Shown: piece by piece, positions 1-58,939 of the stretch
Layout of the letters: each line of letters opens with the position of its first letter
How positions within the stretch are numbered: position 1 is the first letter of the stretch
Assembly (NCBI GenBank): GCA_902778055.1
Contig: CACYWL010000014.1
Location: 1-58,939 of the forward strand
Length of the DNA: 58,939 nucleotides
Origin: an uncultured Eubacteriales bacterium
GTDB lineage: Bacteria; Bacillota; Clostridia; Christensenellales; Aristaeellaceae
Direction of reading: 5' to 3'
Notes under the pieces: generated by a model
The model's input: the letters and a program-made list of their open reading frames with translations, nothing else
What the model was told of the DNA's origin: nothing
The model's database searches: none
Translations under genes and position numbers: made by a program

Positions 1-3000
1 ATGCGTCTCTCCGTCGTACACCCAGCTCTTTGTCGAAGACGTGATCACCAGCGCCTTGCTGCTCTGCGTGATTGTCAGCGTGCCCGGTACATACGTGATA
101 TTGTAGTTCGCCGTGACATCCGTCTCGCCGTTCTTTACAACCGCTCCGCTCGCCGTGTTCGCGCTCGATCCGACTTCCGTTTGGCTGCCGGTCACCGTCA
201 CGCTCTCTACCGTGTCCGCTCCCTGCAGACCATCAACTGCTGTATCCTGCCATCCGTCGTCCGTCAGAGCCGTTCCGTCATATTCCTTGCTGTTGCTGTC
301 CGCCGTAATTGTCAGCGGCGCTTTCGTAATCGTCAGCGTGCCTGGATTAAATGTCTTTGTTTCATAGGCATCAGATACATCAACGTCATTTTCATTTTTA
401 ATCGTATAGGTTGTCGCAAAGGTTCCAGTATACGGGCTGCCCGCGACACTAGTACCCTTGGCAGGCGTATAGGTGATGGTCAGCACATCGCCGTTCGCCA
501 GGCCCTCAACAATGTAATCATCAGTATTAATTGTTTCGCCTGTGCCTGTTACAGTGGCAACAAATCCATGTCCGCTCTGTTCTTCGCCGTTGTATGTTTT
601 TTCAATATCTTTGACTGTAACAGTCAGGTTCACCTTGGTAACAGTCAAAGTCCCGAGATTGGCTGTAACCTTATAGTTGCTGGATTTGGTCTCGCCCCAG
701 TCAATAGAGTAAGTGTTGTCACTGCTTCCAACTTCAGTCTGGCTGCCCGTTGCCGTTACCGTAGCGGTCTCGTCATTCACCAAGCCGGTAATAGTCGCTT
801 CTGCATTTGTCAACGGCGCTCCATCATATGGTTTTGTAGCACTGCCTGTCTTTACGGTAATTTCCTTCGGAAGAATCTGCAGGCGGCCTTCTCTGACATA
901 GAGAGAAACGCTGTAGTTGTCATTCTGAGGAAGCATAGCATCTGTCAATCCTACAGTATAGCTATAATCCCCAACATCCGTTTCCGCTGCTACATAGTAG
1001 TGAAGACCAGGAGATGCTTCATCGTATTTGACGTTATCCAGTCGAGTTATTGCAGTCCAGATATCATCCAGATACTCAGATGCATAGCCGGCATGGCTGA
1101 TCATCACATAATCAGATATATTTTCTTTGCTGCTATTAGTGAAGCCTGCCCTGTATTCCTGTCCGGTATACTTATTGTTTGTCCAGCGGTCAGGCTCTAC
1201 GCGTACTGTTACGTTAATTTTGAGCACTTCAAGAGTACCGCTGATGTAACGGATCTTATAGAGGTTCGTCGTGTTGATACCGGTTAATCCGTGGATAACT
1301 GCATCCTTCGGAGTCACAGTAGCGATGCCGGCATTCAGGCGCCCCTGGGGATTATTACTGTCGGCATTGACATATGTATAATCTAAGCTATTCAGAGTAT
1401 GCCCAGGCAGTAGGCCATCAACGTTCACCTGATTGTTCAGTCCTTCAGGTAAAGTTAGTGCTGTGCCGTCATACATCTTGCTTCTGCTGACAGCAGTGAT
1501 GGTAAGTTTCTTCCTATAGAATAGTGTAAAGGTCAGTCCTTCTCCGCTCTCTGCAATGTTCCTTGTAATTTTATAGTCTGTTCCTGCTGCAGTTCCGTTA
1601 TAGCTTGTGCCGATGACTGCCTTGTCAAGCTCCCATCCTTCGATTGGCGTACGGGCCAGCGTAAAGGTTTTACCTACCTTTAGAATCTGCTTATCTTCAT
1701 TAATATCCGGGATTGGATGACCATCCATATCGACGAATTTGACGGTGACTTTAGCATTCTTGTACGGAGAATACTTGAATTCTAATACGTTCTTAGTACT
1801 ATCAGCAGTTAGAACAAGTGTCTTCTGTGCAGCATCCGGATAGAATTCTACGCCGGTCAGTTCAGGATGTGCAGCATACAGTGCATCATAATCTATCGTC
1901 GCTGCCAGCTCAATAACAGACGCGGTATCACCCGGGACATTCTGCTCGTATCTTTCTGTCGCTACAGTAATCTCTTCTCCAGAATGCTCCGCTGGATCCA
2001 GAATATATTTTACTCTGTATTCAGTAGTGTGAGTCTTCTCGCTGTAAACGAATGTCAGTTCATTGCTCTCAATGGTATCCGATAGAGTCAATGTTTGTTT
2101 GGATAACTGCGGACGATATCCCGCTACTGCAACCGCATTTTCGGTTATAACCTGACCTACTGTAAAGTTGGGGTTCGATACGTCCTTGTCCGCCAGTACA
2201 TGGTTTCCGTCTTCATCTACATAATGAACTACATAACTGAGTGTCTTCTTTGTCCATTGTGCATATACCGTTGTATCCTGGGTAATCTGCGTTTTCCAGT
2301 CAAAGAGCTGATCGCCGTCAGCTGCGGTATACCAACCATCAAATGTATAGCCTGCTTTAGTCGGAGTAATCTCCAGTGCTGTAGCCATTTTATACTTTTC
2401 AACTGTCTGGCTGTCAGCAAGCTGAGACGATGGATTCTCCCCGTCTACAAAAGATACTGTAAACGTGGGTGCATTCCATTTCGCATACAGCACAACATTT
2501 GCAGCGGGCATCTTATTGAAAGTATACTGTGCTGTCAAACCTGAGTTTGTATACCATCCACCAAACGTGTAATCGTTATCGACTCCGCACTGTGCAGCTG
2601 TCGGTGTCCAAACATACGGGGATTTATTTATGTTTGCATCGAATTTGATGTCACTAATAGTTTTAAGACTCTTAGATCCATAATAGTAGTCAATCTTAAA
2701 AGTGTCGCGATTATAATAGAAATTATATGTTGTAGTATTTGAAGCTCCTGAATTTCCATGATCATAAGTATATCCACTTATCTCCTTTGCACCCAAATTA
2801 CCGCTAGAAGAAGTGTATGTCTGGCTATAAGTCTGAGATTTTGTATATCCATCATCGTCAGCATTTTGTAACCAGTAATTTACTGTATAAGTTTTCGCTT
2901 GTGTAGTCCATTGAGCATAGTAAGTGATTGTTTCTCCCTCAGATGGAATCATATCTGTTGTCACAATCGTACGTTTTGTTACATAACGTGCAGTACCAGG

Positions 3001-5469
3001 TGCTACCCATCCGTCAAAACCTAGATCATGTCTCTGATAATATCTGTCGTAGTACTTTCCTTTTACGTTAATGGGCCATGTAGACGAAATATCTTGCCCA
3101 AGTTTTACTGTCATAGTATAACTTAGTTCTTCAATCTCTTCGCTTACGTTTTGGTCAGGAAGAGTAGCATATACATAATAATAATTGTTGTAATAATACG
3201 CATGGAACTTGAAAGTGTACTCTTTCAATTTATAGTAAACAAGTAACACAGAAGATCCATCGGCTGCTATAACTACACTGGAATTATTGTTCTTTGCAAT
3301 ATCTGCTACCCACCCATTTCGGTCGATAGAGGGGGCGCTTGAAGCCTGAACTGTAGATCCAACAGTACCTGTCGCGTCTCTTGAATTATCATATACATAT
3401 GATGATTCTGTGCCAGCATCATTATACTTTTCGAACATATATACGATCGTATAATGAACTTTTTCACCATTCCACTTTGCATACAATGTGGTATTTTCAT
3501 TAATCGTTATCTTCGGATCTGCTTTTTTTGTTAGGTGCTCATCTGTGTACCAGCCAGCAAATGTATATCCAGTACGAGTCGGTACAGTGCTGGTAACAGT
3601 GTATTGAGTTTCATAGGGAACCGTAGTGCCAGGTACGTAGCTTCCTCCCCTGGTATCATATGTCACCTGGAAGTTCTTTCTTGTATAATTTACATACAGT
3701 TCCTGACCGGATGCCTGAGTAATTGTCGCACCTTCAGCAAGTTCCAACTCCGCATACGGATATGTCCTGATAGTCGGAGTCACATAGCTGTTTAAAACGC
3801 CTTGTACGTCTTCTTCTCTTTCGATCTCAGTATACCCGTCACCTGTCAGATCCTTCAACTGATACACGAAATCATATACTGCGGTATAGGGAACGTATTT
3901 AAACCTAACAGTACATTTCTTTTCACTGTCGAAATCGCTTTCTTTTACTTCAAGGGTCGGTTGTTCCGGGAAATAAATCGGGCCTCCAGGAACTAAGTTT
4001 GGATCTGTCTTAGTGCTTACAGGCGCTGTAATTATATATGGAAGATTCTTTCCTTCCACTTCTATGACATCGGTATTGAACACAAATTCAGCGTTATTTC
4101 CGTCAATGTAATAATAATCTGCAATAACCGTATACACTTCAACAGAGCGGAAAACAGCCTCAACGGTCATATTGCTGTTAACGACTGTTTCAGCGTTAAC
4201 TTCCGTTTCGGTTCCCTGAATGACCCATTTTTCAAATGCCTTTCCAGCCACGAAAGGATCCTGCGGCATGGTTCCGATTGCTTCACCCGAATTGCGGAAA
4301 TATTGTGAAAGTCTCTCACCTTCCGTTCCGTCATCGTTTTTAACTACAAAGTTTACATAGTAGTTATCTTTGAAGTTGGCCGTGATGGTCATATCCCTGG
4401 TCACCTTAGTACCAGCAGTTACTTCATCGCCTTCTTCATCAGTCCAGTTCTGGAATTCTTTCCCTTCCACCACCGGATCATTGGGCAGAACAAGCACGTC
4501 ATTTATATTATACTTGTCAGACTGATATGTTTCACCGTCCACCACGAATATAACATTAAATACGACTAATTCATATTCGGCCCAAACTGTGGTATTTTCC
4601 TTGATCGCGACACTGTTCGTAAAATTCCTCGTGGAGTCCCCGTCGCTATAAACCCATTTCCCGATACTGCCATTTTTTACGGGCACTGCCGGCATATTAT
4701 TCAGGCAGTAATTCGTGTCAACATCAACTGTTTCAGTAGCAATCAGTTCACGATCGTCTTCGTTTGTGTCATAGAATGATACAGTGAAAACTATCTTTTT
4801 GTAGTCAGGTACGATAACCGTGTCCGCTGTCGGTACAAATGTTTCATCTATGAGAGCACCTGTTACCTTAATCTCAGCGCCTTGGCCACCCTGAACTATT
4901 TCACCGATTGCCCAGTAGGCATTATAATCCTCACGCTCAATAACTGCAGGGAGATCTCCGATAGCCTGTTCCTTTTCGACCTGAACAGTATCATATACCT
5001 CTGCGTCCCTGTTATAGAACGTGACAGTCCAATACTCTGTCTCCGGCTCCGACTCCTGCTGCTCCGGCTCTTCTTCCCCCGTGCGTTCGGCATTGCTGGC
5101 CGGTGCACCACGTCTCTGCGTGGTTTCTGCGCCTGCTACAGGCTCAAATACGGCCGTCAGACTGATGTCCGACTCTACCGGAGTGGAAGGATCAACCGAA
5201 TTGCCGTTGGAATCGATCCACCCGGTAAACCGGTAACCATCCTCCAGGGTCGGCGAAGCAGGAAGGACACTGCTCAGCGGCATTCCCTCAACTACAAGAC
5301 TGCTATACCCCACTTTACCAATCGTCCACGTAACCAGGTACGATTGGACGCCGGAGATTTGCGCTTCCGCGTCCGTGGATGTTAACCCTCCGTTCGCCGC
5401 AAATGCGGAAACCGGGAGCATCTGGAATACCATCACCAGAGAGAGAAGAAGTGCTAACGCTTTCTTCAT
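1..5469 (-). CDS. Giant secreted repeat protein (InlB B-repeats, MucBP-like and MBG-like modules), C-terminus outside window
   Basis: The frame stays open from an ATG at 5469 to the left edge (about 1,823 codons), so the C-terminus and any cell-wall anchor are not visible. The start has a GGAGGA ribosome site and encodes a signal peptide, MKKALALLLSLVMVFQ, ending near VSAFA-A. Many modules of the Listeria-Bacteroides (InlB B) repeat type follow, recognisable by G-Y-T-F-x-G-W-Y-T and L-Y-A-K-W, for example near residues 633-665, 816-850, 966-1000 and 1036-1065. A MucBP-like module (YVVHYVDEDGNHVLADKDV) lies near residue 1080. From about residue 1325 the protein changes to MBG-like modules with YDGTALT and NYxxxYxxGTLTIT motifs. 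These families occur in adhesins and surface proteins of gut Bacillota. The adhesive role is inferred. GC content is lower than in the genes to the right. Confidence 0.85.
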   Translation of the reverse strand, partial: MKKALALLLSLVMVFQMLPVSAFAANGGLTSTDAEAQISGVQSYLVTWTIGKVGYSSLVVEGMPLSSVLPASPTLEDGYRFTGWIDSNGNSVDPSTPVESDISLTAVFEPVAGAETTQRRGAPASNAERTGEEEPEQQESEPETEYWTVTFYNRDAEVYDTVQVEKEQAIGDLPAVIEREDYNAYWAIGEIVQGGQGAEIKVTGALIDETFVPTADTVIVPDYKKIVFTVSFYDTNEDDRELIATETVDVDTNYCLNNMPAVPVKNGSIGKWVYSDGDSTRNFTNSVAIKENTTVWAEYELVVFNVIFVVDGETYQSDKYNINDVLVLPNDPVVEGKEFQNWTDEEGDEVTAGTKVTRDMTITANFKDNYYVNFVVKNDDGTEGERLSQYFRNSGEAIGTMPQDPFVAGKAFEKWVIQGTETEVNAETVVNSNMTVEAVFRSVEVYTVIADYYYIDGNNAEFVFNTDVIEVEGKNLPYIITAPVSTKTDPNLVPGGPIYFPEQPTLEVKESDFDSEKKCTVRFKYVPYTAVYDFVYQLKDLTGDGYTEIEREEDVQGVLNSYVTPTIRTYPYAELELAEGATITQASGQELYVNYTRKNFQVTYDTRGGSYVPGTTVPYETQYTVTSTVPTRTGYTFAGWYTDEHLTKKADPKITINENTTLYAKWNGEKVHYTIVYMFEKYNDAGTESSYVYDNSRDATGTVGSTVQASSAPSIDRNGWVADIAKNNNSSVVIAADGSSVLLVYYKLKEYTFKFHAYYYNNYYYVYATLPDQNVSEEIEELSYTMTVKLGQDISSTWPINVKGKYYDRYYQRHDLGFDGWVAPGTARYVTKRTIVTTDMIPSEGETITYYAQWTTQAKTYTVNYWLQNADDDGYTKSQTYSQTYTSSSGNLGAKEISGYTYDHGNSGASNTTTYNFYYNRDTFKIDYYYGSKSLKTISDIKFDANINKSPYVWTPTAAQCGVDNDYTFGGWYTNSGLTAQYTFNKMPAANVVLYAKWNAPTFTVSFVDGENPSSQLADSQTVEKYKMATALEITPTKAGYTFDGWYTAADGDQLFDWKTQITQDTTVYAQWTKKTLSYVVHYVDEDGNHVLADKDVSNPNFTVGQVITENAVAVAGYRPQLSKQTLTLSDTIESNELTFVYSEKTHTTEYRVKYILDPAEHSGEEITVATERYEQNVPGDTASVIELAATIDYDALYAAHPELTGVEFYPDAAQKTLVLTADSTKNVLEFKYSPYKNAKVTVKFVDMDGHPIPDINEDKQILKVGKTFTLARTPIEGWELDKAVIGTSYNGTAAGTDYKITRNIAESGEGLTFTLFYRKKLTITAVSRSKMYDGTALTLPEGLNNQVNVDGLLPGHTLNSLDYTYVNADSNNPQGRLNAGIATVTPKDAVIHGLTGINTTNLYKIRYISGTLEVLKINVTVRVEPDRWTNNKYTGQEYRAGFTNSSKENISDYVMISHAGYASEYLDDIWTAITRLDNVKYDEASPGLHYYVAAETDVGDYSYTVGLTDAMLPQNDNYSVSLYVREGRLQILPKEITVKTGSATKPYDGAPLTNAEATITGLVNDETATVTATGSQTEVGSSDNTYSIDWGETKSSNYKVTANLGTLTVTKVNLTVTVKDIEKTYNGEEQSGHGFVATVTGTGETINTDDYIVEGLANGDVLTITYTPAKGTSVAGSPYTGTFATTYTIKNENDVDVSDAYETKTFNPGTLTITKAPLTITADSNSKEYDGTALTDDGWQDTAVDGLQGADTVESVTVTGSQTEVGSSANTASGAVVKNGETDVTANYNITYVPGTLTITQSSKALVITSSTKSWVYDGETH

Positions 5470-5546
5470 GGATCATTCCTCCTGATCATCTGAGGGAGCC
5501 GGGGCCCGGGAATGGTTCCTTCGCGGGCTTTATAAGCATCCAAACT

Positions 5547-5571
5547 CCTGCGGGGGCTGCCCGCAGGAGAA
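5547..5571. terminator. GC-rich hairpin between two secreted-protein genes
   Basis: Inverted repeat with arms CTCCTGCGGG and CCCGCAGGAG around GGCTG, between the stop of the acidic SH3 protein and the start of the giant surface protein. The T tract on the minus strand is short, so termination may be weak and some readthrough into the surface-protein gene is possible. Confidence 0.4.
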
Positions 5572-5585
5572 AAGGTAAAAATCGA

Positions 5586-6983
5586 TTAACGGGAGAGTAC
5601 GGTCAGCGTATAGTCCCAGCTTAAGGTCTCGGTCGTCGCGGGGAAGGCGTAGATCGGTCCGTTTTCTCCGGGGATCACTTCAAATCCGTTTCCTTTGTCC
5701 ACTTTCCAGATATACACGATCTCGGAGCTGTTTTCAAAACCGATCAGTTCACTCATCAGGTAAACCATTTCCCCTTCCTGCATGGTCTTTCTGCGGGTAG
5801 AGGTGATTCTGACGATCTTATTGGGGTCTGTATGAACAGGTTCCTCTTCCGGCTGAACCTCTTCGGCTGCTTCTCCGCCTTCGGGCTGCTCCGCAGCTTC
5901 CCCGGCCGGTTCGGTTTCTTCCGATCCAGACTCCGGTATGGTCTCGTCGACTGCATCTTCCGCTTTGGTTTCTTCCGCGGGTTCGTTCTCTTCGGCCGCA
6001 GCGTTTTCTTCTGCGGGGCTGGTCTCTTCGACCACTGTGTTTTCCTCCGCAGGCCTGGTCTCCTCGACCGGAGTCTGTTCCTCCGCAGGCTCAGTTTCTG
6101 CGGCCGGTTCGCTTCCGCTCTCGGGAAGGACTTCCTCCGTTCCCTCAGAGGCGGCCGGAACTGCTTCAGGGGCGGTCTCCTTGTCCGCTTCCTTTGCGGG
6201 CTCCGTCTTCGCCGGAGCCGTTCCCTGCTCCCAGCGGACATTCAGCACGGAAACAAAGCCGGCATTGTCTGCCAGAATGAGCCACTCGCCGATTTCACCC
6301 GCGATCAGAAGCTCGGTGCCGTCCTCCGCCTGATAAAGGACTTCGCTTTTCTCATCCGGTTCCGCGTGGATATCCACGGTTCCGTTGGCATAGGCGGAAA
6401 GGATCGTATCGAAAAGCACAGCTTCGGGCGCTCCCGGAACAGCCGGCTCCTCGACGGGAGTCGTGTCTTCCACAACTTCTTCCACGATCTCCGGCTCTTC
6501 CTCAATGATCTCGGGCTCCGGATCCTCTGCGGGTTCTTCCGCGGGAACATCCAGCTCCTCCGGAATCACTTCAGGTTCCGGTTCGGCTTCCGGCTCCTCC
6601 TCAGAAGCGGGCTCCGTTACGGGAGCGGGCTCCTGAACAGGCTCCTCGACCACTTCCGGCTCCTCCTCGATTTCGGGCTCGGCTTCTTCCACGACTTCGG
6701 GTTCGGCTTCCTCCACGACTTCGGGTTCGGCTTCCTCCACAACCTCGGGTTCCGCCTCTTCCACGACTTCGGGTTCGGCCTCCTCCACGACTTCGGGTTC
6801 GGCTTCCGTCACGTCCCACTCTTCCTCAGGGGGCTCCATTTCGAAAGACTGCTCAAGCGCCATTTCAATGTCCTGAATGACGGAATTCATATCCGAATCG
6901 TGCGAAGCCAGCGCGGGAAGGGTGCACACGATCATCGCCAGCACGCAGGCCATAGCTACCCACTTTTTCCAGGTGTTCTTCAT
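5586..6983 (-). CDS. Secreted acidic repeat protein with bacterial SH3 domain
   Basis: 465 residues from the ATG at 6983, chosen because GGAGG lies 8 nt upstream and a signal peptide (MKNTWKKWVAMACVLAMIVC, then LPALA) begins there. An in-frame start 11 codons upstream lacks both. Residues about 45-190 are extremely Glu/Pro/Val rich and include at least five tandem copies of an eight-residue EAEPEVVE unit. A bacterial SH3-like module follows (YANGTVDIHAEPDEKSEVLY ... EWLILADNAGFVSVLNV). A second acidic linker (PAEENTVVEE-type) leads to a C-terminal module of about 75 residues that looks Ig-like or fibronectin-like. SH3 modules often bind peptidoglycan, so a wall-associated spacer protein is likely. 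It is transcribed toward the giant surface protein. Confidence 0.8.
   Translation of the reverse strand: MKNTWKKWVAMACVLAMIVCTLPALASHDSDMNSVIQDIEMALEQSFEMEPPEEEWDVTEAEPEVVEEAEPEVVEEAEPEVVEEAEPEVVEEAEPEVVEEAEPEIEEEPEVVEEPVQEPAPVTEPASEEEPEAEPEPEVIPEELDVPAEEPAEDPEPEIIEEEPEIVEEVVEDTTPVEEPAVPGAPEAVLFDTILSAYANGTVDIHAEPDEKSEVLYQAEDGTELLIAGEIGEWLILADNAGFVSVLNVRWEQGTAPAKTEPAKEADKETAPEAVPAASEGTEEVLPESGSEPAAETEPAEEQTPVEETRPAEENTVVEETSPAEENAAAEENEPAEETKAEDAVDETIPESGSEETEPAGEAAEQPEGGEAAEEVQPEEEPVHTDPNKIVRITSTRRKTMQEGEMVYLMSELIGFENSSEIVYIWKVDKGNGFEVIPGENGPIYAFPATTETLSWDYTLTVLSR
6640..6810 (-). repeat. 24-nt tandem repeats encoding EAEPEVVE
   Basis: On the plus strand the unit reads approximately CGGCTTCCTCCACGACTTCGGGTT and is repeated with small synonymous changes. 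It encodes the eight-residue acidic repeat of the secreted SH3 protein. Copy number is a plausible site of strain variation. Confidence 0.7.
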
Positions 6984-7180
6984 TCGTATTCCTCCAGTAC
7001 CGGTATGCCCGCGCATACCAATTTGTCATTTGGTCAGCTCAAACTCACAGTCGCGGCAGAAACTGCATCTTTCCCGTGATGCGTTTTTATTTCCGCAGCT
7101 GGTCGAAATGTCTGTTGCCTCAGCTCCGGAAGCGTCTAAATCCCTGCGTTATGCGGTTTTCAGGCGTTGATCCGGCCGTG

Positions 7181-7198
7181 GTGAAGGTTAGACTTCAC
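7181..7198 (-). other. Small hairpin at the start of a long 5' leader
   Basis: Inverted repeat GTGAAG / CTTCAC around GTTAGA, immediately downstream of the -10 element at 7208-7213. The predicted transcript has about 215 nt of leader before the ATG at 6983. I recognise no known riboswitch core in that leader. Confidence 0.3.
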
Positions 7199-7207
7199 CA
7201 CATTGTA

Positions 7208-7236
7208 ACTATATTATGTTTTAGCTTGCATGTCAA
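7208..7236 (-). promoter_or_regulatory. Sigma-A promoter of the acidic SH3 gene
   Basis: On the minus strand TTGACA (7231-7236), a 17-nt spacer and TATAGT (7208-7213). This is a near-consensus vegetative promoter oriented toward the acidic SH3 gene. The region 7237-7464, between it and the divergent thi promoter, shows no convincing gene. Confidence 0.75.
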
Positions 7237-7464
7237 TCATTTTTTTGAATCGTTTTAATCAAACAGATTGATTTGAGAACAGCCCAAAAGCTTTATTTTG
7301 TGGGCATCCGCAGGCGAAACCACAAGGATTTGCAAAAAATGAGGAGTACCGGGGACGGCTGATTTGCTCTTTTTCATGCGAAAAGTGTTCCAGATTGTCA
7401 CGCCTCCTTTTCCGTGCAGCCGCCAAAAAAAAGTTCCTGTGCATGTAAACCGGCTTCGTTTCCC

Positions 7465-7493
7465 TTGACAAGGGAGGGAAACCTGATTATGAT
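7465..7493 (+). promoter_or_regulatory. Sigma-A promoter of the thiamine operon
   Basis: TTGACA (7465-7470), a 17-nt spacer and TATGAT (7488-7493). The predicted start point is just before the TPP riboswitch. Confidence 0.8.
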
Positions 7494-7497
7494 GGGG

Positions 7498-7586
7498 ATC
7501 GCTAGGGGAGCTTTGGCTGAGATGGTAAGAAATTACTGACCCTCATCACCTGATCCGGGTAGTGCCGGCGTAGGGAAGCGAGAAGA
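7498..7586 (+). ncRNA. TPP riboswitch (THI element)
   Basis: The conserved CTGAGA segment (7517-7522) and the THI-box core ACCTGATCCGGGTAGTGCCG (7548-7567), followed by GCGTAGGGA, are present in the canonical order. An intrinsic terminator follows at 7610-7631, so the switch most likely works by transcription termination when thiamine pyrophosphate is bound. All five downstream genes concern thiamine. Confidence 0.95.
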
Positions 7587-7609
7587 AAGCCAGTATCTGT
7601 TTCTGATGA

Positions 7610-7631
7610 CCCCCCCTTGCGGGGGTTTTTT
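7610..7631 (+). terminator. Riboswitch-controlled terminator
   Basis: A run of seven C, the loop TTGC, five G, then six T. This is the expression platform of the TPP riboswitch and lies just upstream of the first gene. Confidence 0.85.
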
Positions 7632-7683
7632 CTTTCCCGGTTGAAGGAGCTCCGGCGCAATGATGGAAAGGAGAAAGAAAAAA

Positions 7684-7980
7684 ATGGAAGCAAGCGTAGC
7701 AATTCAGTCCCTGCCTGGGGTGCAGGATGACGAGGAACTCTGCCGGATCGTGGACGAGGTGATCGCCTACATCGCCGGCACGGGGTACAACTACTTCGTC
7801 GGTCCCTTTGAGACGACGATCGAGGGCCCCTATGACGAGCTGATGGACATCGTCAAGGAATGCCAGCACATCGCCATTCGCGCGGGCGCTCCGTCCGTGG
7901 CCGCCTACATCAAGGTTTCCTACAAGCCCGAAGGCGAGGTTCTCTCCATTGAAAAGAAAATCGGAAAATATCAGGGATAA
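7684..7980 (+). CDS. Thiamine-binding protein, MTH1187/YkoF-like family
   Basis: 98 residues. The ATG at 7684 is preferred because AAAGGAG lies about 10 nt upstream; ATG codons at 7660 and 7663 would add a Lys/Arg-rich tail without a better ribosome site. The protein matches the small ferredoxin-fold family COG0011 (MTH1187/YkoF), seen in VAIQSLPG, the GPFETTIEG segment and IRAGAPSVAAYIKVSYK. Members form tetramers and bind thiamine or its pyrimidine moiety in the cytoplasm. As first gene behind the TPP riboswitch it probably buffers or hands over the imported ligand. Its 3' end overlaps the permease gene by 32 nt, suggesting coupled translation. Confidence 0.88.
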   Translation: MEASVAIQSLPGVQDDEELCRIVDEVIAYIAGTGYNYFVGPFETTIEGPYDELMDIVKECQHIAIRAGAPSVAAYIKVSYKPEGEVLSIEKKIGKYQG

Positions 7981-8731
7981 GCTGCTGCCCGCCGGCACGT
8001 TCTGCCTGATTCTTCTGATCTGGTGGGGCCTGTCCGCGGTGAAGCTGATTCCGAACTACATGCTGCCCTCCCCGCTAGACGTGGGGAAGGCCTTCGTCTC
8101 CGACTTCCCGAATCTCATGCGGCACGCGCTGATCTCCCTGGAGGAGGCGGCCGCGGGTCTGGCGATCGGGACGCTGCTGGCCTTTGGGCTGGCCTTCCTG
8201 ATGGATCGCTTTCTGACGCTGGAGAAGGCGGTTTTTCCGCTGCTGGTCGTCACGCAGACGATTCCGACGATCGCCATCGCCCCCCTGCTCGTGCTGTGGA
8301 TGGGCTTCGGGCTGGAGCCGAAGATCGTGCTGGTGGTCATCACGACGTTCTTCCCCATCGCGGTCGGGCTGCTGGACGGCTTCAAGAGCGTGGATCCCGA
8401 TGCCGTCGCGCTGCTCCGGTCCATGAACGCGACCCGGTGGCAGATTTTCCGCCATGTCAAGTTTCCCGCCTCCCTGCCCTTCTTCTTTTCCGGGCTGCGG
8501 ATTTCCGCCTCCTACGCGGTCGTGGGCGCGGTCATCTCCGAGTGGCTGGGCGGGTTTGAGGGGCTGGGCGTCTACATGACCCGGGTCCGGAAGGCCTATG
8601 CCTTTGACAAAATGTTCGCGGTAATCCTCCTGGTGACGGCGGTGAGCCTCCTGTTGATGAAGGGGGTCAGCCTCCTGCGGGATGCCTGCACCCCCTGGAT
8701 GCGGCGTGAAAAGCTGCAGAATCAGGAATGA
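7949..8731 (+). CDS. thiX: ABC transporter permease for thiamine or its pyrimidine precursor
   Basis: 260 residues from a TTG start, supported by GCGAGG 8 nt upstream; no in-frame ATG lies near the N-terminus. About six membrane segments are visible, beginning with LLPAGTFCLILLIWWGLSAV. The binding-protein-dependent permease loop (EAA-like, LRSMNATRWQIFRHVKFPASLPFFFSGLRI) contacts the ATPase. The sequence resembles the SsuC/TauC/ThiX class. The riboswitch, the NMT1-type binding protein and the thiamine kinase indicate thiamine or HMP-type pyrimidine import. The exact substrate cannot be decided from sequence. Confidence 0.85.
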   Translation: MKRKSENIRDKLLPAGTFCLILLIWWGLSAVKLIPNYMLPSPLDVGKAFVSDFPNLMRHALISLEEAAAGLAIGTLLAFGLAFLMDRFLTLEKAVFPLLVVTQTIPTIAIAPLLVLWMGFGLEPKIVLVVITTFFPIAVGLLDGFKSVDPDAVALLRSMNATRWQIFRHVKFPASLPFFFSGLRISASYAVVGAVISEWLGGFEGLGVYMTRVRKAYAFDKMFAVILLVTAVSLLLMKGVSLLRDACTPWMRREKLQNQE

Positions 8732-8763
8732 CTGAAAAAATGAAAGAAAGAAGGAAAAATAAT

Positions 8764-9777
8764 ATGAATCAAGGACGCAAGGGGATTTCCCTGTTCCTCG
8801 CCCTGGCGCTGGCCCTGACCCTGGCCGCCGGCGCGCCTTCGGCCGCCCGGGCGGATGAGCTGACACCCATCATCTTCTGCCTGGACTGGACGCCCAACAC
8901 CAACCATACCGGCGTGTACGCGGCCCAGGCCCTGGGATACTACAAGGAAGCCGGGCTGGACGTGCAAATCGTCCAGCCGCCAGAAAACGGCGCCCTGCTG
9001 ATGTGCGCCGCGGGACAGGCGCAGTTCGCGGTGGACGCGCAGGACACCATGGCCGCCTCCCTGGATCTGGAGGAGCCCCTGGGCGTCACCTCCGTGGCGG
9101 CGATTCTGCAGCACAACACCTCGGGCATTCTCGCCCGGGCGGGCGAGGGCATCACCTCGGCCAAGGGCATGGAAAACAAGGTCTACGCCACCTGGGACAG
9201 CCCCATCGAGCTGGCCATGCTGAAATACTGCATGGAGAAGGAAGGCGGGGATTTCAGCACCGTGAAGCTGATTCCCAACAACATCACGGATGAGCCCGCG
9301 GCCCTGGCGGCGCATCAGACGGATTCCGTCTGGGTTTTCTACGGATGGAGCGGCATCAACGCCGAGCTGAGCGGCCTGAAGTTTGACTACTGGGATTTCG
9401 CCTCCATCAGCAAGGAGTTGGACTATTACACCCCCGTCATTCTGGCGAACAACCAGTTCCTGCAGGATTCCCCCGAAACCGCCCGCGCCTTCCTGGCGGC
9501 CACGGCCCGGGGCTATGCCTACGCGGCGGAGCATCCCCGCGAGGCGGCGGATCTGCTGATCGCCGGGGACACGACCGGGTCGCTGGAGAGCGCGAAGGAG
9601 CTCGTCTACGCCAGCCAGGAGTGGCTGGCCGGGCAGTACATCGCGGACGCATCCGCCTGGGGACGGATGGACGCCGACCGGTGGAACGGCTTCTATCACT
9701 GGCTTTATGAGAACGGTCTGAGCACTCATGACCTGACCGGCATCGGATTCAGCAACGACTATCTGCCCGGAGAATAA
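8764..9777 (+). CDS. thiY: NMT1/THI5-like substrate-binding protein of the thiamine ABC transporter
   Basis: 337 residues from the ATG at 8764, with AAGGAA about 8 nt upstream; an in-frame ATG at 8728 would place 12 charged residues before the signal peptide. A classical signal peptide (LFLALALALTLAAGA ... ARA-DE) lacks a lipobox Cys, which is unusual for a Gram-positive binding protein. The mature start FCLDWTPNTNHTGVYAAQALGYY is the hallmark of the NMT1/ThiY family, which binds pyrimidine precursors such as formylaminopyrimidine. Without a Cys it may be tethered by an uncleaved signal or by the permease. Confidence 0.87.
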   Translation: MNQGRKGISLFLALALALTLAAGAPSAARADELTPIIFCLDWTPNTNHTGVYAAQALGYYKEAGLDVQIVQPPENGALLMCAAGQAQFAVDAQDTMAASLDLEEPLGVTSVAAILQHNTSGILARAGEGITSAKGMENKVYATWDSPIELAMLKYCMEKEGGDFSTVKLIPNNITDEPAALAAHQTDSVWVFYGWSGINAELSGLKFDYWDFASISKELDYYTPVILANNQFLQDSPETARAFLAATARGYAYAAEHPREAADLLIAGDTTGSLESAKELVYASQEWLAGQYIADASAWGRMDADRWNGFYHWLYENGLSTHDLTGIGFSNDYLPGE

Positions 9778-9781
9778 TCGC

Positions 9782-10525
9782 ATGGAGCTGCTTTCAACCA
9801 GTCAGGTTTCCAAATCCTTCGGCTCCCGGAAGGTGCTCCGGGACATCAGCATCCGGCTGGAGGAGGGAGAGCTGGTTTCGCTGCTCGGCCTCAGCGGCTC
9901 GGGCAAGACCACCCTCCTGAACATCCTTTCGGGTCTGCTGCCTCCGGACGAAGGACGGGTTTTTCTCGCCGGGCAGGACATCACCGGCCGGCCGGGCCAT
10001 ATCAGCTATATGCTGCAGAAGGATTTGCTGCTGGAGCATAAGAAAATCATCGACAATGTGTCGCTGCCCCTGGTTCTGCGGGGGATGAAGAAAAAGGAAG
10101 CGCGGGAGAAGGCGAATCCGCTCTTCGCGCAGTTCGGCCTGGAGGGAACCCAGATGGACTATCCGTCCCAGCTGTCCGGCGGCATGCGCCAGCGGGCCGC
10201 GCTGCTTCGGACCTATCTGGGTTCCGCCAGCGGCGTCACGCTGCTGGACGAGCCCTTTTCCGCGCTGGATATGATCACCAAGGGCCAGATGCACGCCTGG
10301 TATCAGGACATGGCTCGGAAGATCGGGCTGTCCACGGTGCTGATCACCCACGACGTGGACGAGGCCATTCAGATGTCGGACCGGATTTATCTGCTGACGG
10401 GCATGCCCGGAGAGATCCGGCACGAAATCCGGATTGAAGAGCCGAAGGACGCCCGGGAGAAATTCAGCCTTTCGCCTGAATTTCTGGGCTACAAGCAGCG
10501 GATCATGGAGATATTGCAGGCATGA
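9782..10525 (+). CDS. thiZ: ABC transporter ATPase
   Basis: 247 residues, starting 4 nt after the binding-protein stop. Walker A is GLSGSGKTT (residues about 38-46), the signature LSGGMRQRAA, Walker B VTLLDEPFSALD, and the switch His is in LITHDVDEA. It belongs to the SsuB/TauB/ThiZ subfamily and energises the thiX/thiY importer at the cytoplasmic face. Its stop overlaps the start of the kinase gene by 4 nt (ATGA). Confidence 0.88.
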   Translation: MELLSTSQVSKSFGSRKVLRDISIRLEEGELVSLLGLSGSGKTTLLNILSGLLPPDEGRVFLAGQDITGRPGHISYMLQKDLLLEHKKIIDNVSLPLVLRGMKKKEAREKANPLFAQFGLEGTQMDYPSQLSGGMRQRAALLRTYLGSASGVTLLDEPFSALDMITKGQMHAWYQDMARKIGLSTVLITHDVDEAIQMSDRIYLLTGMPGEIRHEIRIEEPKDAREKFSLSPEFLGYKQRIMEILQA

Positions 10526-11160
10526 AAAGATGCGTAATCATCGGCGGAGCGGACATCGGGCGCTATGACCGGGTGAACCGCCTGCTGCGCGAGGATGACT
10601 TTGGAATCTACTGCGACTGCGGGCTGCGGCACCGGGAAAGGCTGAACCTTCCGCCGGGACTGATCGTCGGGGATTTTGACTCCCACCCGCGGCCCGCGAC
10701 CGACACGGAGACCATCGTCCTGCCCCGGGAGAAGGACGACACGGACAGCGTCTACGCCGCGAAGGAGGCGATCCGGCGGGGGTACGATTCCTTCCTGCTG
10801 GCCGGCATGGTCGGCGGGCGGCTGGATCACACGCTGGGAAACGTGGCGCTGCTGCTGTATCTGGATTCGATGAAGAAGCAGGCGGTGCTGGTGGACGACT
10901 GGTCCGAAATGGAGATCGTCTCCTTCGAACCGAAGCAGATCGAGGATCGGTATTTCTGCTTCTCCCTGATCAGCCTCGGAGGACCCGCAAAGGGCATCGA
11001 CATCCGGAACGCGAAATATCCGCTGACCGACGGCGTGATCCCCAGCGAGTATCAGTACGGGATCAGCAACGAGGTGCTTCCCGGCCGGACCGCAACCGTC
11101 TCCGTCCGCGAGGGGCGCCTGCTCCTGATCCGGAATCTTAAGGAAGACCCCGGCGCCTGA
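10522..11160 (+). CDS. thiN: Thiamine pyrophosphokinase
   Basis: 212 residues, the usual length. It transfers pyrophosphate from ATP to thiamine to make TPP in the cytoplasm. Family motifs seen: GDFDSHPRP (about residues 51-59), EKDDTDSVYA and GGRLDHTLGN. It is the last gene of the riboswitch operon and overlaps the ATPase gene by ATGA. Because it pyrophosphorylates intact thiamine, it favours thiamine itself as the imported compound, although the binding protein type also fits pyrimidine precursors. Confidence 0.93.
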   Translation: MKRCVIIGGADIGRYDRVNRLLREDDFGIYCDCGLRHRERLNLPPGLIVGDFDSHPRPATDTETIVLPREKDDTDSVYAAKEAIRRGYDSFLLAGMVGGRLDHTLGNVALLLYLDSMKKQAVLVDDWSEMEIVSFEPKQIEDRYFCFSLISLGGPAKGIDIRNAKYPLTDGVIPSEYQYGISNEVLPGRTATVSVREGRLLLIRNLKEDPGA

Positions 11161-11180
11161 GCGCCGAAACCAAATGCACG

Positions 11181-11215
11181 CAAACAGCCGGCTCCAACTC
11201 GGGGCCGGCTGTTTG
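11181..11215. terminator. Bidirectional terminator between thiN and metY
   Basis: A perfect 12-bp stem, CAAACAGCCGGC with GCCGGCTGTTTG, between two convergent genes. The T tract is weak (CTTTGCTTT). Confidence 0.75.
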
Positions 11216-11241
11216 CTTTGCTTTGATGCGCGGGTTCCGGA

Positions 11242-12531
11242 TTACAGGGCGCGGACGGCTTCGAAGCCCTTTTCCAGATCCCCGAGGATATCGTCGATAT
11301 GCTCGGTGCCGATGGAGAGGCGGATCGTGTTCGGCCGGATTCCCTGATCCTGCAGCTCCTCCTCCGACAGCTGGGAATGGGTCGTGGAAGCCGGATGGAT
11401 CACCAGGCTCTTCACATCCGCCACGTTGGCAAGCAGCGAGAAGATCTCCAGATGATCGATGAAGTCCCAGGCTTCCTTCTGCCCGCCCTTGATCTCAAAG
11501 GTAAAGATGGACGCGCCGCCGTTGGGAAAATAGCGCTGATAGAGCGCGTGGTCCGGATGATCCGGCAGGGAGGGATGGTTTACCTTCTCAACCAGCGGGT
11601 GATTATGAAGGAATTCCACCACCTTCGCCGTGTTCTCCGCGTGCCGGTCCAGCCTCAGGGAGAGCGTCTCCACGCCCTGCAGCAGCAGGAACGCGTTGAA
11701 GGGAGAGATGGCGGCGCCCGTATCCCGCAGCAGGATGGCGCGGATGTAGGTCACGAACGCGGCCGGTCCCACCGCGTCATAGAAGGAGACGCCGTGATAG
11801 CTGGGGTTCGGCGCGGCGATGTTCGGATACTTGCCGCTCGCCTTCCAGTCAAACTTTCCGGATTCCACGATGACGCCGCCCAGGGTCGTTCCGTGGCCGC
11901 CGAGGAACTTCGTCGCGGAATGAACCACGATGTCCGCGCCATGCTCGATGGGACGAATCCAGTAGGGCGTGCCGAAGGTATTGTCGATCACCAGGGGCAG
12001 GCCGTGCCGGTGGGCGATTTCCGCAACGGCGTCGATGTCCGGAATATCGCTGTTGGGATTGCCGAGGGTCTCCAGATAGATCGCCCGGGTGTTCTCCCGG
12101 ATGGCGCCCTCCACCTCCTGAAGGTCATGGGCGTTCACAAAGGTGGTCTCCACTCCGTACTGGGGCAGAGTGTGCTCCAGCAGGTTGAAGCTGCCGCCGT
12201 AGATTGTCTTCTGGGCCACGATATGACCGCCGTTCGCCGCCAGGGCCTGGATCGTATACGTGATCGCCGCGGCGCCGGAGGCCACCGCCAGGGCCGCGCT
12301 TCCGCCCTCCAGGGCGGCCACGCGCTTCTCCAGCACCTCCTGGGTGGAGTTCGTCAGCCGGCCGTAGATATTGCCGGGATCCGCAAGGCCGAAGCGATCC
12401 GCCGCGTGCTGGCTGTTGCGGAAAACATAGGAGGTGGTCTGATAGATCGGCACGGCGCGGGCGTCCGTCGCCGGATCGGGCTGTTCCTGGCCTACGTGAA
12501 GCTGAAGGGTTTCAAATTTGTAGCTGCTCAT
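11242..12531 (-). CDS. metY: O-acetylhomoserine sulfhydrylase (PLP enzyme)
   Basis: 429 residues from the ATG at 12531, which has AAAGGAG about 10 nt upstream; longer in-frame extensions run through the hairpin repeats of the leader and are not credible. It belongs to the Cys/Met-metabolism PLP family: the PLP lysine lies in HSATKFLGGHGT, the N-terminus FETLQLHVGQEQPDPATDAR and PIYQTTSYVF are typical of MetY, and 429 residues fits MetY better than MetB (about 380). The enzyme makes homocysteine from O-acetylhomoserine and sulfide, or cysteine in some homologues. It is monocistronic and preceded by a 390-nt leader that appears to carry an attenuator and four hairpin repeats. Confidence 0.9.
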   Translation of the reverse strand: MSSYKFETLQLHVGQEQPDPATDARAVPIYQTTSYVFRNSQHAADRFGLADPGNIYGRLTNSTQEVLEKRVAALEGGSAALAVASGAAAITYTIQALAANGGHIVAQKTIYGGSFNLLEHTLPQYGVETTFVNAHDLQEVEGAIRENTRAIYLETLGNPNSDIPDIDAVAEIAHRHGLPLVIDNTFGTPYWIRPIEHGADIVVHSATKFLGGHGTTLGGVIVESGKFDWKASGKYPNIAAPNPSYHGVSFYDAVGPAAFVTYIRAILLRDTGAAISPFNAFLLLQGVETLSLRLDRHAENTAKVVEFLHNHPLVEKVNHPSLPDHPDHALYQRYFPNGGASIFTFEIKGGQKEAWDFIDHLEIFSLLANVADVKSLVIHPASTTHSQLSEEELQDQGIRPNTIRLSIGTEHIDDILGDLEKGFEAVRAL

Positions 12532-12588
12532 TTTCTTTATCTCCTTTGCTTTTTTCATTTTGTTTCGCCATATCTCTGGCGTGTGTAC

Positions 12589-12746
12589 GCTCCCCCGCTC
12601 CGCGGGGGAGCATTTAACTGCTTTTTCCTGTTCCGCTCCCCCGCTTCGCGGGGGAGCGTTCGTCTGCTTTCCTATTCGCCTCCCCCGCTGCGCGGGGGAA
12701 CTCTCTTCTGCTCTTCTTGTTCCGCTCCCTCGCTCCGCGGGGGAAA
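12589..12746 (-). repeat. Four tandem 45-nt hairpin repeats in the metY 5' UTR
   Basis: Four copies begin at 12589, 12634, 12679 and 12724, an exact 45-nt period. Each has a nearly perfect stem CTCCCCCGC / GCGGGGGAG. They are joined by pyrimidine-rich linkers on the plus strand (such as CTGCTTTTTCCTGTTC), which are purine-rich in the mRNA. The linkers are similar to each other, so these are degenerate tandem duplications. They lie between the attenuator terminator and the metY ribosome binding site. Confidence 0.85.
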
Positions 12747-12749
12747 AAG

Positions 12750-12779
12750 AAAAAACCGGGGGCCTTTGAAAGCTCCCGG
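12750..12779 (-). terminator. Intrinsic terminator in the metY leader
   Basis: On the minus strand a stem formed by 12779-12770 and 12765-12756 (CCGGGAGCTT / GGCCCCCGG type) is followed by TTTTTTCTTTTT. Its 5' arm overlaps the 3' arm (12773-12783) of the upstream 11-bp stem, so the two structures exclude each other. Confidence 0.75.
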
Positions 12780-12865
12780 GCATAGGACTGGATATTCCGG
12801 CGCGTCAGGCTCCGCCTGACCCGATGGTGCGCCGAAAACACCCAGTCACCTTACATGCCCGGGAG
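12773..12865 (-). promoter_or_regulatory. Antiterminator or aptamer-like structure upstream of metY
   Basis: The outer stem pairs CTCCCGGGCAT (12865-12855) with ATGCCCGGGAG (12783-12773), 11 perfect base pairs. Inside are GACTGG / CCAGTC, then GGCGC / GCGCC, then GTCAGGC-GGA-GCCTGAC. The outer stem's 3' arm is shared with the terminator. I do not recognise a SAM-I, SAM-II, THF, T-box or other known riboswitch core. Either ligand binding or ribosome stalling could control the choice of fold. Confidence 0.55.
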
Positions 12866-12894
12866 ATAAGCATTCGACACATCATCGTCTTCAT
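12805..12894 (-). CDS. Putative Met/Cys-rich leader peptide of metY (29 aa)
   Basis: The ATG at 12894 has AAAGGAG with a 9-nt spacer. The ORF has 29 codons and ends at TGA 12805-12807. It begins M-K-T-M-M-C-R-M and contains four Met and three Cys, far above their usual frequency, directly upstream of a gene for methionine/cysteine synthesis. The codons at positions 4-8 lie just before the 5' arm of the 11-bp antiterminator stem, where a stalled ribosome would leave that arm free. Translation has not been shown; the ORF could be coincidental. Confidence 0.45.
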   Translation of the reverse strand: MKTMMCRMLISRACKVTGCFRRTIGSGGA

Positions 12895-12926
12895 TGCGTC
12901 CGGCTCCTTTCGGAAGAATTGAGTGC

Positions 12927-12955
12927 ATCTTACAGCCATTCACCTACTATGTCAA
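12927..12955 (-). promoter_or_regulatory. Sigma-A promoter of the metY leader transcript
   Basis: On the minus strand TTGACA (12950-12955), a 17-nt spacer and TAAGAT (12927-12932). The expected start point near 12920 is 10 nt before the ribosome site of the leader ORF. Confidence 0.8.
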
Positions 12956-13020
12956 TAGTTTTTTATTGTACTAACCCTGTTTTTTCGCGTCAGGGCCCTG
13001 GCGATGGCCGAGCCGGCCCG

Positions 13021-13800
13021 TCAGCCAATGCCGTAGACCTCCCAGGCCCGCAGGGACGGGAAGGCCGAGGGATCGTCGCTCTTGACCATGCGCTCCAGCC
13101 GCAGCCAGCGGACCCGGCGTCCGCCCAGGTCGATCCACTGCCTCTCCCCCGTCTTTTGCAGGTCGAAGGCGATTTCCTCCCCGTTCGAGTCCACGCAATG
13201 TCCCGATACCCAGTAGGCATCGTGGGGAAAATCGGCCCGCAGGGTCAGGGCCATGCGCTCGGCCTTGATTTCCCGACCGAAGTCGATTTTGCACCAGGCA
13301 TCCGTCCGCGCGCCGATGCCCCAGCTTTCAAAGGGCCACTCCCCGTGGAAGGTGTTGTACCGCAGGCCGTCGATCACGTTGCGGGCGGCGAACACCGATT
13401 CGTTCCGCGTCTCCACATTCGCGGTGCAGTGGGGATAGAAGTCCGTATCCCCGCGCAGATCGGCGGGGTTCCTCGCCAGATCCCGGACCGCCGAAAGCTC
13501 GCAGTCCTTCATCTTCCGGGCCGAGAGGATATGCCGGGTGCCCTCAAAGGCGCCGGGAGCATAGGCGAGGCGGTGCTCTCCCCGGGGAATGGGCCAGCTC
13601 ATCCTTCCCTCCGGAAGGTAAACCTCGCCCTCCGGAAGGGTCACGTCCATCCGGACCGCCAGATGGCTGCCCGGTTCGGCCGTGATTTCCGCCCGGTCGC
13701 CCTCCGCCCATTCCCGGTCCAGGCACAGCAGGGACTCGTCCTCATGGCAGACCTCCGCCAAAGGCGTATTCTCCCGGTCATACACGGTGATCCGTATCAT
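13021..13800 (-). CDS. Cytoplasmic protein with C-terminal discoidin-like (F5/8C-type) domain
   Basis: 259 residues, no signal peptide or membrane segment. The N-terminal 90 residues form a beta-rich region (ITVYDRENTPLAEVCHEDES). The C-terminal part resembles a galactose-binding-like F5/8C fold: a variable loop with NVETRNESVFAARNVIDG, then DAWCKIDFGREIKAERMALTLRAD, and an ending LRAWEVYGIG. Such domains bind sugars, and the lack of an export signal suggests an intracellular ligand or an enzyme accessory role. Function unknown. It is separated by a terminator from the PPK2 gene upstream. Confidence 0.6.
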   Translation of the reverse strand: MIRITVYDRENTPLAEVCHEDESLLCLDREWAEGDRAEITAEPGSHLAVRMDVTLPEGEVYLPEGRMSWPIPRGEHRLAYAPGAFEGTRHILSARKMKDCELSAVRDLARNPADLRGDTDFYPHCTANVETRNESVFAARNVIDGLRYNTFHGEWPFESWGIGARTDAWCKIDFGREIKAERMALTLRADFPHDAYWVSGHCVDSNGEEIAFDLQKTGERQWIDLGGRRVRWLRLERMVKSDDPSAFPSLRAWEVYGIG

Positions 13801-13832
13801 TCCTTTATCCTTCCTTTCCGGTCTCCCGGGTC

Positions 13833-13864
13833 AAAAAGGAGACAGGGGGTGTTCTCCTGTCTCC
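13833..13864 (-). terminator. Terminator of the PPK2 gene
   Basis: Stem GGAGACAGG / CCTGTCTCC (13838-13846 with 13856-13864), followed on the minus strand by TTTTT. A similar GGGAGACAG hairpin occurs at 45716-45736. Confidence 0.8.
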
Positions 13865-13906
13865 GGTCCGGGCACGCTGGTCTCACTGTCTTCTTCCGCC
13901 CCGGGA

Positions 13907-15355
13907 TCAGCCCTCCATGTCCTTCCGGCTCTTCTCCTCGCAGGCCTTCTCCAGCGCCTTGATCAGCACCTTCAGGGCCTTGATCCGGGCATATTTCTTG
14001 TCATTGGACTCAATGATCACCCAGGGCGCGTTCTCCGTGCTGGTTTTCTGCAGCATCTCATCGACCGCCACCTCGTACTGGGGCCATTTCTCCCGGTTGC
14101 GCCAGTCCTCATCCGTGATCTTCCACTGCTTCTCCGGCGTATTCTGCCGGTCCGTGAAGCGGGCCAGCTGCGTATCCGGATCGATATGGATCCAGAACTT
14201 CAGAACCACCGCGCCCCAGTCCGTCAGCTGGCGTTCGAACTCGTTGATCTCATTGTAGGCGCGCTTCCAGTCCTTCTCCGTGCAGAAGCCCTCCAGCCGC
14301 TCCACCATCACCCGGCCGTACCAGGTCCGGTCGAAGATCGTGATATGCCCCGTGCGCGGCAGCCGCGTCCAGAAGCGCCAGAGATACTGGCGGGCCAGCT
14401 CGTGAGGCTCCGGAGAAGCGATGGGCATCACGTCAAAGCCCCTCGGATCCAGCGGATAGGCGATGCGGCGGATGTTGCCGCCCTTGCCCGCGGCGTCCCA
14501 GCCCTCGTAGCAGACCACTACGGGGATTTTCTTCCGGTAGATCACGTTATGCAGCTCCGACAGCCGGGACTGCAGCTTCTTCAGCTCCTTCCTGTATTCC
14601 TCGTCCTCAATGCTCGGGGAAAGATCCACATCCTTCAGCCGGGGCATCCGGAGCAGGGGGAACTCCTCCTCGAAGGGATCCCCGTTGTACCGGCCCGCGG
14701 ACAGTACCCCGTCCATCTTCTCCAGCAGCAGCCGGAGCGCCTCCCGCACCGCGTCCTTCCGCTTGCTGCCGTCCAGCCGGTGCCAGGGCGCCGCCTCGCC
14801 GGTTTCCTCCATGAACTCGTCATAGGCCTCCCGGAAACGCTTGTACTCCCGCTGCTGCCAGCGGTCCTCCTCCGTGACCCGCCACTCGGTGTCGGGATTC
14901 TCCTGCAGCGCCAGCAGCCGCTCCATCTGCTCCTTCCGGTCAATATCCAGGAACAGCTTCAGCACGATGTATCCGCCGTCCCGCAGCTGCCGCTCAAACT
15001 CATTGACCTGCCGGACCCGCCGCCGGTATTCCGGCCGGGTAATCTCATGGCTCAGGATCTTCCGGACGCAGGATTCCATCCAGCCCGAATCCAGGAACAT
15101 GACCTTCCCGTTTTCCGGAATCGCCGTGGCGTACGGATACAGGAAGGGATACCGCATCTCCGTCTCCGGAACCACCGCCGGAGACAGCACATTGTAGAAC
15201 CTGGGATCCATCTCGCTGATCAGCTCCTTGATCAGCCCGCCCTTCCCGGCCGCGGCCCAGCCCTCGACCAGGATCAGAATCGGGATTTTCGCCTCCCGGA
15301 TCTTCTGCTGCCGCGCAATCAGCTGTTCTCTCAGCTCCCTGATGTCCTCTGCCAT
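13907..15355 (-). CDS. pap: Polyphosphate:AMP phosphotransferase (two-domain PPK2)
   Basis: 482 residues; ATG with GGAGGAGAAAGGC upstream. Two consecutive PPK2 domains are visible. The first has Walker A VEGWAAAGKGG near residue 29 and ends around residue 225. The second has YEGWDAAGKGGNIRRI near residue 280 and the lid/Arg region FDRTWYGRVMVERLEGF near residue 345. The two-domain architecture is that of PPK2 class II/PAP enzymes, which phosphorylate AMP to ADP using polyphosphate. In PAP only the C-terminal domain usually has full catalytic signatures, which agrees with the second copy here being the more canonical. A terminator follows the gene. Confidence 0.88.
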   Translation of the reverse strand: MAEDIRELREQLIARQQKIREAKIPILILVEGWAAAGKGGLIKELISEMDPRFYNVLSPAVVPETEMRYPFLYPYATAIPENGKVMFLDSGWMESCVRKILSHEITRPEYRRRVRQVNEFERQLRDGGYIVLKLFLDIDRKEQMERLLALQENPDTEWRVTEEDRWQQREYKRFREAYDEFMEETGEAAPWHRLDGSKRKDAVREALRLLLEKMDGVLSAGRYNGDPFEEEFPLLRMPRLKDVDLSPSIEDEEYRKELKKLQSRLSELHNVIYRKKIPVVVCYEGWDAAGKGGNIRRIAYPLDPRGFDVMPIASPEPHELARQYLWRFWTRLPRTGHITIFDRTWYGRVMVERLEGFCTEKDWKRAYNEINEFERQLTDWGAVVLKFWIHIDPDTQLARFTDRQNTPEKQWKITDEDWRNREKWPQYEVAVDEMLQKTSTENAPWVIIESNDKKYARIKALKVLIKALEKACEEKSRKDMEG

Positions 15356-15486
15356 GCCTTTCTCCTCCCTTTCTGTTGCGTTTCTTCGGCCCTCCGCCGG
15401 GAGGGCGTGTGCTCCGCCTCCCGGCCCCGGGCGTCCTTTTCCGCCGCGGGCTCATCCCGTCGGCCTTTCCTTTTCCTGCCGCCGGC

Positions 15487-18400
15487 TCAGTCCAGCAGCT
15501 TTTCAAATTCCTCCGCCGGCACCGGCCGGGAGAAATAGTACCCCTGGATCAGATCGCAGCCCATGGCCTTCAGCTCCCGCATCTGCTCCTCCGTCTCGAC
15601 GCCCTCGGCGATCACCGGCACCTTCAGGTTCCCCGCGATATCGATGATCAGCTGAATCATCCGCACATCCCGCTTTTCCCCGAACCCGTTCCGGACGAAG
15701 GTCATATCCAGCTTCAGCGCGTCGATGGGCAGGCTGGTCAGCATGCCCAGGGAGGAATATCCGGTTCCGAAATCATCCATCTCAATCCGGAAACCGGCCT
15801 CCCGGAGGGCCCGGGCCATGGCGATGATGTTGTCCGCCTCCCCGGTGTAGGCGGATTCCGTAATCTCCAGCATCAGATCCGCCGGCGCCAGTCCGTGGCG
15901 GGCGATGATTCCCTTCAGGATCTCCGGGAGATCCGAGGAAAGCATGTCAATTCGGGAGACATTGACCGACACCGGAACCGTCCGGCCGAACCGCTGCTTC
16001 CAGGCCGCAATCTGCTCCGCCGTCCGCTCCCAGACGAACAGATCCAGCTCCGTGATCATGCCGCTGTTTTCCAGCAGCGGGATGAACTGCCCCGGGCCGA
16101 GCAGGCCCAGGTCGGGATGCTGCCACCGAACCAGCGCCTCGGCGCTGGCCAGCACCGGCGCATCCCCCCGGACGTTGTACTTGGGCTGGAAATAAACCTC
16201 GAAACGGCCCTGCGTCAGGGACGGGCGGAATTCCTCCAGCAGGCGGGCCTGGAAGACTGCCTGCCTGTGCATCTCGTCGTCATACTGCCCGACGCATCTC
16301 CGCTGGTTGTTCCGGACGGCGACGGCCGCCATGCGGGCCCGGTCAAACCGCCTCTCCGTCTCCAGCTCCTTGTCCGCCCTCTCATAGACGCCCATGCGCA
16401 GCCGGATCCGGCCGGAATCCCCCTCCTCCCCAGCCAGCCCCTCGGAAATGCTTTCGAGCCGCTCCTCGTAGTCCTCCCGGTGCGGGCAGTAGAGCAGAAA
16501 GACGTCCGCCCCCTGATGGGCGGCAACTCCGCCGATTTCCCGGGCCATCCGGCGCAGCCGGCCTCCCAGCCGGTGCAGGATCTCGTTTCCGTAGTTCTTG
16601 CCGTACCGCTCGTTGATCATGTGGAACTGATTCACATCCACGACCGCGGCGTCCATCTCCATGTCCGGATAGTGCCGGTCATACAGCTCCACGTACCGTT
16701 TGAAATACTCCATGTTGTACAGGCCGGTCAGGGCATCCCGCTCCGTGGACTGGATCGTCTCCCGCGTTTCGCTCAGCTCCACGCATTTCTGCACCCGGGC
16801 CCGTACGATCTCCGGCATCGGATAGGGCTTGGGCAGGAAGTCGATGGCGCCCATCTTCAGGCATTCCACCTCGGCCTTCTCATCCCCGGTGATCACGATG
16901 ACCGGCACATTCCGCAGCTCGGGATCGGCCTTCATCCGCATCAGCACCGTCCGCCCGTCCATCTTGGGCATCTGCAGATCCAGCAGCACCGTGTCGATCT
17001 CCCGGTGCTTTTCCTGCAGGATGTCCAGGGCCTCCAGGCCGTCCAGCGCCGTCAGGATGTCATAGTCCTCCTGCAGCAGCGCCCCCAGCAGGGCGTGGTT
17101 CATCTCCTGATCGTCCACGATCAGGATCTGCTTCCGGACCTCCAGCACCGGGAGGCTCTTTTTCTCCGTCTCCTCCGCCTCCGGCGCCTCGTCGCGGCTG
17201 ATGGAGCCGAGCCCCTTCAGCAGCTTCTTTTCGTCATACATCTTCTGGTCCGCCCGCTCGAACACATCGTGATAGCAGGTATCCTGGCCGGGCACGTATT
17301 CGCCCAGCCCGCCGGAGACGACCACGCCGCCCCCGCTGATATGAACCACGCTCAGATCATGCAGGGCGCGCAGCAGCTTCTCCCGGTCCTCATAATCCCG
17401 GCCCGTCATGATGGCGACGAATTCATCCCCGCCGATCCGGAAAACCGGACTGTGCTGGAAAATATCGCAGACCATCCGGCCCGCCGCGCAGATGTATTCA
17501 TCCCCGGCCTTGTGGCCCTGCGTATCGTTGATCTGCTTCAGGCCGTTCACATCGCAGACCGCGACCGCGAAGCTGAGCTCCTCCCCGGCCTCGATGGCAG
17601 AGTCGATTTCCTTTTCCCGGATCAGATAGGCGTGCTTGCTTTTCGTCCCCGTCATGGGATCCACGTACGCCGCGGCCTCATTCTCCCGGGACCGGCGGGT
17701 CAGGAAGCTGTGGTTGGTCAGCATGATGTACAGCGCGAGGCTGAACATCCCCAGGGAGATGGTGACCGTTCCGGCATTCTTCCTCTCCAGCTCGTCCATC
17801 TGGGCCTCCAGATAGGCCTCATCCTCCTGCCGGGTTCCGTCCCCCGGATCCGTACTCTCAAAATAGTCCTCCAGATTCGCCACCATCTGCTCATTCGAGG
17901 CAATCATGGACTGCCGCATCCAGATGACGGAGATAAAGAGCACCAGCGACACCAGGGAAACCCACACGATGACAGAGTTGCCGAAGCGCTTTCCCCGGTC
18001 CTTCTGGATGATCCACCTGAAGAACATCAGCCCCAGCAGGATCCAGACGATGAACAGGAAAAAGGTTTCCTTCTCCAGATTCCCGCGGGAGATCAGGTTC
18101 GGCAGCAGCAGCCAGCCTCCGAAGCCGATCATCGTCAGGAAGCCCGCCGCGCCGGTCACAATTTCCGGCCGGTCCTTCCGCTTCCGGGCCACCTTCAGCG
18201 CGGCGGCGGAGACGAAGAGATAGATGATCGTGGCCCCGATGGTGGTCACATCCACGATCCACCCGATGGCCGTCCGCCCCGCGAAGGGCGCCAGCAGGGA
18301 GACGGCCGCGATCACCAGGATCGCCCGGGCCGGCTGCCCCTTTTCATTCAGCTCTCCCAGTTTTTCCGGCAGCACCTTGTCCTTCCCCAGGGCATAGAAC

Positions 18401-19398
18401 AGCCGGCTCAGCGCCATGGTATTGCCGATCAGGCTCGTGATCACCAGCGCCATCAGCGCCGCCATCAGGATGCCCACGCCCGCGGCGCCCAGGTAATGGT
18501 TCGCCGCCCAGAAGGCCGGGAAGGCTTCCAGCCCCTCCAGGTTTCCCCGGTCCCGGATATATTCCAGCCAGCTGCCGTAGCGCTCCGGATAGGCGGTGAC
18601 GGACAACAACGTCACGCAGAGATACAGCAGGGTCGCGGAGATCACCGCGAAGACCAGCACCCGGAAGATGCGGGTATGCTTCATGGAAAGCTCCGGCGTA
18701 TAATGCGACACGCTCTCAAAGCCGATGAACGCCCAGGGAGAAATCGCCGCAATCCGGATCACCTGGCTCAGCGCGCTGCTGTCCGACAGGAAACCGGGCT
18801 CAATGGATCCCGGATTTCCGTGGCCGAAAAGTGCCGCCAGGAACACGGCCAGGATGCCCAGGGAAAAGACGCAGCTCAGCCCCGTCATCAGCCAGACCGC
18901 CGCCTTCCGGCTCCGGACGCACAGCGCGGCCGTCAGCAGAATCGCCGCAATCGTCAGCAGTGTCTCGCCCAGATAGACATCATAGCCGAAGAAGCTGTAC
19001 ATCCGGACGAACTGGAAAACCGGCCCGATAAAATTCCGGACGAACAGGGGCACCGAGGTCGCGTTGGCCCACAGCACCGCCAGATACGTGATAGCCAGGA
19101 ACCAGGCCGTCAGGAACCCGTGATCCCATCCGTAAACCTCCCGGCTCCAGGCGTAGGCGCCGCCCGATTCCGGATAAATCCGCATCAGATAGCTGTAATT
19201 CCGCGCCACGCAGATCATGACCAGGCAGCCCAGAATCAGCCCCAGCGCGCTTCCCCACGGGCCCGCCTGCCCCAGATAGCTGTTGCTCGTCACCACCAGG
19301 GAGCCCCAGCCCACGCTGGTTCCCAGGGCAAAAGCCCAGATCTGCAGAGAGGACAGATGCGCCGTCATTTTTCCGGTCTCTTTCGACACCTTTTTCAC
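15487..19398 (-). CDS. APC amino acid permease fused to GGDEF-REC-GGDEF-EAL signalling domains
   Basis: 1,303 residues. The GTG at 19398 is the most upstream start supported; the ATG at 19368 is an alternative, and neither has a strong ribosome site. Residues about 1-500 are an APC-type amino acid/polyamine permease with roughly 12 membrane segments (SVGWGSLVVTSNSYLGQAG, YPESGGAYAWSREVYG). An extracytoplasmic linker and an extra membrane segment (about 545-565) follow. Then come GGDEF-1 with intact RIGGDEF near 656, a receiver domain near 750-870 (VDDQ, phospho-acceptor in LLDLQMPKMDG near 802), GGDEF-2 with a degenerate GADVF, and an EAL domain with EALVRW near 1086, LEITES, DDFGTGYSS and AEGVET. 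All catalytic EAL residues I can check are present, so both synthesis and hydrolysis of c-di-GMP are possible. A substrate-sensing permease (transceptor) is inferred. Confidence 0.85.
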   Translation of the reverse strand: MKKVSKETGKMTAHLSSLQIWAFALGTSVGWGSLVVTSNSYLGQAGPWGSALGLILGCLVMICVARNYSYLMRIYPESGGAYAWSREVYGWDHGFLTAWFLAITYLAVLWANATSVPLFVRNFIGPVFQFVRMYSFFGYDVYLGETLLTIAAILLTAALCVRSRKAAVWLMTGLSCVFSLGILAVFLAALFGHGNPGSIEPGFLSDSSALSQVIRIAAISPWAFIGFESVSHYTPELSMKHTRIFRVLVFAVISATLLYLCVTLLSVTAYPERYGSWLEYIRDRGNLEGLEAFPAFWAANHYLGAAGVGILMAALMALVITSLIGNTMALSRLFYALGKDKVLPEKLGELNEKGQPARAILVIAAVSLLAPFAGRTAIGWIVDVTTIGATIIYLFVSAAALKVARKRKDRPEIVTGAAGFLTMIGFGGWLLLPNLISRGNLEKETFFLFIVWILLGLMFFRWIIQKDRGKRFGNSVIVWVSLVSLVLFISVIWMRQSMIASNEQMVANLEDYFESTDPGDGTRQEDEAYLEAQMDELERKNAGTVTISLGMFSLALYIMLTNHSFLTRRSRENEAAAYVDPMTGTKSKHAYLIREKEIDSAIEAGEELSFAVAVCDVNGLKQINDTQGHKAGDEYICAAGRMVCDIFQHSPVFRIGGDEFVAIMTGRDYEDREKLLRALHDLSVVHISGGGVVVSGGLGEYVPGQDTCYHDVFERADQKMYDEKKLLKGLGSISRDEAPEAEETEKKSLPVLEVRKQILIVDDQEMNHALLGALLQEDYDILTALDGLEALDILQEKHREIDTVLLDLQMPKMDGRTVLMRMKADPELRNVPVIVITGDEKAEVECLKMGAIDFLPKPYPMPEIVRARVQKCVELSETRETIQSTERDALTGLYNMEYFKRYVELYDRHYPDMEMDAAVVDVNQFHMINERYGKNYGNEILHRLGGRLRRMAREIGGVAAHQGADVFLLYCPHREDYEERLESISEGLAGEEGDSGRIRLRMGVYERADKELETERRFDRARMAAVAVRNNQRRCVGQYDDEMHRQAVFQARLLEEFRPSLTQGRFEVYFQPKYNVRGDAPVLASAEALVRWQHPDLGLLGPGQFIPLLENSGMITELDLFVWERTAEQIAAWKQRFGRTVPVSVNVSRIDMLSSDLPEILKGIIARHGLAPADLMLEITESAYTGEADNIIAMARALREAGFRIEMDDFGTGYSSLGMLTSLPIDALKLDMTFVRNGFGEKRDVRMIQLIIDIAGNLKVPVIAEGVETEEQMRELKAMGCDLIQGYYFSRPVPAEEFEKLLD

Positions 19399-19433
19399 GC
19401 TCCGTTTCTGCTGCTTTCAAGAGGATTTTGGGT

Positions 19434-19462
19434 ATTATATCATAGATCTTCCGGCCTGAAAA
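19434..19462 (-). promoter_or_regulatory. Promoter of the permease-GGDEF/EAL fusion gene
   Basis: On the minus strand TTTTCA (19457-19462), a 17-nt spacer and a perfect TATAAT (19434-19439), about 35 nt before the GTG start. Confidence 0.6.
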
Positions 19463-19540
19463 GTGCCGGAAAGCACATCCTGAAGGAATCCGGAAATCTT
19501 TTTCGCAAACAGCGGAACCGCCGTTCCCCCGGCCGAACCG

Positions 19541-19570
19541 AAAAAAAGGCCCCGGGCATCAGCCCGGAGC
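19541..19570 (-). terminator. Terminator of the macro-domain gene
   Basis: On the minus strand the stem CCGGGC-TGAT-GCCCGG is extended by GGCC and followed by TTTTTTT. Confidence 0.8.
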
Positions 19571-19629
19571 ACATTTCCGCCCCGCCGCGGGGCGCGCACA
19601 GACCCAAATACCGCAGGGACGGCACGCCG

Positions 19630-20730
19630 TCACGCGGCCTGGCCGCAGTTTCCCAGCAGCGGCAGGTCCAGCTCGTAGAGCACCTCGTTGATCTGCATCA
19701 CATCGTAGAACCGCTCGCGGATGCAGTACTCGATGACCAGGTCCATTTTGCTGCTGTGGCTGATCGCGAACCCCGCCTTTTCCAGCAGCTCCTCCGCCTC
19801 CGGCAGGCTCAGCTCCAGCGCCATGATAAAGGCGAAGACCGTCGGCTTGCTCGGCCGGTATTCCGGATCGGAGCGGATCTTCGCGAACAGCCTCCGGTCC
19901 ACGTTGGCCTTCCGGTAGCACTCCGCGTCCTTCATGCCCTTCTCGTCAATCAGCCGCAGCAGCGCCCGGGAAAAGCCCTCGTCCGTCCTCCGGATCAGCT
20001 CCTTCCATTTCAGCCGGGCCATCAGGCCTCCGGGGATGCTTTTCCCCGAAGAAGCGGGTTTCGCGGCAGGCGCCGCTCCCATTTCCGGCTCCGGGCGCGG
20101 CGCGCTCTCCGCGAAGATTCTCTTTTCCAGCGCCAGCGCCTGCTGCTCATCCTCCAGCCAGGCCATCTGCCGCGCGTTTTCGCTCGGCCGGTTGACATGG
20201 CTGTCGACATAGTTGTCGCTGATGTATTCTTTGACATCCTGGAACAGCTTCCGGCCGGTAAAGAACTCCTGCCGGCCGAACACGACCAGATAGACCGTCA
20301 TCTCGTGGTGCAGCAGGAACTGGCAGATCGCGTCCACCGCGACCTCCATCGCCTCCTCCTTCGGATAGCCGTATGCCCCCGCGGAAATCAGGGGAAAGGC
20401 GACGGATTCCAGATGATGCTTTCTCGCCAGCTCCAGGGCGCTGCGGTAGCAGGAGGAAAGCAGCTCACGCTCCCCGGCGTTCCCGCCCCGCCAGATCGGG
20501 CCGACCGTATGGATGACATACCGGGCGGGCAGCCGATAGCCCTTCGTCAGCTTCGCCTGCCCCGTTTCGCAGCCGCCCAGCGTTTCGCATTCGGCCCGCA
20601 GCTCCGGGCCGGCGGCGCGGTGAATGGCGCCGTCCACCCCGCCGCCGCCGAGCAGCGACCGGTTGGCGGCGTTGACAATGGCATCCACCTTCATCCGGGT
20701 GATGTCGTCCCGCACAATTTCAAAGGGCAT
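19630..20730 (-). CDS. Macro-domain protein with C-terminal helical/HTH-like domain
   Basis: 366 residues; ATG with GGGAGG 7 nt upstream. Residues 1-170 are a macro domain of the YmdB/ALC1-like type ([22 protein letters not shown] and the later [10 protein letters not shown] loop), which binds ADP-ribose and often removes O-acetyl or ADP-ribosyl groups. A variable linker (about 170-235) follows. The C-terminal region of about 130 residues contains a segment resembling an XRE-type helix-turn-helix ([20 protein letters not shown] ... [15 protein letters not shown]). The combination suggests a regulator or effector that reads ADP-ribose signals. That role is inferred. Confidence 0.75.
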
Positions 20731-20878
20731 GCCTGTTTCCTCCCCTTTCTCCGCTCCGTCTTCCCCGGCGGTCTGAGCGCCGGTTTTTCACGGCTGTCTT
20801 CGCTTTCTTTGCCTGCGGCGGTCCCCCCGCAGGTTCCTCACGGCCGGCCTCGCACCGGTTCCCCCGGCCGCCCGGGCG

Positions 20879-21529
20879 TCAGCTTCTCACGACGGATTTG
20901 TAGTGATCGACGATCAGCGACGGATCATAGTAGACCCGGTCGCTCTCCAGGATCCGCGCCTTTCCGTTTTTCGCCTCCAGGATGGTTATCGAGCAGTTCG
21001 GGGGAACATGGCCCTGCCAGAAGTGCTCCGGCTCATCGTACAGCGGATTGAGCATGGCCCGGAGCGCGCAGCCGTGGGTGCCGATCAGGACCGTCTCCTC
21101 CCGGTCCTGCCGGATCAGCTCCTGCAGGAATTCCCCCGTGCGCCGGCAGACCTCCCGGATGCTTTCCCCTCCCGGGAATCCCGGAAACCGGAGGGCATCC
21201 GTAAACAGGAGCTGGGCCGTTTCCGGCGGCAGCGTGCTGGTGCCCACGGGCGTTCCTTCCTCGTCCCCGAAGCAGATCTCCTTCAGCCGGTCATCGGTCT
21301 CGACGGGGACCGTCCCGTTTCCGCTCTCCCGCAGCAGAATCTCCACGGTTTCCCGGGCCCGGCTCAGCGGGCTGGTGATGCAGGCATCAAAGCGGACGCC
21401 CTTCAGCGCCTGCCCGGTCAGCCGGGCCAGATCCCGGCCGGACTGATTCAGGGGCGCGTCCATCCATCCCTGCTTGATCTGTTTGACGTTCATTTCCGTT
21501 TCCCCGTGGCGGATGACATAGATCTTCAT
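20879..21529 (-). CDS. Histidine phosphatase family protein (phosphoglycerate mutase-like)
   Basis: 216 residues from the ATG at 21529, with GGAGG 8 nt upstream. The catalytic RHG motif is in YVIRHGETEMN (residues 4-14). The second His lies in LIGTHGCALRAML, and the substrate-loop Arg/Glu are in SPLSRARETVEIL. Family members dephosphorylate small metabolites such as phosphosugars or alpha-ribazole phosphate. The C-terminal half contains HFWQGHVPPNCSI and the sequence ends VVRS. No neighbouring cobalamin genes argue for CobC. Specificity is undetermined. Transcribed divergently from the SDR gene. Confidence 0.8.
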   Translation of the reverse strand: MKIYVIRHGETEMNVKQIKQGWMDAPLNQSGRDLARLTGQALKGVRFDACITSPLSRARETVEILLRESGNGTVPVETDDRLKEICFGDEEGTPVGTSTLPPETAQLLFTDALRFPGFPGGESIREVCRRTGEFLQELIRQDREETVLIGTHGCALRAMLNPLYDEPEHFWQGHVPPNCSITILEAKNGKARILESDRVYYDPSLIVDHYKSVVRS

Positions 21530-21554
21530 TCCTTTTCCCTCCGTTCGGAGGGCA

Positions 21555-21583
21555 ATTTTATCATACCGGCCGGCCCGGGGCAA
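21555..21583 (-). promoter_or_regulatory. Promoter of the histidine phosphatase gene
   Basis: On the minus strand TTGCCC (21578-21583), 17 nt, TAAAAT (21555-21560). Confidence 0.5.
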
Positions 21584-21782
21584 GGCTTCTTCCCCCCGCG
21601 GATTTCCGCTCCTCCCCGCGGCTGCCGCGCGGCGAAGGCCCGCTTTCCCGCGGACGCCTTTCCGACACCCCGGGCCGGTCTCCCCCGGCCGCGGCCCGGA
21701 TCCGGGATGGACGAATCCGGCCGGATACGGTATCATGACAGGCAGAAGACAAAGCATATCGGAACAGAGAAGGAGGAACCTC

Positions 21783-22499
21783 ATGAAATACGCGCTTGTC
21801 ACCGGATGCGACCACGGCCTCGGGCTGAGCCTGGCTTCCCAGCTCCTCGGGCGGGGATACCGGGTGGCCGCCTGCCGGCTGAACCGGGAGGAGACGCAGA
21901 TCGACGCGCTGGCGAAGGAGCATCCGGATCAGCTCTCCGTTTTTTCGGTGGACATCGGCCGGGACGGGGATGTCCGGGCGCTCTGCGAAGCCGTCGGCCG
22001 GACCTTCCCTTATCTGGATCTTGTGATCAACTGCGCCGGCATTCTGGGCGTGATGGATCCCGGGCCGGATGGGGAGCTGGACTATGATCTGATGCTCCGG
22101 GTGTTCAACGTGAACGCCCTGGGGACGCTCCGGGTCAGCACCGGCCTGCTGCCGCTGCTGCGCCGGGGCCGGGACAAAACCATCGTCAACATCTCCTCCG
22201 AGGCGGGGAGCATCGCGGACTGCTGGCGCACCGGCTGGTTTGGATACTGCATGTCCAAGGCGGCCAACAATATGCAGGGCGCCCTGCTGCACAACACCCT
22301 CCGGCAGGAGGGGGGCCAGGTGATCCAGATTCATCCCGGCCACGTGGCCACCTATATGCGCGGGCATCTGGACGAAACCGCGTCGCTGACGCCGGAGGCC
22401 TCCGCCCGGAACGTGCTCTCGGCCGTGCTCGACACGCCCCGGCCCGTCCGGGAAAGGCCCTGGTTCCTGGATCATCTCGGGCGGGAAATGCCCTGGTAA
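21783..22499 (+). CDS. SDR-family NAD(P)-dependent oxidoreductase
   Basis: 238 residues from the ATG at 21783, which follows AGGAGGAACCTC. The Rossmann nucleotide motif TGCDHGLG is near residues 7-14, NCAG follows strand 4, the Ser is in VNISSEAGS, and the catalytic Tyr/Lys are in YCMSKAANN. It is a classical short-chain dehydrogenase/reductase. The substrate cannot be predicted, but the short length and simple C-terminus are typical of reductases acting on small carbonyl compounds. Confidence 0.82.
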   Translation: MKYALVTGCDHGLGLSLASQLLGRGYRVAACRLNREETQIDALAKEHPDQLSVFSVDIGRDGDVRALCEAVGRTFPYLDLVINCAGILGVMDPGPDGELDYDLMLRVFNVNALGTLRVSTGLLPLLRRGRDKTIVNISSEAGSIADCWRTGWFGYCMSKAANNMQGALLHNTLRQEGGQVIQIHPGHVATYMRGHLDETASLTPEASARNVLSAVLDTPRPVRERPWFLDHLGREMPW

Positions 22500-22501
22500 A
22501 A

Positions 22502-22527
22502 GGCAGGCGCCGATCTCCGCGCCTGCC
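22502..22527. terminator. Terminator between SDR gene and sbcC
   Basis: Stem GGCAGGCGC / GCGCCTGCC around CGATCTCC, immediately after the SDR stop, between convergent genes. Confidence 0.65.
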
Positions 22528-22624
22528 CGGATACTCCCTTTGTCTTCCCGCCGGCCGGCGAATCGGCCGAAACATTCCCGGCCTTCTCTCGGAGACTCCG
22601 GCCGTGAAAGCCCGGAGGAGCCGG

Positions 22625-25393
22625 TCAGCCTTCGACCGGCCTGATCCGGCTGCCCCCGGAGCGAACCTTCTCTACGACAATCTGCCTGTCAATCTCCCTG
22701 CGCAGCTCCGCCACATGGGAAATGATCCCGATCAGGCGGTTGTTCTCCGACAGGCTGTTCAGCGCGCGCATCGCCTGCTGAAGGGTTTCCTCGTCCAGGG
22801 TGCCGAACCCTTCGTCCACGAACATGGTGTCCAGCCGGATGCCGCCCGCGCTCATCTGGATTTCCTCGGACAGCCCCAGCGCCAGGCAGAGCGAGGCGAT
22901 GAAGGATTCGCCGCCGGACAGGGTCTTGACGCTGCGGACGCTCCCGTTCGTATGATCGATCACGTCCAGCTCCAGGCCGCTCTGGCCCCGGTTGTCGTCC
23001 GCGGTTTCCCGGCGCTTCAGATCGTACTTTCCGCCGCTCATCTGCATCAGATGCACGTTGGCGCGGCGGAGGATCCGGTCAAAGAAGGCCATCTGCACCC
23101 AGGTTTCGAACATCACATGCTTTTTCCCCTTCAGGGCGCCGTTCGCCGTATCCGAAAGGGCCGTGATCCACTGCCACTTTCGGTCCAGCGCCGCCAGCTG
23201 TCCGGAGGCTTCCCCGATGCTGTCCAGCACGCTCTGATTGGTCCTGATCCGCAGCTCCACGGCCGTCCTTCCGGCGGCCGTTTCCGTTTTCCGCTTCTGC
23301 AGCGCTTCCAGCTCCGCCTTTTTTTCCGCCGCGTCCCGGACCTCGTCCTCCGCCAGCAGCTTTTCCGCCTGGGCCATCCGTCCCTGCAGAGCGGTGATTT
23401 CCCGCTCGCACGCGAGGACCGCGTTCCGGGCGCCCTCCAGCCGCTTCTTCTCCTCCTGAATCTCCCGGCTCAGCCGGGCAGCCGCCTCGTCGGCCGTTTT
23501 CCGGTCCGGGAAGCGCAGCTGCTCCCGCTGCTTCCGGATCCCGCTGCGCCGCTCCGTGATCCGGCTGTCCTCCTGGGCAAAAGCCACCTCCGCCTTCCGA
23601 AGCTCTTCCCGCCCCGTGTTCAGCCGGCTCTCGGTCTCCGGAATCAGCCTTTCCAGCTCCTCCCCGCGCTTTTTCCTTTGCCGCCCGGCCTCCAGCCTGT
23701 CCTCGATTTCCTTCGCCTCGGCCCGCAGCTCCGCGATCCGGTCCTCGGTCCGGGACACGGCGGTTTCCTCCTCGAAGCCGCCCAGCAGCTCCTGCGCCTG
23801 ATCCTGCACGCTCTTCCGGATCATCTCCAGCCGGGTCCTGGCGGAGCCAGCCCGGGTGCCGGCTTCCGTCTCCCCCTTCTGGGCGGCCTGGGCCAGTTTT
23901 TCCGCCTGCTCCACGGACTTCAGATCCGGGGCCGACGGCTTCCGGCAGGCCTTCCGGGGATGCTCCGTGGAGCCGCAGACGGGGCAGGGCGCCCCGGGCG
24001 CCAGCATCTCCGCCAGCAGCCCCGCCTGATTGTCATTGTAGGCCCGCCGCCGGAGCTCCGCCTCCGTCCTGCGGGCCTCCGCTTCCTCCCGGGCCTTCCG
24101 GTACACCTCCAGGGCGGTCCGGTAATCCCCCTGGGCGGTTCCCATTTCCTCCAGCCCCTTCTTCAGGCCGGCCAGCGCCCGCTGCTTTTCCTGCAGCCGG
24201 GCCTGGGCCGCCAGAAGATTGCTGCTCTGATCCGCCTCGTTCCTCAGGGCCGTCTGCTCCCGCTTCAGGGCTTCCAGCTTTTTCTCCTGCTCCCCGCAGG
24301 CCTCCCTCAGCCGCCCGATGCTTTCCTTTTTCCGGGCCTGGGCCCGCTCCGCTTCCTCAATTTCCTTCTGCTGCTCCTCCAGCTTCCGGTATTCCTTCAG
24401 CTCCTCGCCGATCTTTCCGAGCTCGAGGCTCTTTTTTTCCGTCTCCGGCTCCTTCTCCTGCTCCCGCCGCAGGGCCTCCTGCAGCGGCTCCAGGGCCGCC
24501 TTCCGCGCCGTCTCCGCCTCCCGCGCGGCCTGCAGATCCTCCCGGGCCTTCTGCTGCTGTGCCGCCCTTCCGAGGATCTGGTTCAGGGCCCCGGCCCGCT
24601 GATCCAGCTCCCGCTCTTCCTCCGCCAGCGCTTCCAGCATCGGCCGGTCCTGCTCCAGAATCCGGCCGATCACCTCCACCGCCTGCTCCGTCAGCAGCTC
24701 CCCGTTCCGCGCCTTTTCCGCTTCCGCCTCCAGGGGATCATTGGCCGGAAAGGCGATCCGTTTCAGATGGATCAGCACGCTGTTCTGCTGGGTTTTCCGC
24801 TCGTTTTCGACGTCCTTCGCGGCGGCCTTCAGCCGGTCCTGAAACTCCTGGCAGATATGGGTCCGGAAGATTTCCCGGAAGTGCGCCCTCCGCTCCTTCG
24901 TCTCCTCCAGGAGGATTTTCAGAAAATCGCCCTGGGCGATCATGGCAATCTGGCAGAACTGATCGCGGTTGACCCCGAGGATTTCCGTGATCCGCCGGTT
25001 CACGTCCTTTTCCTTTTTCTCGATCCGGCCGTCCGGCAGCTCCAGCTCCGCCTCCGCCGGCGTTTTGATCTCTCCCTCCCCCTTTTTCTTCGGGCGAAGG
25101 TGCTCCATGATCCGGGTGACGGTATACTCCTCTCCGCCGTAGCTGAAGGTCAGCTTCACCGAGGGCACCGCGTACGCCTCCGCGTACTTCGACCGCAGCA
25201 TGGACGGCTCCCGGTTGGATCCGCTGGCCGAGCCGTACAGCGCGAAGGTGATCGCGTCGAAAATCGTCGTCTTGCCGGCGCCGGTATCCCCCGTGATCAG
25301 ATACAGCCCGCTGGTTCCGAGCCTTTCGAAATCGATGTGCTCCGTGCCTGCATAGGGACCGAAGGCGGTCATGGTCAGTTTCAGCGGTCTCAT
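22625..25393 (-). CDS. sbcC: Exonuclease subunit SbcC
   Basis: 922 residues. The N-terminal P-loop GDTGAGKTTIFDAIT lies near residues 34-48. Long coiled coils of Glu/Lys/Arg-rich heptads flank a central zinc hook CPVC (GAPCPVCGSTEHP, about residue 465). The C-terminal ABC lobe carries the signature LSGGESFIASL and a Walker B ending FVDEGFGTLDEE. With SbcD it forms the Mre11-Rad50-like nuclease that opens hairpins and processes double-strand breaks. The start overlaps the sbcD stop by ATGA, so the two are translationally coupled. Confidence 0.95.
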   Translation of the reverse strand: MRPLKLTMTAFGPYAGTEHIDFERLGTSGLYLITGDTGAGKTTIFDAITFALYGSASGSNREPSMLRSKYAEAYAVPSVKLTFSYGGEEYTVTRIMEHLRPKKKGEGEIKTPAEAELELPDGRIEKKEKDVNRRITEILGVNRDQFCQIAMIAQGDFLKILLEETKERRAHFREIFRTHICQEFQDRLKAAAKDVENERKTQQNSVLIHLKRIAFPANDPLEAEAEKARNGELLTEQAVEVIGRILEQDRPMLEALAEEERELDQRAGALNQILGRAAQQQKAREDLQAAREAETARKAALEPLQEALRREQEKEPETEKKSLELGKIGEELKEYRKLEEQQKEIEEAERAQARKKESIGRLREACGEQEKKLEALKREQTALRNEADQSSNLLAAQARLQEKQRALAGLKKGLEEMGTAQGDYRTALEVYRKAREEAEARRTEAELRRRAYNDNQAGLLAEMLAPGAPCPVCGSTEHPRKACRKPSAPDLKSVEQAEKLAQAAQKGETEAGTRAGSARTRLEMIRKSVQDQAQELLGGFEEETAVSRTEDRIAELRAEAKEIEDRLEAGRQRKKRGEELERLIPETESRLNTGREELRKAEVAFAQEDSRITERRSGIRKQREQLRFPDRKTADEAAARLSREIQEEKKRLEGARNAVLACEREITALQGRMAQAEKLLAEDEVRDAAEKKAELEALQKRKTETAAGRTAVELRIRTNQSVLDSIGEASGQLAALDRKWQWITALSDTANGALKGKKHVMFETWVQMAFFDRILRRANVHLMQMSGGKYDLKRRETADDNRGQSGLELDVIDHTNGSVRSVKTLSGGESFIASLCLALGLSEEIQMSAGGIRLDTMFVDEGFGTLDEETLQQAMRALNSLSENNRLIGIISHVAELRREIDRQIVVEKVRSGGSRIRPVEG

Positions 25394-26526
25394 GCTCTTT
25401 CCTCCTTCAGCTTCTCCAGCAGCGCCTCCGCGAAGGACCGCTGCTCCCCGCTCAGCGGCTGCCCGTTCTGCCCGGCGTAAAATTCCTCGAAAAGCTCCAT
25501 TTCGCTCTTCCGCTCCGTCTCCTCCGCCAGGCCGGTCAGGGAGGCCGTCCGGGTGCGCTGATTGTCGTAATCCACCTTCATGATATTGGGATAAATGACT
25601 CTCAGGCGGGCCATCGCGTCCGGGACATCGTTTTCATCGGTCAGGATCACGTGCAGATAATCGTCGGTGGCCGTTCCCTCCCAGTTTTTCCGCAGCGTCA
25701 GCTCTTCGTAGGTGCCCCGGATTTCCCGCATGTCATGCAGCGGGATCAGCGGCACCGTCCGGATTTCCGTCCTTCCCTTCTCGCTCAGGGTGACCACGGT
25801 CACGGATTTCACATGATTCCTTTCGGAGAAGGAATACTTCAGCGGCGTGCCGCAGTAGCGGACCGTCTCCCTTCCGATCCGCTGGGGCCCGTGGATATGC
25901 CCCAGCGCCACATAATCGAAGAGCTCGAACACGGACGCGTCCACATTGTCCATGCCGCCCACGGAGACATCCTCGGAGTCCGACCGCTCCGCGCCCGTGA
26001 CGAACTGATGGGCCACCAGAACATTCCGGACGGAGGGATCCGGGTTCATGTGCCGGATCACGGTCCGGACGGCGTCCGTATAGTCCCCGATCTCCTCCTC
26101 CGGAAAGGCATGCCGGACGTCCGCCGGCTTGATGAAGGGCAGCATCCGGATCTGCACTTCCCCGTACTCGTCCGTCAGCGTGCAGGGTTCGATCTCCCCG
26201 GAAAAGACCGGCGACAGGTGCACCCCGCTTTCCCGGATCAGCCGGCTGCCGAAGGCGATGCGCTCCGCCGAATCGTGGTTTCCGCTGATGATGAACACCT
26301 CGGTCCTCATCCCGGCCAGCCGCACGAGAAACTCGTCCAGCAGCGCCACGGCCTCGGCCGGAGGGACCGCCTTGTCATAGACATCCCCCGCGATGATCAC
26401 GCCCTCCGGCTTCTCCTGTCCGATGATCCGGAGAATCTCCCACAGAATGTGCTTCTGATCCTCCAGCATGGAAAACTCATTGACTCTCTTCCCGAGATGC
26501 AGATCCGACAGATGTACGAGTTTCAT
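25390..26526 (-). CDS. sbcD: Exonuclease subunit SbcD
   Basis: 378 residues from the ATG at 26526. An ATG two codons upstream (26532) overlaps the GGGGAGG ribosome site and is less likely. Metallophosphoesterase motifs in order: HLSDLHLGK, GDVYD, SGNHDS, VLVAHQ and YVALGHIHGPQ. This is the manganese nuclease partner of SbcC. It is first in the sbcDC operon and overlaps sbcC by 4 nt. Confidence 0.95.
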   Translation of the reverse strand: MKLVHLSDLHLGKRVNEFSMLEDQKHILWEILRIIGQEKPEGVIIAGDVYDKAVPPAEAVALLDEFLVRLAGMRTEVFIISGNHDSAERIAFGSRLIRESGVHLSPVFSGEIEPCTLTDEYGEVQIRMLPFIKPADVRHAFPEEEIGDYTDAVRTVIRHMNPDPSVRNVLVAHQFVTGAERSDSEDVSVGGMDNVDASVFELFDYVALGHIHGPQRIGRETVRYCGTPLKYSFSERNHVKSVTVVTLSEKGRTEIRTVPLIPLHDMREIRGTYEELTLRKNWEGTATDDYLHVILTDENDVPDAMARLRVIYPNIMKVDYDNQRTRTASLTGLAEETERKSEMELFEEFYAGQNGQPLSGEQRSFAEALLEKLKEERA

Positions 26527-26595
26527 GGGCATCCTCCCCTGTTGCGCTTCGATTCAAATAGGCGCGCCTTTCCGCCGCCGGGACGGCGCTCTTTC

Positions 26596-27333
26596 TCAGT
26601 CCCGGAAGAGCCGCTCGACCGCCTGCCGGAAGTCGCTGTAGTTCTCCGGAAACGCGTTGCTCCCCGCGGCGTGAATGCCGTACTCATTCTCCCAGACGAT
26701 GCTCAGGACGAAATCCTCCCCGTCCAGCACGCCCTCCGCCGTTTCATTGAAGCCGTTCCAGGAAACCGCGTCATATCTTTCCACGAGGCGGGTCAGCTCC
26801 CCGGAGAAGGTTTCCGGGACGGCTTCCTCTCCTCCGCCATCCGTCTCCTTCCGCCATTCTCCCGCCTCATTGACGCGCAGGGAATAGGTCCGGAGATCCT
26901 CATAGCCGCCCACGCTGAAGAAGAAGGACCGGATCTCTCCCCTCGGGGAGTGCTCCGCCTCGAGCATTTCAAAGCCCCAGATGAACACGTTCAGCTTCTC
27001 GTCCACCGTCAGCCGGTAGACCAGGGTCAGATCCGCGCGCAGAGTAAAGCTGTTGATATACCGAAGGCGCAGGGCCGTGGTTCCGGGCTTCCGCCCCTGC
27101 ACATGGAACCATTCCGCGCCGTCCGTCCCGATCAGGCCCAGCTCATGGATGTCCGGATAGAAGTTGCTCCGGATTCCGATCAGGTCCTCGTCCTCCGCGG
27201 TACACTCCCAGCTGCCCACATCCGGATCGCTCGGCAGATAGAGGTCGATGCAGTTCTCCGTGATTTCGGAATCCGCGCCCGCGGCCGCCGCCAGCAGGCA
27301 CAGCGCCGCCAAAAGTACCAGAAGCCTTTTCAT
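26596..27333 (-). CDS. Secreted protein of unknown function
   Basis: 245 residues from the ATG at 27333, which has GGGAGGG nearby and begins a signal peptide (MKRLLVLLAALCLLAAAAGA-DS). No lipobox Cys is present, so the product is probably released or wall-associated. The mature part is beta-rich, with motifs such as LRYINSFTLRADLTLVYRLTVDE that resemble a chagasin-like or Ig-like inhibitor fold (CIDLYLPSDPDVGSWECTAED, GTTALRLRYI). Chagasin-type cysteine protease inhibitors share an N-terminal SNPTTGYxW loop and a GxxxLxLxY strand, and the resemblance is only partial. Confidence 0.55.
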   Translation of the reverse strand: MKRLLVLLAALCLLAAAAGADSEITENCIDLYLPSDPDVGSWECTAEDEDLIGIRSNFYPDIHELGLIGTDGAEWFHVQGRKPGTTALRLRYINSFTLRADLTLVYRLTVDEKLNVFIWGFEMLEAEHSPRGEIRSFFFSVGGYEDLRTYSLRVNEAGEWRKETDGGGEEAVPETFSGELTRLVERYDAVSWNGFNETAEGVLDGEDFVLSIVWENEYGIHAAGSNAFPENYSDFRQAVERLFRD

Positions 27334-27444
27334 GCGTTCCCTCCCCGCCCGGACGGGCTGATATGGCATATCGTTTTCTTTCCGGTGTATTTCCTTCTTT
27401 GCCTTCCATCCTACCATAAAGACGGCCCCGGGGCAATCTCGGAG

Positions 27445-27465
27445 AAGCACAAATATTTTGTGCTT
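27445..27465. promoter_or_regulatory. 21-bp perfect palindrome upstream of the Y-polymerase cassette (candidate operator)
   Basis: AAGCACAAA-TAT-TTTGTGCTT, nine-base arms with a 3-nt centre, ending 5 bp before the -35 box at 27471. It lies between divergent genes and does not fit the usual Gram-positive LexA box (GAAC-N4-GTTC). An operator for a local repressor is the simplest reading; a terminator-like structure is the alternative. Confidence 0.5.
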
Positions 27466-27470
27466 TTATC

Positions 27471-27499
27471 TTGACACTCTAAGTTCTTTTTGCTATATT
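27471..27499 (+). promoter_or_regulatory. Promoter of the Y-family polymerase cassette
   Basis: TTGACA (27471-27476), 17 nt, TATATT (27494-27499). It lies directly downstream of the 21-bp palindrome and about 50 nt before the first ATG. Confidence 0.8.
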
Positions 27500-27547
27500 G
27501 TTCATAGGTGTTTTCCGGCACACGGCCGGACAAAGGAGGGAAGAACC

Positions 27548-27736
27548 ATGATCTGCACCTGTGAAAAATGTCTCTATACCTTTTTTCTCAATTCCCTTCC
27601 GGAGGCCTGCCCGGACTGCGGCTCCCCCTCCGTCCGGGAGGCGACGCCGGAGGAGAAGGACTGGTTTTACGATCTGCAGCGGGAGAAGCAGCGCAATCCC
27701 CTGCTGCTGGACAGGCTGCCGCTCAGAGTGGGGTGA
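27548..27736 (+). CDS. Small zinc-ribbon protein
   Basis: 62 residues; ATG preceded by AGGAGGGAAGAACC. Two Cys pairs, CEKC near residue 5 and CPDC near residue 21, form a rubredoxin-like zinc ribbon (MICTCEKCLYTF ... EACPDCGSPSVREAT). It is the first gene of the Y-polymerase cassette. A direct role in lesion bypass is not established; it could bind DNA or mediate protein contacts. Confidence 0.7.
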   Translation: MICTCEKCLYTFFLNSLPEACPDCGSPSVREATPEEKDWFYDLQREKQRNPLLLDRLPLRVG

Positions 27737-27741
27737 TCGCG

Positions 27742-28008
27742 ATGGCCGAGCGCATTTACGTCCGGGTGAACTCCGATTTTGACAGCACCGGCTTCATGCA
27801 GCCCCGCTCCATCACCTGGCGGGACGGGCGGACCTTCCGGATCGACCGGGTGGCCGACTTTCGCCCCGCCTCCTCGGTCGGCCGGGCGTTCCACGGAGAC
27901 TGCTATACCGTCATCATTCAGAACGAGCGGAAATATCTGTTCTTTGAGAGGGCCAATTCCCGTTATGACAACAGCGTGGGCCGCTGGTTCGTGGAGGCCC
28001 AGACATGA
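27742..28008 (+). CDS. Small protein resembling DUF6504, partner of Y-family polymerase
   Basis: 88 residues. The ATG at 27742 lies 5 nt after the zinc-ribbon stop. The core PRSITWRDGRTFRIDRVADF followed by YTVIIQNERKYLFFE resembles the DUF6504 proteins that I recall being encoded beside Y-family polymerases in other phyla. The fold is likely a small beta barrel. The conserved linkage suggests a polymerase accessory factor, but function is unknown. Confidence 0.55.
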   Translation: MAERIYVRVNSDFDSTGFMQPRSITWRDGRTFRIDRVADFRPASSVGRAFHGDCYTVIIQNERKYLFFERANSRYDNSVGRWFVEAQT

Positions 28009-28020
28009 TGCGGAGGGATC

Positions 28021-29622
28021 ATGCAGAAAACCTATGTGGCCATTGACCTCAAGTCCTACTACGCCAGCGTCGAGTGCGCCGACCGGAACTTTGATCCGCT
28101 GACGACGAATCTGGTCGTGGCGGATGAATCCAGGACGGAGAAGACGATCTGTCTCGCCGTCTCCCCCTCCCTGAAGGCCTGCGGCATCCCGGGCCGGGCC
28201 CGGCTGTTCGAGGTTCTCCAGCGGGTGCGCGAGGTGAACGCGGAGCGTTTCCGGAAGGCCCGGGCCCTGGGTCTGCTTCAGAAGGGGGAGGACGGGAAGC
28301 TGTGCTTCTCCGGCTCCTCCTTCAGCGCCGCCGAGCTGGAGGCCGACCCCTCCCTGGAGCTGGCCTTCATCACCGCGCCCCCGCGAATGAAAATGTATGA
28401 GGAGGTCAGCACCCGGATTTTTTCCATCTACATGCGGTATGTCAGCCCGGAGGACATCCATGTCTACAGCATCGACGAATGCTTCATCGACGTCACCGGG
28501 TATCTGAAGCCGCTGGGGATGACGGCCCGCGAAATGGCGATGAAAATGATCCGGGAGGTGCTGTACGAAACCCGGATCACGGCCACCGCCGGCATCGGGA
28601 CGAATCTGTATCTGGCCAAGATCGCCATGGATATCGTGGCCAAGCATGTTCCGGCGGACCGCGACGGCGTCCGCATTGCCGAGCTGGACGAGCGGCTGTA
28701 CCGCAAGCTCCTCTGGTGCCACCGGCCCCTGACCGATTTCTGGCGGGTCGGCCGGGGCATCGCGGCCCGGGTCGCGGCCCTGGGCTGCTTTACCATGGGG
28801 GATATCGCCCGGCTCAGCGAGAAAAATGAGGATCTGCTCTATGACGCCCTGGGCATCAACGCGGAGCTGCTGATCGACCATGCCTGGGGCTGGGAGCCGA
28901 CGGAGATCGCGGCCATCAAAAGCTACCGGCCGGAGACGAACAGCCTTTCCTCCGGCCAGGTCCTGGCTGAGCCCTACAGCGCGGAGGACGGCCGGCTCAT
29001 CGTCCGCGAAATGACGGAGCTGCTGGTGCTGGACCTGGTCCGGAAAAATGTGGTGACCCGGCAGGTGACGCTGACCGTCAGCTATGACCGGGAAAGCCTG
29101 ATCGTGCTGCACCCCGGAAAAAGCATGAAGGAGACCGTATACGGCGTCGCGAAGACCGGAAAGGCGTACGCGGGCGCCGTGACCGCGGATCCCTACGGGC
29201 GGCCGCATCCGAAGCACGCCCACGGAACGGGGAATCTGGATCACTGGACCTCCAGTACCCGGGCGATTATGCAGGTCATGATGGAGCTGTACGACCGGAT
29301 CGTGGATCCGGATCTGCTGATCCGCCGGGTCAATATCGCCGCCTGCAATCTGATCCGCCCGGAGGAGGTGCCGGAGGAGGCGCCCCTGCAGCTGGATCTG
29401 TTCACGGATTACGAAGCGCTGATCCGGCAGAAGGAGGAACAGAGGGCGGCGGAGGCTCGGGAGCGCAGGCTCCAGAAGGCCGCCCTCATCATGCAGGAGC
29501 GCTTTGGGAAAAACGCGGTCCTGAAGGGGATGAATCTGGAAAAGAAGGGAACCACCATCGCCCGCAACGGGCAGATCGGCGGGCACAGAGCCGGCGAGGA
29601 AAAGAAGGAGAAGCCGCAATGA
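28021..29622 (+). CDS. Y-family DNA polymerase (UmuC/DinB-type)
   Basis: 533 residues; start at 28021 after GGAGGGATC. Catalytic carboxylates are visible in VAIDLKSYYASVEC (Asp 9) and YSIDECFIDVTGY (about residues 147-158). A helix-hairpin-helix region and a little-finger domain follow (VTLTVSYDRESL). The basic C-terminal tail (about 455-533) makes it longer than DinB and resembles the UmuC-like proteins of Clostridia. It performs error-prone translesion synthesis. The operon partners (zinc ribbon, DUF6504-like, YolD-like) match the pattern of SOS-type mutagenesis cassettes. Confidence 0.9.
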   Translation: MQKTYVAIDLKSYYASVECADRNFDPLTTNLVVADESRTEKTICLAVSPSLKACGIPGRARLFEVLQRVREVNAERFRKARALGLLQKGEDGKLCFSGSSFSAAELEADPSLELAFITAPPRMKMYEEVSTRIFSIYMRYVSPEDIHVYSIDECFIDVTGYLKPLGMTAREMAMKMIREVLYETRITATAGIGTNLYLAKIAMDIVAKHVPADRDGVRIAELDERLYRKLLWCHRPLTDFWRVGRGIAARVAALGCFTMGDIARLSEKNEDLLYDALGINAELLIDHAWGWEPTEIAAIKSYRPETNSLSSGQVLAEPYSAEDGRLIVREMTELLVLDLVRKNVVTRQVTLTVSYDRESLIVLHPGKSMKETVYGVAKTGKAYAGAVTADPYGRPHPKHAHGTGNLDHWTSSTRAIMQVMMELYDRIVDPDLLIRRVNIAACNLIRPEEVPEEAPLQLDLFTDYEALIRQKEEQRAAEARERRLQKAALIMQERFGKNAVLKGMNLEKKGTTIARNGQIGGHRAGEEKKEKPQ

Positions 29623-30104
29623 GCAGAGGAATGACGGGCCAGGAGCCCGATCCGGAACAGGTATATGCCGATATCTTTGATCACCCGCGGCACGTTTCGA
29701 AGCGGCATCCGCCCATGAGCCTGCAGGACCGGGCCGCCCAGTTCGCCCCCTTTGCGGCGCTCACCGGCTATGAGGACATGATCGGCGAGGAGGCCCGGCC
29801 GGTCGACCGCAGGATTGAGCTGAGCGAGGACGAAACCCGGGTGCTGAATGAAACGGTCGCCCGGCTGCAGCAGGCCCTGGAAAACGGAGAAACCCCGAAG
29901 GCGGAGATCACCTGGTTCATCCCCGATCCGCTGAAGGCGGGCGGGCGGTATGAAACCGCCGCGGAGACGATCCGGCGCATCGACACGGTCCGGGGCGTGC
30001 TCATCCTGGCGCGGACGGAGGGGCGCGGAAACAGCTATGCCGAGATTCCCCTCCGGGATCTGCTGGAGATTCACGAAAGCCCCTCTCCCGCGGGAGGGGG
30101 CTGA
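29619..30104 (+). CDS. YolD-like protein
   Basis: 161 residues, overlapping the polymerase stop by ATGA. The core MSLQDRAAQFAPFAALTGYEDMI and the C-terminal beta region (AEITWFIPDPLKAGGRYETA ... GVLILARTEG) match the YolD-like family. These proteins accompany Y-family polymerases in Bacillota and have been proposed to act as UmuD-like partners. The last codons encode SPSPAGGG and overlap a GC-rich hairpin. Confidence 0.78.
   Translation: MSRGMTGQEPDPEQVYADIFDHPRHVSKRHPPMSLQDRAAQFAPFAALTGYEDMIGEEARPVDRRIELSEDETRVLNETVARLQQALENGETPKAEITWFIPDPLKAGGRYETAAETIRRIDTVRGVLILARTEGRGNSYAEIPLRDLLEIHESPSPAGGG
30078..30103 (+). terminator. Hairpin overlapping the end of the yolD-like gene
   Basis: AGCCCC-TCTCCCGCGGGA-GGGGGCT forms a strong stem that includes the stop-codon region. 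A second stem, CCGCTC-TCCGG-GAGCGG followed by CATTTT, at 30150-30170 probably completes termination. Confidence 0.5.
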
Positions 30105-30175
30105 AAAGGCTGAAACGGCAGCGGAAGGACGGACTGACCGGGAGATACCGCTCTCCGGGAGCGGCATTTTGGGGA

Positions 30176-30943
30176 TCAGGCTTTCTCCCACAGCGCCTTC
30201 AGCATGCGGACCGAGGCGGCCCCTTCGGCCGCCATGTCGTCCACCCGGCCCTCGACGCTCAGCAGGCCCTGATACCCGCTCTTTTTCATCGCGGAGAACA
30301 TCCGGCGGAAGCCGTCCTCCGGCTGCACCGGCGCCCGGCGCCCCTCCCGGGTCGCGATATGGGCATGGCAGATGCCGCCGACCCGCAGAAGATCCTCCGG
30401 AGGTTCGCCCTCCGTCGCGATATGGTAATAGTCCGCCAGCAGCTTCACCGCGGGATGGTCCGCGGCGGCCGCGAGGCAGGCGCCCTCGCCCACGGAGTTG
30501 ATCATGTTGGTTTCTCCCCGGTTCAGGGGCTCCACGGCGATGGTCAGTCCGTTGGCCTGGGCGGCGTCCCCGATCAGCCGGGTCACGCGGATCAGGCGCC
30601 GGAAGGCTTCGTCATAGGGCAGGCCCTCCGGCCGGAGGCGGCTGCGTCCGCTGCCGAAAACCACGGTCTTCCCGCCGAGCAGCCGGACCCGGCGCAGGGC
30701 GGACTCCAGATAGGCTTTGATCTCCTTCTCCGGCGTGTTTCCGGAAATCAGCTCCATGGTTCCGGGAAAAAGCACGTTGAAGCTCGGCGTCGGCAGCGGC
30801 GCTTTTTTCATGCCCTCCAGGCAGGCTTCAAACTCCGCCTCGGACAGGCCGGCCGCGGAGGTCACCGTGGGCTCCAGATAGTCAAATCCGGCTTCCGCCG
30901 CTTCCTTCATCCGCTCCAGCGGGCCGCAGAATCCAATTTTCAT
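30176..30943 (-). CDS. Sugar phosphate isomerase/epimerase-like TIM-barrel protein
   Basis: 255 residues, starting within ATGA of the preceding YunG-like stop. The AP-endonuclease-2/xylose-isomerase-like TIM-barrel pattern is clear: GFDYLEPTV, KTVVFGSGRSR, a metal-binding Glu in IAVEPLNRGETNMIN, Asp and His in LLADYYHIATEGE, His in GICHAHIATREGR, and a C-terminal Glu in LLSVEGRVDD. Members isomerise or epimerise sugars or related compounds. The exact substrate is unknown. Confidence 0.8.
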   Translation of the reverse strand: MKIGFCGPLERMKEAAEAGFDYLEPTVTSAAGLSEAEFEACLEGMKKAPLPTPSFNVLFPGTMELISGNTPEKEIKAYLESALRRVRLLGGKTVVFGSGRSRLRPEGLPYDEAFRRLIRVTRLIGDAAQANGLTIAVEPLNRGETNMINSVGEGACLAAAADHPAVKLLADYYHIATEGEPPEDLLRVGGICHAHIATREGRRAPVQPEDGFRRMFSAMKKSGYQGLLSVEGRVDDMAAEGAASVRMLKALWEKA

Positions 30944-31359
30944 CTCTTTTTCTCCTCCAGCTTCCTTTTCAGAAGCTCATAGCGCAGCCGCTTTTCCTCC
31001 CGGGCAAAATGCACGCTCCGGTCCTGCTCCGGACAGCCGGAGTAGTTCAGCACCGTATCGCCGAACTGCTCGCTGGTCAGGTCAAAGACGCATCCGCCCG
31101 CCTCGTTGAAGCAGTGGAAGTTTCCGTCCCCCAGCGGCACCCCATAGACCTTTCCCCCGAAATAATCCTGCAGCAGGAAGGCCGTGACGGAGCACTGCCC
31201 CAGCGTTCTGTTCTCCGGCGTCCAGTCCTTCCGCATCCGCGGCGCGCAGGTCTCCGCGCACCAGATTTCCGACAGGAGATCATAGTAATCCCCGGGCGTG
31301 CGCCCGTTTGCGTCCTTCACCAGGGCCGTCTCCCGGCCGTAAAATCCCCGCGATGCCAT
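30940..31359 (-). CDS. YunG-like protein
   Basis: 139 residues from the ATG at 31359, with AAGGGAG about 10 nt upstream; a longer reading to 31446 lacks support. The conserved block NRTLGQCSVTAFLLQDYFGGKVYG ... FHCFNE ... FDLTSEQFG resembles the YunG family, whose Cys, His and Asp order suggests a papain-like or NlpC-like fold. No enzymatic activity is known to me. Coupled by a 4-nt overlap to the TIM-barrel gene. Confidence 0.65.
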   Translation of the reverse strand: MASRGFYGRETALVKDANGRTPGDYYDLLSEIWCAETCAPRMRKDWTPENRTLGQCSVTAFLLQDYFGGKVYGVPLGDGNFHCFNEAGGCVFDLTSEQFGDTVLNYSGCPEQDRSVHFAREEKRLRYELLKRKLEEKKR

Positions 31360-31462
31360 TCCGATCACGCTCCCTTTCCTCTGCAGCGGGACTCCTTCCG
31401 GCGCAGGGCCTGCCGCGGTCCGTCCGCCGAACCGTTTCCGTCTCACGAGCGGAATCCCGGTT

Positions 31463-34400
31463 TCAGCTCTCCGTCTCCTCCGTCCCCTCCGTCCCGGCGG
31501 CCTCCGAGATGGAGAGCACGGCGATGGCCACCGCGTGATTTCCGTTCACCGGATTCACGCCGACCTGGCGGGCAAAGGAGTGGATCACGGTGCCGTCCGG
31601 CACTTTTTCATGGAAGAAGGTCCGGCTTCCGGGTTCCCTGCAGGTCTGGATAATATGCGACATGAAGGGCGTGGTGTACTTCATGAATTCCGTTCTCAGG
31701 GCCGCCCTTTCCTCCCCGAAGAAGCGCCGGACAAACTCCCGGTAGGACGGGGTATTCCGCACATAGCGCGCCTCCCCGTCCCGAATCTCCACAATCGCCA
31801 TCGGCAGGGTGTTGAAGGAATGCTGGAAGGAGCTTCCCTCGGAGCTGGCCAGCACGTCCAGATCGTACAGGTTCAGCCGGCCGACGGTTTCATAGTAGGC
31901 GGATGCCTCGGCGGCCTCAAAGACGGCCGGGAAGCCCTCCTGCGCCCTTTGCGGAATCTTCTCCCGGGGCACGGGTCTTCCGAACAGATAGCCCTGCAGC
32001 TTGGAGCACCCGGCCTCCTTCAGGAAGCGGACCTGCGCTTCGGTTTCGACGCCCTCGCAGACCGTATCGACCCCCAGCGCCGAGGCCATGCGCATCAGCT
32101 CATTCAGAATAATCTTGCTGCTGTCGCCCTCATCAAATTTCTTCATGAAGCTCATGTCAAACTTGATCAGGTCAAAATGAATGCTCTGCAGCACGTCCAG
32201 GGTCGAATACCCGCTGCCGAAGTCGTCCATCCACACGGGGAAGCCCAGCGCCCGGAAACGGTCCACCTGCTTTTTGATGAAATCCATATCGTTGGCGATC
32301 ATGCTCTCCGTGATTTCGATCGTAATCCGATCCCTCGGAATCTCCGCCGCGTCCACGCGCTTGCGGATTTCCTCCACGATATCGCAGGACACGAAATCCG
32401 CCCGGGACAGGTTCACCGAATGGGACACCGGACTGCCTCCGGCCTCCTTTTCCTCCCGGATCTTATCCAGGACCCGGTCCACCACATACAGGTCCATCCG
32501 ATGGATCAGGCCGGCATTTTCCAGATAGGGGATGAAATCGTCCGGGGAAAGGAAGCCCTGGACGGGATCCTGCCATCTCGCCAGCGCCTCCTCGTCGCAG
32601 ATCTCCCCGCTGACGGTCCGCACGATGGGCTGATAGTAGACCTGAATCCAGTTCTCCTCAAGGGCCCGGTCAATATTGTCCACCACATACTGATGCTTCC
32701 GGGAATCCTCCAGCAGCTTCCGGCTGTAGGGATGGGATACGGACGCGCTGTTTTCGCTGATGGCGTCGCAGGCCATCTTGGCCCGGTCGTAGGCCGTGCT
32801 GAAGGGCACGTCCTCCATGCTTTCCGGATAGATCCCGACGTGCACGGGCAGCGTCCTGCCCCCGTTCATCCGGGCCGTCTCCTCAAACAGCCTTGCGATC
32901 TTCGCGTCCGCCTCCTCCTCGGAGGCCACGGCGGCAAACCGCCCCGCCACCATGTGGCAGCACCGCTGCTTCCCGAAAATGCCCTTCAGGATGTCCGCGA
33001 AGGTCTTCAGGAACTGGTCTCCGTCCGCCAGGCCGTTCCGGCGGTTGAAGCCCTCCAGGCCCTTCAGATCCATGTACAGCAGCGCCGTCTGCCCGCCTTC
33101 CTTCTGAATCCGGTCCTTCTCCGTTTCGTACAGCGTGAAGTACCAGCCCAGGTTGGGCAGGCCGGTCAGATGATCGTACCGGGCCGCGTGAAGCACGCTT
33201 TCATCATGCAGCGCCCGGTTCAGGGTCCGGTTCAGCTGCGTTCCCGATTCCTCTTCTCCCCGAAGATACACGCCCTCGTCCATGTACCAGAGATACCCGA
33301 TCCGCTCCGCCGAACCCGTATGCAGATGAACGCCCCGGGCGTGAATGACCCGGTATCCGGCGTCGATGCCGGAGCGGGTCCGGTAAACGATATCCAGATC
33401 CTCCTGGCCTTCGGCAAAACGCAGCACCGCGCCGGAGAACCTCTCCTGGTCCTCCGTCAGTACATCCCTGTACATATCCTCGTCCAGGATATGCACGGCC
33501 TGGGTCTGATTCGGGAACCCGAACAGCCGGCAGAATCCGTCCGAAACCGCCAGGATCTCCACCCGGTGATCCGCGTATCGGAAGATCGCCGCGGGCTCCG
33601 GGGAATCCTCAATCGTCTGCCCGAGGCTGAGAATGGCTTCATCGGCCGTGCCGCTTCCCTGCTGCCAGCGCCGGCTCAGCTGCTGCTCCCGGTAATGCCG
33701 GGCCTTGCGCTCAAACATGCTGATGTCCGCCCGGTGGATCAGACTCTCCGGGCCTTCGTTTCCCCCGGCCATGGCGTACCCGCAGGATACGCTGTATCCC
33801 AGCTCCCCGATTCGGTCCGAAATCCGGTTCAGGATGCTCCGGACGGAGTCCTCTTCCTGTCCGAGGAAAAGCAGCACAAAATCGTCCCCGCCGATCCGGT
33901 AGGGACGCACCTGGCTCCCGCTCTCCTCCTGCAGGCATTCGCCGATCCGCTTCAGCACCTCGTCCGCGGCCCGGTAGCCCTCCCGATCATTAATCAGCTT
34001 CAGCCCGTCCAGATCCAGGGAGGCGGCCCCGCTGATTCTGTCTTTCAGAGAAACGCAGTCATCGAAAAGGGATCTCCGGTTCAGGAGCCCCGTCAGGGAA
34101 TCCCTGCGGACATCGTAGGACCGGAGAAACACGTAGAAGAAAACGCTGCTGATCAGAATGGCCTCATGCAGCCGCACGCCGCCTATGGCGACATCCAGCC
34201 CCGCGGACAGCAGCGCCATGAACGTACAGATCCCCAGGATCATCCGATCCTGCCGCCGGCCCTTTTCCGCATAGCGCCGGAAGGTGACCCAGAGGATCAG
34301 AATCAGGTATCCGAGGGGAACAACAAACGCCACGTACCCCAGCGGGCCGCGGTAAAACTTGTAATCCTGGTTGAACCCGAAGGCAATATCCGTGAAAAAC

Positions 34401-34735
34401 GCGGTGCTGCAGACCGCCAGATTCACCAGGCAGGGCACCCACAGGCGCCACGTTCTCTTTTCCGGCTCAATCACCACGAGGGCCAGCCCCAGCGCCGCCG
34501 TGCTCCGGAGAAAATATCCGGCCACGGACATCAGCGTCCGCCAGAACCTCATTTCCGGATACAGGCTGGCCACGGTCTCCGCGTAATCCTCCAGGATCAG
34601 CAGAAAGCAGCTGATCAGCGTCAGCCAAAAATAGCGCAGCTCCTTATCCCGGGCCGAATGCTGCGTCCCGAGCCGGATTCCGAAAAGCAGGATCAGAAAA
34701 AGGGAAAAAAAGTATTTACCGAAAAAAACTTCCAT
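31463..34735 (-). CDS. Membrane GGDEF/EAL protein with PAS-like domains
   Basis: 1,090 residues; ATG with GGAGG 8 nt upstream. Residues 1-200 contain about 6-7 membrane segments. GGDEF-1 carries RIGGDDF (near 282), a conservative variant that may still be active. A PAS-like segment (about 370-500) follows. GGDEF-2 has lost its motif (VAGRF near 597). The EAL domain (about 690-940) keeps EALARW, SVNLSR, IEITES, MDDFGSGYS, KFD and CEGVET, so phosphodiesterase activity is likely. A further PAS-like region (about 960-1080) lies after the EAL domain, an uncommon position. The protein controls c-di-GMP in response to a membrane or PAS signal (inferred). Confidence 0.85.
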   Translation of the reverse strand: MEVFFGKYFFSLFLILLFGIRLGTQHSARDKELRYFWLTLISCFLLILEDYAETVASLYPEMRFWRTLMSVAGYFLRSTAALGLALVVIEPEKRTWRLWVPCLVNLAVCSTAFFTDIAFGFNQDYKFYRGPLGYVAFVVPLGYLILILWVTFRRYAEKGRRQDRMILGICTFMALLSAGLDVAIGGVRLHEAILISSVFFYVFLRSYDVRRDSLTGLLNRRSLFDDCVSLKDRISGAASLDLDGLKLINDREGYRAADEVLKRIGECLQEESGSQVRPYRIGGDDFVLLFLGQEEDSVRSILNRISDRIGELGYSVSCGYAMAGGNEGPESLIHRADISMFERKARHYREQQLSRRWQQGSGTADEAILSLGQTIEDSPEPAAIFRYADHRVEILAVSDGFCRLFGFPNQTQAVHILDEDMYRDVLTEDQERFSGAVLRFAEGQEDLDIVYRTRSGIDAGYRVIHARGVHLHTGSAERIGYLWYMDEGVYLRGEEESGTQLNRTLNRALHDESVLHAARYDHLTGLPNLGWYFTLYETEKDRIQKEGGQTALLYMDLKGLEGFNRRNGLADGDQFLKTFADILKGIFGKQRCCHMVAGRFAAVASEEEADAKIARLFEETARMNGGRTLPVHVGIYPESMEDVPFSTAYDRAKMACDAISENSASVSHPYSRKLLEDSRKHQYVVDNIDRALEENWIQVYYQPIVRTVSGEICDEEALARWQDPVQGFLSPDDFIPYLENAGLIHRMDLYVVDRVLDKIREEKEAGGSPVSHSVNLSRADFVSCDIVEEIRKRVDAAEIPRDRITIEITESMIANDMDFIKKQVDRFRALGFPVWMDDFGSGYSTLDVLQSIHFDLIKFDMSFMKKFDEGDSSKIILNELMRMASALGVDTVCEGVETEAQVRFLKEAGCSKLQGYLFGRPVPREKIPQRAQEGFPAVFEAAEASAYYETVGRLNLYDLDVLASSEGSSFQHSFNTLPMAIVEIRDGEARYVRNTPSYREFVRRFFGEERAALRTEFMKYTTPFMSHIIQTCREPGSRTFFHEKVPDGTVIHSFARQVGVNPVNGNHAVAIAVLSISEAAGTEGTEETES

Positions 34736-34829
34736 ACAGCGGTCCTCCCCTCCGGATGGATGCGAACAGGGGCCGGACGCAGGGGCCGGCGGACGGAACG
34801 GGCCGCACCGTCTTTACCCGGAATCTTCC

Positions 34830-35558
34830 TCATCCGTTGACGGGCTCGTCATCCCTGACCTCGCCCGTGGCATCGTTCACGAAAAGGACAATGGCCGTCC
34901 CCCGCCTGGAGTCGAAGGTCACCTTCCATTCCCCGCCCGCCGCGTCGAATTCCGCGAAGGAATAGTAATCCTTCAGCTTTTCCGAGGTCAGCCTTTCGTC
35001 TTCCACCCAGGGGTTTGTGGACAGCAGATACTGCTCCGCCCGCTTCAGGACGTCGTTGGTCCGCATGCCGGCCGTACCCGTCGGATCCCCGTTGGGCCGC
35101 ACAATCCATCCTGCCGCGCCACGAAGGCTGATGAGCATCCAGCTGCCCTCCGTCCGGATGATCGGGTAGGTTTCGCCCGTGGCCAGCAGTCCCACGCGCT
35201 TGGCGTTCCGGGCCTGCCACGCGTAAACGGGAGTCGATTCCTCCAGCGTGATAAAGGCAGGGTTGACCAGCAGATAGTCCTCCAGAGCGTAGCCGGCCAT
35301 GCCCTCCGTTTCGGAAAGATAGACCTCGCACCATCCGTTGCCCAGCGGCATCGCGGCAAAGCGCTGGCCGTAGTTCAGCCGCGTGACCGCCTTGGCGTTG
35401 GCGTTCTGGCTGGGGCGCACGGAAACGTTCTTGCTGATGACCACCGCGTCATAGCCCATCTGTCCCGGCCCGGCCGGATACGTGATTTCCCCCGCGGCGG
35501 ACGCCCAGAGCAGCGCCGCCGTCAGCAGCAGGCAAAGCCCGCAAAGTGCCTTTTTCAT
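34830..35558 (-). CDS. Secreted protein with SH3-like domains
   Basis: 242 residues; ATG after GGAGGAAACAGACC. Signal peptide MKKALCGLCLLLTAALLWAS-AAGE. Two SH3-like segments are visible: SKNVSVRPSQNANAKAVTRL ... GNGWCEVYLS, and STPVYAWQARNAKRVGLLAT ... EGSWMLISL with GAAGWIV. The C-terminal region (SFAEFDAAGGEWKVTFDSRR) resembles a small PepSY-like beta sheet. It probably associates with the cell wall. Located 16 nt downstream of the PFK gene, so probably co-transcribed with it. Confidence 0.7.
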   Translation of the reverse strand: MKKALCGLCLLLTAALLWASAAGEITYPAGPGQMGYDAVVISKNVSVRPSQNANAKAVTRLNYGQRFAAMPLGNGWCEVYLSETEGMAGYALEDYLLVNPAFITLEESTPVYAWQARNAKRVGLLATGETYPIIRTEGSWMLISLRGAAGWIVRPNGDPTGTAGMRTNDVLKRAEQYLLSTNPWVEDERLTSEKLKDYYSFAEFDAAGGEWKVTFDSRRGTAIVLFVNDATGEVRDDEPVNG

Positions 35559-35574
35559 GGTCTGTTTCCTCCGC

Positions 35575-36795
35575 TTATTCCTCTACGATGTGCTGCGTCA
35601 GTCCGTTGATATAGATCGGGGTCAGCTCCGCCTGGATCAGGGGGCGGGCATAGGCCAGGAACTCCGGCAGCATGTCCGTGCGCGCCTCGTTGATCCACTC
35701 CGTCGGAACCTTCTTCTCATAGTTGGCGACATCGTCGATGTTGACGAGCTCCGTCGTGCACTGGTACGGATCGTTCGACAGGCGCTTGAGGGACACCATC
35801 TTGCCGGTCTCTCCCTCAAAGGCCGCCTTGGCCGCCGCGCCGCCCACCTGGAAGGCCTCGGTGATGTCCGTCCGGCTCGCCAGGTGCCCTCCGCAGCGCT
35901 GCAGAATGGAAAGCTCCACCGCCCGGGTCCGGGTGGGCAGATTGCGGGCCACGAGGTTGGACAGATATCTGGCCGTCCCCGTCAGGTTGATATGTCCGAA
36001 GGCGTCCCTCGTGCGCGCGTCATCGCTGAGCTCGCATACAAAGCGCCCGTCCGGCAGCCGGACGCCCTCCGACACGGCAATGACGACGGAAGCCCTTTCC
36101 TTCTGCATCCGCTCCACCTTGGCGAGGAACCGGTCCGTATGGAAGGGCAGCTCCGGCAGGCAGATCAGGTCCACGCCCTCGCAGTCCTCTCCCCGGGCCA
36201 GCGCGGCGGCGGCGGTCAGCCATCCCGCGTTCCTGCCCATCACCTCGACGATGGTCACAAAATTGGTCCCGTACACCGTGGCGTCCCGGATGATCTCCTT
36301 CATGACGACCCCGATATACTTGGCCGCGGATCCGTATCCCGGCGTATGATCGGTATGCATCAGATCGTTGTCAATGGTCTTGGGAACTCCCATGAACCGG
36401 ATTTCGGAGCCGATCCGCTGCCCGTACTGGCTCAGCTTGTTGATCGTATCCATGCTGTCGTTGCCGCCGATGTAGAAGAACCACTGGATGTCCAGCTTTT
36501 TGAGGATCGCAAAAAGCTTTTCATAGGTGGCCTCATCCTCCGCGGGATCCGGCAGCTTGTAGCGGCAGCTTCCGAGGAAGGAAGAGGGCGTGCGCTTCAG
36601 CAGCTCGATATCCAGAAAGGATTTCAGGCGCAGCGAAAGATCGCAGACCTTCTCCTCCAGCAGGCCCTGAATCCCGTGCAGCATGCCATATACATGCTCC
36701 GCGCCGCGCATTTCGCAGGCCTGGAACACGCCGGCCAGACTGGCATTGATGACGGAAGTGGGTCCTCCGCTCTGTCCGACGATTGCATTTGCCAT
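35575..36795 (-). CDS. pfp: Pyrophosphate-type 6-phosphofructokinase
   Basis: 406 residues from the ATG at 36795, with AAAAGGAGG upstream. The Gly-rich start AIVGQSGGPTSVINASL, YIGGNDSMDT and PKTIDND are diagnostic. The Asp in GGNDS and the Lys in PKTIDND replace the Gly residues of ATP-dependent enzymes, which points to PPi as phosphoryl donor. MGRNAGW and the effector-side CGGHLAS segment follow. It catalyses the reversible phosphorylation of fructose 6-phosphate in glycolysis, saving ATP in anaerobes. Confidence 0.88.
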   Translation of the reverse strand: MANAIVGQSGGPTSVINASLAGVFQACEMRGAEHVYGMLHGIQGLLEEKVCDLSLRLKSFLDIELLKRTPSSFLGSCRYKLPDPAEDEATYEKLFAILKKLDIQWFFYIGGNDSMDTINKLSQYGQRIGSEIRFMGVPKTIDNDLMHTDHTPGYGSAAKYIGVVMKEIIRDATVYGTNFVTIVEVMGRNAGWLTAAAALARGEDCEGVDLICLPELPFHTDRFLAKVERMQKERASVVIAVSEGVRLPDGRFVCELSDDARTRDAFGHINLTGTARYLSNLVARNLPTRTRAVELSILQRCGGHLASRTDITEAFQVGGAAAKAAFEGETGKMVSLKRLSNDPYQCTTELVNIDDVANYEKKVPTEWINEARTDMLPEFLAYARPLIQAELTPIYINGLTQHIVEE

Positions 36796-36929
36796 TCCGC
36801 GCTCCTCCTTTTGTCCCTTTTGGTTCATTGTACACCAGAATATGTAAAAAATCCACTGTATTTTGCACGGTTTTCGCTTCCGGTCCGTTTCCCGGGCCGA
36901 AGCTTTCGCAGAATCCTGCGCGGGAAGCC

Positions 36930-36958
36930 TTTCCAGCGTAGCCGGAAGATGCTATAAT
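36930..36958 (+). promoter_or_regulatory. Promoter upstream of wecB
   Basis: TTTCCA (36930-36935), 17 nt, TATAAT (36953-36958). The leader to the ATG is about 95 nt. Confidence 0.6.
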
Positions 36959-36989
36959 GTCCTCCGCTGGCCCCCTGCGGCCGGCCCCT

Positions 36990-37021
36990 GTGAAGGCTCG
37001 ATTTTCGCGGTGAGCCTTCAC
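36990..37021 (+). other. 10-bp inverted repeat in the wecB leader
   Basis: GTGAAGGCTC pairs with GAGCCTTCAC around a 12-nt loop. It lies between the promoter and the wecB start. No strong ribosome binding site is visible before the ATG at 37061, so the leader may influence translation. Confidence 0.45.
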
Positions 37022-37060
37022 GGTCCGTCCCCGCCGGGGCCGCACCGGCCTGGATACTGA

Positions 37061-38176
37061 ATGAAAAAAATCATGCTCATTTTCGGCACCCGCCCGGAGG
37101 CCATCAAGATCTGCCCGCTGATTCAGGAGCTCCGGCGGCGCCCCTCCCTCCGGACGGTCGTCTGCGTCACCGCCCAGCACCGGCAGATGCTGGACCAGGT
37201 TCTCGAGGCTTTCCGGATCGTCCCGGACTATGATCTGAACATCATGAAGGACCGCCAGACCCTGTTCGATTTGACGGTCAACATCCTTTCGGCCGTCCGG
37301 GAGGTGCTGGAGAAGGAGCGCCCGGATGTGGTGCTGGTTCACGGAGATACCTCCACCGCCTTCGTCTCCTCCCTGGCCTGCTTCTATCTCGGAATTCCCG
37401 TCGGGCATGTGGAGGCGGGGCTGCGCACCTACAATCTCCAGTCCCCGTTCCCGGAGGAGTTCAACCGCCAGGCCGTCGGCATCATCAGCCGGTATCACTT
37501 CGCGCCGACGCCGCTGGCCCGCTCCAACCTGCTCCGGGAAGGAAAGCCGGAATCCTCGGTTTTTGTCACGGGGAACACCGTCATTGACGCTCTGCGCCAG
37601 ACGGTCCGCGCGGATTATACCCACCCGGAGCTGGACTGGGTCGGGGATCATCGGCTGATCTTCATCACCGCCCACCGGCGGGAAAACCTGGGGCAGCCCA
37701 TGCGCCGCATGTTCCGGGCCATCCGCCGCGTTCTGGAGGAGCATTCCGACTGCCGAGCCCTGTATCCCATTCACATGAACCCCGCCGTCCGCCAGGCCGC
37801 CGTGGAGGAGCTGGGCGGCTGCGACCGGATTCACCTCATCGAGCCCCTCGATGTACTGGACTGCCATAATTTCGAGTCGCGGGCCTGCCTCTGCCTGACC
37901 GATTCCGGCGGCATTCAGGAGGAATGCCCGAGCTTCGGCGTTCCCGTTCTCGTGATGCGGGATACCACCGAGCGGCCCGAGGGCGTGGACGCCGGCACGC
38001 TGAAGCTGGTGGGCACGGAGGAGGAAACGATCTACCGCGCCTTCACCCGCCTTTTGGAGGATGAAGAGGAATACCGCCGCATGTCCCAGGCCGTCAATCC
38101 CTATGGCGACGGGCAGGCCTGCGGCCGGATTGCCGATATTCTGGAGGGAAAGCCGTACTCTCCCTGGGAGCCCTGA
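37061..38176 (+). CDS. wecB: UDP-N-acetylglucosamine 2-epimerase (non-hydrolysing)
   Basis: 371 residues, normal length. Motifs: IFGTRPEAIKICPLI at the N-terminus, VHGDTSTAF, VGHVEAGLRT, PFPEEFNR, FITAHRRENLG and the C-terminal LTDSGGIQEE. It interconverts UDP-GlcNAc and UDP-ManNAc in the cytoplasm, supplying surface polysaccharide or teichoic-acid linkage units. It is convergent with the membrane glycosyltransferase gene and shares a bidirectional terminator with it. Confidence 0.93.
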   Translation: MKKIMLIFGTRPEAIKICPLIQELRRRPSLRTVVCVTAQHRQMLDQVLEAFRIVPDYDLNIMKDRQTLFDLTVNILSAVREVLEKERPDVVLVHGDTSTAFVSSLACFYLGIPVGHVEAGLRTYNLQSPFPEEFNRQAVGIISRYHFAPTPLARSNLLREGKPESSVFVTGNTVIDALRQTVRADYTHPELDWVGDHRLIFITAHRRENLGQPMRRMFRAIRRVLEEHSDCRALYPIHMNPAVRQAAVEELGGCDRIHLIEPLDVLDCHNFESRACLCLTDSGGIQEECPSFGVPVLVMRDTTERPEGVDAGTLKLVGTEEETIYRAFTRLLEDEEEYRRMSQAVNPYGDGQACGRIADILEGKPYSPWEP

Positions 38177-38232
38177 AAAGAAAACGGCCCCGGCGCCCGT
38201 AAAGGAACGCCGGAACTGGGTTGATTGTTAGC

Positions 38233-38273
38233 AAAACGGACGGATCGGAGTATTCCGGTCCGTCCGCTTTTTA
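38233..38273. terminator. Bidirectional terminator between wecB and glycosyltransferase
   Basis: Stem CGGACGGA / TCCGTCCG (38237-38244 with 38259-38266), with a further inner stem GGA-GTAT-TCC. AAAA is on the left and CTTTTT on the right. Confidence 0.8.
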
Positions 38274-39584
38274 TGCGGTTTTCCGCCTCAGCCGGGCGGA
38301 GCGCTCGGCTGCGGGAATCGTCCTGGCCGCAATCCGGTGATCCGTCTTGACCCAGTGCTGCTGATCCCTGCACTTGATCAGACCGCCGATCTGCATGAAC
38401 GCCCCGACGATGGCGTTGGCTACGAAGCCGGCCGCCATCATCGGAAGGGTCCGGACCCTGAACGGGATTCCGTTGTCCATCCAGTCCGCCAGATAGAACA
38501 GGAAGAAATAGCTGTATCCCAGAATCAGCGCGCCCACCAGCACGCCGCTTGCCGAGAAGTCCAGCAGCGGCCGGGCGGGATGAATCAGCCAGGCCCCGAA
38601 CGTCGCCAGCGCCTGAATGATCGACAGCGGCAGCGCGGCCACGCTGTACATGTAGGTCAGCAGGCTGAGGAACTCCCAGAAGCTGATTGTTCCGTGCAGG
38701 AGGCTGCTGAACACTTTGGGCGTGTTCCGGAAGGTCACATACCACTGGCCCTGTCCCCAGCGCATCCGCTGACGGATGGCCGCCCGCAGATCCGTGGGCT
38801 TCTCGTCATAGATCCGGGTATTGTGGTTCCACAGGATCCTTCTGCCTTCCAGCGTCGCCTCAACCTGAATTTCAAAATCCTCCGTCAGGGACATGGTGGT
38901 CCATCCGCCCCGCTGGTACAGATAGGCCGTCGACATGGCAAATCCGGTCCCGCCGATCGGGCAGTTCAGCCCGAGCCGGTGCTTGGCCAGATCAAAGAAG
39001 CGGTTGGTCAGCGTATAGCCCGTATAGTAGAACCAGGCCACCACGCCTTCCTTGTTCTTCGCGCCCAGATAGCACTGAATGAAATCCGGCTTGCCCTTGT
39101 CCAGATACTGGCTGTTCACCTCGCGGAACATGTTGCGGTCCATCAGGTTGTCCGCGTCAAAGATCATCATCAGATCGTACCGGTTCTGATAATCGCCCAG
39201 CGAATTCAGCGCCTTGCGCAGCGCAATGGGCTTCCCGGTCGGCGCGTCCGGCGTTTCCTTCCGGGTCTCAATCACCCGGGCGCCGGCCGCCCGGGCCACC
39301 TCCGCCGTACGGTCCGTGCAGTTGTCCGCGATGACGTAATAGTCGTACAATTCTCTCGGATAATCCATCTCCTCGAGATTGCGGATGATATCCCCGATCA
39401 CCCGCTCCTCGTTGTGCGCGGGAATCAGCACCAGAAAGCGGGACTCGGGATCATGATCCGCATAATCCTTCGTCTTCTTTCCGAAGCCGAACAACCCGAC
39501 ACCGATCTGATAGAACATGGATATCATCAACAGCAGCCCCGCGAGGCCCGCAACGGCCTCCAGAACCATCCTAAGCGTCTCCAC
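38271..39584 (-). CDS. Membrane glycosyltransferase family 2 (processive type)
   Basis: 437 residues from a GTG at 39584, placed 9 nt after GGAGGGGG; an in-frame ATG lies 5 codons later, and the longer frame to 39662 has no ribosome site. One N-terminal and three C-terminal membrane segments flank a cytoplasmic GT-A domain. The domain carries LIPAHNEERVIGD, VIADNCTD, the metal-binding FDADN, TEDFE, and QRMRWGQGQW as the Q-x-x-RW motif. This is the architecture of synthases such as hyaluronan or chitin synthase and PgaC-like GlcNAc transferases. The product is therefore a membrane-extruded polysaccharide or a lipid-linked glycan. Confidence 0.82.
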   Translation of the reverse strand: METLRMVLEAVAGLAGLLLMISMFYQIGVGLFGFGKKTKDYADHDPESRFLVLIPAHNEERVIGDIIRNLEEMDYPRELYDYYVIADNCTDRTAEVARAAGARVIETRKETPDAPTGKPIALRKALNSLGDYQNRYDLMMIFDADNLMDRNMFREVNSQYLDKGKPDFIQCYLGAKNKEGVVAWFYYTGYTLTNRFFDLAKHRLGLNCPIGGTGFAMSTAYLYQRGGWTTMSLTEDFEIQVEATLEGRRILWNHNTRIYDEKPTDLRAAIRQRMRWGQGQWYVTFRNTPKVFSSLLHGTISFWEFLSLLTYMYSVAALPLSIIQALATFGAWLIHPARPLLDFSASGVLVGALILGYSYFFLFYLADWMDNGIPFRVRTLPMMAAGFVANAIVGAFMQIGGLIKCRDQQHWVKTDHRIAARTIPAAERSARLRRKTA

Positions 39585-39669
39585 CCTGAATATCCCCCTC
39601 CGACAGGAAGCCTTTCCGCCTTTCCACCCCGGAATCGCTCCCGATCCTTCCTCCAAATCCAACCTGACT

Positions 39670-39698
39670 ATTTAACATCAGGTTCTGCCTTTTGTCAA
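39670..39698 (-). promoter_or_regulatory. Promoter of the glycosyltransferase gene
   Basis: On the minus strand TTGACA (39693-39698), 17 nt, TTAAAT (39670-39675). An inverted repeat (CCTGA-CTATTTAACA-TCAGG) spans the -10 region. Confidence 0.7.
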
Positions 39699-39855
39699 GC
39701 AAGCGCCGGCTTTTCCCCCAGTTTTTGCTGCATTTTCCGCAGTTTTTGCCGGCGGTATCTTTCTATTCCGGCAAAGCTCCCGGTCCCCTTCCGCGAAGGG
39801 TTCCTCCGCTTCGGCCCGGCTGCCTGTACGGACCCGTTTTCTCTCCGATTCTCCC

Positions 39856-39885
39856 TTTACCCGGCCGGGATAATATGATATTATC
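39856..39885 (+). promoter_or_regulatory. Promoter with 17-bp palindrome before the zinc-ribbon/SH3 protein gene
   Basis: TTTACC (39856-39861), 17 nt, TATTAT (39879-39884). A perfect palindrome GATAATAT-G-ATATTATC occupies 39869-39885 and covers the -10 element. It may be an operator or may simply reflect two overlapping -10 boxes. No gene lies between 39585 and 39965. Confidence 0.45.
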
Positions 39886-39965
39886 TCTCCAGAGACAAAC
39901 ACGCTGTCACAGGAAGGCTCACAGGGCGGAAAGGCTGCGGAAGCGCCGCACGGGAGGAATATCCG

Positions 39966-41216
39966 ATGCGAAACAGATTTTTCAGTTGTTTTTTCGTATT
40001 ATTGTCTCTTTTCCTGATCATCTGCATGGCCTGCGCGCAGGCCGAGGCCTGGGTCTGTCCGGACTGCGGCCAGGCCGATAACACGGGCAACTTCTGCTCC
40101 AACTGCGGCGCGGCCAGGCCGGCCGCCCCCGCCGAAGCGGAAATCAAGGAGCATCCGGGGCTCTGGAAAATCGAAGGGGTCCATGACCGCGTCCAGGTCG
40201 GCGTCGCGCGCATCGACGCCTCCAGCTATATCCAGAACAAGAAGGGCCCCTACCGCTGGGAACCGGCCAAGGCCATCGATCACGACGAGAGCACTTGCTG
40301 GCAGTTCTCGGCCAAAAAGGGTTTGGGAAAGAAGGCCTGGCTCTCCCTGGATACGGAGTACGGCGAGGCGGTGGATGAAATCTGGTTCAAGAACGGCTTC
40401 TGGGCCTATAACGACAAGGGCGGAGAGCAGTACTCCATCAACGCCCGGCCCAGGGAGATTCTGGTGGAAATCAGCTACAACGGCGAGGCCGGGTCCTCGG
40501 ATACGATCGCGCTGACCCTGCGCGATGAATGCTTTCAGGACTGGCAGCGCTTTGACATCGGCCGGCACGAAGCCGTCAATTTTATCAACATCTCCATTCA
40601 GTCCGTCTATAAGGGCAGCAGGTTCCCGAACGACGTCTGTCTGTCGGAGGTCATGCTGGTGCAGAAGGCTTCCTCGGACTACGGCATGGATCCCTGGTGG
40701 TCCTCCTCCTCCGGCACGGTCTATGAGAGCCGGCAGGATCTGTCCAAAATCAGTCTTTTGATGAAGCTCGCCACCCGCTCCGGTCCCGGCACACAGTACG
40801 ACGAACCGGGCACCTTCTTCGGCAAGAACTGGAAGACGACGACCGTCCGGGCGCTGGGAAAGAGCTGGGACGGAAGCACCTGGTGGGTGCTGGTCGATTT
40901 CAGCAACGGGGGAAAGGCCAGCTACCGGGTCTGGACCGGGCTGAAGCGCGTGGACGTGGAGATCGATCAGCTGCCGGAGGTGTATCCCATCGGCCAGGGG
41001 ACCGTCAGCGCCACGTCAAACACCTACCGGGGGCCCGGCGGTAACTATGCCAGGGCCAAGGTATCGATCAACGGCTGGAAGGACGTGGTCGCCTACGGCC
41101 GTGAAAACGGCTATGTGGAGGTCGAGTTTATTCAGGGCTCCAAATGGTATCGGCTCTGGGTTCCCGAAAGCGAAACCTCCATCGACTGGGGAAACGATTT
41201 TTCCGGCGAAAACTGA
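39966..41216 (+). CDS. Exported zinc-ribbon protein with discoidin-like and SH3 domains
   Basis: 416 residues; ATG preceded by GGGAGGAATATCCG. The order is unusual: a signal peptide or signal anchor (residues 5-25), then directly a zinc ribbon (CPDCGQADNTGNFCSNCGAARP, about 31-52). A discoidin/NADase-associated-type beta domain follows (about 75-235: YRWEPAKAIDHDESTCWQF ... LSLDTEYGEAVDEIWFKNGF). Two SH3-like modules complete it (LATRSGPGTQYDEPGTFF ... WVLVDF, and TSNTYRGPGGNYARAKVS ... WYRLWV). Zinc ribbons of this kind are normally cytoplasmic and precede the membrane segment. If the N-terminus is cleaved, the ribbon would lie outside the cell. Confidence 0.75.
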   Translation: MRNRFFSCFFVLLSLFLIICMACAQAEAWVCPDCGQADNTGNFCSNCGAARPAAPAEAEIKEHPGLWKIEGVHDRVQVGVARIDASSYIQNKKGPYRWEPAKAIDHDESTCWQFSAKKGLGKKAWLSLDTEYGEAVDEIWFKNGFWAYNDKGGEQYSINARPREILVEISYNGEAGSSDTIALTLRDECFQDWQRFDIGRHEAVNFINISIQSVYKGSRFPNDVCLSEVMLVQKASSDYGMDPWWSSSSGTVYESRQDLSKISLLMKLATRSGPGTQYDEPGTFFGKNWKTTTVRALGKSWDGSTWWVLVDFSNGGKASYRVWTGLKRVDVEIDQLPEVYPIGQGTVSATSNTYRGPGGNYARAKVSINGWKDVVAYGRENGYVEVEFIQGSKWYRLWVPESETSIDWGNDFSGEN

Positions 41217-41316
41217 GCGGATCCTCCCTGCGCGCAGCGCGGCAGGAACCGGCACTTTTTTCGTCAGAATAAAAAAGGCAGGATCATTCGGGCGCGGAGC
41301 GCTGACCGTTCGGCTT

Positions 41317-42724
41317 TTAGCCGGCGAGGGCTCTGCGCCTTTTCTCCGCCCCGGAAATCCACCGGTCGGAGATCCAGCGGCTCCGCAGAATCAGGCCGCG
41401 GGTCAGCTCATCCAGGGCGAAGGCCGCCCATACGCCGTACAGCCCCCAGCCCAGCGCCACCCCGAAAAGCCAGGAACAGCCCACGGAGATCAGCCATCCG
41501 CTGAGCTGATTGACCGCCAGCTGGAAGCGCACGTCCCCCACCGCGTTCAGAGAGCCGGCAAAGGCGTTGTTCAGCGCCCTGCCCGTTTCCACAAGGAAAT
41601 CGATCAGCAGCACGCCGGCCGCCGTCTGAATGATGGCCGCGTCCCGGGTGAAGATTCCCAGCAGGGGAACCCGGAACAGAAACAGCGCGGCCGAGAAAAG
41701 CAGATTGGACAGCACCGCGATCCGCGCAACAAACATGGCCAGTCTTTTCGCCTCGTCGAACTTCCCGGCGCCGATCCGGTATCCGACCATGATGGAGTTG
41801 GCCTGGCAGAAGGACATGGCCACCAGGGCGACATATCCGGCCAGGCTGGTCACATACACCTTGGCGGAGACCATCAGATCCCCGAATCCGGAGATGATGG
41901 CCGTCGTCACCAGCTGGCACAGGGAATAGCTGATGTTGTTCAGCCCGCCCGGAATGCCCAGGGACAGGGTCAGCCGGAGCTCCTCCTTCGGGAAGGGGCG
42001 CAGGTTTTTCAGAGAAATGCGGATACCCGCGTGATGCGCGACCAGCACCGCAATGACCATACCTGTAAACTGCGCCAGCACGCTGGTCATCGCCACCCCG
42101 GAAACCGGATCGATCCCCGTCAGCTCCGGATGATACACGACCAGCCAGTTCCCGACCACATTGATCGTATTGGTCACGATATTGATCAGCAGCGGCGTCC
42201 GGATCCGCCCCATGGAACGGGAAAGGCTGTTGAACACGATGCTGATGCACTGGAAGACCATCAGTCCGCCGGTGATGTGAAGATAGTTCACGGCGCCGCG
42301 GATCGTATCCTCCTCCAGCTGCATCATGGAGAGCAGAAGCTCCGCCTGCGTTGCGAAAAGGAGGCTGAAGAGCAGACCCAGCAGCGTATTGGCCGAGGCG
42401 GCAATCGTCGCCAGCAGGTTGACCTTCTTCAGGTTGTGCATCCCGATCGCCTGATTGATGCAGATGATCGCGCCCGCGGAAACGGAGAACGTCAGCGTAT
42501 TGCAGACCATCAGATACTTACTGTCCGGGAACGCTGACGGAATTCACCGCGTGATCCGAAATATGGCTGATGAACAGCACATCCAGGAGATTCACCGTCG
42601 AATACAGGATATGCTCCAGCAGCATCGGCAGCATCAGCGGAAGCAGACCGACCCTGCTGGGGTCCGTTCCCCGGGATTTCCCGCTTCCCAGCAGGAAGCT
42701 CCGGATCATTGAATTTCTTTCCAT
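41317..42724 (-). pseudogene. MATE-family multidrug transporter, frameshifted
   Basis: Two adjacent frames together make one normal-length MATE protein of about 468 residues. The first (42724-42518) encodes the N-terminus, including LLPLMLPMLLEHILYSTVNL and ISHISDHAVNSVSVPGQ, then hits TAA at 42518-42520. The second (42510-41317) continues without a gap from YLMVCNTLTF through the remaining membrane segments to the C-terminus. One extra base near 42520 explains the shift. MATE proteins export drugs or metabolites using Na+ or H+ gradients. It is either a recent pseudogene or an assembly error, since the rest of the frame is undamaged. Confidence 0.85.
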
Positions 42725-42751
42725 TCATCCACCGTCCGTTTGTTGCCCGTT

Positions 42752-43444
42752 TCAGTCTTTCTTCTGTCCCGGCAGCCAGGGAAGCAGCTTCTCCAGCACC
42801 GGAACATACCCGTCTCCGTACATATGCATTCCCTCGATCGTATACTCTGCCTTCAGGCAGCCGTTTTCATCCCGGATCCCCCCGTTCAGATCCAGGAAGG
42901 CTGCGCCCATTTCCTCCGCAAGCCTTTGAACCGCCCGGTTCGCGGAATTGATCCGTTCGTTGGACCGGATCTTCAGCGCTTCCTCCGCCCAGGGATTGCC
43001 CTTCGCGGCCGCGGGATTCACCGGATAATAGGCCAGCAGGAAGATTCTGCACTCCGGAAGATGCGTTTGAACGCCCTGCAGGATCTGCCGGTACCGGTCT
43101 ATCAGTCCCTTCTCCGTATAGTCCGGCAGGTTCAGATCATTGGTCCCGATATTGATGTAGAGATAGTCCGGCTGAAGGTCATAGATGCAGACATCCATGT
43201 TTTCCAGCAGCTCAAAGGTCGTTATGCCGCCGATTCCCCGGTTGTAAATGGTATATGGCAGCTGCTGATCCAGCAGCAGCTCATAGATCGGGAACTGCTC
43301 CATCAGGCTTGAGCCCGCAAAAAGAATCTGATGCGGACGAACAAATCGGTTCAGGCGGCGGTACCGCTCCGCCTTCTCCTGTTTTTCCGCCCGGCTTCGT
43401 TCTTCAAAGATTCTGGATATTTCCTGCTGCATGGTCCTTTCCAT
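42752..43444 (-). CDS. SGNH/GDSL-family hydrolase
   Basis: 230 residues from the ATG at 43444, with GGGAGGG 7 nt upstream. Block I is ILFAGSSLMEQFP with the catalytic Ser, the Gly of block II is in NRGIGGITTFELL, block III is INIGTNDLNL, and the C-terminal DGY replaces the usual DxxH, with a His nearby in EGMHMYGDGY. No signal peptide. Such enzymes deacylate lipids, sugars or peptides; cytoplasmic members often act on acylated sugars. Confidence 0.8.
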   Translation of the reverse strand: MERTMQQEISRIFEERSRAEKQEKAERYRRLNRFVRPHQILFAGSSLMEQFPIYELLLDQQLPYTIYNRGIGGITTFELLENMDVCIYDLQPDYLYINIGTNDLNLPDYTEKGLIDRYRQILQGVQTHLPECRIFLLAYYPVNPAAAKGNPWAEEALKIRSNERINSANRAVQRLAEEMGAAFLDLNGGIRDENGCLKAEYTIEGMHMYGDGYVPVLEKLLPWLPGQKKD

Positions 43445-43491
43445 GTTTCTCCCTCCCAATGCCAAGGCTGGCCTCTTCTTCCTGAAATGAA

Positions 43492-43520
43492 ATAATAGCA
43501 CAGGAAATGAAGGCTTTCAA
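43492..43520 (-). promoter_or_regulatory. Promoter of the SGNH hydrolase gene
   Basis: On the minus strand TTGAAA (43515-43520), 17 nt, TATTAT (43492-43497). Confidence 0.65.
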
Positions 43521-43646
43521 TGCTCCGGTGCCTGAGTTGTCGGGGCGCAGAGCTTTTGCTGCCGGGTCCCTGCAGAATCCGGAGGAATGCGGCTTTCCTT
43601 TTTCCGGCCCGGAACGGAGGGACAGTCTTCTTCCGTATTTCAACGT

Positions 43647-43683
43647 AAAAAAGCCCCGGGAGATCTTTGAGATCCCCCGGGAG
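43647..43683 (-). terminator. Terminator of the DUF4342-like gene
   Basis: Stem CCCCGGGAGATC-TTTGA-GATCCCCCGGG with AAAAAA on the plus-strand left side, giving a T tract on the minus strand. Confidence 0.8.
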
Positions 43684-43708
43684 CTATGGAAAACTGAAGC
43701 CCTTTCCG

Positions 43709-44173
43709 TTATTCAGGCTTGTTCGGATTCTCTACATGGATGGTCGGAATATCATCCGCTTCGTGCTTCTCCAGCTCCTCCACGGTTTCTTCAACCGCGT
43801 TGGCCTCGGCTTCGTCCGCAGGTTCCTCCCGATCCTCCTCACCGGCCGGGCAGTCTTCCGGATCCTCCGCGGACATCTCGTCCCATACCCTGTCAATTTC
43901 CGCCCTGACAGACCTTGCGGTTTCCTTCGCCGCATCCGCAACCGTACCCGCCGTATCCTTCACGGCCTTGCCGACATCCACGGTCTTTCCTTCGTCATTC
44001 TCCAGATGAATGCTGCAGCCAAGCAGAGAGGCCGCCACGGTTCCCACAATGCTCAGCTTCGGCGCCATAAGAACGCCCGGCAGAGCAAGAATTCCGGGAA
44101 CGTTTACGATTTCCCTGCCGTCCTTTTTTACCTTCACCCGATAGCTGGTCACTTCTTCCAAAATACTCTTCAT
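43709..44173 (-). CDS. DUF4342-like protein with acidic tail
   Basis: 154 residues from the ATG at 44173, with GGAGGG 9 nt upstream. The N-terminal 60 residues (VTSYRVKVKKDGREIVNVPG, then two hydrophobic stretches ALPGVLMAPKLSIVG and VAASLLGCSIHLE) resemble the DUF4342 fold, which recalls a small membrane-binding domain. The remainder is Ala/Glu/Asp-rich (VDVGKAVKDTAGTVADAAKE, then EEPADEAEAN). Function unknown. Family assignment is tentative. Confidence 0.5.
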   Translation of the reverse strand: MKSILEEVTSYRVKVKKDGREIVNVPGILALPGVLMAPKLSIVGTVAASLLGCSIHLENDEGKTVDVGKAVKDTAGTVADAAKETARSVRAEIDRVWDEMSAEDPEDCPAGEEDREEPADEAEANAVEETVEELEKHEADDIPTIHVENPNKPE

Positions 44174-44311
44174 GTTGTTTTCCCTCCGTTTCTTCATGCT
44201 TGCGGGCATCTCCGCCGGGAGCCTTTGCTTTTTCCCTTCATTCCCGTTCAAAGGCATCCTTCCGCGCCCATCCATTGGACGGGGTAAGTCGCTTTTCGTT
44301 ACAGCATTTTT

Positions 44312-44536
44312 TTACGTTTCGCTCTGCAATGCTGCATTTCTCTTCCGAAGAAAGTACCAGACCAGGCCGATCGCGATCCCGACCGCCAGGCCTTCGCCGG
44401 AAAGCGCGGAAGAGAAAATCCCGCCGAACAGGAAGCCCACCCCGGAGAACACCGCTCCGATGATCACTCCAACAACATTGATTACCGCAGCCATCGCATA
44501 CAGTCCAAACAGAACACCAACAATCATTCCGAACAC
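44312..44536 (-). CDS. Small Gly-rich membrane protein
   Basis: 74 residues from a GTG at 44536, chosen because AAAGGAGG lies 9 nt upstream; the longer frame to 44581 has no ribosome site. Two hydrophobic segments (MIVGVLFGLYAMAAVINVVG and IGAVFSGVGFLFGGIFSSAL), then GLAVGIAIGLVWYFLRKR. Probably a two- or three-pass membrane protein. It is upstream of the DUF4342-like gene in the same direction. No known family recognised. Confidence 0.6.
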   Translation of the reverse strand: MFGMIVGVLFGLYAMAAVINVVGVIIGAVFSGVGFLFGGIFSSALSGEGLAVGIAIGLVWYFLRKRNAALQSET

Positions 44537-44676
44537 CGTGCGTGCCCTCCTTTCATCATCTGTGGCCATTTTCCTGACCACGGGTATAATCTACCACCGC
44601 GGCAGGCTGGAATACAGGATCAAAGGAGAGAAATATCGGCCGTTATTGTTCCGTTTATGGCAGGAAATCCTTTCTT

Positions 44677-45609
44677 TCAGCCCCGGCATGCTTCCGCGGC
44701 CCTGGTATCCGGAGCGTTCATTTCCGCTGTTCCGTCCCACAGTCTGACGCCGTAATCCGCGGGATCGAAGGGCTCCACGCTGCTCCCGCCGAAATCGGAA
44801 GCATCCAGCCGGAAGGAAATGTCCAGCAGCCGAATCCCGTCCTCTTCGGTGTTCAGTTCAACGGACACCTTTCCTTCGGCGGATTCAAAGCGGCCGCCGG
44901 CATCCCGTTTCAGCGTGATATCCGCCTGGTTCAGGGACATATAGGAGGTAGAGCAGAGGATGGCCTGCGTCACCGTGATAAAGTTGTCCATCGAAATCAT
45001 GTTGCGTTCGCTGAGCTGATCGTAATCCGTCTCAAAATACCGCCGGGCCGCGAACTGCACCGCCATATTCAGGGCGGTATTCACAATTTCAGGCACATCC
45101 TTTCCCGCCTGAATGCGCACGGTCAGGCCGGTTTCATCGGATCGGGTCTCGACAGCCTCCTGGCCGAGCAGGGAATCCGACTGATCCGAAAGAATGCGCA
45201 GCAGATCCCGTAGCAGGTTCAGCTGGACGGATCTGCGCAGGATTGTATCGTACTCCCGGGTGGAACCGGTCTTGTACATCCCCGGGTAGAAAACCTCCAT
45301 CACATACACCTTTTCCCCGTTCGCGATGACGGTATAGCCGCTCTCCCGCTCGGAGCCGTCCCGGCGGGGCGACTTCAGCTTCCAGTCCCAGAGGGAATTC
45401 ACGCCGTCCTGAACATATCTCGCGTCCGCCGTTTTGAAGCGCTCCCCGTCCAGGGAAAACTCCGCGTGCCCCGTCAGCGTCACATTGTTCGTGTCAAACA
45501 GCAGATTGAAAACGGAATCGTACATCATCCGCACCGGCGTTTCCGCAGGCGCGCCGGCCGAGATTAACGTCAGAGCCAGTATCAGAAGTCCCGCAATCAT
45601 CCTTTTCAT
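44677..45609 (-). CDS. Secreted protein of unknown function
   Basis: 310 residues; ATG after GGAGGAAATGATACG. Signal peptide MKRMIAGLLILALTLISAGA-PAE without lipobox. The mature part begins VRMMYDSVFNLLFDTNNVTLTGHAEFSLDGERFKTADARYVQDG and resembles LolA/LppX-like or DUF-type lipid-binding beta sheets in its alternating pattern, with a helical segment RRSVQLNLLRDLLRILSDQ. The C-terminus (DISFRLDASDFGGSSVEPFDPADYGV) is also strand-rich. Assignment to a named family is not possible by eye. Confidence 0.55.
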   Translation of the reverse strand: MKRMIAGLLILALTLISAGAPAETPVRMMYDSVFNLLFDTNNVTLTGHAEFSLDGERFKTADARYVQDGVNSLWDWKLKSPRRDGSERESGYTVIANGEKVYVMEVFYPGMYKTGSTREYDTILRRSVQLNLLRDLLRILSDQSDSLLGQEAVETRSDETGLTVRIQAGKDVPEIVNTALNMAVQFAARRYFETDYDQLSERNMISMDNFITVTQAILCSTSYMSLNQADITLKRDAGGRFESAEGKVSVELNTEEDGIRLLDISFRLDASDFGGSSVEPFDPADYGVRLWDGTAEMNAPDTRAAEACRG

Positions 45610-45715
45610 CGTATCATTTCCTCCTGTTCATTCATGGCGTTTGATTGCCGTCATTGTCTTCGGCGCCTGAGCCCGCATGTATTTCCCATTCAGGCTGGGA
45701 AAAGTGAAAAGAAGC

Positions 45716-45736
45716 GGGAGACAGGGGCTGTCTCCC
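45716..45736. repeat. GGGAGACAG hairpin
   Basis: GGGAGACAG-GGG-CTGTCTCCC; closely similar to the stem of the terminator at 13838-13864, so it may be a dispersed hairpin type in this genome. Without a clear T tract here. Confidence 0.4.
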
Positions 45737-45858
45737 CGGATTGCTTCGGGCATACGAATAGATACCACCTTTTATTTCTGCACAATTCTATTTTTTCCCT
45801 CTTTGGATCGTAATAGTAAGATTTTTAACCAATTGGTACATCGTCCCAAATGACATGG

Positions 45859-45900
45859 AAAAACCCCGGAGCCTTGATTCATAAGGCATCCGGGGTTTTT
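45859..45900. terminator. Strong bidirectional terminator beside the tRNA fragment
   Basis: AAAAACCCCGGA pairs with TCCGGGGTTTTT, with an inner stem GCCTT / AAGGC. It lies just downstream (minus strand) of the tRNA-Arg fragment and has the form of a tRNA-gene terminator. Confidence 0.85.
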
Positions 45901-45903
45901 CTC

Positions 45904-45950
45904 TGGTGAGCCCGGCGGGATTCGAACCCACGACCTTTTGATTCGTAGAT
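45904..45950 (-). other. 3' fragment of tRNA-Arg(ACG): candidate attachment site
   Basis: On the minus strand the sequence runs from the anticodon loop (CTACGAA) through a variable loop (AAAAGGTC) and an intact T arm (GTGGGTTCGAATCCCGC) to the acceptor 3' strand and an encoded CCA. The upstream half of a tRNA is absent: the preceding bases cannot form the 5' anticodon-stem strand (TTTGA), D arm or acceptor strand. Such a 3' half is the typical scar of integration of a mobile element into a tRNA gene. Confidence 0.8.
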
Positions 45951-45959
45951 CCTGACCCT

Positions 45960-46110
45960 GAAGATCCGCAATCGTAGTATTTTCAAGGGAAGCCGGTTCT
46001 GAAAAGCTTTCCTTGAACCCCGATCTGAACCCCGGCATGAACCTGAACCCCAGACTGAACCCCTTACCTAAATCTTTCCCGCGCTGTATCTGCGATTCAA
46101 TTAACTGATG
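45960..46110 (-). pseudogene. Possible integrase C-terminal remnant
   Basis: A frame next to the tRNA fragment encodes ESQIQRGKDLGKGFSLGFRF, then PGFRSGFKESF. It resembles the low-complexity tails that I recall at the ends of some clostridial tyrosine recombinases, whose genes typically end next to the attachment site. It has no start of its own and overlaps the end of the ATPase gene, so it can only be a remnant. Weak evidence. Confidence 0.25.
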
Positions 46111-47411
46111 CAAAAAGCTGCATACAGAGGAATTGCTTTGATATTGTTTTCCATTCCAAAGTTCTTTTCAGAAATACGAATAGCGTATGCTGGATTGAAC
46201 AGGTGCATGTACTCGTTCAGACTGGCTGATGTTACATGCTCACCACTTTTGACTTCGACCGGGATCAGTTTCCCATCGATTGAAATGATGAAATCAACTT
46301 CCTTGGTTCCCTTATCATTCCGCCAGAAATACGGCTTAAAGCCTGAACGTGTCAGTTGCGTATTCACGTAGTTTTCCGTCATACCGCCCTTGAAATCTTC
46401 CAGTTCATCCTCCATATACAGTACATCCTCTGCGCGGAGATCTTTCTGCGCACACAGCAGGCCTGTATCGGAAAGATAAATCTTAAAATCATCAATGTCC
46501 TTGTAATTCTCAAGCGGTTTCATGATCGATTCCGCCCGGTATACCCTGGAAAGCAGATTAGCGGAAACAAGCCATTCAATTGCGTTTTCATATTCAGCTG
46601 CCCGGGCGCCGGTTTTGATCATTTTATACTGAAAACGCGTATTTTTCTTGGAAAGCTGCACTGCTGCTGTTCCGTATGTCAAACGTGTTTTTTTGATTTC
46701 ATTGCTGCTTTCCTGGTATTTACTCATATCATCCAGGTAATCCATCTGGATTGTTTCCAGAATATGCCTTGTTTGTGTATAATCATGCGTATCAACAAAC
46801 CTTGCTACAGCTTCCGGCATTCCCCCGATAGCAAGATACTGCCGATACAGTTTCAGCGCGGCTTCATGCAATGCTGCAGGCATAGGTGTATTTTTCTCAT
46901 AGCAGTTTCTGATCCGGCCGACAAGATCCTTCTCTCCCATTGCAAGCAGAAATTCCTCCAGATCCATCGGGTACATCGTGTATCGATCCACTTTTCCGAC
47001 CGGGAACGCATATTTCTTTCTGTTCACCGCTACACCAAGGAGGCTTCCGGCCGCAATAATATGATATTCCGGAGCTTCTTCCTGGAAATACTTCAGAGAG
47101 GTCAGCGCTCTTTCACAAAGCTGAACCTCATCAAAAACAATGAGCGTATTTCCCCTGGTAATCGTCTGGCCGCTGATATGGGACAGGATTGGAATCAGAT
47201 AAGCCGGACTGACGCTTTCTGTAAATGTATCAGCCAATGATTCACTGGTTTGGAAATTGAAATAAGCAACGTTATCATAGTGCGTACGTCCAAATTCAAG
47301 AACAGCATAGGTTTTCCCAACCTGACGAGCTCCCTGAATGATTAACGGTTTTCTATATTTCCCGGATTTCCAGCTTTCGAGATATTCGCTGATTTTACGG
47401 TACATATACAT
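46101..47411 (-). CDS. AAA_14/DUF4143 ATPase
   Basis: 436 residues from the ATG at 47411, placed 9 nt after GAGGGG; the frame extension to 47576 is A/T-rich leader. Walker A IIQGARQVGKTYAV (near residues 24-37) and Walker B NTLIVFDEVQLCE belong to the AAA_14 domain. A DUF4143 domain follows in the C-terminal half, seen in the KVYRAESIM ... FKIYLSDTGLLCAQ region and FWRNDKGTKEVDFIISIDGK, which is a PD-(D/E)xK-like core. These proteins are common accessory genes in gut bacteria. Their physiological role is unsettled, with proposals including DNA binding and defence. Confidence 0.9.
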   Translation of the reverse strand: MYMYRKISEYLESWKSGKYRKPLIIQGARQVGKTYAVLEFGRTHYDNVAYFNFQTSESLADTFTESVSPAYLIPILSHISGQTITRGNTLIVFDEVQLCERALTSLKYFQEEAPEYHIIAAGSLLGVAVNRKKYAFPVGKVDRYTMYPMDLEEFLLAMGEKDLVGRIRNCYEKNTPMPAALHEAALKLYRQYLAIGGMPEAVARFVDTHDYTQTRHILETIQMDYLDDMSKYQESSNEIKKTRLTYGTAAVQLSKKNTRFQYKMIKTGARAAEYENAIEWLVSANLLSRVYRAESIMKPLENYKDIDDFKIYLSDTGLLCAQKDLRAEDVLYMEDELEDFKGGMTENYVNTQLTRSGFKPYFWRNDKGTKEVDFIISIDGKLIPVEVKSGEHVTSASLNEYMHLFNPAYAIRISEKNFGMENNIKAIPLYAAFCIS

Positions 47412-47466
47412 AATATCGCCCCTCTGACCATCGAATTCAATGCAAAGTTTCAACGTTTGCAACAGG

Positions 47467-47495
47467 ATTATAATGTAAAATTTAATCGAAATCAA
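47467..47495 (-). promoter_or_regulatory. Promoter of the DUF4143 ATPase gene
   Basis: On the minus strand TTGATT (47490-47495), 17 nt, TATAAT (47467-47472). Confidence 0.7.
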
Positions 47496-47514
47496 CATTA
47501 AATTCCAAAAAGCG

Positions 47515-47543
47515 TTGACCGATTGGTCTGCATCTGATATAAA
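47515..47543 (+). promoter_or_regulatory. Promoter of the small DUF6061-like gene
   Basis: TTGACC (47515-47520), 17 nt, TATAAA (47538-47543). Divergent from the ATPase promoter, with the two -35 boxes only 19 bp apart. Confidence 0.7.
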
Positions 47544-47610
47544 TATCTTGGAATTCACAAAAGGAAACCGCTGCAACTATGGAGACTACACGAGAAGGAG
47601 GTAATCGAAC

Positions 47611-47865
47611 ATGGAAAACATTGCCTTTGCCAAGTATGACATGGATTCCGGATGCGTATATGCATGGACGGAAGACTGCAATCTCATTCTGATCGACTGT
47701 GACGAAGCGGAAAAGGCCTACGCCGACAACATGTATGAGCGTTCCCAACTCAATTACCTGCTCGACACCGATCCCAAGGGATATGCCGAGCTGATCTGGA
47801 ACGAGAACCCAAGGGCTTACCTGAAAGCCGTCACAGAGTATTATCCTCTGTCTTCCTTGCGGTAA
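47611..47865 (+). CDS. Small DUF6061-like protein
   Basis: 84 residues; ATG after GAAGGAGGTAATCGAAC. The sequence MENIAFAKYDMDSGCVYAWT followed by LILIDCDEAEKAY and DTDPKGYAELIWNENPRAYLKAV resembles small proteins (DUF6061) that I recall on clostridial conjugative elements. Acidic and soluble, with no known function. Its presence supports a mobile origin for this region. Confidence 0.6.
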   Translation: MENIAFAKYDMDSGCVYAWTEDCNLILIDCDEAEKAYADNMYERSQLNYLLDTDPKGYAELIWNENPRAYLKAVTEYYPLSSLR

Positions 47866-47955
47866 GGCAGCATACATTGCTACAAGGGGCGTCATCTTCG
47901 GATGGCGTTCTTTTTTATGGTGGCATAAAACTTTTCTGTTGACGTAGGATAGTAG

Positions 47956-48036
47956 TGCTCATATCATGAGCATTCCTGTTCACGATGTGAGCACCAAGTG
48001 CCCACGATATGAACATAGATGCCCATAAAATGAGCG
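47956..48036. repeat. Array of four phased degenerate palindromes
   Basis: Copies: TGCTCATATCATGAGCA (47956-47972), GTTCACGATGTGAGCA (47978-47993), TGCCCACGATATGAACA (47999-48015), TGCCCATAAAATGAGCG (48020-48036). Centres are about 21-22 bp apart, two helical turns, so all four present the same face. The half-site is close to TGCTCA / TGAGCA. The rest of 47866-48467 shows no gene. Cooperative protein binding or a transposon end with multiple internal repeats are the two obvious readings. Confidence 0.65.
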
Positions 48037-48467
48037 CGTATAACCAAGAATAAACCAAGAAGATAATATAGAGTAGTATGTGTAATCTTTTATATCTTTA
48101 TAAGGGGTACCACTGCAGTTATACGCATTTTCTCGGCTGAACTGTTTCCCTCCTGTTTTTCGGGATTCCGCTGTAGATCGCGTCGAAGCGGCCTCTGGTC
48201 CCATGGATGGACAATTATTCATCTTGCGTGATTTCCGTGTGCTGCAGCCCTTGATTTTTCTATACTTGTCAATGCCTAAAGAGTAACGCTTTGCCTATGG
48301 TCTTGTTTCCGACAGCAGCCTGATAGTACATCGTCCCTGAATGCTGTCTTTTTTTCATACGTACGGAATGGTAGAAATTATTCACATTCCAGATGGTTTT
48401 GTGAAAAAATGTGGAAATGACTGCGTAACCCCACGCAGCCATCTCCATCAATGTGTGTCTATGTCAT

Positions 48468-51236
48468 TCATCCGTTTCCGGACAATTCAAGTCTGATTAC
48501 GAGTACATTACCGTCTTCATCCAGGATTGCCTCACCCTTTGGATTCCAAACATTGAATTCATCTTCCCAAACAAGAAACCAGATTGACCATACATGCTTT
48601 TCGTATTTTTCTCCTGTATCTGGATTGATCTTATCGTTCCATAGAACGCTGCCGACTTTTATACTATCAACCCACTCTTTTCCCATTTGCGCATCTGCGA
48701 TTTCGTGGAAAGCACTGAGAGCGATCTCACCGATTTCTTTCTGCGATTTCCTGTCCTGATCAGGGAATACCGGATATTGAAGACCTGGCTGCTTCAGCTG
48801 TTCTTCCGAAGCATAGTAAAGATAACGAACAATCTGGTATTCCTGAGGCCAGAAGAGCTCAGACTCTCCGAAAGCTTCAAGCCAGTCTTTCTCCATGGCC
48901 GGATAATCATCCATCGTCATTACATGCGTGAAAAAGAGCTTATCCAGTTGATCCCAGAATTCCTGCGGAGCAAAATCCATTCCCCAGAACCAGGGCTTTC
49001 CATCCGGAAGCGGTGTCGGCGTTGGTGCAGGTACAAACTCGTTTGATTCTCCGGTGTTTTTCGGTTTTTCCTCTGTCGATACAGAATCCATTTCCTCACA
49101 GCGCAACACAAACCCGTTCTGATCCAGCTCTACCTCATAGCTCTTCATACCTTTCCAGCGCCCGATGTAGCGAATTACAAGCCCATCCTGCTGTAATTCC
49201 CAGTTGTCAGTGTTATCCACATCCAGTTCCGGTTCATCCAGCCACATGTCCCCGAACTTGTGTGTGATGGCCACCTTCGCCATATAGGGAGCCCCAAGCA
49301 TTTCCAGTTCCATCTTTCGCCAGGTTTCCGGCATGGAATACAATACATATTGAGGAGTGTAATCCGTTTTGAACTGTTCCGTAAAAACAACGACTCCGGT
49401 TTCAGCATCAATCCCTACGACCGGCTCATCCGCTTCATCAGTCAGGATTCGCATAATCCAGACCGGATGCGGTTGCGCATCCACCAACACACAGGTATTC
49501 ACTTCCGCCGTGCGCTTTCCGGTTGCTTGTATGCCGAGGTCTTTTGCCTGCTCATGTTGGATCTTCACAGAGGATTCTTCCGGGTAATGGGTTGCTTTAA
49601 GCAGTTTTCCATCAATTTGCACTGGCTCCAGCCCGGACATGTCCTTTTCCAGTTGCACCCAGACCGACTGATCCCACTGACCGAAATATCCTTGTGCCTG
49701 CCTGTACCGTTTCCAAATATTATCCCCGTTCAGCGGCTCAGTATCTGCGTTGACCTCGCCGACGATTCCATCCATGGATACACTTGCGGTCACATTGCCC
49801 CAGCGAATATCTTTCGCTTTGAATGTCACATTCCATCTCTTATAACCATCAGCTCTTATTTCGTATTTTTCTTCATTCATCAAATCTAAGTCAGGATACT
49901 TCTTCTGGATTGCATCAACAGCCAATTGTATAATCTCGCTCCGGCGAAGGATTCCTTCCCATGCTTTTACATAGGCATTCACAGGTACGTATGCAAAAGC
50001 AATTGAATCATCCAGGTCTTGTTTCCGTGAATCCAGTATAGTGCCCGTTGCACTGTCCACAGACACTGCAAAGAAGCCCGCTGTATCATCGGCAATTCCT
50101 TCATTTGAAGGCTTGATTACAAATGAAACCATCCAAATTCTTTGTCCTTCATATTCAGTCAGTACTGCTCCGTCCAGCGCTGCGCGTGAATCCTGCAGGG
50201 CTTCTTTCGCTTTTTGAATCGCGGTCTCCCTTGAAATATCCTTTTCGCCGGGTACAGGATACTCTGTCATTCGGAATGCTTTCAGCGCCTGTGCCTCCCG
50301 GCTGGTCGGATCAATTTCCGCGCCTTGCAGCATTTCATGCAGTCTCTGCCAGGCTTCCTGCGGCCACTGCCCATAGTTCCATGAATAGACCGTATTAAAA
50401 TGGCTCAGAAGTTCATCGCCGGTATAGGATTGGGACCAATCATGGATATTGGCACTGACAAAGACAGTTCCTTCAGGATCATTGTCGCTAAAACCGATAT
50501 AGTACTGCCCATGATCTATATCCTTCGGTTCCAGTGAGAAGCTCCATCCCGCACTGGCGGGATCGTCAGGGTTTTCCACAAAGAACTGGCGGCTCAGCTG
50601 CCATATGCTCCGATCTTCCAGCGGCAAATCCTGTCCATATGCTTCCCGGATTTTCCGGAACGCAAAGGCTTCCGCATCCTCATATTTCATGTTTCCTTCT
50701 CCGGGTAATCGGGTCTGATGTGTTTCGTGGAAGCCGATCTTTACCATCAGATCCTCATACCAGTCCTGCTGTTCCAGTGTCCAGGTGTAATAGTTTCCTC
50801 CAAAGGCCTGACGGCAGATTTCCATGATCGTTTCTTCTTCATAATATCCCTGGCCGTTTTGCAGAGCCTGCATAATCCGGTTGTTTTCTTCCAGTGTAAT
50901 CCCGTTTTCATTCATGCTGCGCACCAGTTCTGCCAGTTCCTCCGCATTGTATGTCTTGTTGACTCCGGCACCGGCGTCGTTGTCAACCGCCAGGGGAACA
51001 GCAACCTGTTCAACAATCTCCTGATGGGTCAGCAGCGTCACCGCCAAAGCTACCGCCGCAATCAACATTAACACAATCACCAGAACCAGTCCGGTTGACA
51101 GTTTTTTCTTCACTTTTGTTTCTCCTTCCGCAGCACGGGCGGAGACACGCTGAAACAGCCAGGGATCACCGTTCAGTCCGGACAGCGTAGAATCAATTGC
51201 TTTATGCATTTTTGCTCTGTTCAGATCCTCACGCAT
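48468..51236 (-). CDS. Putative membrane anti-sigma factor with large PepSY-like exterior (cassette A)
   Basis: 922 residues from the ATG at 51236, with GGAGGGATCAGG upstream; it overlaps the sigma gene by 8 nt. Residues 1-44 are cytoplasmic (MREDLNRAKMHKAIDSTLSG, then EGETKVKKK). One membrane segment follows (LSTGLVLVIVLMLIAAVALA). The remaining 850 residues are outside and include at least two PepSY-like units (for example TAIQKAKEALQDSRAALDGA ... GFFAVSVDSATGTILDSRK, and the SEIIQLAVDAIQKKYPDLDL segment), then a Thr/Pro linker with APTPTPLP and a C-terminal domain. The anti-sigma role is inferred from coupling to the ECF sigma gene and from the shared N-terminal layout of cassettes B and C. 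Confidence 0.7.
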   Translation of the reverse strand: MREDLNRAKMHKAIDSTLSGLNGDPWLFQRVSARAAEGETKVKKKLSTGLVLVIVLMLIAAVALAVTLLTHQEIVEQVAVPLAVDNDAGAGVNKTYNAEELAELVRSMNENGITLEENNRIMQALQNGQGYYEEETIMEICRQAFGGNYYTWTLEQQDWYEDLMVKIGFHETHQTRLPGEGNMKYEDAEAFAFRKIREAYGQDLPLEDRSIWQLSRQFFVENPDDPASAGWSFSLEPKDIDHGQYYIGFSDNDPEGTVFVSANIHDWSQSYTGDELLSHFNTVYSWNYGQWPQEAWQRLHEMLQGAEIDPTSREAQALKAFRMTEYPVPGEKDISRETAIQKAKEALQDSRAALDGAVLTEYEGQRIWMVSFVIKPSNEGIADDTAGFFAVSVDSATGTILDSRKQDLDDSIAFAYVPVNAYVKAWEGILRRSEIIQLAVDAIQKKYPDLDLMNEEKYEIRADGYKRWNVTFKAKDIRWGNVTASVSMDGIVGEVNADTEPLNGDNIWKRYRQAQGYFGQWDQSVWVQLEKDMSGLEPVQIDGKLLKATHYPEESSVKIQHEQAKDLGIQATGKRTAEVNTCVLVDAQPHPVWIMRILTDEADEPVVGIDAETGVVVFTEQFKTDYTPQYVLYSMPETWRKMELEMLGAPYMAKVAITHKFGDMWLDEPELDVDNTDNWELQQDGLVIRYIGRWKGMKSYEVELDQNGFVLRCEEMDSVSTEEKPKNTGESNEFVPAPTPTPLPDGKPWFWGMDFAPQEFWDQLDKLFFTHVMTMDDYPAMEKDWLEAFGESELFWPQEYQIVRYLYYASEEQLKQPGLQYPVFPDQDRKSQKEIGEIALSAFHEIADAQMGKEWVDSIKVGSVLWNDKINPDTGEKYEKHVWSIWFLVWEDEFNVWNPKGEAILDEDGNVLVIRLELSGNG

Positions 51237-51747
51237 CCTGATCCCTCCCTTCCAGCAGTTTCCGAAGCTTTTCCCGGCCTCGTCGTAATCGGTTGGATAC
51301 TGATGACTGGGCAATACCCAGTGTTTCAGCAATCTCCTCCGTGCTCATGTCCTGATAGTAATAAAGAATGATCGCTTCCCGCATTTTCCGGGGCAGTTTC
51401 ATCACAGCCATCGACAAATCCAGGTCTTCAGTATCCGGCTGTATGGCTCCCACAGGCAGCATTTCCGGCGTTATTCTCCGGTCTGTATGTTTGAACCAGC
51501 CGCCGCGCTGAAAATCCCGGCAGGTATTTACTGCGATTCGGGTCAGCCAGGTCTTTTCACTGCTGTCACCGCGAAACGAGGCAAATCCTTTGTATGCCTT
51601 CAGAAATGTTTCCTGCACAGCGTCTTCTGCCAGTGCCTGATCCTGCAACTGCACATAGCACAGGCGAAGCAGCGGTGTCTGATATTGAAAAATCAGTTTC
51701 TCAATGGTTTGATCCCGCAGGCTGTCCGGATCCTTGACAGCTTCCAT
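51229..51747 (-). CDS. ECF-type RNA polymerase sigma factor (cassette A)
   Basis: 172 residues from the ATG at 51747, placed 8 nt after GGAGG. Region 2 is seen in LCYVQLQDQALAEDAVQETF and KTWLTRIAVNTCRDFQR, region 4 in PRKMREAIILYYYQDMSTEE ... LGIAQSSVSNRLRRGREKL. There is no regulatory extension. It overlaps its downstream membrane partner by 8 nt. A CGTCTATA element in the leader (about 51783-51790) resembles the -10 of ECF promoters and may reflect autoregulation. Confidence 0.9.
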   Translation of the reverse strand: MEAVKDPDSLRDQTIEKLIFQYQTPLLRLCYVQLQDQALAEDAVQETFLKAYKGFASFRGDSSEKTWLTRIAVNTCRDFQRGGWFKHTDRRITPEMLPVGAIQPDTEDLDLSMAVMKLPRKMREAIILYYYQDMSTEEIAETLGIAQSSVSNRLRRGREKLRKLLEGRDQDA

Positions 51748-51838
51748 GGGACACACCTCCTCTCAAAGGGTTTTCACATATATAGACGTAACCTGTCGGC
51801 AAAATATCGAATAGGCATAATTCTTTCCATATAAATTT

Positions 51839-51861
51839 CCGGCTATGTATAACACAGCCGG
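51839..51861 (-). terminator. Hairpin after cassette B
   Basis: On the minus strand CCGGCTGTG-TTATA-CATAGCCGG, 27 nt after the stop of the cassette B membrane protein. The T tract is on the upstream side only, so termination strength is uncertain. Confidence 0.5.
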
Positions 51862-51888
51862 AAAAATGAAACAAGTCTTTCAGAATAA

Positions 51889-52839
51889 TCAGCCATTTCC
51901 GCCGCCGTGTTCAGACAGGAACAGGATATCCTCCACAGCACCAGTTTCCAGGTTCAGATAAACAGTGTAAGCTCCATCTTGTTCCGTTTCCTCAGTGGAC
52001 AGTTCCCCCACGATGATCCAACAGCGATAACAGAGCGTTCCATCCAGCAGGACATAGGCAGAATTCTCATCCGTGTCTATTGACATCAAAGAAATCTGTT
52101 GGGAAGTCAAGTGATATCTTACGCCAACAGCTTCCTTTGCGATTTGGACAAACTCGTGCGCAGAAAAAGCTTGCCGTTCCTTCGCTTTTTGAACATCTTC
52201 CCCCTCCAAAACAACTACATATTCATCCTCATCTTCCTCCCAATAAGCTTCATAGTCAAAACCGTGCTCTCGGTTAATACGTTCGATGTAAGGATTGAAC
52301 GTATATAGCTGGGCCTGTTTCCCGGTTTCCGGATCGATCCGCAGGATTTCATCCAGCTGATCTTTCCCCCAGGCGGAGGCTTCCAGCCCGCCGCTTGTGT
52401 CCTCCCCATCATGGCTCCAGCATATGCTTTTCACGGTTTGGCCATCCACGATCACTGTATACTTACCAAGCACATAAGCAAGATGCTCTCTTCCTTCATA
52501 CGTTACAACAGTTGTTCCGCCTGCTCCCTCTGCGGTTTCCCGTATGAACAGGGATTGCATCCGGGCGGTAATCCCATAGGTTTCGAGCAACGCCTGATCC
52601 GCAATTTCTGTGGCAGGCACTCGTTTAGCAAAGATGATCCCGACGGCTGCCAGCGCTGTCGCCGCAATCAGCAGCAACACGATCGCCAGCACAAGGCTGT
52701 ATGTAAGCTTTCTTTTCACTTTATTTCCTCCTGTCGCGTTTTCATAGAATTGATTGCGCTGCCAGGAAGTCGTATTAAGCCCGGAAAGCTCCGCGTTCAG
52801 CGAATGCTGAATCCGCTGTTCCAATCTGTTATCCTTCAT
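51889..52839 (-). CDS. Putative membrane anti-sigma factor (cassette B)
   Basis: 316 residues; its ATG lies 11 nt inside the end of the sigma gene. The cytoplasmic N-terminus (residues 1-43) contains LEQRIQHSLNAELSGLN, similar to TLSGLN in cassette A. KVKRKLTYSLVLAIVLLLIA begins the single membrane segment. The outer part of about 245 residues has PepSY-like sheets (HEFVQIAKEAVGVRYHLTSQ ... YTVYLNLETGAVEDILFLSE) and an acidic EEDEDEYVVVLEGEDVQ segment. It is the shortest of the three related proteins and probably the minimal version of the architecture. Confidence 0.7.
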   Translation of the reverse strand: MKDNRLEQRIQHSLNAELSGLNTTSWQRNQFYENATGGNKVKRKLTYSLVLAIVLLLIAATALAAVGIIFAKRVPATEIADQALLETYGITARMQSLFIRETAEGAGGTTVVTYEGREHLAYVLGKYTVIVDGQTVKSICWSHDGEDTSGGLEASAWGKDQLDEILRIDPETGKQAQLYTFNPYIERINREHGFDYEAYWEEDEDEYVVVLEGEDVQKAKERQAFSAHEFVQIAKEAVGVRYHLTSQQISLMSIDTDENSAYVLLDGTLCYRCWIIVGELSTEETEQDGAYTVYLNLETGAVEDILFLSEHGGGNG

Positions 52840-53356
52840 TAGTCACACCTCCCGTCAGCGATCCTTTCAGGAGTTCTTCCGCTTTTTTCAGCCTGCGATG
52901 CACTGTTGACTGTGAAGCACCCAGTGCATCGGCTGTTTCCTGCATGGTCAACCCCTGAAAGAAATGGAGAAGAATGACCTGTTTGTATCTGTCCGGCAGA
53001 TCCATCACCATCAGTGTGAGAGTGCGATCCTCCGGTTCCACGGCAATCAGCTGCGGCGGCAGTTCATCCAGAGCTTTGCTCCGATCCACATGCCGGAACC
53101 AGGCTGTACGCCGGTAATCCTTGCAGGTATTGATTGCTATGCGTAAAAGCCATGCCTTTTCATTGGCGATGCCTTTCCGTTCAAAATCATCCATGTGTTT
53201 CCAGGCTTTGATCCACGTGTCCTGTGTAGCGTCCTCGGCCTGGGTCTGATCGGACAGATAGAGAAAACAGGTTCGCAAAATCGAATCAGAGTAGTCTTCG
53301 ATCCATTGATTCAGTCTCTGTTCACGGATCATGCTGGGTACCGCAGCACGTTCCAT
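52829..53356 (-). CDS. ECF-type RNA polymerase sigma factor (cassette B)
   Basis: 175 residues; ATG at 53356, 9 nt after GGGAGG. Region 2: SILRTCFLYLSDQTQAEDAT, then QDTWIKAWKHMDDF and KAWLLRIAINTCKDYRR. Region 4: RYKQVILLHFFQGLTMQETA ... LGASQSTVHRRLKKAEELL. Overlaps the partner gene by 11 nt. Same size and layout as the other two sigma factors but clearly divergent in sequence, so each probably reads a different promoter set. Confidence 0.9.
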   Translation of the reverse strand: MERAAVPSMIREQRLNQWIEDYSDSILRTCFLYLSDQTQAEDATQDTWIKAWKHMDDFERKGIANEKAWLLRIAINTCKDYRRTAWFRHVDRSKALDELPPQLIAVEPEDRTLTLMVMDLPDRYKQVILLHFFQGLTMQETADALGASQSTVHRRLKKAEELLKGSLTGGVTNEG

Positions 53357-53427
53357 CGCCGATCACCTCCCTTCACCATGAATGACGAGTAGGACACAGC
53401 ATTTTATTCACTCAGCCAAAAAGTTTT

Positions 53428-53459
53428 ATGCCTGGCCATGTTTTATCACAGCCAGGCAT
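53428..53459 (-). terminator. Terminator of the cassette C operon
   Basis: ATGCCTGGC / GCCAGGCAT stem, followed on the minus strand by AAAACTTTTT. It closes the four-gene operon that starts at the sigma factor at 58314. Confidence 0.7.
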
Positions 53460-53474
53460 AGGATACAATCATCC

Positions 53475-54665
53475 TTATAGTTCCGGAATTTTGAATAGGA
53501 CTACATCCCGACTGTCCATTTCTTTCATATGATTATCATTTTCAATCAGAATATCCCGAAGCATCCATAATCCGTCCGGCATCGTCACAAAACTCCCGCC
53601 GACATTTTCGATTTTTTCCTGATCAGCCTGGATGTTGAGATCTTCCTTTTTGATCATCAGTTCTGTCTGACCGAGGGCCTGACCGTCCTCATCAAACCAG
53701 AGGAACAGCCTCGGATTGCTGATGCTGAATGATTTCTGGATAGTGTTCAGTTCCATTACATATTTTCCGTTATACTCGTGCAGTCCTTTACACTGTTTGA
53801 ACTCACCTTGCGGAAAGCAGTCATGGTTCATCCATAGCAAACGACCGTCCTGATTGAACTTTACCAAAGCCTGATACCGATCCGGTGTTTGCCCGTCTGA
53901 CATTGACCCGCTTGTTTCCCAATATAAAGCCAGGTAACCACCGTCGCTGGTCTGCCTGCAGTATTCCAGCCTGGCGTCCGGCAGATGCTCCAGGTGCGTC
54001 GGGAGGACCGTTTCCCAAAGAACATTCCCCTTCAGATCCAGTTTCATAATCTTCGCGTTAGACGGCCAGACAGGTTCACAGCCCATCAGCACAACTCCGT
54101 CTTCTGTTTCAAAAGACTTCTCAATGGTAATCATTTCGTCTGATGAAATCCTGAATAGTTCGTTCCCATCCCAATCCAGAAAATAGCGATAGAATACTTC
54201 CGCGTCACCCGGAATGACAGTGATCTGCAGGAAGGACGGATAAACTGCATTCAGTAAAGAATCCTTACGATATATATCCACCGTTTTCTCCAGCGGCACT
54301 CCTTCCGTTGTGAAAAACTTGATCTTTCTCTCGCTTAAGGTCTGATACGGACTGTTGGAAAAAACAACAGCCAACGTACCATCCTCGCACACCAGGGCAG
54401 CTCCATACCCGCATTGTCCTTCTGCCGGATCCCAGTATTCCCAGGAAATTGATCTGTCCGGGTTCAGGCACAGCAACCGGGCTTTGCTTTTCTGGTAATT
54501 ACCTACTTCACCGCGATAACCGGTAAAAATCATTCGTCCATCAGGCAACGTACATGCATAGCCCAGTGCATCATATCCGGGGCCATTAAAGCTTGCCATG
54601 CTCTCACAGGACGCAAATGGACAAAAAGCAAGCAGAAACAGAATGCAGGCTAATACTTTCCGCAT
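53475..54665 (-). CDS. Secreted propeller-like protein, paralogue 2
   Basis: 396 residues. Signal peptide MRKVLACILFLLAFCPFASC-ES; the Cys at the cleavage region could be a lipobox (FASC), making it a possible lipoprotein. The mature part has repeated strands typical of a beta-propeller: LPDGRMIFTGYRGEVGNYQK ... RLLCLNPDRSISWEYWDPAEG, then SNAKIMKLDLKGNVLWETVL and LVKFNQDGRLLWMNHD. It is similar along its whole length to the adjacent paralogue 1, implying tandem duplication. Last gene of the cassette C operon. Function unknown; a ligand-binding sensor for the sigma system is a hypothesis. Confidence 0.7.
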   Translation of the reverse strand: MRKVLACILFLLAFCPFASCESMASFNGPGYDALGYACTLPDGRMIFTGYRGEVGNYQKSKARLLCLNPDRSISWEYWDPAEGQCGYGAALVCEDGTLAVVFSNSPYQTLSERKIKFFTTEGVPLEKTVDIYRKDSLLNAVYPSFLQITVIPGDAEVFYRYFLDWDGNELFRISSDEMITIEKSFETEDGVVLMGCEPVWPSNAKIMKLDLKGNVLWETVLPTHLEHLPDARLEYCRQTSDGGYLALYWETSGSMSDGQTPDRYQALVKFNQDGRLLWMNHDCFPQGEFKQCKGLHEYNGKYVMELNTIQKSFSISNPRLFLWFDEDGQALGQTELMIKKEDLNIQADQEKIENVGGSFVTMPDGLWMLRDILIENDNHMKEMDSRDVVLFKIPEL

Positions 54666-54692
54666 GATATTTGCGATCTCCTTTCTCAGAAG

Positions 54693-55865
54693 TCAGACGA
54701 GCTCCGGTACTCTGTACAGGATATCTTCTTTTGAATCCATTTCTTTCAGCACATTATCATTGCTTACACGCAGATCATTCAGCACCCATAAACCGTCCTC
54801 CATGATGATCAGACTTTGCGGGAGAACCTGTACATTGCCCTGCTCTGCGGTTTTTCCGACATCCTCCCGGGGAAGGGTTAATTCCGTTGCGCCGATCTCA
54901 CTGCCGTGGGCATCAAACCATCGAAAAACCTGTGTCAGACCCATACTGTGATCCCGGACCAGCATGACGGCCTTTCCCTGATATTCAATCAGATGCGTAC
55001 AGCCAATGGTCGGGGTATCGTCAAAGCTTTCCCTGTTCAGCCAGAGCTTGCGTCCGTTCTGATCGAAACGTGCCAGCGCATGAGCCCATTGATCCGAATT
55101 GTAGTCGGATTCGATAATCCAGGCCAGGTATCCGCCGTCCGGGGTCTGAACGCATTTATCGATCCAGGCTCTTGCGCCGTTCTCCATCATCAGAGGCAGC
55201 ACGGTTTCCCAGATGACATTTCCCTGCATATCCACCTTCATAATCTTTGCATTGCTGGATCCGCCGATTTCATTCCCGGCCAGAACCAGCCCGTCCCCGG
55301 CTGCAAATGTGTTTCTGACTCCGATCATCTTTTTCCTGTCGAAAGTGAAGATCAGATTGCCTTCCCAGTCCAGGAAACCTCGCTGTTCTTTCCCGTCATC
55401 CGTATACACGTTCATCCGGATGCATGCTGAAGTAATGTCGTCCACAAGTCCGCTGGTCTTTCCTTTTCCGAAGATGTCAATCGCGTTGCCAATGGGATTC
55501 CCCTCTGTGGAAAACTTACGGATTTCGATGGCTTCTGTTTCCTGATAGGGCGAATTGATGTAAACAACACCGATTGTGCCGTCATCCAAAAGTGCCGCGC
55601 CTCTGTAGTGTGCGTATCCTTCCGCAGGATCCCAGTATTCCCAGGAGACCGTCCTGTCAGGGTTCAGGCAGAGTAGTCGTGCTTTTTGTTCCTGATAGTT
55701 TCCGACCTTTCCGCGGCTGCCGGTAAAGATCATCCGGCCATCCGGCAGCGTAAAGGCATAGCTCATCCAGTCTTCGCCCTCCGCGCTGATGCTCACGCTG
55801 TTTTCGGCACAGGCTGCTGTGCAGCAGATCATCATACACAGGATCATTGTCAATATCTTTTTCAT
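54693..55865 (-). CDS. Secreted propeller-like protein, paralogue 1
   Basis: 390 residues; signal peptide MKKILTMILCMMICCTAACA-EN, which contains several Cys. The mature part shares blocks with the downstream paralogue: LPDGRMIFTGSRGKVGNYQE, RLLCLNPDRTVSWEYWDPAEG, SNAKIMKVDMQGNVIWETVL. The repeating sheet pattern suggests a quinoprotein-like propeller. It is located 17 nt after the cassette C membrane protein and 27 nt before the paralogue, so all are probably co-transcribed. Confidence 0.72.
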   Translation of the reverse strand: MKKILTMILCMMICCTAACAENSVSISAEGEDWMSYAFTLPDGRMIFTGSRGKVGNYQEQKARLLCLNPDRTVSWEYWDPAEGYAHYRGAALLDDGTIGVVYINSPYQETEAIEIRKFSTEGNPIGNAIDIFGKGKTSGLVDDITSACIRMNVYTDDGKEQRGFLDWEGNLIFTFDRKKMIGVRNTFAAGDGLVLAGNEIGGSSNAKIMKVDMQGNVIWETVLPLMMENGARAWIDKCVQTPDGGYLAWIIESDYNSDQWAHALARFDQNGRKLWLNRESFDDTPTIGCTHLIEYQGKAVMLVRDHSMGLTQVFRWFDAHGSEIGATELTLPREDVGKTAEQGNVQVLPQSLIIMEDGLWVLNDLRVSNDNVLKEMDSKEDILYRVPELV

Positions 55866-55882
55866 ATGCTGTTTCCTCCCTG

Positions 55883-57811
55883 TTACGGTTTCCTGCCCAG
55901 GCGTTCAGCGTCTTCCGCCGGGCTGTACCATTCACTGACCATCGTGGAATCCATGATCGTGCCGTTCAGCAGGATCCGGTAGTTAAAATTGTCCCTGCCT
56001 CCAAAGGTATCCTGGCCCACTTCGCTGTCCGGCCGGGTCAGGAAGACCCGGTAGCACACCAGGCTTTCATGCCGGGTCGTGGCCGGCGCCTGAACCAGCT
56101 GTGCCGTGCACTCCCATTTCTCCATGGCATCTTTCGGCATATTCCAGGCTTCGCACACCGCATCCTTTACGATCCGGACAGCGGTCTCCCGATCGATCTC
56201 CGAGCTTCCCTGCTCCATTTCCGCAGCCGTCACCTCAGAATGAATATGGTATTTCTCCCACAGATACTGCATCAGGGACTGGGTCTCCAGATCCCAGGTC
56301 TCTTCGTTTCCCAGCAGCACGCGGGCCATAAGCGCCTCATTCACGGCGGAAGGATAGCCGGGCACGCCGAAGGCATCCGCAATGAAGGCGTCCATTCCGG
56401 CTTCATCCGGCTGTTCAGCTTCCCGGAAGGAGTGCTCCGGGCACAACCGGATTTCCCTCAGCCGCTGGATCAGTTCCGCTTTGCTTTCCGTATCCCAGTG
56501 AATATACCATCCGTGTTTCGATTCCGTTTCCGCTCCGTATTTCAGGATTTGCATTTCCGCGGACCACTGGTCCGGATCGTAGGTGTATACAGCTTCCACC
56601 TTTCCGGTGCCCAGATTGATAACCGCGCCGTATTTCATTTCCTGGTTCAGCTGATAGTGCGTATGGAACTGCAGCCGGACCAGCAGCCCCTCTTCTTCTC
56701 CGGTCCCCATGGGCAGCAAATCGCAGAATAAAGCGTTCATCTCCGGATCTGACACATGATATTTCGCCCGGATTTCCCGTTCCACCAGCGCCATTGCTTC
56801 CTGCGCGTCTGTATTGACTTCCGGCGTCACATCATTCAGGTGCATCTTCCTGAATTCTTCCTTATCCAGGGTCTCGAAGCTCCGGTTGCCCTTTTCATCC
56901 ACAAGGAGTGTGGCGCGGTATCCTGCTGCTGTTTTCTCCACCAGTGCCCCTTCCAGGGAAGGTTCGATTCCTTTCCGCAGATCCGTCACTTTTTTCATGG
57001 AATCCGCGCTGACTTCTCCGGAAACGGTCCATATCCGGTACTCCGCATCCCACTGAACCTCCGGCGTCATCGCGTTCACCGCTTCCGGATCCCAGCCAAG
57101 AACTTCTGTCATCAGCGAGCGGAGAGCTTCGATCGCGGTTTCCTCTGTAACCGCTGTTTTCTCCGGCATGCCTCCCTGTCCGTCATGCTCCTGTATGTAG
57201 AACGGGTTATAAACATCCCTCAGATAGTATCCCAGGGCGTCCGTATACTTCAGCAGCGCTTCTCTGCCTTCCGGTGTATCGTCAATCGGTTCCGGATGCT
57301 CGGCGAAATAGCGCTCCTGGAATACGATGACCGGATCCGGTGCCACGCCCAGGCTGTCTTCCGGTTTGGAAATATAATATCCCTGCTGCTGCCGGATCAG
57401 TTCACCGTAGGTGGCGTCCACAATTCTGTCCGCCGCGTTTTCACGCTCTTCCTTCGTGTTTTCCTCATTCATAAGGATCTGGTACAGCTCGGGGTCCACC
57501 TCAAAATTGCATTCTCTCATGGTGTTCACAAAGGTGATCTTATCTTCCAGGTTCCACCTCCCCAAAGCTCCGCTGGCGTCCATTTCCGCCACCTTCGCAT
57601 AGTATTCGTTCACCAGAATTCCAACCGCCAGCGCCACCGCACTGATCAGCATGAGAATGGCAACAATAATAACTCCTGTGGACAGCTTTGTTCGTTTTGC
57701 CATTTCTTCTCCTTTCACAATCTGCCGAACCATATGGTTCTTCCAATACGCTGAAGGCTGACAGCTTGTGATGGATGATTCCAGAGCTTTCTGCAGTTCC
57801 GTTGTTTTCAT
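55883..57811 (-). CDS. Putative membrane anti-sigma factor with PepSY-like exterior (cassette C)
   Basis: 642 residues from the ATG at 57811, which is 9 nt after AAGGAGG; an ATG at 57817 is only 3 nt away from it and less likely. The cytoplasmic part (1-38) includes LQKALESSITSCQPSAYWKN. AKRTKLSTGVIIVAILMLIS begins the single membrane segment, with the same KLSTG start as cassette A. The exterior part has at least three PepSY-like units (ETAIEALRSLMTEVLGWDPE, AQEAMALVEREIRAKYHVSD, ETAVRIVKDAVCEAWNMPKD). Stop of the sigma gene and start region overlap (TGATG). Confidence 0.7.
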   Translation of the reverse strand: MKTTELQKALESSITSCQPSAYWKNHMVRQIVKGEEMAKRTKLSTGVIIVAILMLISAVALAVGILVNEYYAKVAEMDASGALGRWNLEDKITFVNTMRECNFEVDPELYQILMNEENTKEERENAADRIVDATYGELIRQQQGYYISKPEDSLGVAPDPVIVFQERYFAEHPEPIDDTPEGREALLKYTDALGYYLRDVYNPFYIQEHDGQGGMPEKTAVTEETAIEALRSLMTEVLGWDPEAVNAMTPEVQWDAEYRIWTVSGEVSADSMKKVTDLRKGIEPSLEGALVEKTAAGYRATLLVDEKGNRSFETLDKEEFRKMHLNDVTPEVNTDAQEAMALVEREIRAKYHVSDPEMNALFCDLLPMGTGEEEGLLVRLQFHTHYQLNQEMKYGAVINLGTGKVEAVYTYDPDQWSAEMQILKYGAETESKHGWYIHWDTESKAELIQRLREIRLCPEHSFREAEQPDEAGMDAFIADAFGVPGYPSAVNEALMARVLLGNEETWDLETQSLMQYLWEKYHIHSEVTAAEMEQGSSEIDRETAVRIVKDAVCEAWNMPKDAMEKWECTAQLVQAPATTRHESLVCYRVFLTRPDSEVGQDTFGGRDNFNYRILLNGTIMDSTMVSEWYSPAEDAERLGRKP

Positions 57812-57816
57812 ATTCA

Positions 57817-58314
57817 TCAGCCTCCTTCCAGTTCAATCTTCAGTCGTTTCTTCGCTTTTTCCAGTCCCCGGAATACCGAGGACTGGCTGACCCCAAGGGT
57901 TTGAGCAATATCATTCAGCGTCATTCGATTCCAGAAATGCAGAATGACAATTTGCCGTTCACGAAAAGGGAGATCCTTTACCAAAGCCAGAATCTCGCGA
58001 TCCGCAGGATCCGGTTCAGCGATCTGTATTTCATCTATGGATGCTCCATGGTCAATATGCTTCCACCAGCGGCTGCGGTGATAATCATGGCAAAGGTTCA
58101 TGGCAACCTTAATCAGCCAGGCCTTTTCACTTTCCTGCCTGAATCCGCCTTTTTTCCATGCCTTCAGAAAAGTTTCCTGCACAATATCCTGCGCCATGGC
58201 TGTATCCCCAAGGGTCAGCCGACATAATCCCAGCAGAATTCCCGAATAGGTATCCACCAGGCGGATCAATTCCTCTTCACTGATGGAGCCCGGTACCAAG
58301 GTCTCCTTTTGCAT
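57817..58314 (-). CDS. ECF-type RNA polymerase sigma factor (cassette C)
   Basis: 165 residues from the ATG at 58314, 8 nt after AAGGAGG; an ATG 6 codons upstream overlaps the ribosome site. Region 2: LLGLCRLTLGDTAMAQDIVQ, ETFLKAWKK, KAWLIKVAMNLCHDYHR. Region 4: RERQIVILHFWNRMTLNDIA ... LGVSQSSVFRGLEKAKKRL. First gene of a four-gene operon (sigma, membrane partner, two propeller-like proteins). Confidence 0.9.
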   Translation of the reverse strand: MQKETLVPGSISEEELIRLVDTYSGILLGLCRLTLGDTAMAQDIVQETFLKAWKKGGFRQESEKAWLIKVAMNLCHDYHRSRWWKHIDHGASIDEIQIAEPDPADREILALVKDLPFRERQIVILHFWNRMTLNDIAQTLGVSQSSVFRGLEKAKKRLKIELEGG

Positions 58315-58581
58315 CCGCCTCGCCTCCTTCATTCGTCATGGTCGTCCGTCTTCGCTGCAGCTCGCCGGTCTCCCTGTTTCATTGGGCTTCCGCTTCGTTT
58401 CTTCCCGCACTGTGGGCACTCGGCTCCGCCCCTTTCACTTGTCAGACGGAATACGTGCCGTTTTTCTTTCTCTCTTGATATTTTTTCTCGGAATAATCCA
58501 TATTTTGAATGTGACTATTTCGATGCCACCCTATTGTTATACACGATTTCCAGCCCTTACACCACATCAGCTCCGATATTA

Positions 58582-58617
58582 ACACAAAAAGAAAAGGGTG
58601 GCCTAAGCTGGCCACCC
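58582..58617 (-). terminator. Terminator of the right-edge gene
   Basis: GGGTGGCC / GGCCACCC stem (58596-58603 with 58610-58617), followed on the minus strand by TTTTCTTTTT. The stretch between it and the cassette C sigma start (58315-58581) has no convincing gene. Confidence 0.85.
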
Positions 58618-58644
58618 AAAGGTATTATCTTCGTTCCTGAACGG

Positions 58645-58938
58645 TCATCCATTGCCCAGGTTGGCGTGTTCCACAGTCAAATCAAGCACAGTTTCCTCTC
58701 CGCTTTTTTCATTCGCAGGATAACGAAATTGTACACGATAACCGTCGGAAAGATAGGTGGGATCGGTAGTGAACATAAAGTCCCAAACGTGCTGAAGTTC
58801 GCCGGTTTCCCCACTACTGTTTTCCTGGTGCATGACGCCTGTTTGGTAATCACCCAGCGTTTCCAGGGCATCCGCTCCGTACCTTGACGCGATAGCTTTT
58901 TTAGCAGTCGCCAGAGCTTTGTCATATTCCTCCCGAGA
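58645..58938 (-). CDS. C-terminal part of a PepSY-like protein, start outside window
   Basis: The frame is open to the right edge and ends at 58645 (97 codons visible). It begins SREEYDKALATAKKAIASRY and continues to YRVQFRYPANEKSGEETVLD, then LTVEHANLGNG. The helix REEYDKALATAKKAIASRYG followed by strands matches the PepSY-like units of cassettes A-C (a helix with KAIA or KAKEAL, then a two-strand hairpin). It may be the end of a fourth membrane anti-sigma protein, but the membrane segment is not visible. Confidence 0.6.
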   Translation of the reverse strand, partial: SREEYDKALATAKKAIASRYGADALETLGDYQTGVMHQENSSGETGELQHVWDFMFTTDPTYLSDGYRVQFRYPANEKSGEETVLDLTVEHANLGNG

Positions 58939-58939
58939 T

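Follow-up and report, generated by a model that had tools for sequence, protein, structure and literature searches.

The leader of metY in the window (the whole stretch of DNA analysed here, 58,939 nucleotides) is, with a probability that we put at about 0.84, a ribosome-mediated transcription attenuator that reads the supply of cysteine, and secondarily of methionine, through a 29-codon ORF. The comparative base of this reading is formed, in the sequences compared, by the conserved frame of the ORF, the Cys codons at core position -1 or 0, the covarying stems P1 to P3 and a terminator that shares the 3' arm of P1; the mechanism, in which a stalled ribosome would lead to readthrough, is predicted from modelled folds. 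The metY leader is likely, judging from its relatives, a member of a new family of ribosome-mediated attenuators, a known kind of control, and among the matches listed from the open-licence literature no published account was recognised as this family. Sulfur amino-acid genes in Firmicutes are generally held to be under the control of SAM-I, T-box or protein regulators. According to the available text of a 2010 study, no leader-peptide system was known outside Proteobacteria and Actinobacteria, ermC aside, before the his leader of bacilli described there (PMC2965389).

Elements of the metY leader

The elements of the leader and the gene that it presumably regulates are the following, each with its basis:

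12950..12955, minus strand: -35 hexamer TTGACA (sequence and promoter scan)
12927..12932, minus strand: -10 hexamer TAAGAT, after a 17-nt spacer (sequence and promoter scan)
12904..12910, minus strand: Shine-Dalgarno AAAGGAG of the leader ORF (sequence)
12805..12894, minus strand: leader ORF of 29 codons, MKTMMCRMLISRACKVTGCFRRTIGSGGA (ATG 12894-12892, stop TGA 12807-12805)
12877..12885, minus strand: control codons ATG ATG TGT (Met4 Met5 Cys6), the permissive stall zone (family residue counts and stall modelling)
12871..12879, minus strand: near-invariant core TGTCGAATG, Cys-Arg-Met (family codon counts)
12855..12887, minus strand: 5' strand of the early hairpin E, with the control codons and the P1 5' arm (predicted fold)
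12822..12849, minus strand: 3' strand of the early hairpin E (predicted fold)
12855..12865, minus strand: P1 5' arm CTCCCGGGCAT, antiterminator (sequence and covariation)
12842..12847, minus strand: P2 5' arm GACTGG (fold; P2 covaries in the family)
12829..12834, minus strand: P3 5' arm CGGCGC (fold; P3 covaries in the family)
12804..12820, minus strand: inner hairpin P4, GTCAGGC/GCCTGAC, which contains the leader stop codon (sequence and fold)
12798..12803, minus strand: P3 3' arm GCGCCG (fold)
12786..12791, minus strand: P2 3' arm CCAGTC (fold)
12773..12783, minus strand: P1 3' arm ATGCCCGGGAG, which doubles as the 5' half of the terminator (sequence and covariation)
12744..12779, minus strand: intrinsic terminator (stem 12779-12756, T tract TTTTTTCTTTTT 12755-12744)
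11242..12531, minus strand: metY, O-acetylhomoserine/O-acetylserine sulfhydrylase, presumed regulated gene (NCBIfam TIGR01326)

An earlier, sequence-only reading of this region had described a near-consensus promoter, an ORF rich in Met and Cys behind AAAGGAG, and an 11-bp stem whose 3' arm is shared with a terminator, and all three were recovered. The promoter agrees with the consensus at 10 of 12 positions, and two promoter-like sites were present in the region compared with a mean of 0.1 in shuffled sequences. The ORF holds four Met and three Cys among its 29 residues, the 11-bp stem P1 joins 12865-12855 to 12783-12773, and the latter arm is used by the terminator stem. The segment from 12865 to 12773 folds with -62.0 kcal/mol, against a mean of -34.5 for shuffled sequences (z -8.4). 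The terminator was absent from a simple terminator scan; its stem carries one A-C mismatch. The product of metY scored 626 bits against TIGR01326 (cut-off 495.1). That reading had also recognised no SAM-I, T-box or THF core, and Rfam 15 gave no family at the gathering score at the leader, SAM-I (RF00162) and T-box (RF00230) included; relaxing the threshold to E 10 yielded 11 matches, every one below the gathering score, and a search of 20 family loci, this leader among them, likewise returned none at that score. The arrangement recurs elsewhere with a conserved frame, Cys codons and covarying stems and, on this comparative evidence, is more than a product of chance.

Two other features were seen nearby. 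Between the terminator and metY, in the 5' UTR, the interval 12591-12744 holds the palindrome TCCCCCGCNNNGCGGGGGA in four copies, spaced by about 45 bases, where 0.01 would be expected by chance, and a slightly longer form of it occurs at only two further places in the genome with at most one mismatch. An ABC-transporter operon whose end is close to metY is preceded by a TPP riboswitch (7494-7593, plus strand, 67.9 bits).

Spread, reading frame and pairing of the leader family

A DNA query with the leader found matches in 29 of 100 genomes, its own included, all in the same genus, and the genome of the window carries a second copy before metN (contig C11). A covariance model built from 25 leaders matched 33 of 250 genomes of the family, again with the own genome, in 11 of the 50 genera sampled. 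At least 119 stretches in the named genome collection carry the exact core pattern, and the titles listed include Lachnospiraceae, Ruminococcaceae, Saccharofermentans, Christensenella, Blautia, Acetatifactor and Anaerovibrio lipolyticus DSM 3074, Anaerovibrio being a member of the Negativicutes. The wider spread was patchy, with 10 of 391 genomes of the class and 5 of 398 of the phylum, the own genome being counted in both.

The leader set comprised 169 distinct leaders, after two look-alikes had been taken out of 171; the look-alikes of the TATCGNATGATGACC pattern are MnmG coding sequence. The set received 98 of the 119 pattern stretches, the others being duplicates, close to ends, interrupted by N or lacking a P1 3' arm within two mismatches; two stretches titled as Gammaproteobacteria and Pseudomonas (L142 and L144) have no exact P1 3' arm. 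Left out were three of 31 early loci, with no core within six mismatches, and L119, likewise without one. Only identical leaders were merged, and some genomes in the set are probably the same organism. The representatives number 143, of which 88 were collected with the core letters fixed and 55 lie outside the exact pattern. A promoter-like site was found upstream in 145 of 168 family leaders compared with 15.8 in shuffled sequences. A variant leader (L116 and L117) precedes a gamma-synthase-like gene, with the core kept and P1 shifted by one base with a bulge.

The frame of the leader ORF is conserved. Of 171 leaders, 163 combine a Shine-Dalgarno sequence of at least four matches with an ATG in the frame of the core, the counts for the other two frames being 5 and 4, and the residues outside the core (n = 5046) comprised 9.4% Cys and 7.5% Met, these frame and composition counts still including the two MnmG look-alikes. 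The Cys codons on which the earlier reading relied are conserved too, each of the 143 representatives having a Cys at core codon -1 or 0 (fraction 0.64 at codon -1 and 0.99 at codon 0). Met was present at codons -3 to -1 in 120 of 143, mainly at -2 and -3, and Met or Cys made up 413 of the 570 residues at -3 to 0 compared with 44 of 693 at -8 to -4. In 142 of 143 representatives, the stop codon falls within the stretch bounded by the two arms of P1.

Covariation of 12855-12865 with 12773-12783 had been proposed as a check on P1. In P1, 99% of the cells were paired and six of ten pairs showed two-sided changes, and P2 and P3 behaved likewise. Over the 101 aligned matches, 92.6% of the cells paired and 18 of 22 pairs had changed on both sides, with a covariation score of 0.249 compared with 0.144 when shuffled and at most 0.071 when slid, in an alignment that was fitted to the covariance model and therefore leans towards the model structure. 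The P1 3' arm is followed by a T tract in 136 of 143 representatives, and the terminator stem has a median MFE of -15 kcal/mol. Together, the covariation, the frame, the Cys codons and the Rfam searches support the attenuator interpretation at the comparative level. Some further pairings were considered and dropped. Pairs between the core and the 3' half of the terminator proposed by RNAalifold involve near-invariant outer columns, with a two-sided change in one sequence at one pair, and a near-complement of the core, with 61 matches in the bin directly preceding the P1 3' arm, crosses P1. The P1 5' arm paired upstream in 27 of 143 representatives compared with 42 when the upstream region was shuffled, and about three pairs were obtained each way in the own leader; as such pairing is rarer than in shuffled sequences, no upstream protector hairpin is indicated.

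A readable downstream ORF was present in 163 of the 169 leaders. These ORFs comprised 96 metY/gamma-synthase genes, 34 substrate-binding proteins, 16 ABC permeases, five cysK, five M20 peptidases, three metN and four others, of which one is rhodanese-like by eye and two were read in a frame overlapping a permease gene. Downstream groups were judged by single representatives run against NCBIfam, among which the cysK and PepT-like peptidase representatives were above the cut-off, the MetN-, MetQ- and amino-acid-binding proteins were below it, and the permease passed only a general permease domain model; judged in this way, no cysS-like gene was found among the downstream groups. The M20/PepT-like peptidases stand behind leaders L022, L006, L052, L127 and L217 (5 of 163), which suggests peptide breakdown as a source of sulfur amino acids. 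In the genome of the window, the single SAM-I match (L262, C15:4786-4905, minus strand) precedes a metK-like gene named by eye. Since this sole match stands at a metK-like gene, the sensing of SAM and of Cys appears to be split between metK and metY. Six T-box matches were found in the same genome, two of them listed on contig C7 and none in the window.

Ribosome position, the predicted early hairpin and the nearly frozen core

Stalls were modelled in 68 of the 143 representatives with a ribosome footprint that reaches back 15 nt from the first base of the A-site codon and forward 12 nt. As long as the A site had not passed codon 0, P1 was predicted in 76-78% of the 68 leaders; at codon +1 it was predicted in 60%, and at +2 in 0%, with the terminator in 84%. 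In a second set (n = 135), placing the A site on the Met codon at +2 was predicted to give the terminator in 88% of the leaders and P1 in none. Since P1 is free up to codon 0 and lost by +2, Cys occupies the last fully permissive codon. The sequence-only reading had supposed that stalls at codons 4 to 8 would free P1, and this held for codons 4 to 6 and partly for codon 7, but not for Met8, at which the own leader was mixed (about 5.0 P1 pairs compared with 3.6 terminator pairs); with the A site at codon +4, P1 was gone and the terminator formed. Because Met codon 8 is past the permissive zone, the sensor would read Cys first and Met at codons 4 and 5, so that the joint Met and Cys sensing proposed earlier is retained with Cys as the dominant signal.

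In transcripts cut before the P1 3' arm, the core and the P1 5' arm folded onto the next 30 nt, giving an early hairpin (E) that, in the own leader, is predicted to join 12887-12855 to 12849-12822. In 60-nt segments, the core was paired downstream in 126 of 143 representatives and the P1 5' arm in 133, and the 54-nt E segment had a mean z of -1.33 compared with +0.38 and -0.50 for the flanking segments. The P1 5' arm paired with the inner region in 105 of 143 leaders against 68 when that region was shuffled. The complementarity of E was -16.9 kcal/mol compared with -11.9 with its 3' strand shuffled, and it was -16.4 with the partners swapped (best of 40, -16.7), a swap therefore costing 0.5. 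Two-sided covariation of E cannot show, one of its strands being invariant. Among 139 leaders, E (over six pairs) formed in 85 when free, in 41 with Cys in the A site and in 92 with the ribosome at the stop codon, and P3 (over four pairs) in 58, 94 and 37, respectively. The inner part of E held the P1 5' arm in 84 of 139 leaders under the Cys stall, in 96 when free and in 103 at the stop.

These folds are consistent with a switch of the following kind. In a well-fed cell, the ribosome would reach the stop codon inside the inner structure and mask P3, E would re-form behind it and lock the P1 5' arm with the control codons, and with E locked the terminator would form and metY would be off. When Cys-tRNA is short, the ribosome would stall with a Cys codon in the A site, breaking the outer part of E and ending one nucleotide short of P1; P2/P3 and then P1 would form, and transcription would read through, with metY on. 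A shortage of Met at the preceding Met codons would have the same effect. The sequence-only reading had found the unstarved state less clear, with the stop codon inside the inner hairpin. That position is correct (TGA 12807-12805 in P4), and the predicted hairpin E, which that reading did not have, would make the state intelligible in that a ribosome at the stop codon favours termination.

In an energy comparison that omits the pairs of the 3' half of the terminator, the own leader was balanced towards the antiterminator by 3.4 kcal/mol without ribosome and by 4.6 with Cys stalled, and towards the terminator by 3.8 kcal/mol once the ribosome stood at the stop; from Cys stall to stop, 116 of 134 leaders showed an energy shift in the expected direction (median 4.3), and the antiterminator was favoured outright under the Cys stall in only 58 of 134. 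At full-length equilibrium, the own leader favoured P1 (9.5 pairs) even when the ribosome had reached the stop, and the terminator won in 43% of 135 leaders at the stop, 30% free and 21% under the Cys stall. The equilibrium models have the right direction and predict an incomplete switch, so that termination would have to rely on the order of folding during transcription or on moving or further ribosomes.

The core itself is nearly frozen. Leaders found by the exact pattern are uninformative on its variation; in the 71 others, for which up to four substitutions were allowed and a partial bias towards the frozen core persists, CGA was found in 71, ATG in 71 and TGT in 68. When all Cys and Arg synonyms were allowed in the 250 family genomes, 43 of 51 matches read TGTCGAATG, and of the eight others seven were without a P1 3' arm and one (L271) had an arm with one mismatch; one leader elsewhere in the genus reads TGTAGAATG. 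In nine genes of the window, CGA is used for 1 of 266 Arg codons and TGT for 0 of 40 Cys codons. In the genes downstream of the representatives, CGA accounts for 33 of 1310 Arg codons where GC3 is above 0.6 and for 17 of 520 in the rest, and TGT for 16 of 73 and 16 of 47 Cys codons, respectively. The freezing of the core is probably explained for the most part by strands shared among E, P1-P3 and the coding frame. Hairpin E explains the invariant CGA, rare in these genes, only in part, and a timing role of the rare codons in the leader is possible.

The constancy of the core could also point to arrest by the nascent peptide, in which an abundance of a ligand such as cysteine would make a conserved M-C-C-R-M peptide stall the ribosome, so that the P1 5' arm would be covered and the terminator would form; the regulated outcome would be unchanged, with sensing by the peptide in the exit tunnel and not by uncharged tRNA. 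Arg-Met follows the Cys in 143 of 143 representatives, 88 of which were collected with those letters fixed, and occupancy of codons +2 to +10 is predicted to yield the terminator. We nevertheless regard arrest as improbable. The constraint looks to be at the nucleotide level, synonymous forms of the core being almost absent; the E pairing accounts for part of it; and codons +3 and +4 vary, with Leu in 95 of 143 at +3 and no majority residue at +4. In addition, a G-C to A-U change in P1 replaces Ala +7 by Thr in 7 of 143 representatives while the pair is kept by a compensatory change, which points to RNA pairing as the constraint at that site in the sequences compared.

A ligand-binding riboswitch, with P1-P4 as the aptamer and an incidental ORF, would agree with the covariation of P1-P3 and with the use of one element before several sulfur genes, in the style of a riboswitch regulon. 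It would not account for the conserved frame nor for the enrichment of Cys at the permissive boundary, neither the leader nor the 20 loci gave an Rfam match at the gathering score, and the inner region had no invariant column in the first alignment, where all such columns belonged to the terminator, to the arms of P1 or to codons outside it; we hold a riboswitch to be very improbable. A small-protein gene with an ordinary terminator, whose peptide would act alone while the downstream gene has its own promoter, is scarcely credible, since, good translation signals of the ORF notwithstanding, the peptide outside the core is weakly conserved (non-synonymous in 98 of 152 differing codons upstream and 589 of 740 downstream, over pairs), the stems covary and are mutually exclusive, and sulfur genes consistently lie downstream.

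Proposed regulon and relation to known systems

Under ribosome-mediated attenuation, metY, cysK, Met/cystine transporters and a small number of peptidases would form a regulon under a common switch, the transporters being assigned by gene class with presumed substrates. A leader-peptide attenuator appears in this way to serve a sulfur regulon across many uncultured Clostridia of gut and rumen. For annotators, the leaders supply a covariance-model family and a prediction of Cys-responsive operons in organisms difficult to culture. They also lend themselves to a clean test of the way in which the place of a codon relative to the antiterminator determines amino-acid specificity (on for Cys at codon 0, off for a stall at +2). 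Tentatively, and with the odds leaning against it, we propose a regulon-wide class of Cys/Met attenuators that behaves like a riboswitch class: a frozen 24-nt module (UGU CGA AUG and the antiterminator arm), common to Clostridia and Negativicutes, would be reused before several sulfur operons per genome, the same nucleotides acting as sensor codons and also forming the early hairpin and the antiterminator, and the rare CGA directly after the sensor Cys would time the race between ribosome and polymerase.

SAM-I (RF00162) and T-box (RF00230) are RNA control elements of the same genome, and neither model matches the metY leader. With the trp- and his-type attenuators, as far as their description in the text available to us goes, the leader shares mutually exclusive hairpins and control codons for the amino acid concerned, E being like hairpin 1:2, P1-P3 like 2:3 and the terminator like 3:4 (PMC1183508). 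It differs from them in that P1 is a compound stem enclosing P2-P4 into which the ORF runs, and in that the family's sequence is nearly frozen across families and reused within one genome. In the cys operon leaders of Mycobacterium, Propionibacterium and Bifidobacterium, too, a short ORF containing a run of Cys codons precedes cysteine genes; in the portions of that report available, this run is close to the stop codon and Mycobacterium showed no conserved terminator hairpin, whereas a terminator and a covarying antiterminator are present in the metY leader (PMC1262725). The leader uORFC-8-2 of the Rhodobacterales cysS gene has a uORF with tandem Cys codons, a first stem containing these codons and an intrinsic terminator, for which ribosome-mediated attenuation was proposed, and in all three features it is like the metY leader (PMC8632094). 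In the accessible part of its description, uORFC-8-2 is described for cysS of Rhodobacterales only, and UGC is its prevailing Cys codon (PMC8632094), while the present family has UGU, the near-invariant UGUCGAAUG core, metY, cysK and transporter genes, and hosts among Clostridia and Anaerovibrio; the two are set apart here on the basis of that published description. By analogy with these systems, so far as their available descriptions reach, the metY leader would act in the manner of trp/his attenuation; although different in host, genes, core and structure, it stands closest to the cysS uORF of Rhodobacterales and the cys leaders of actinobacteria.
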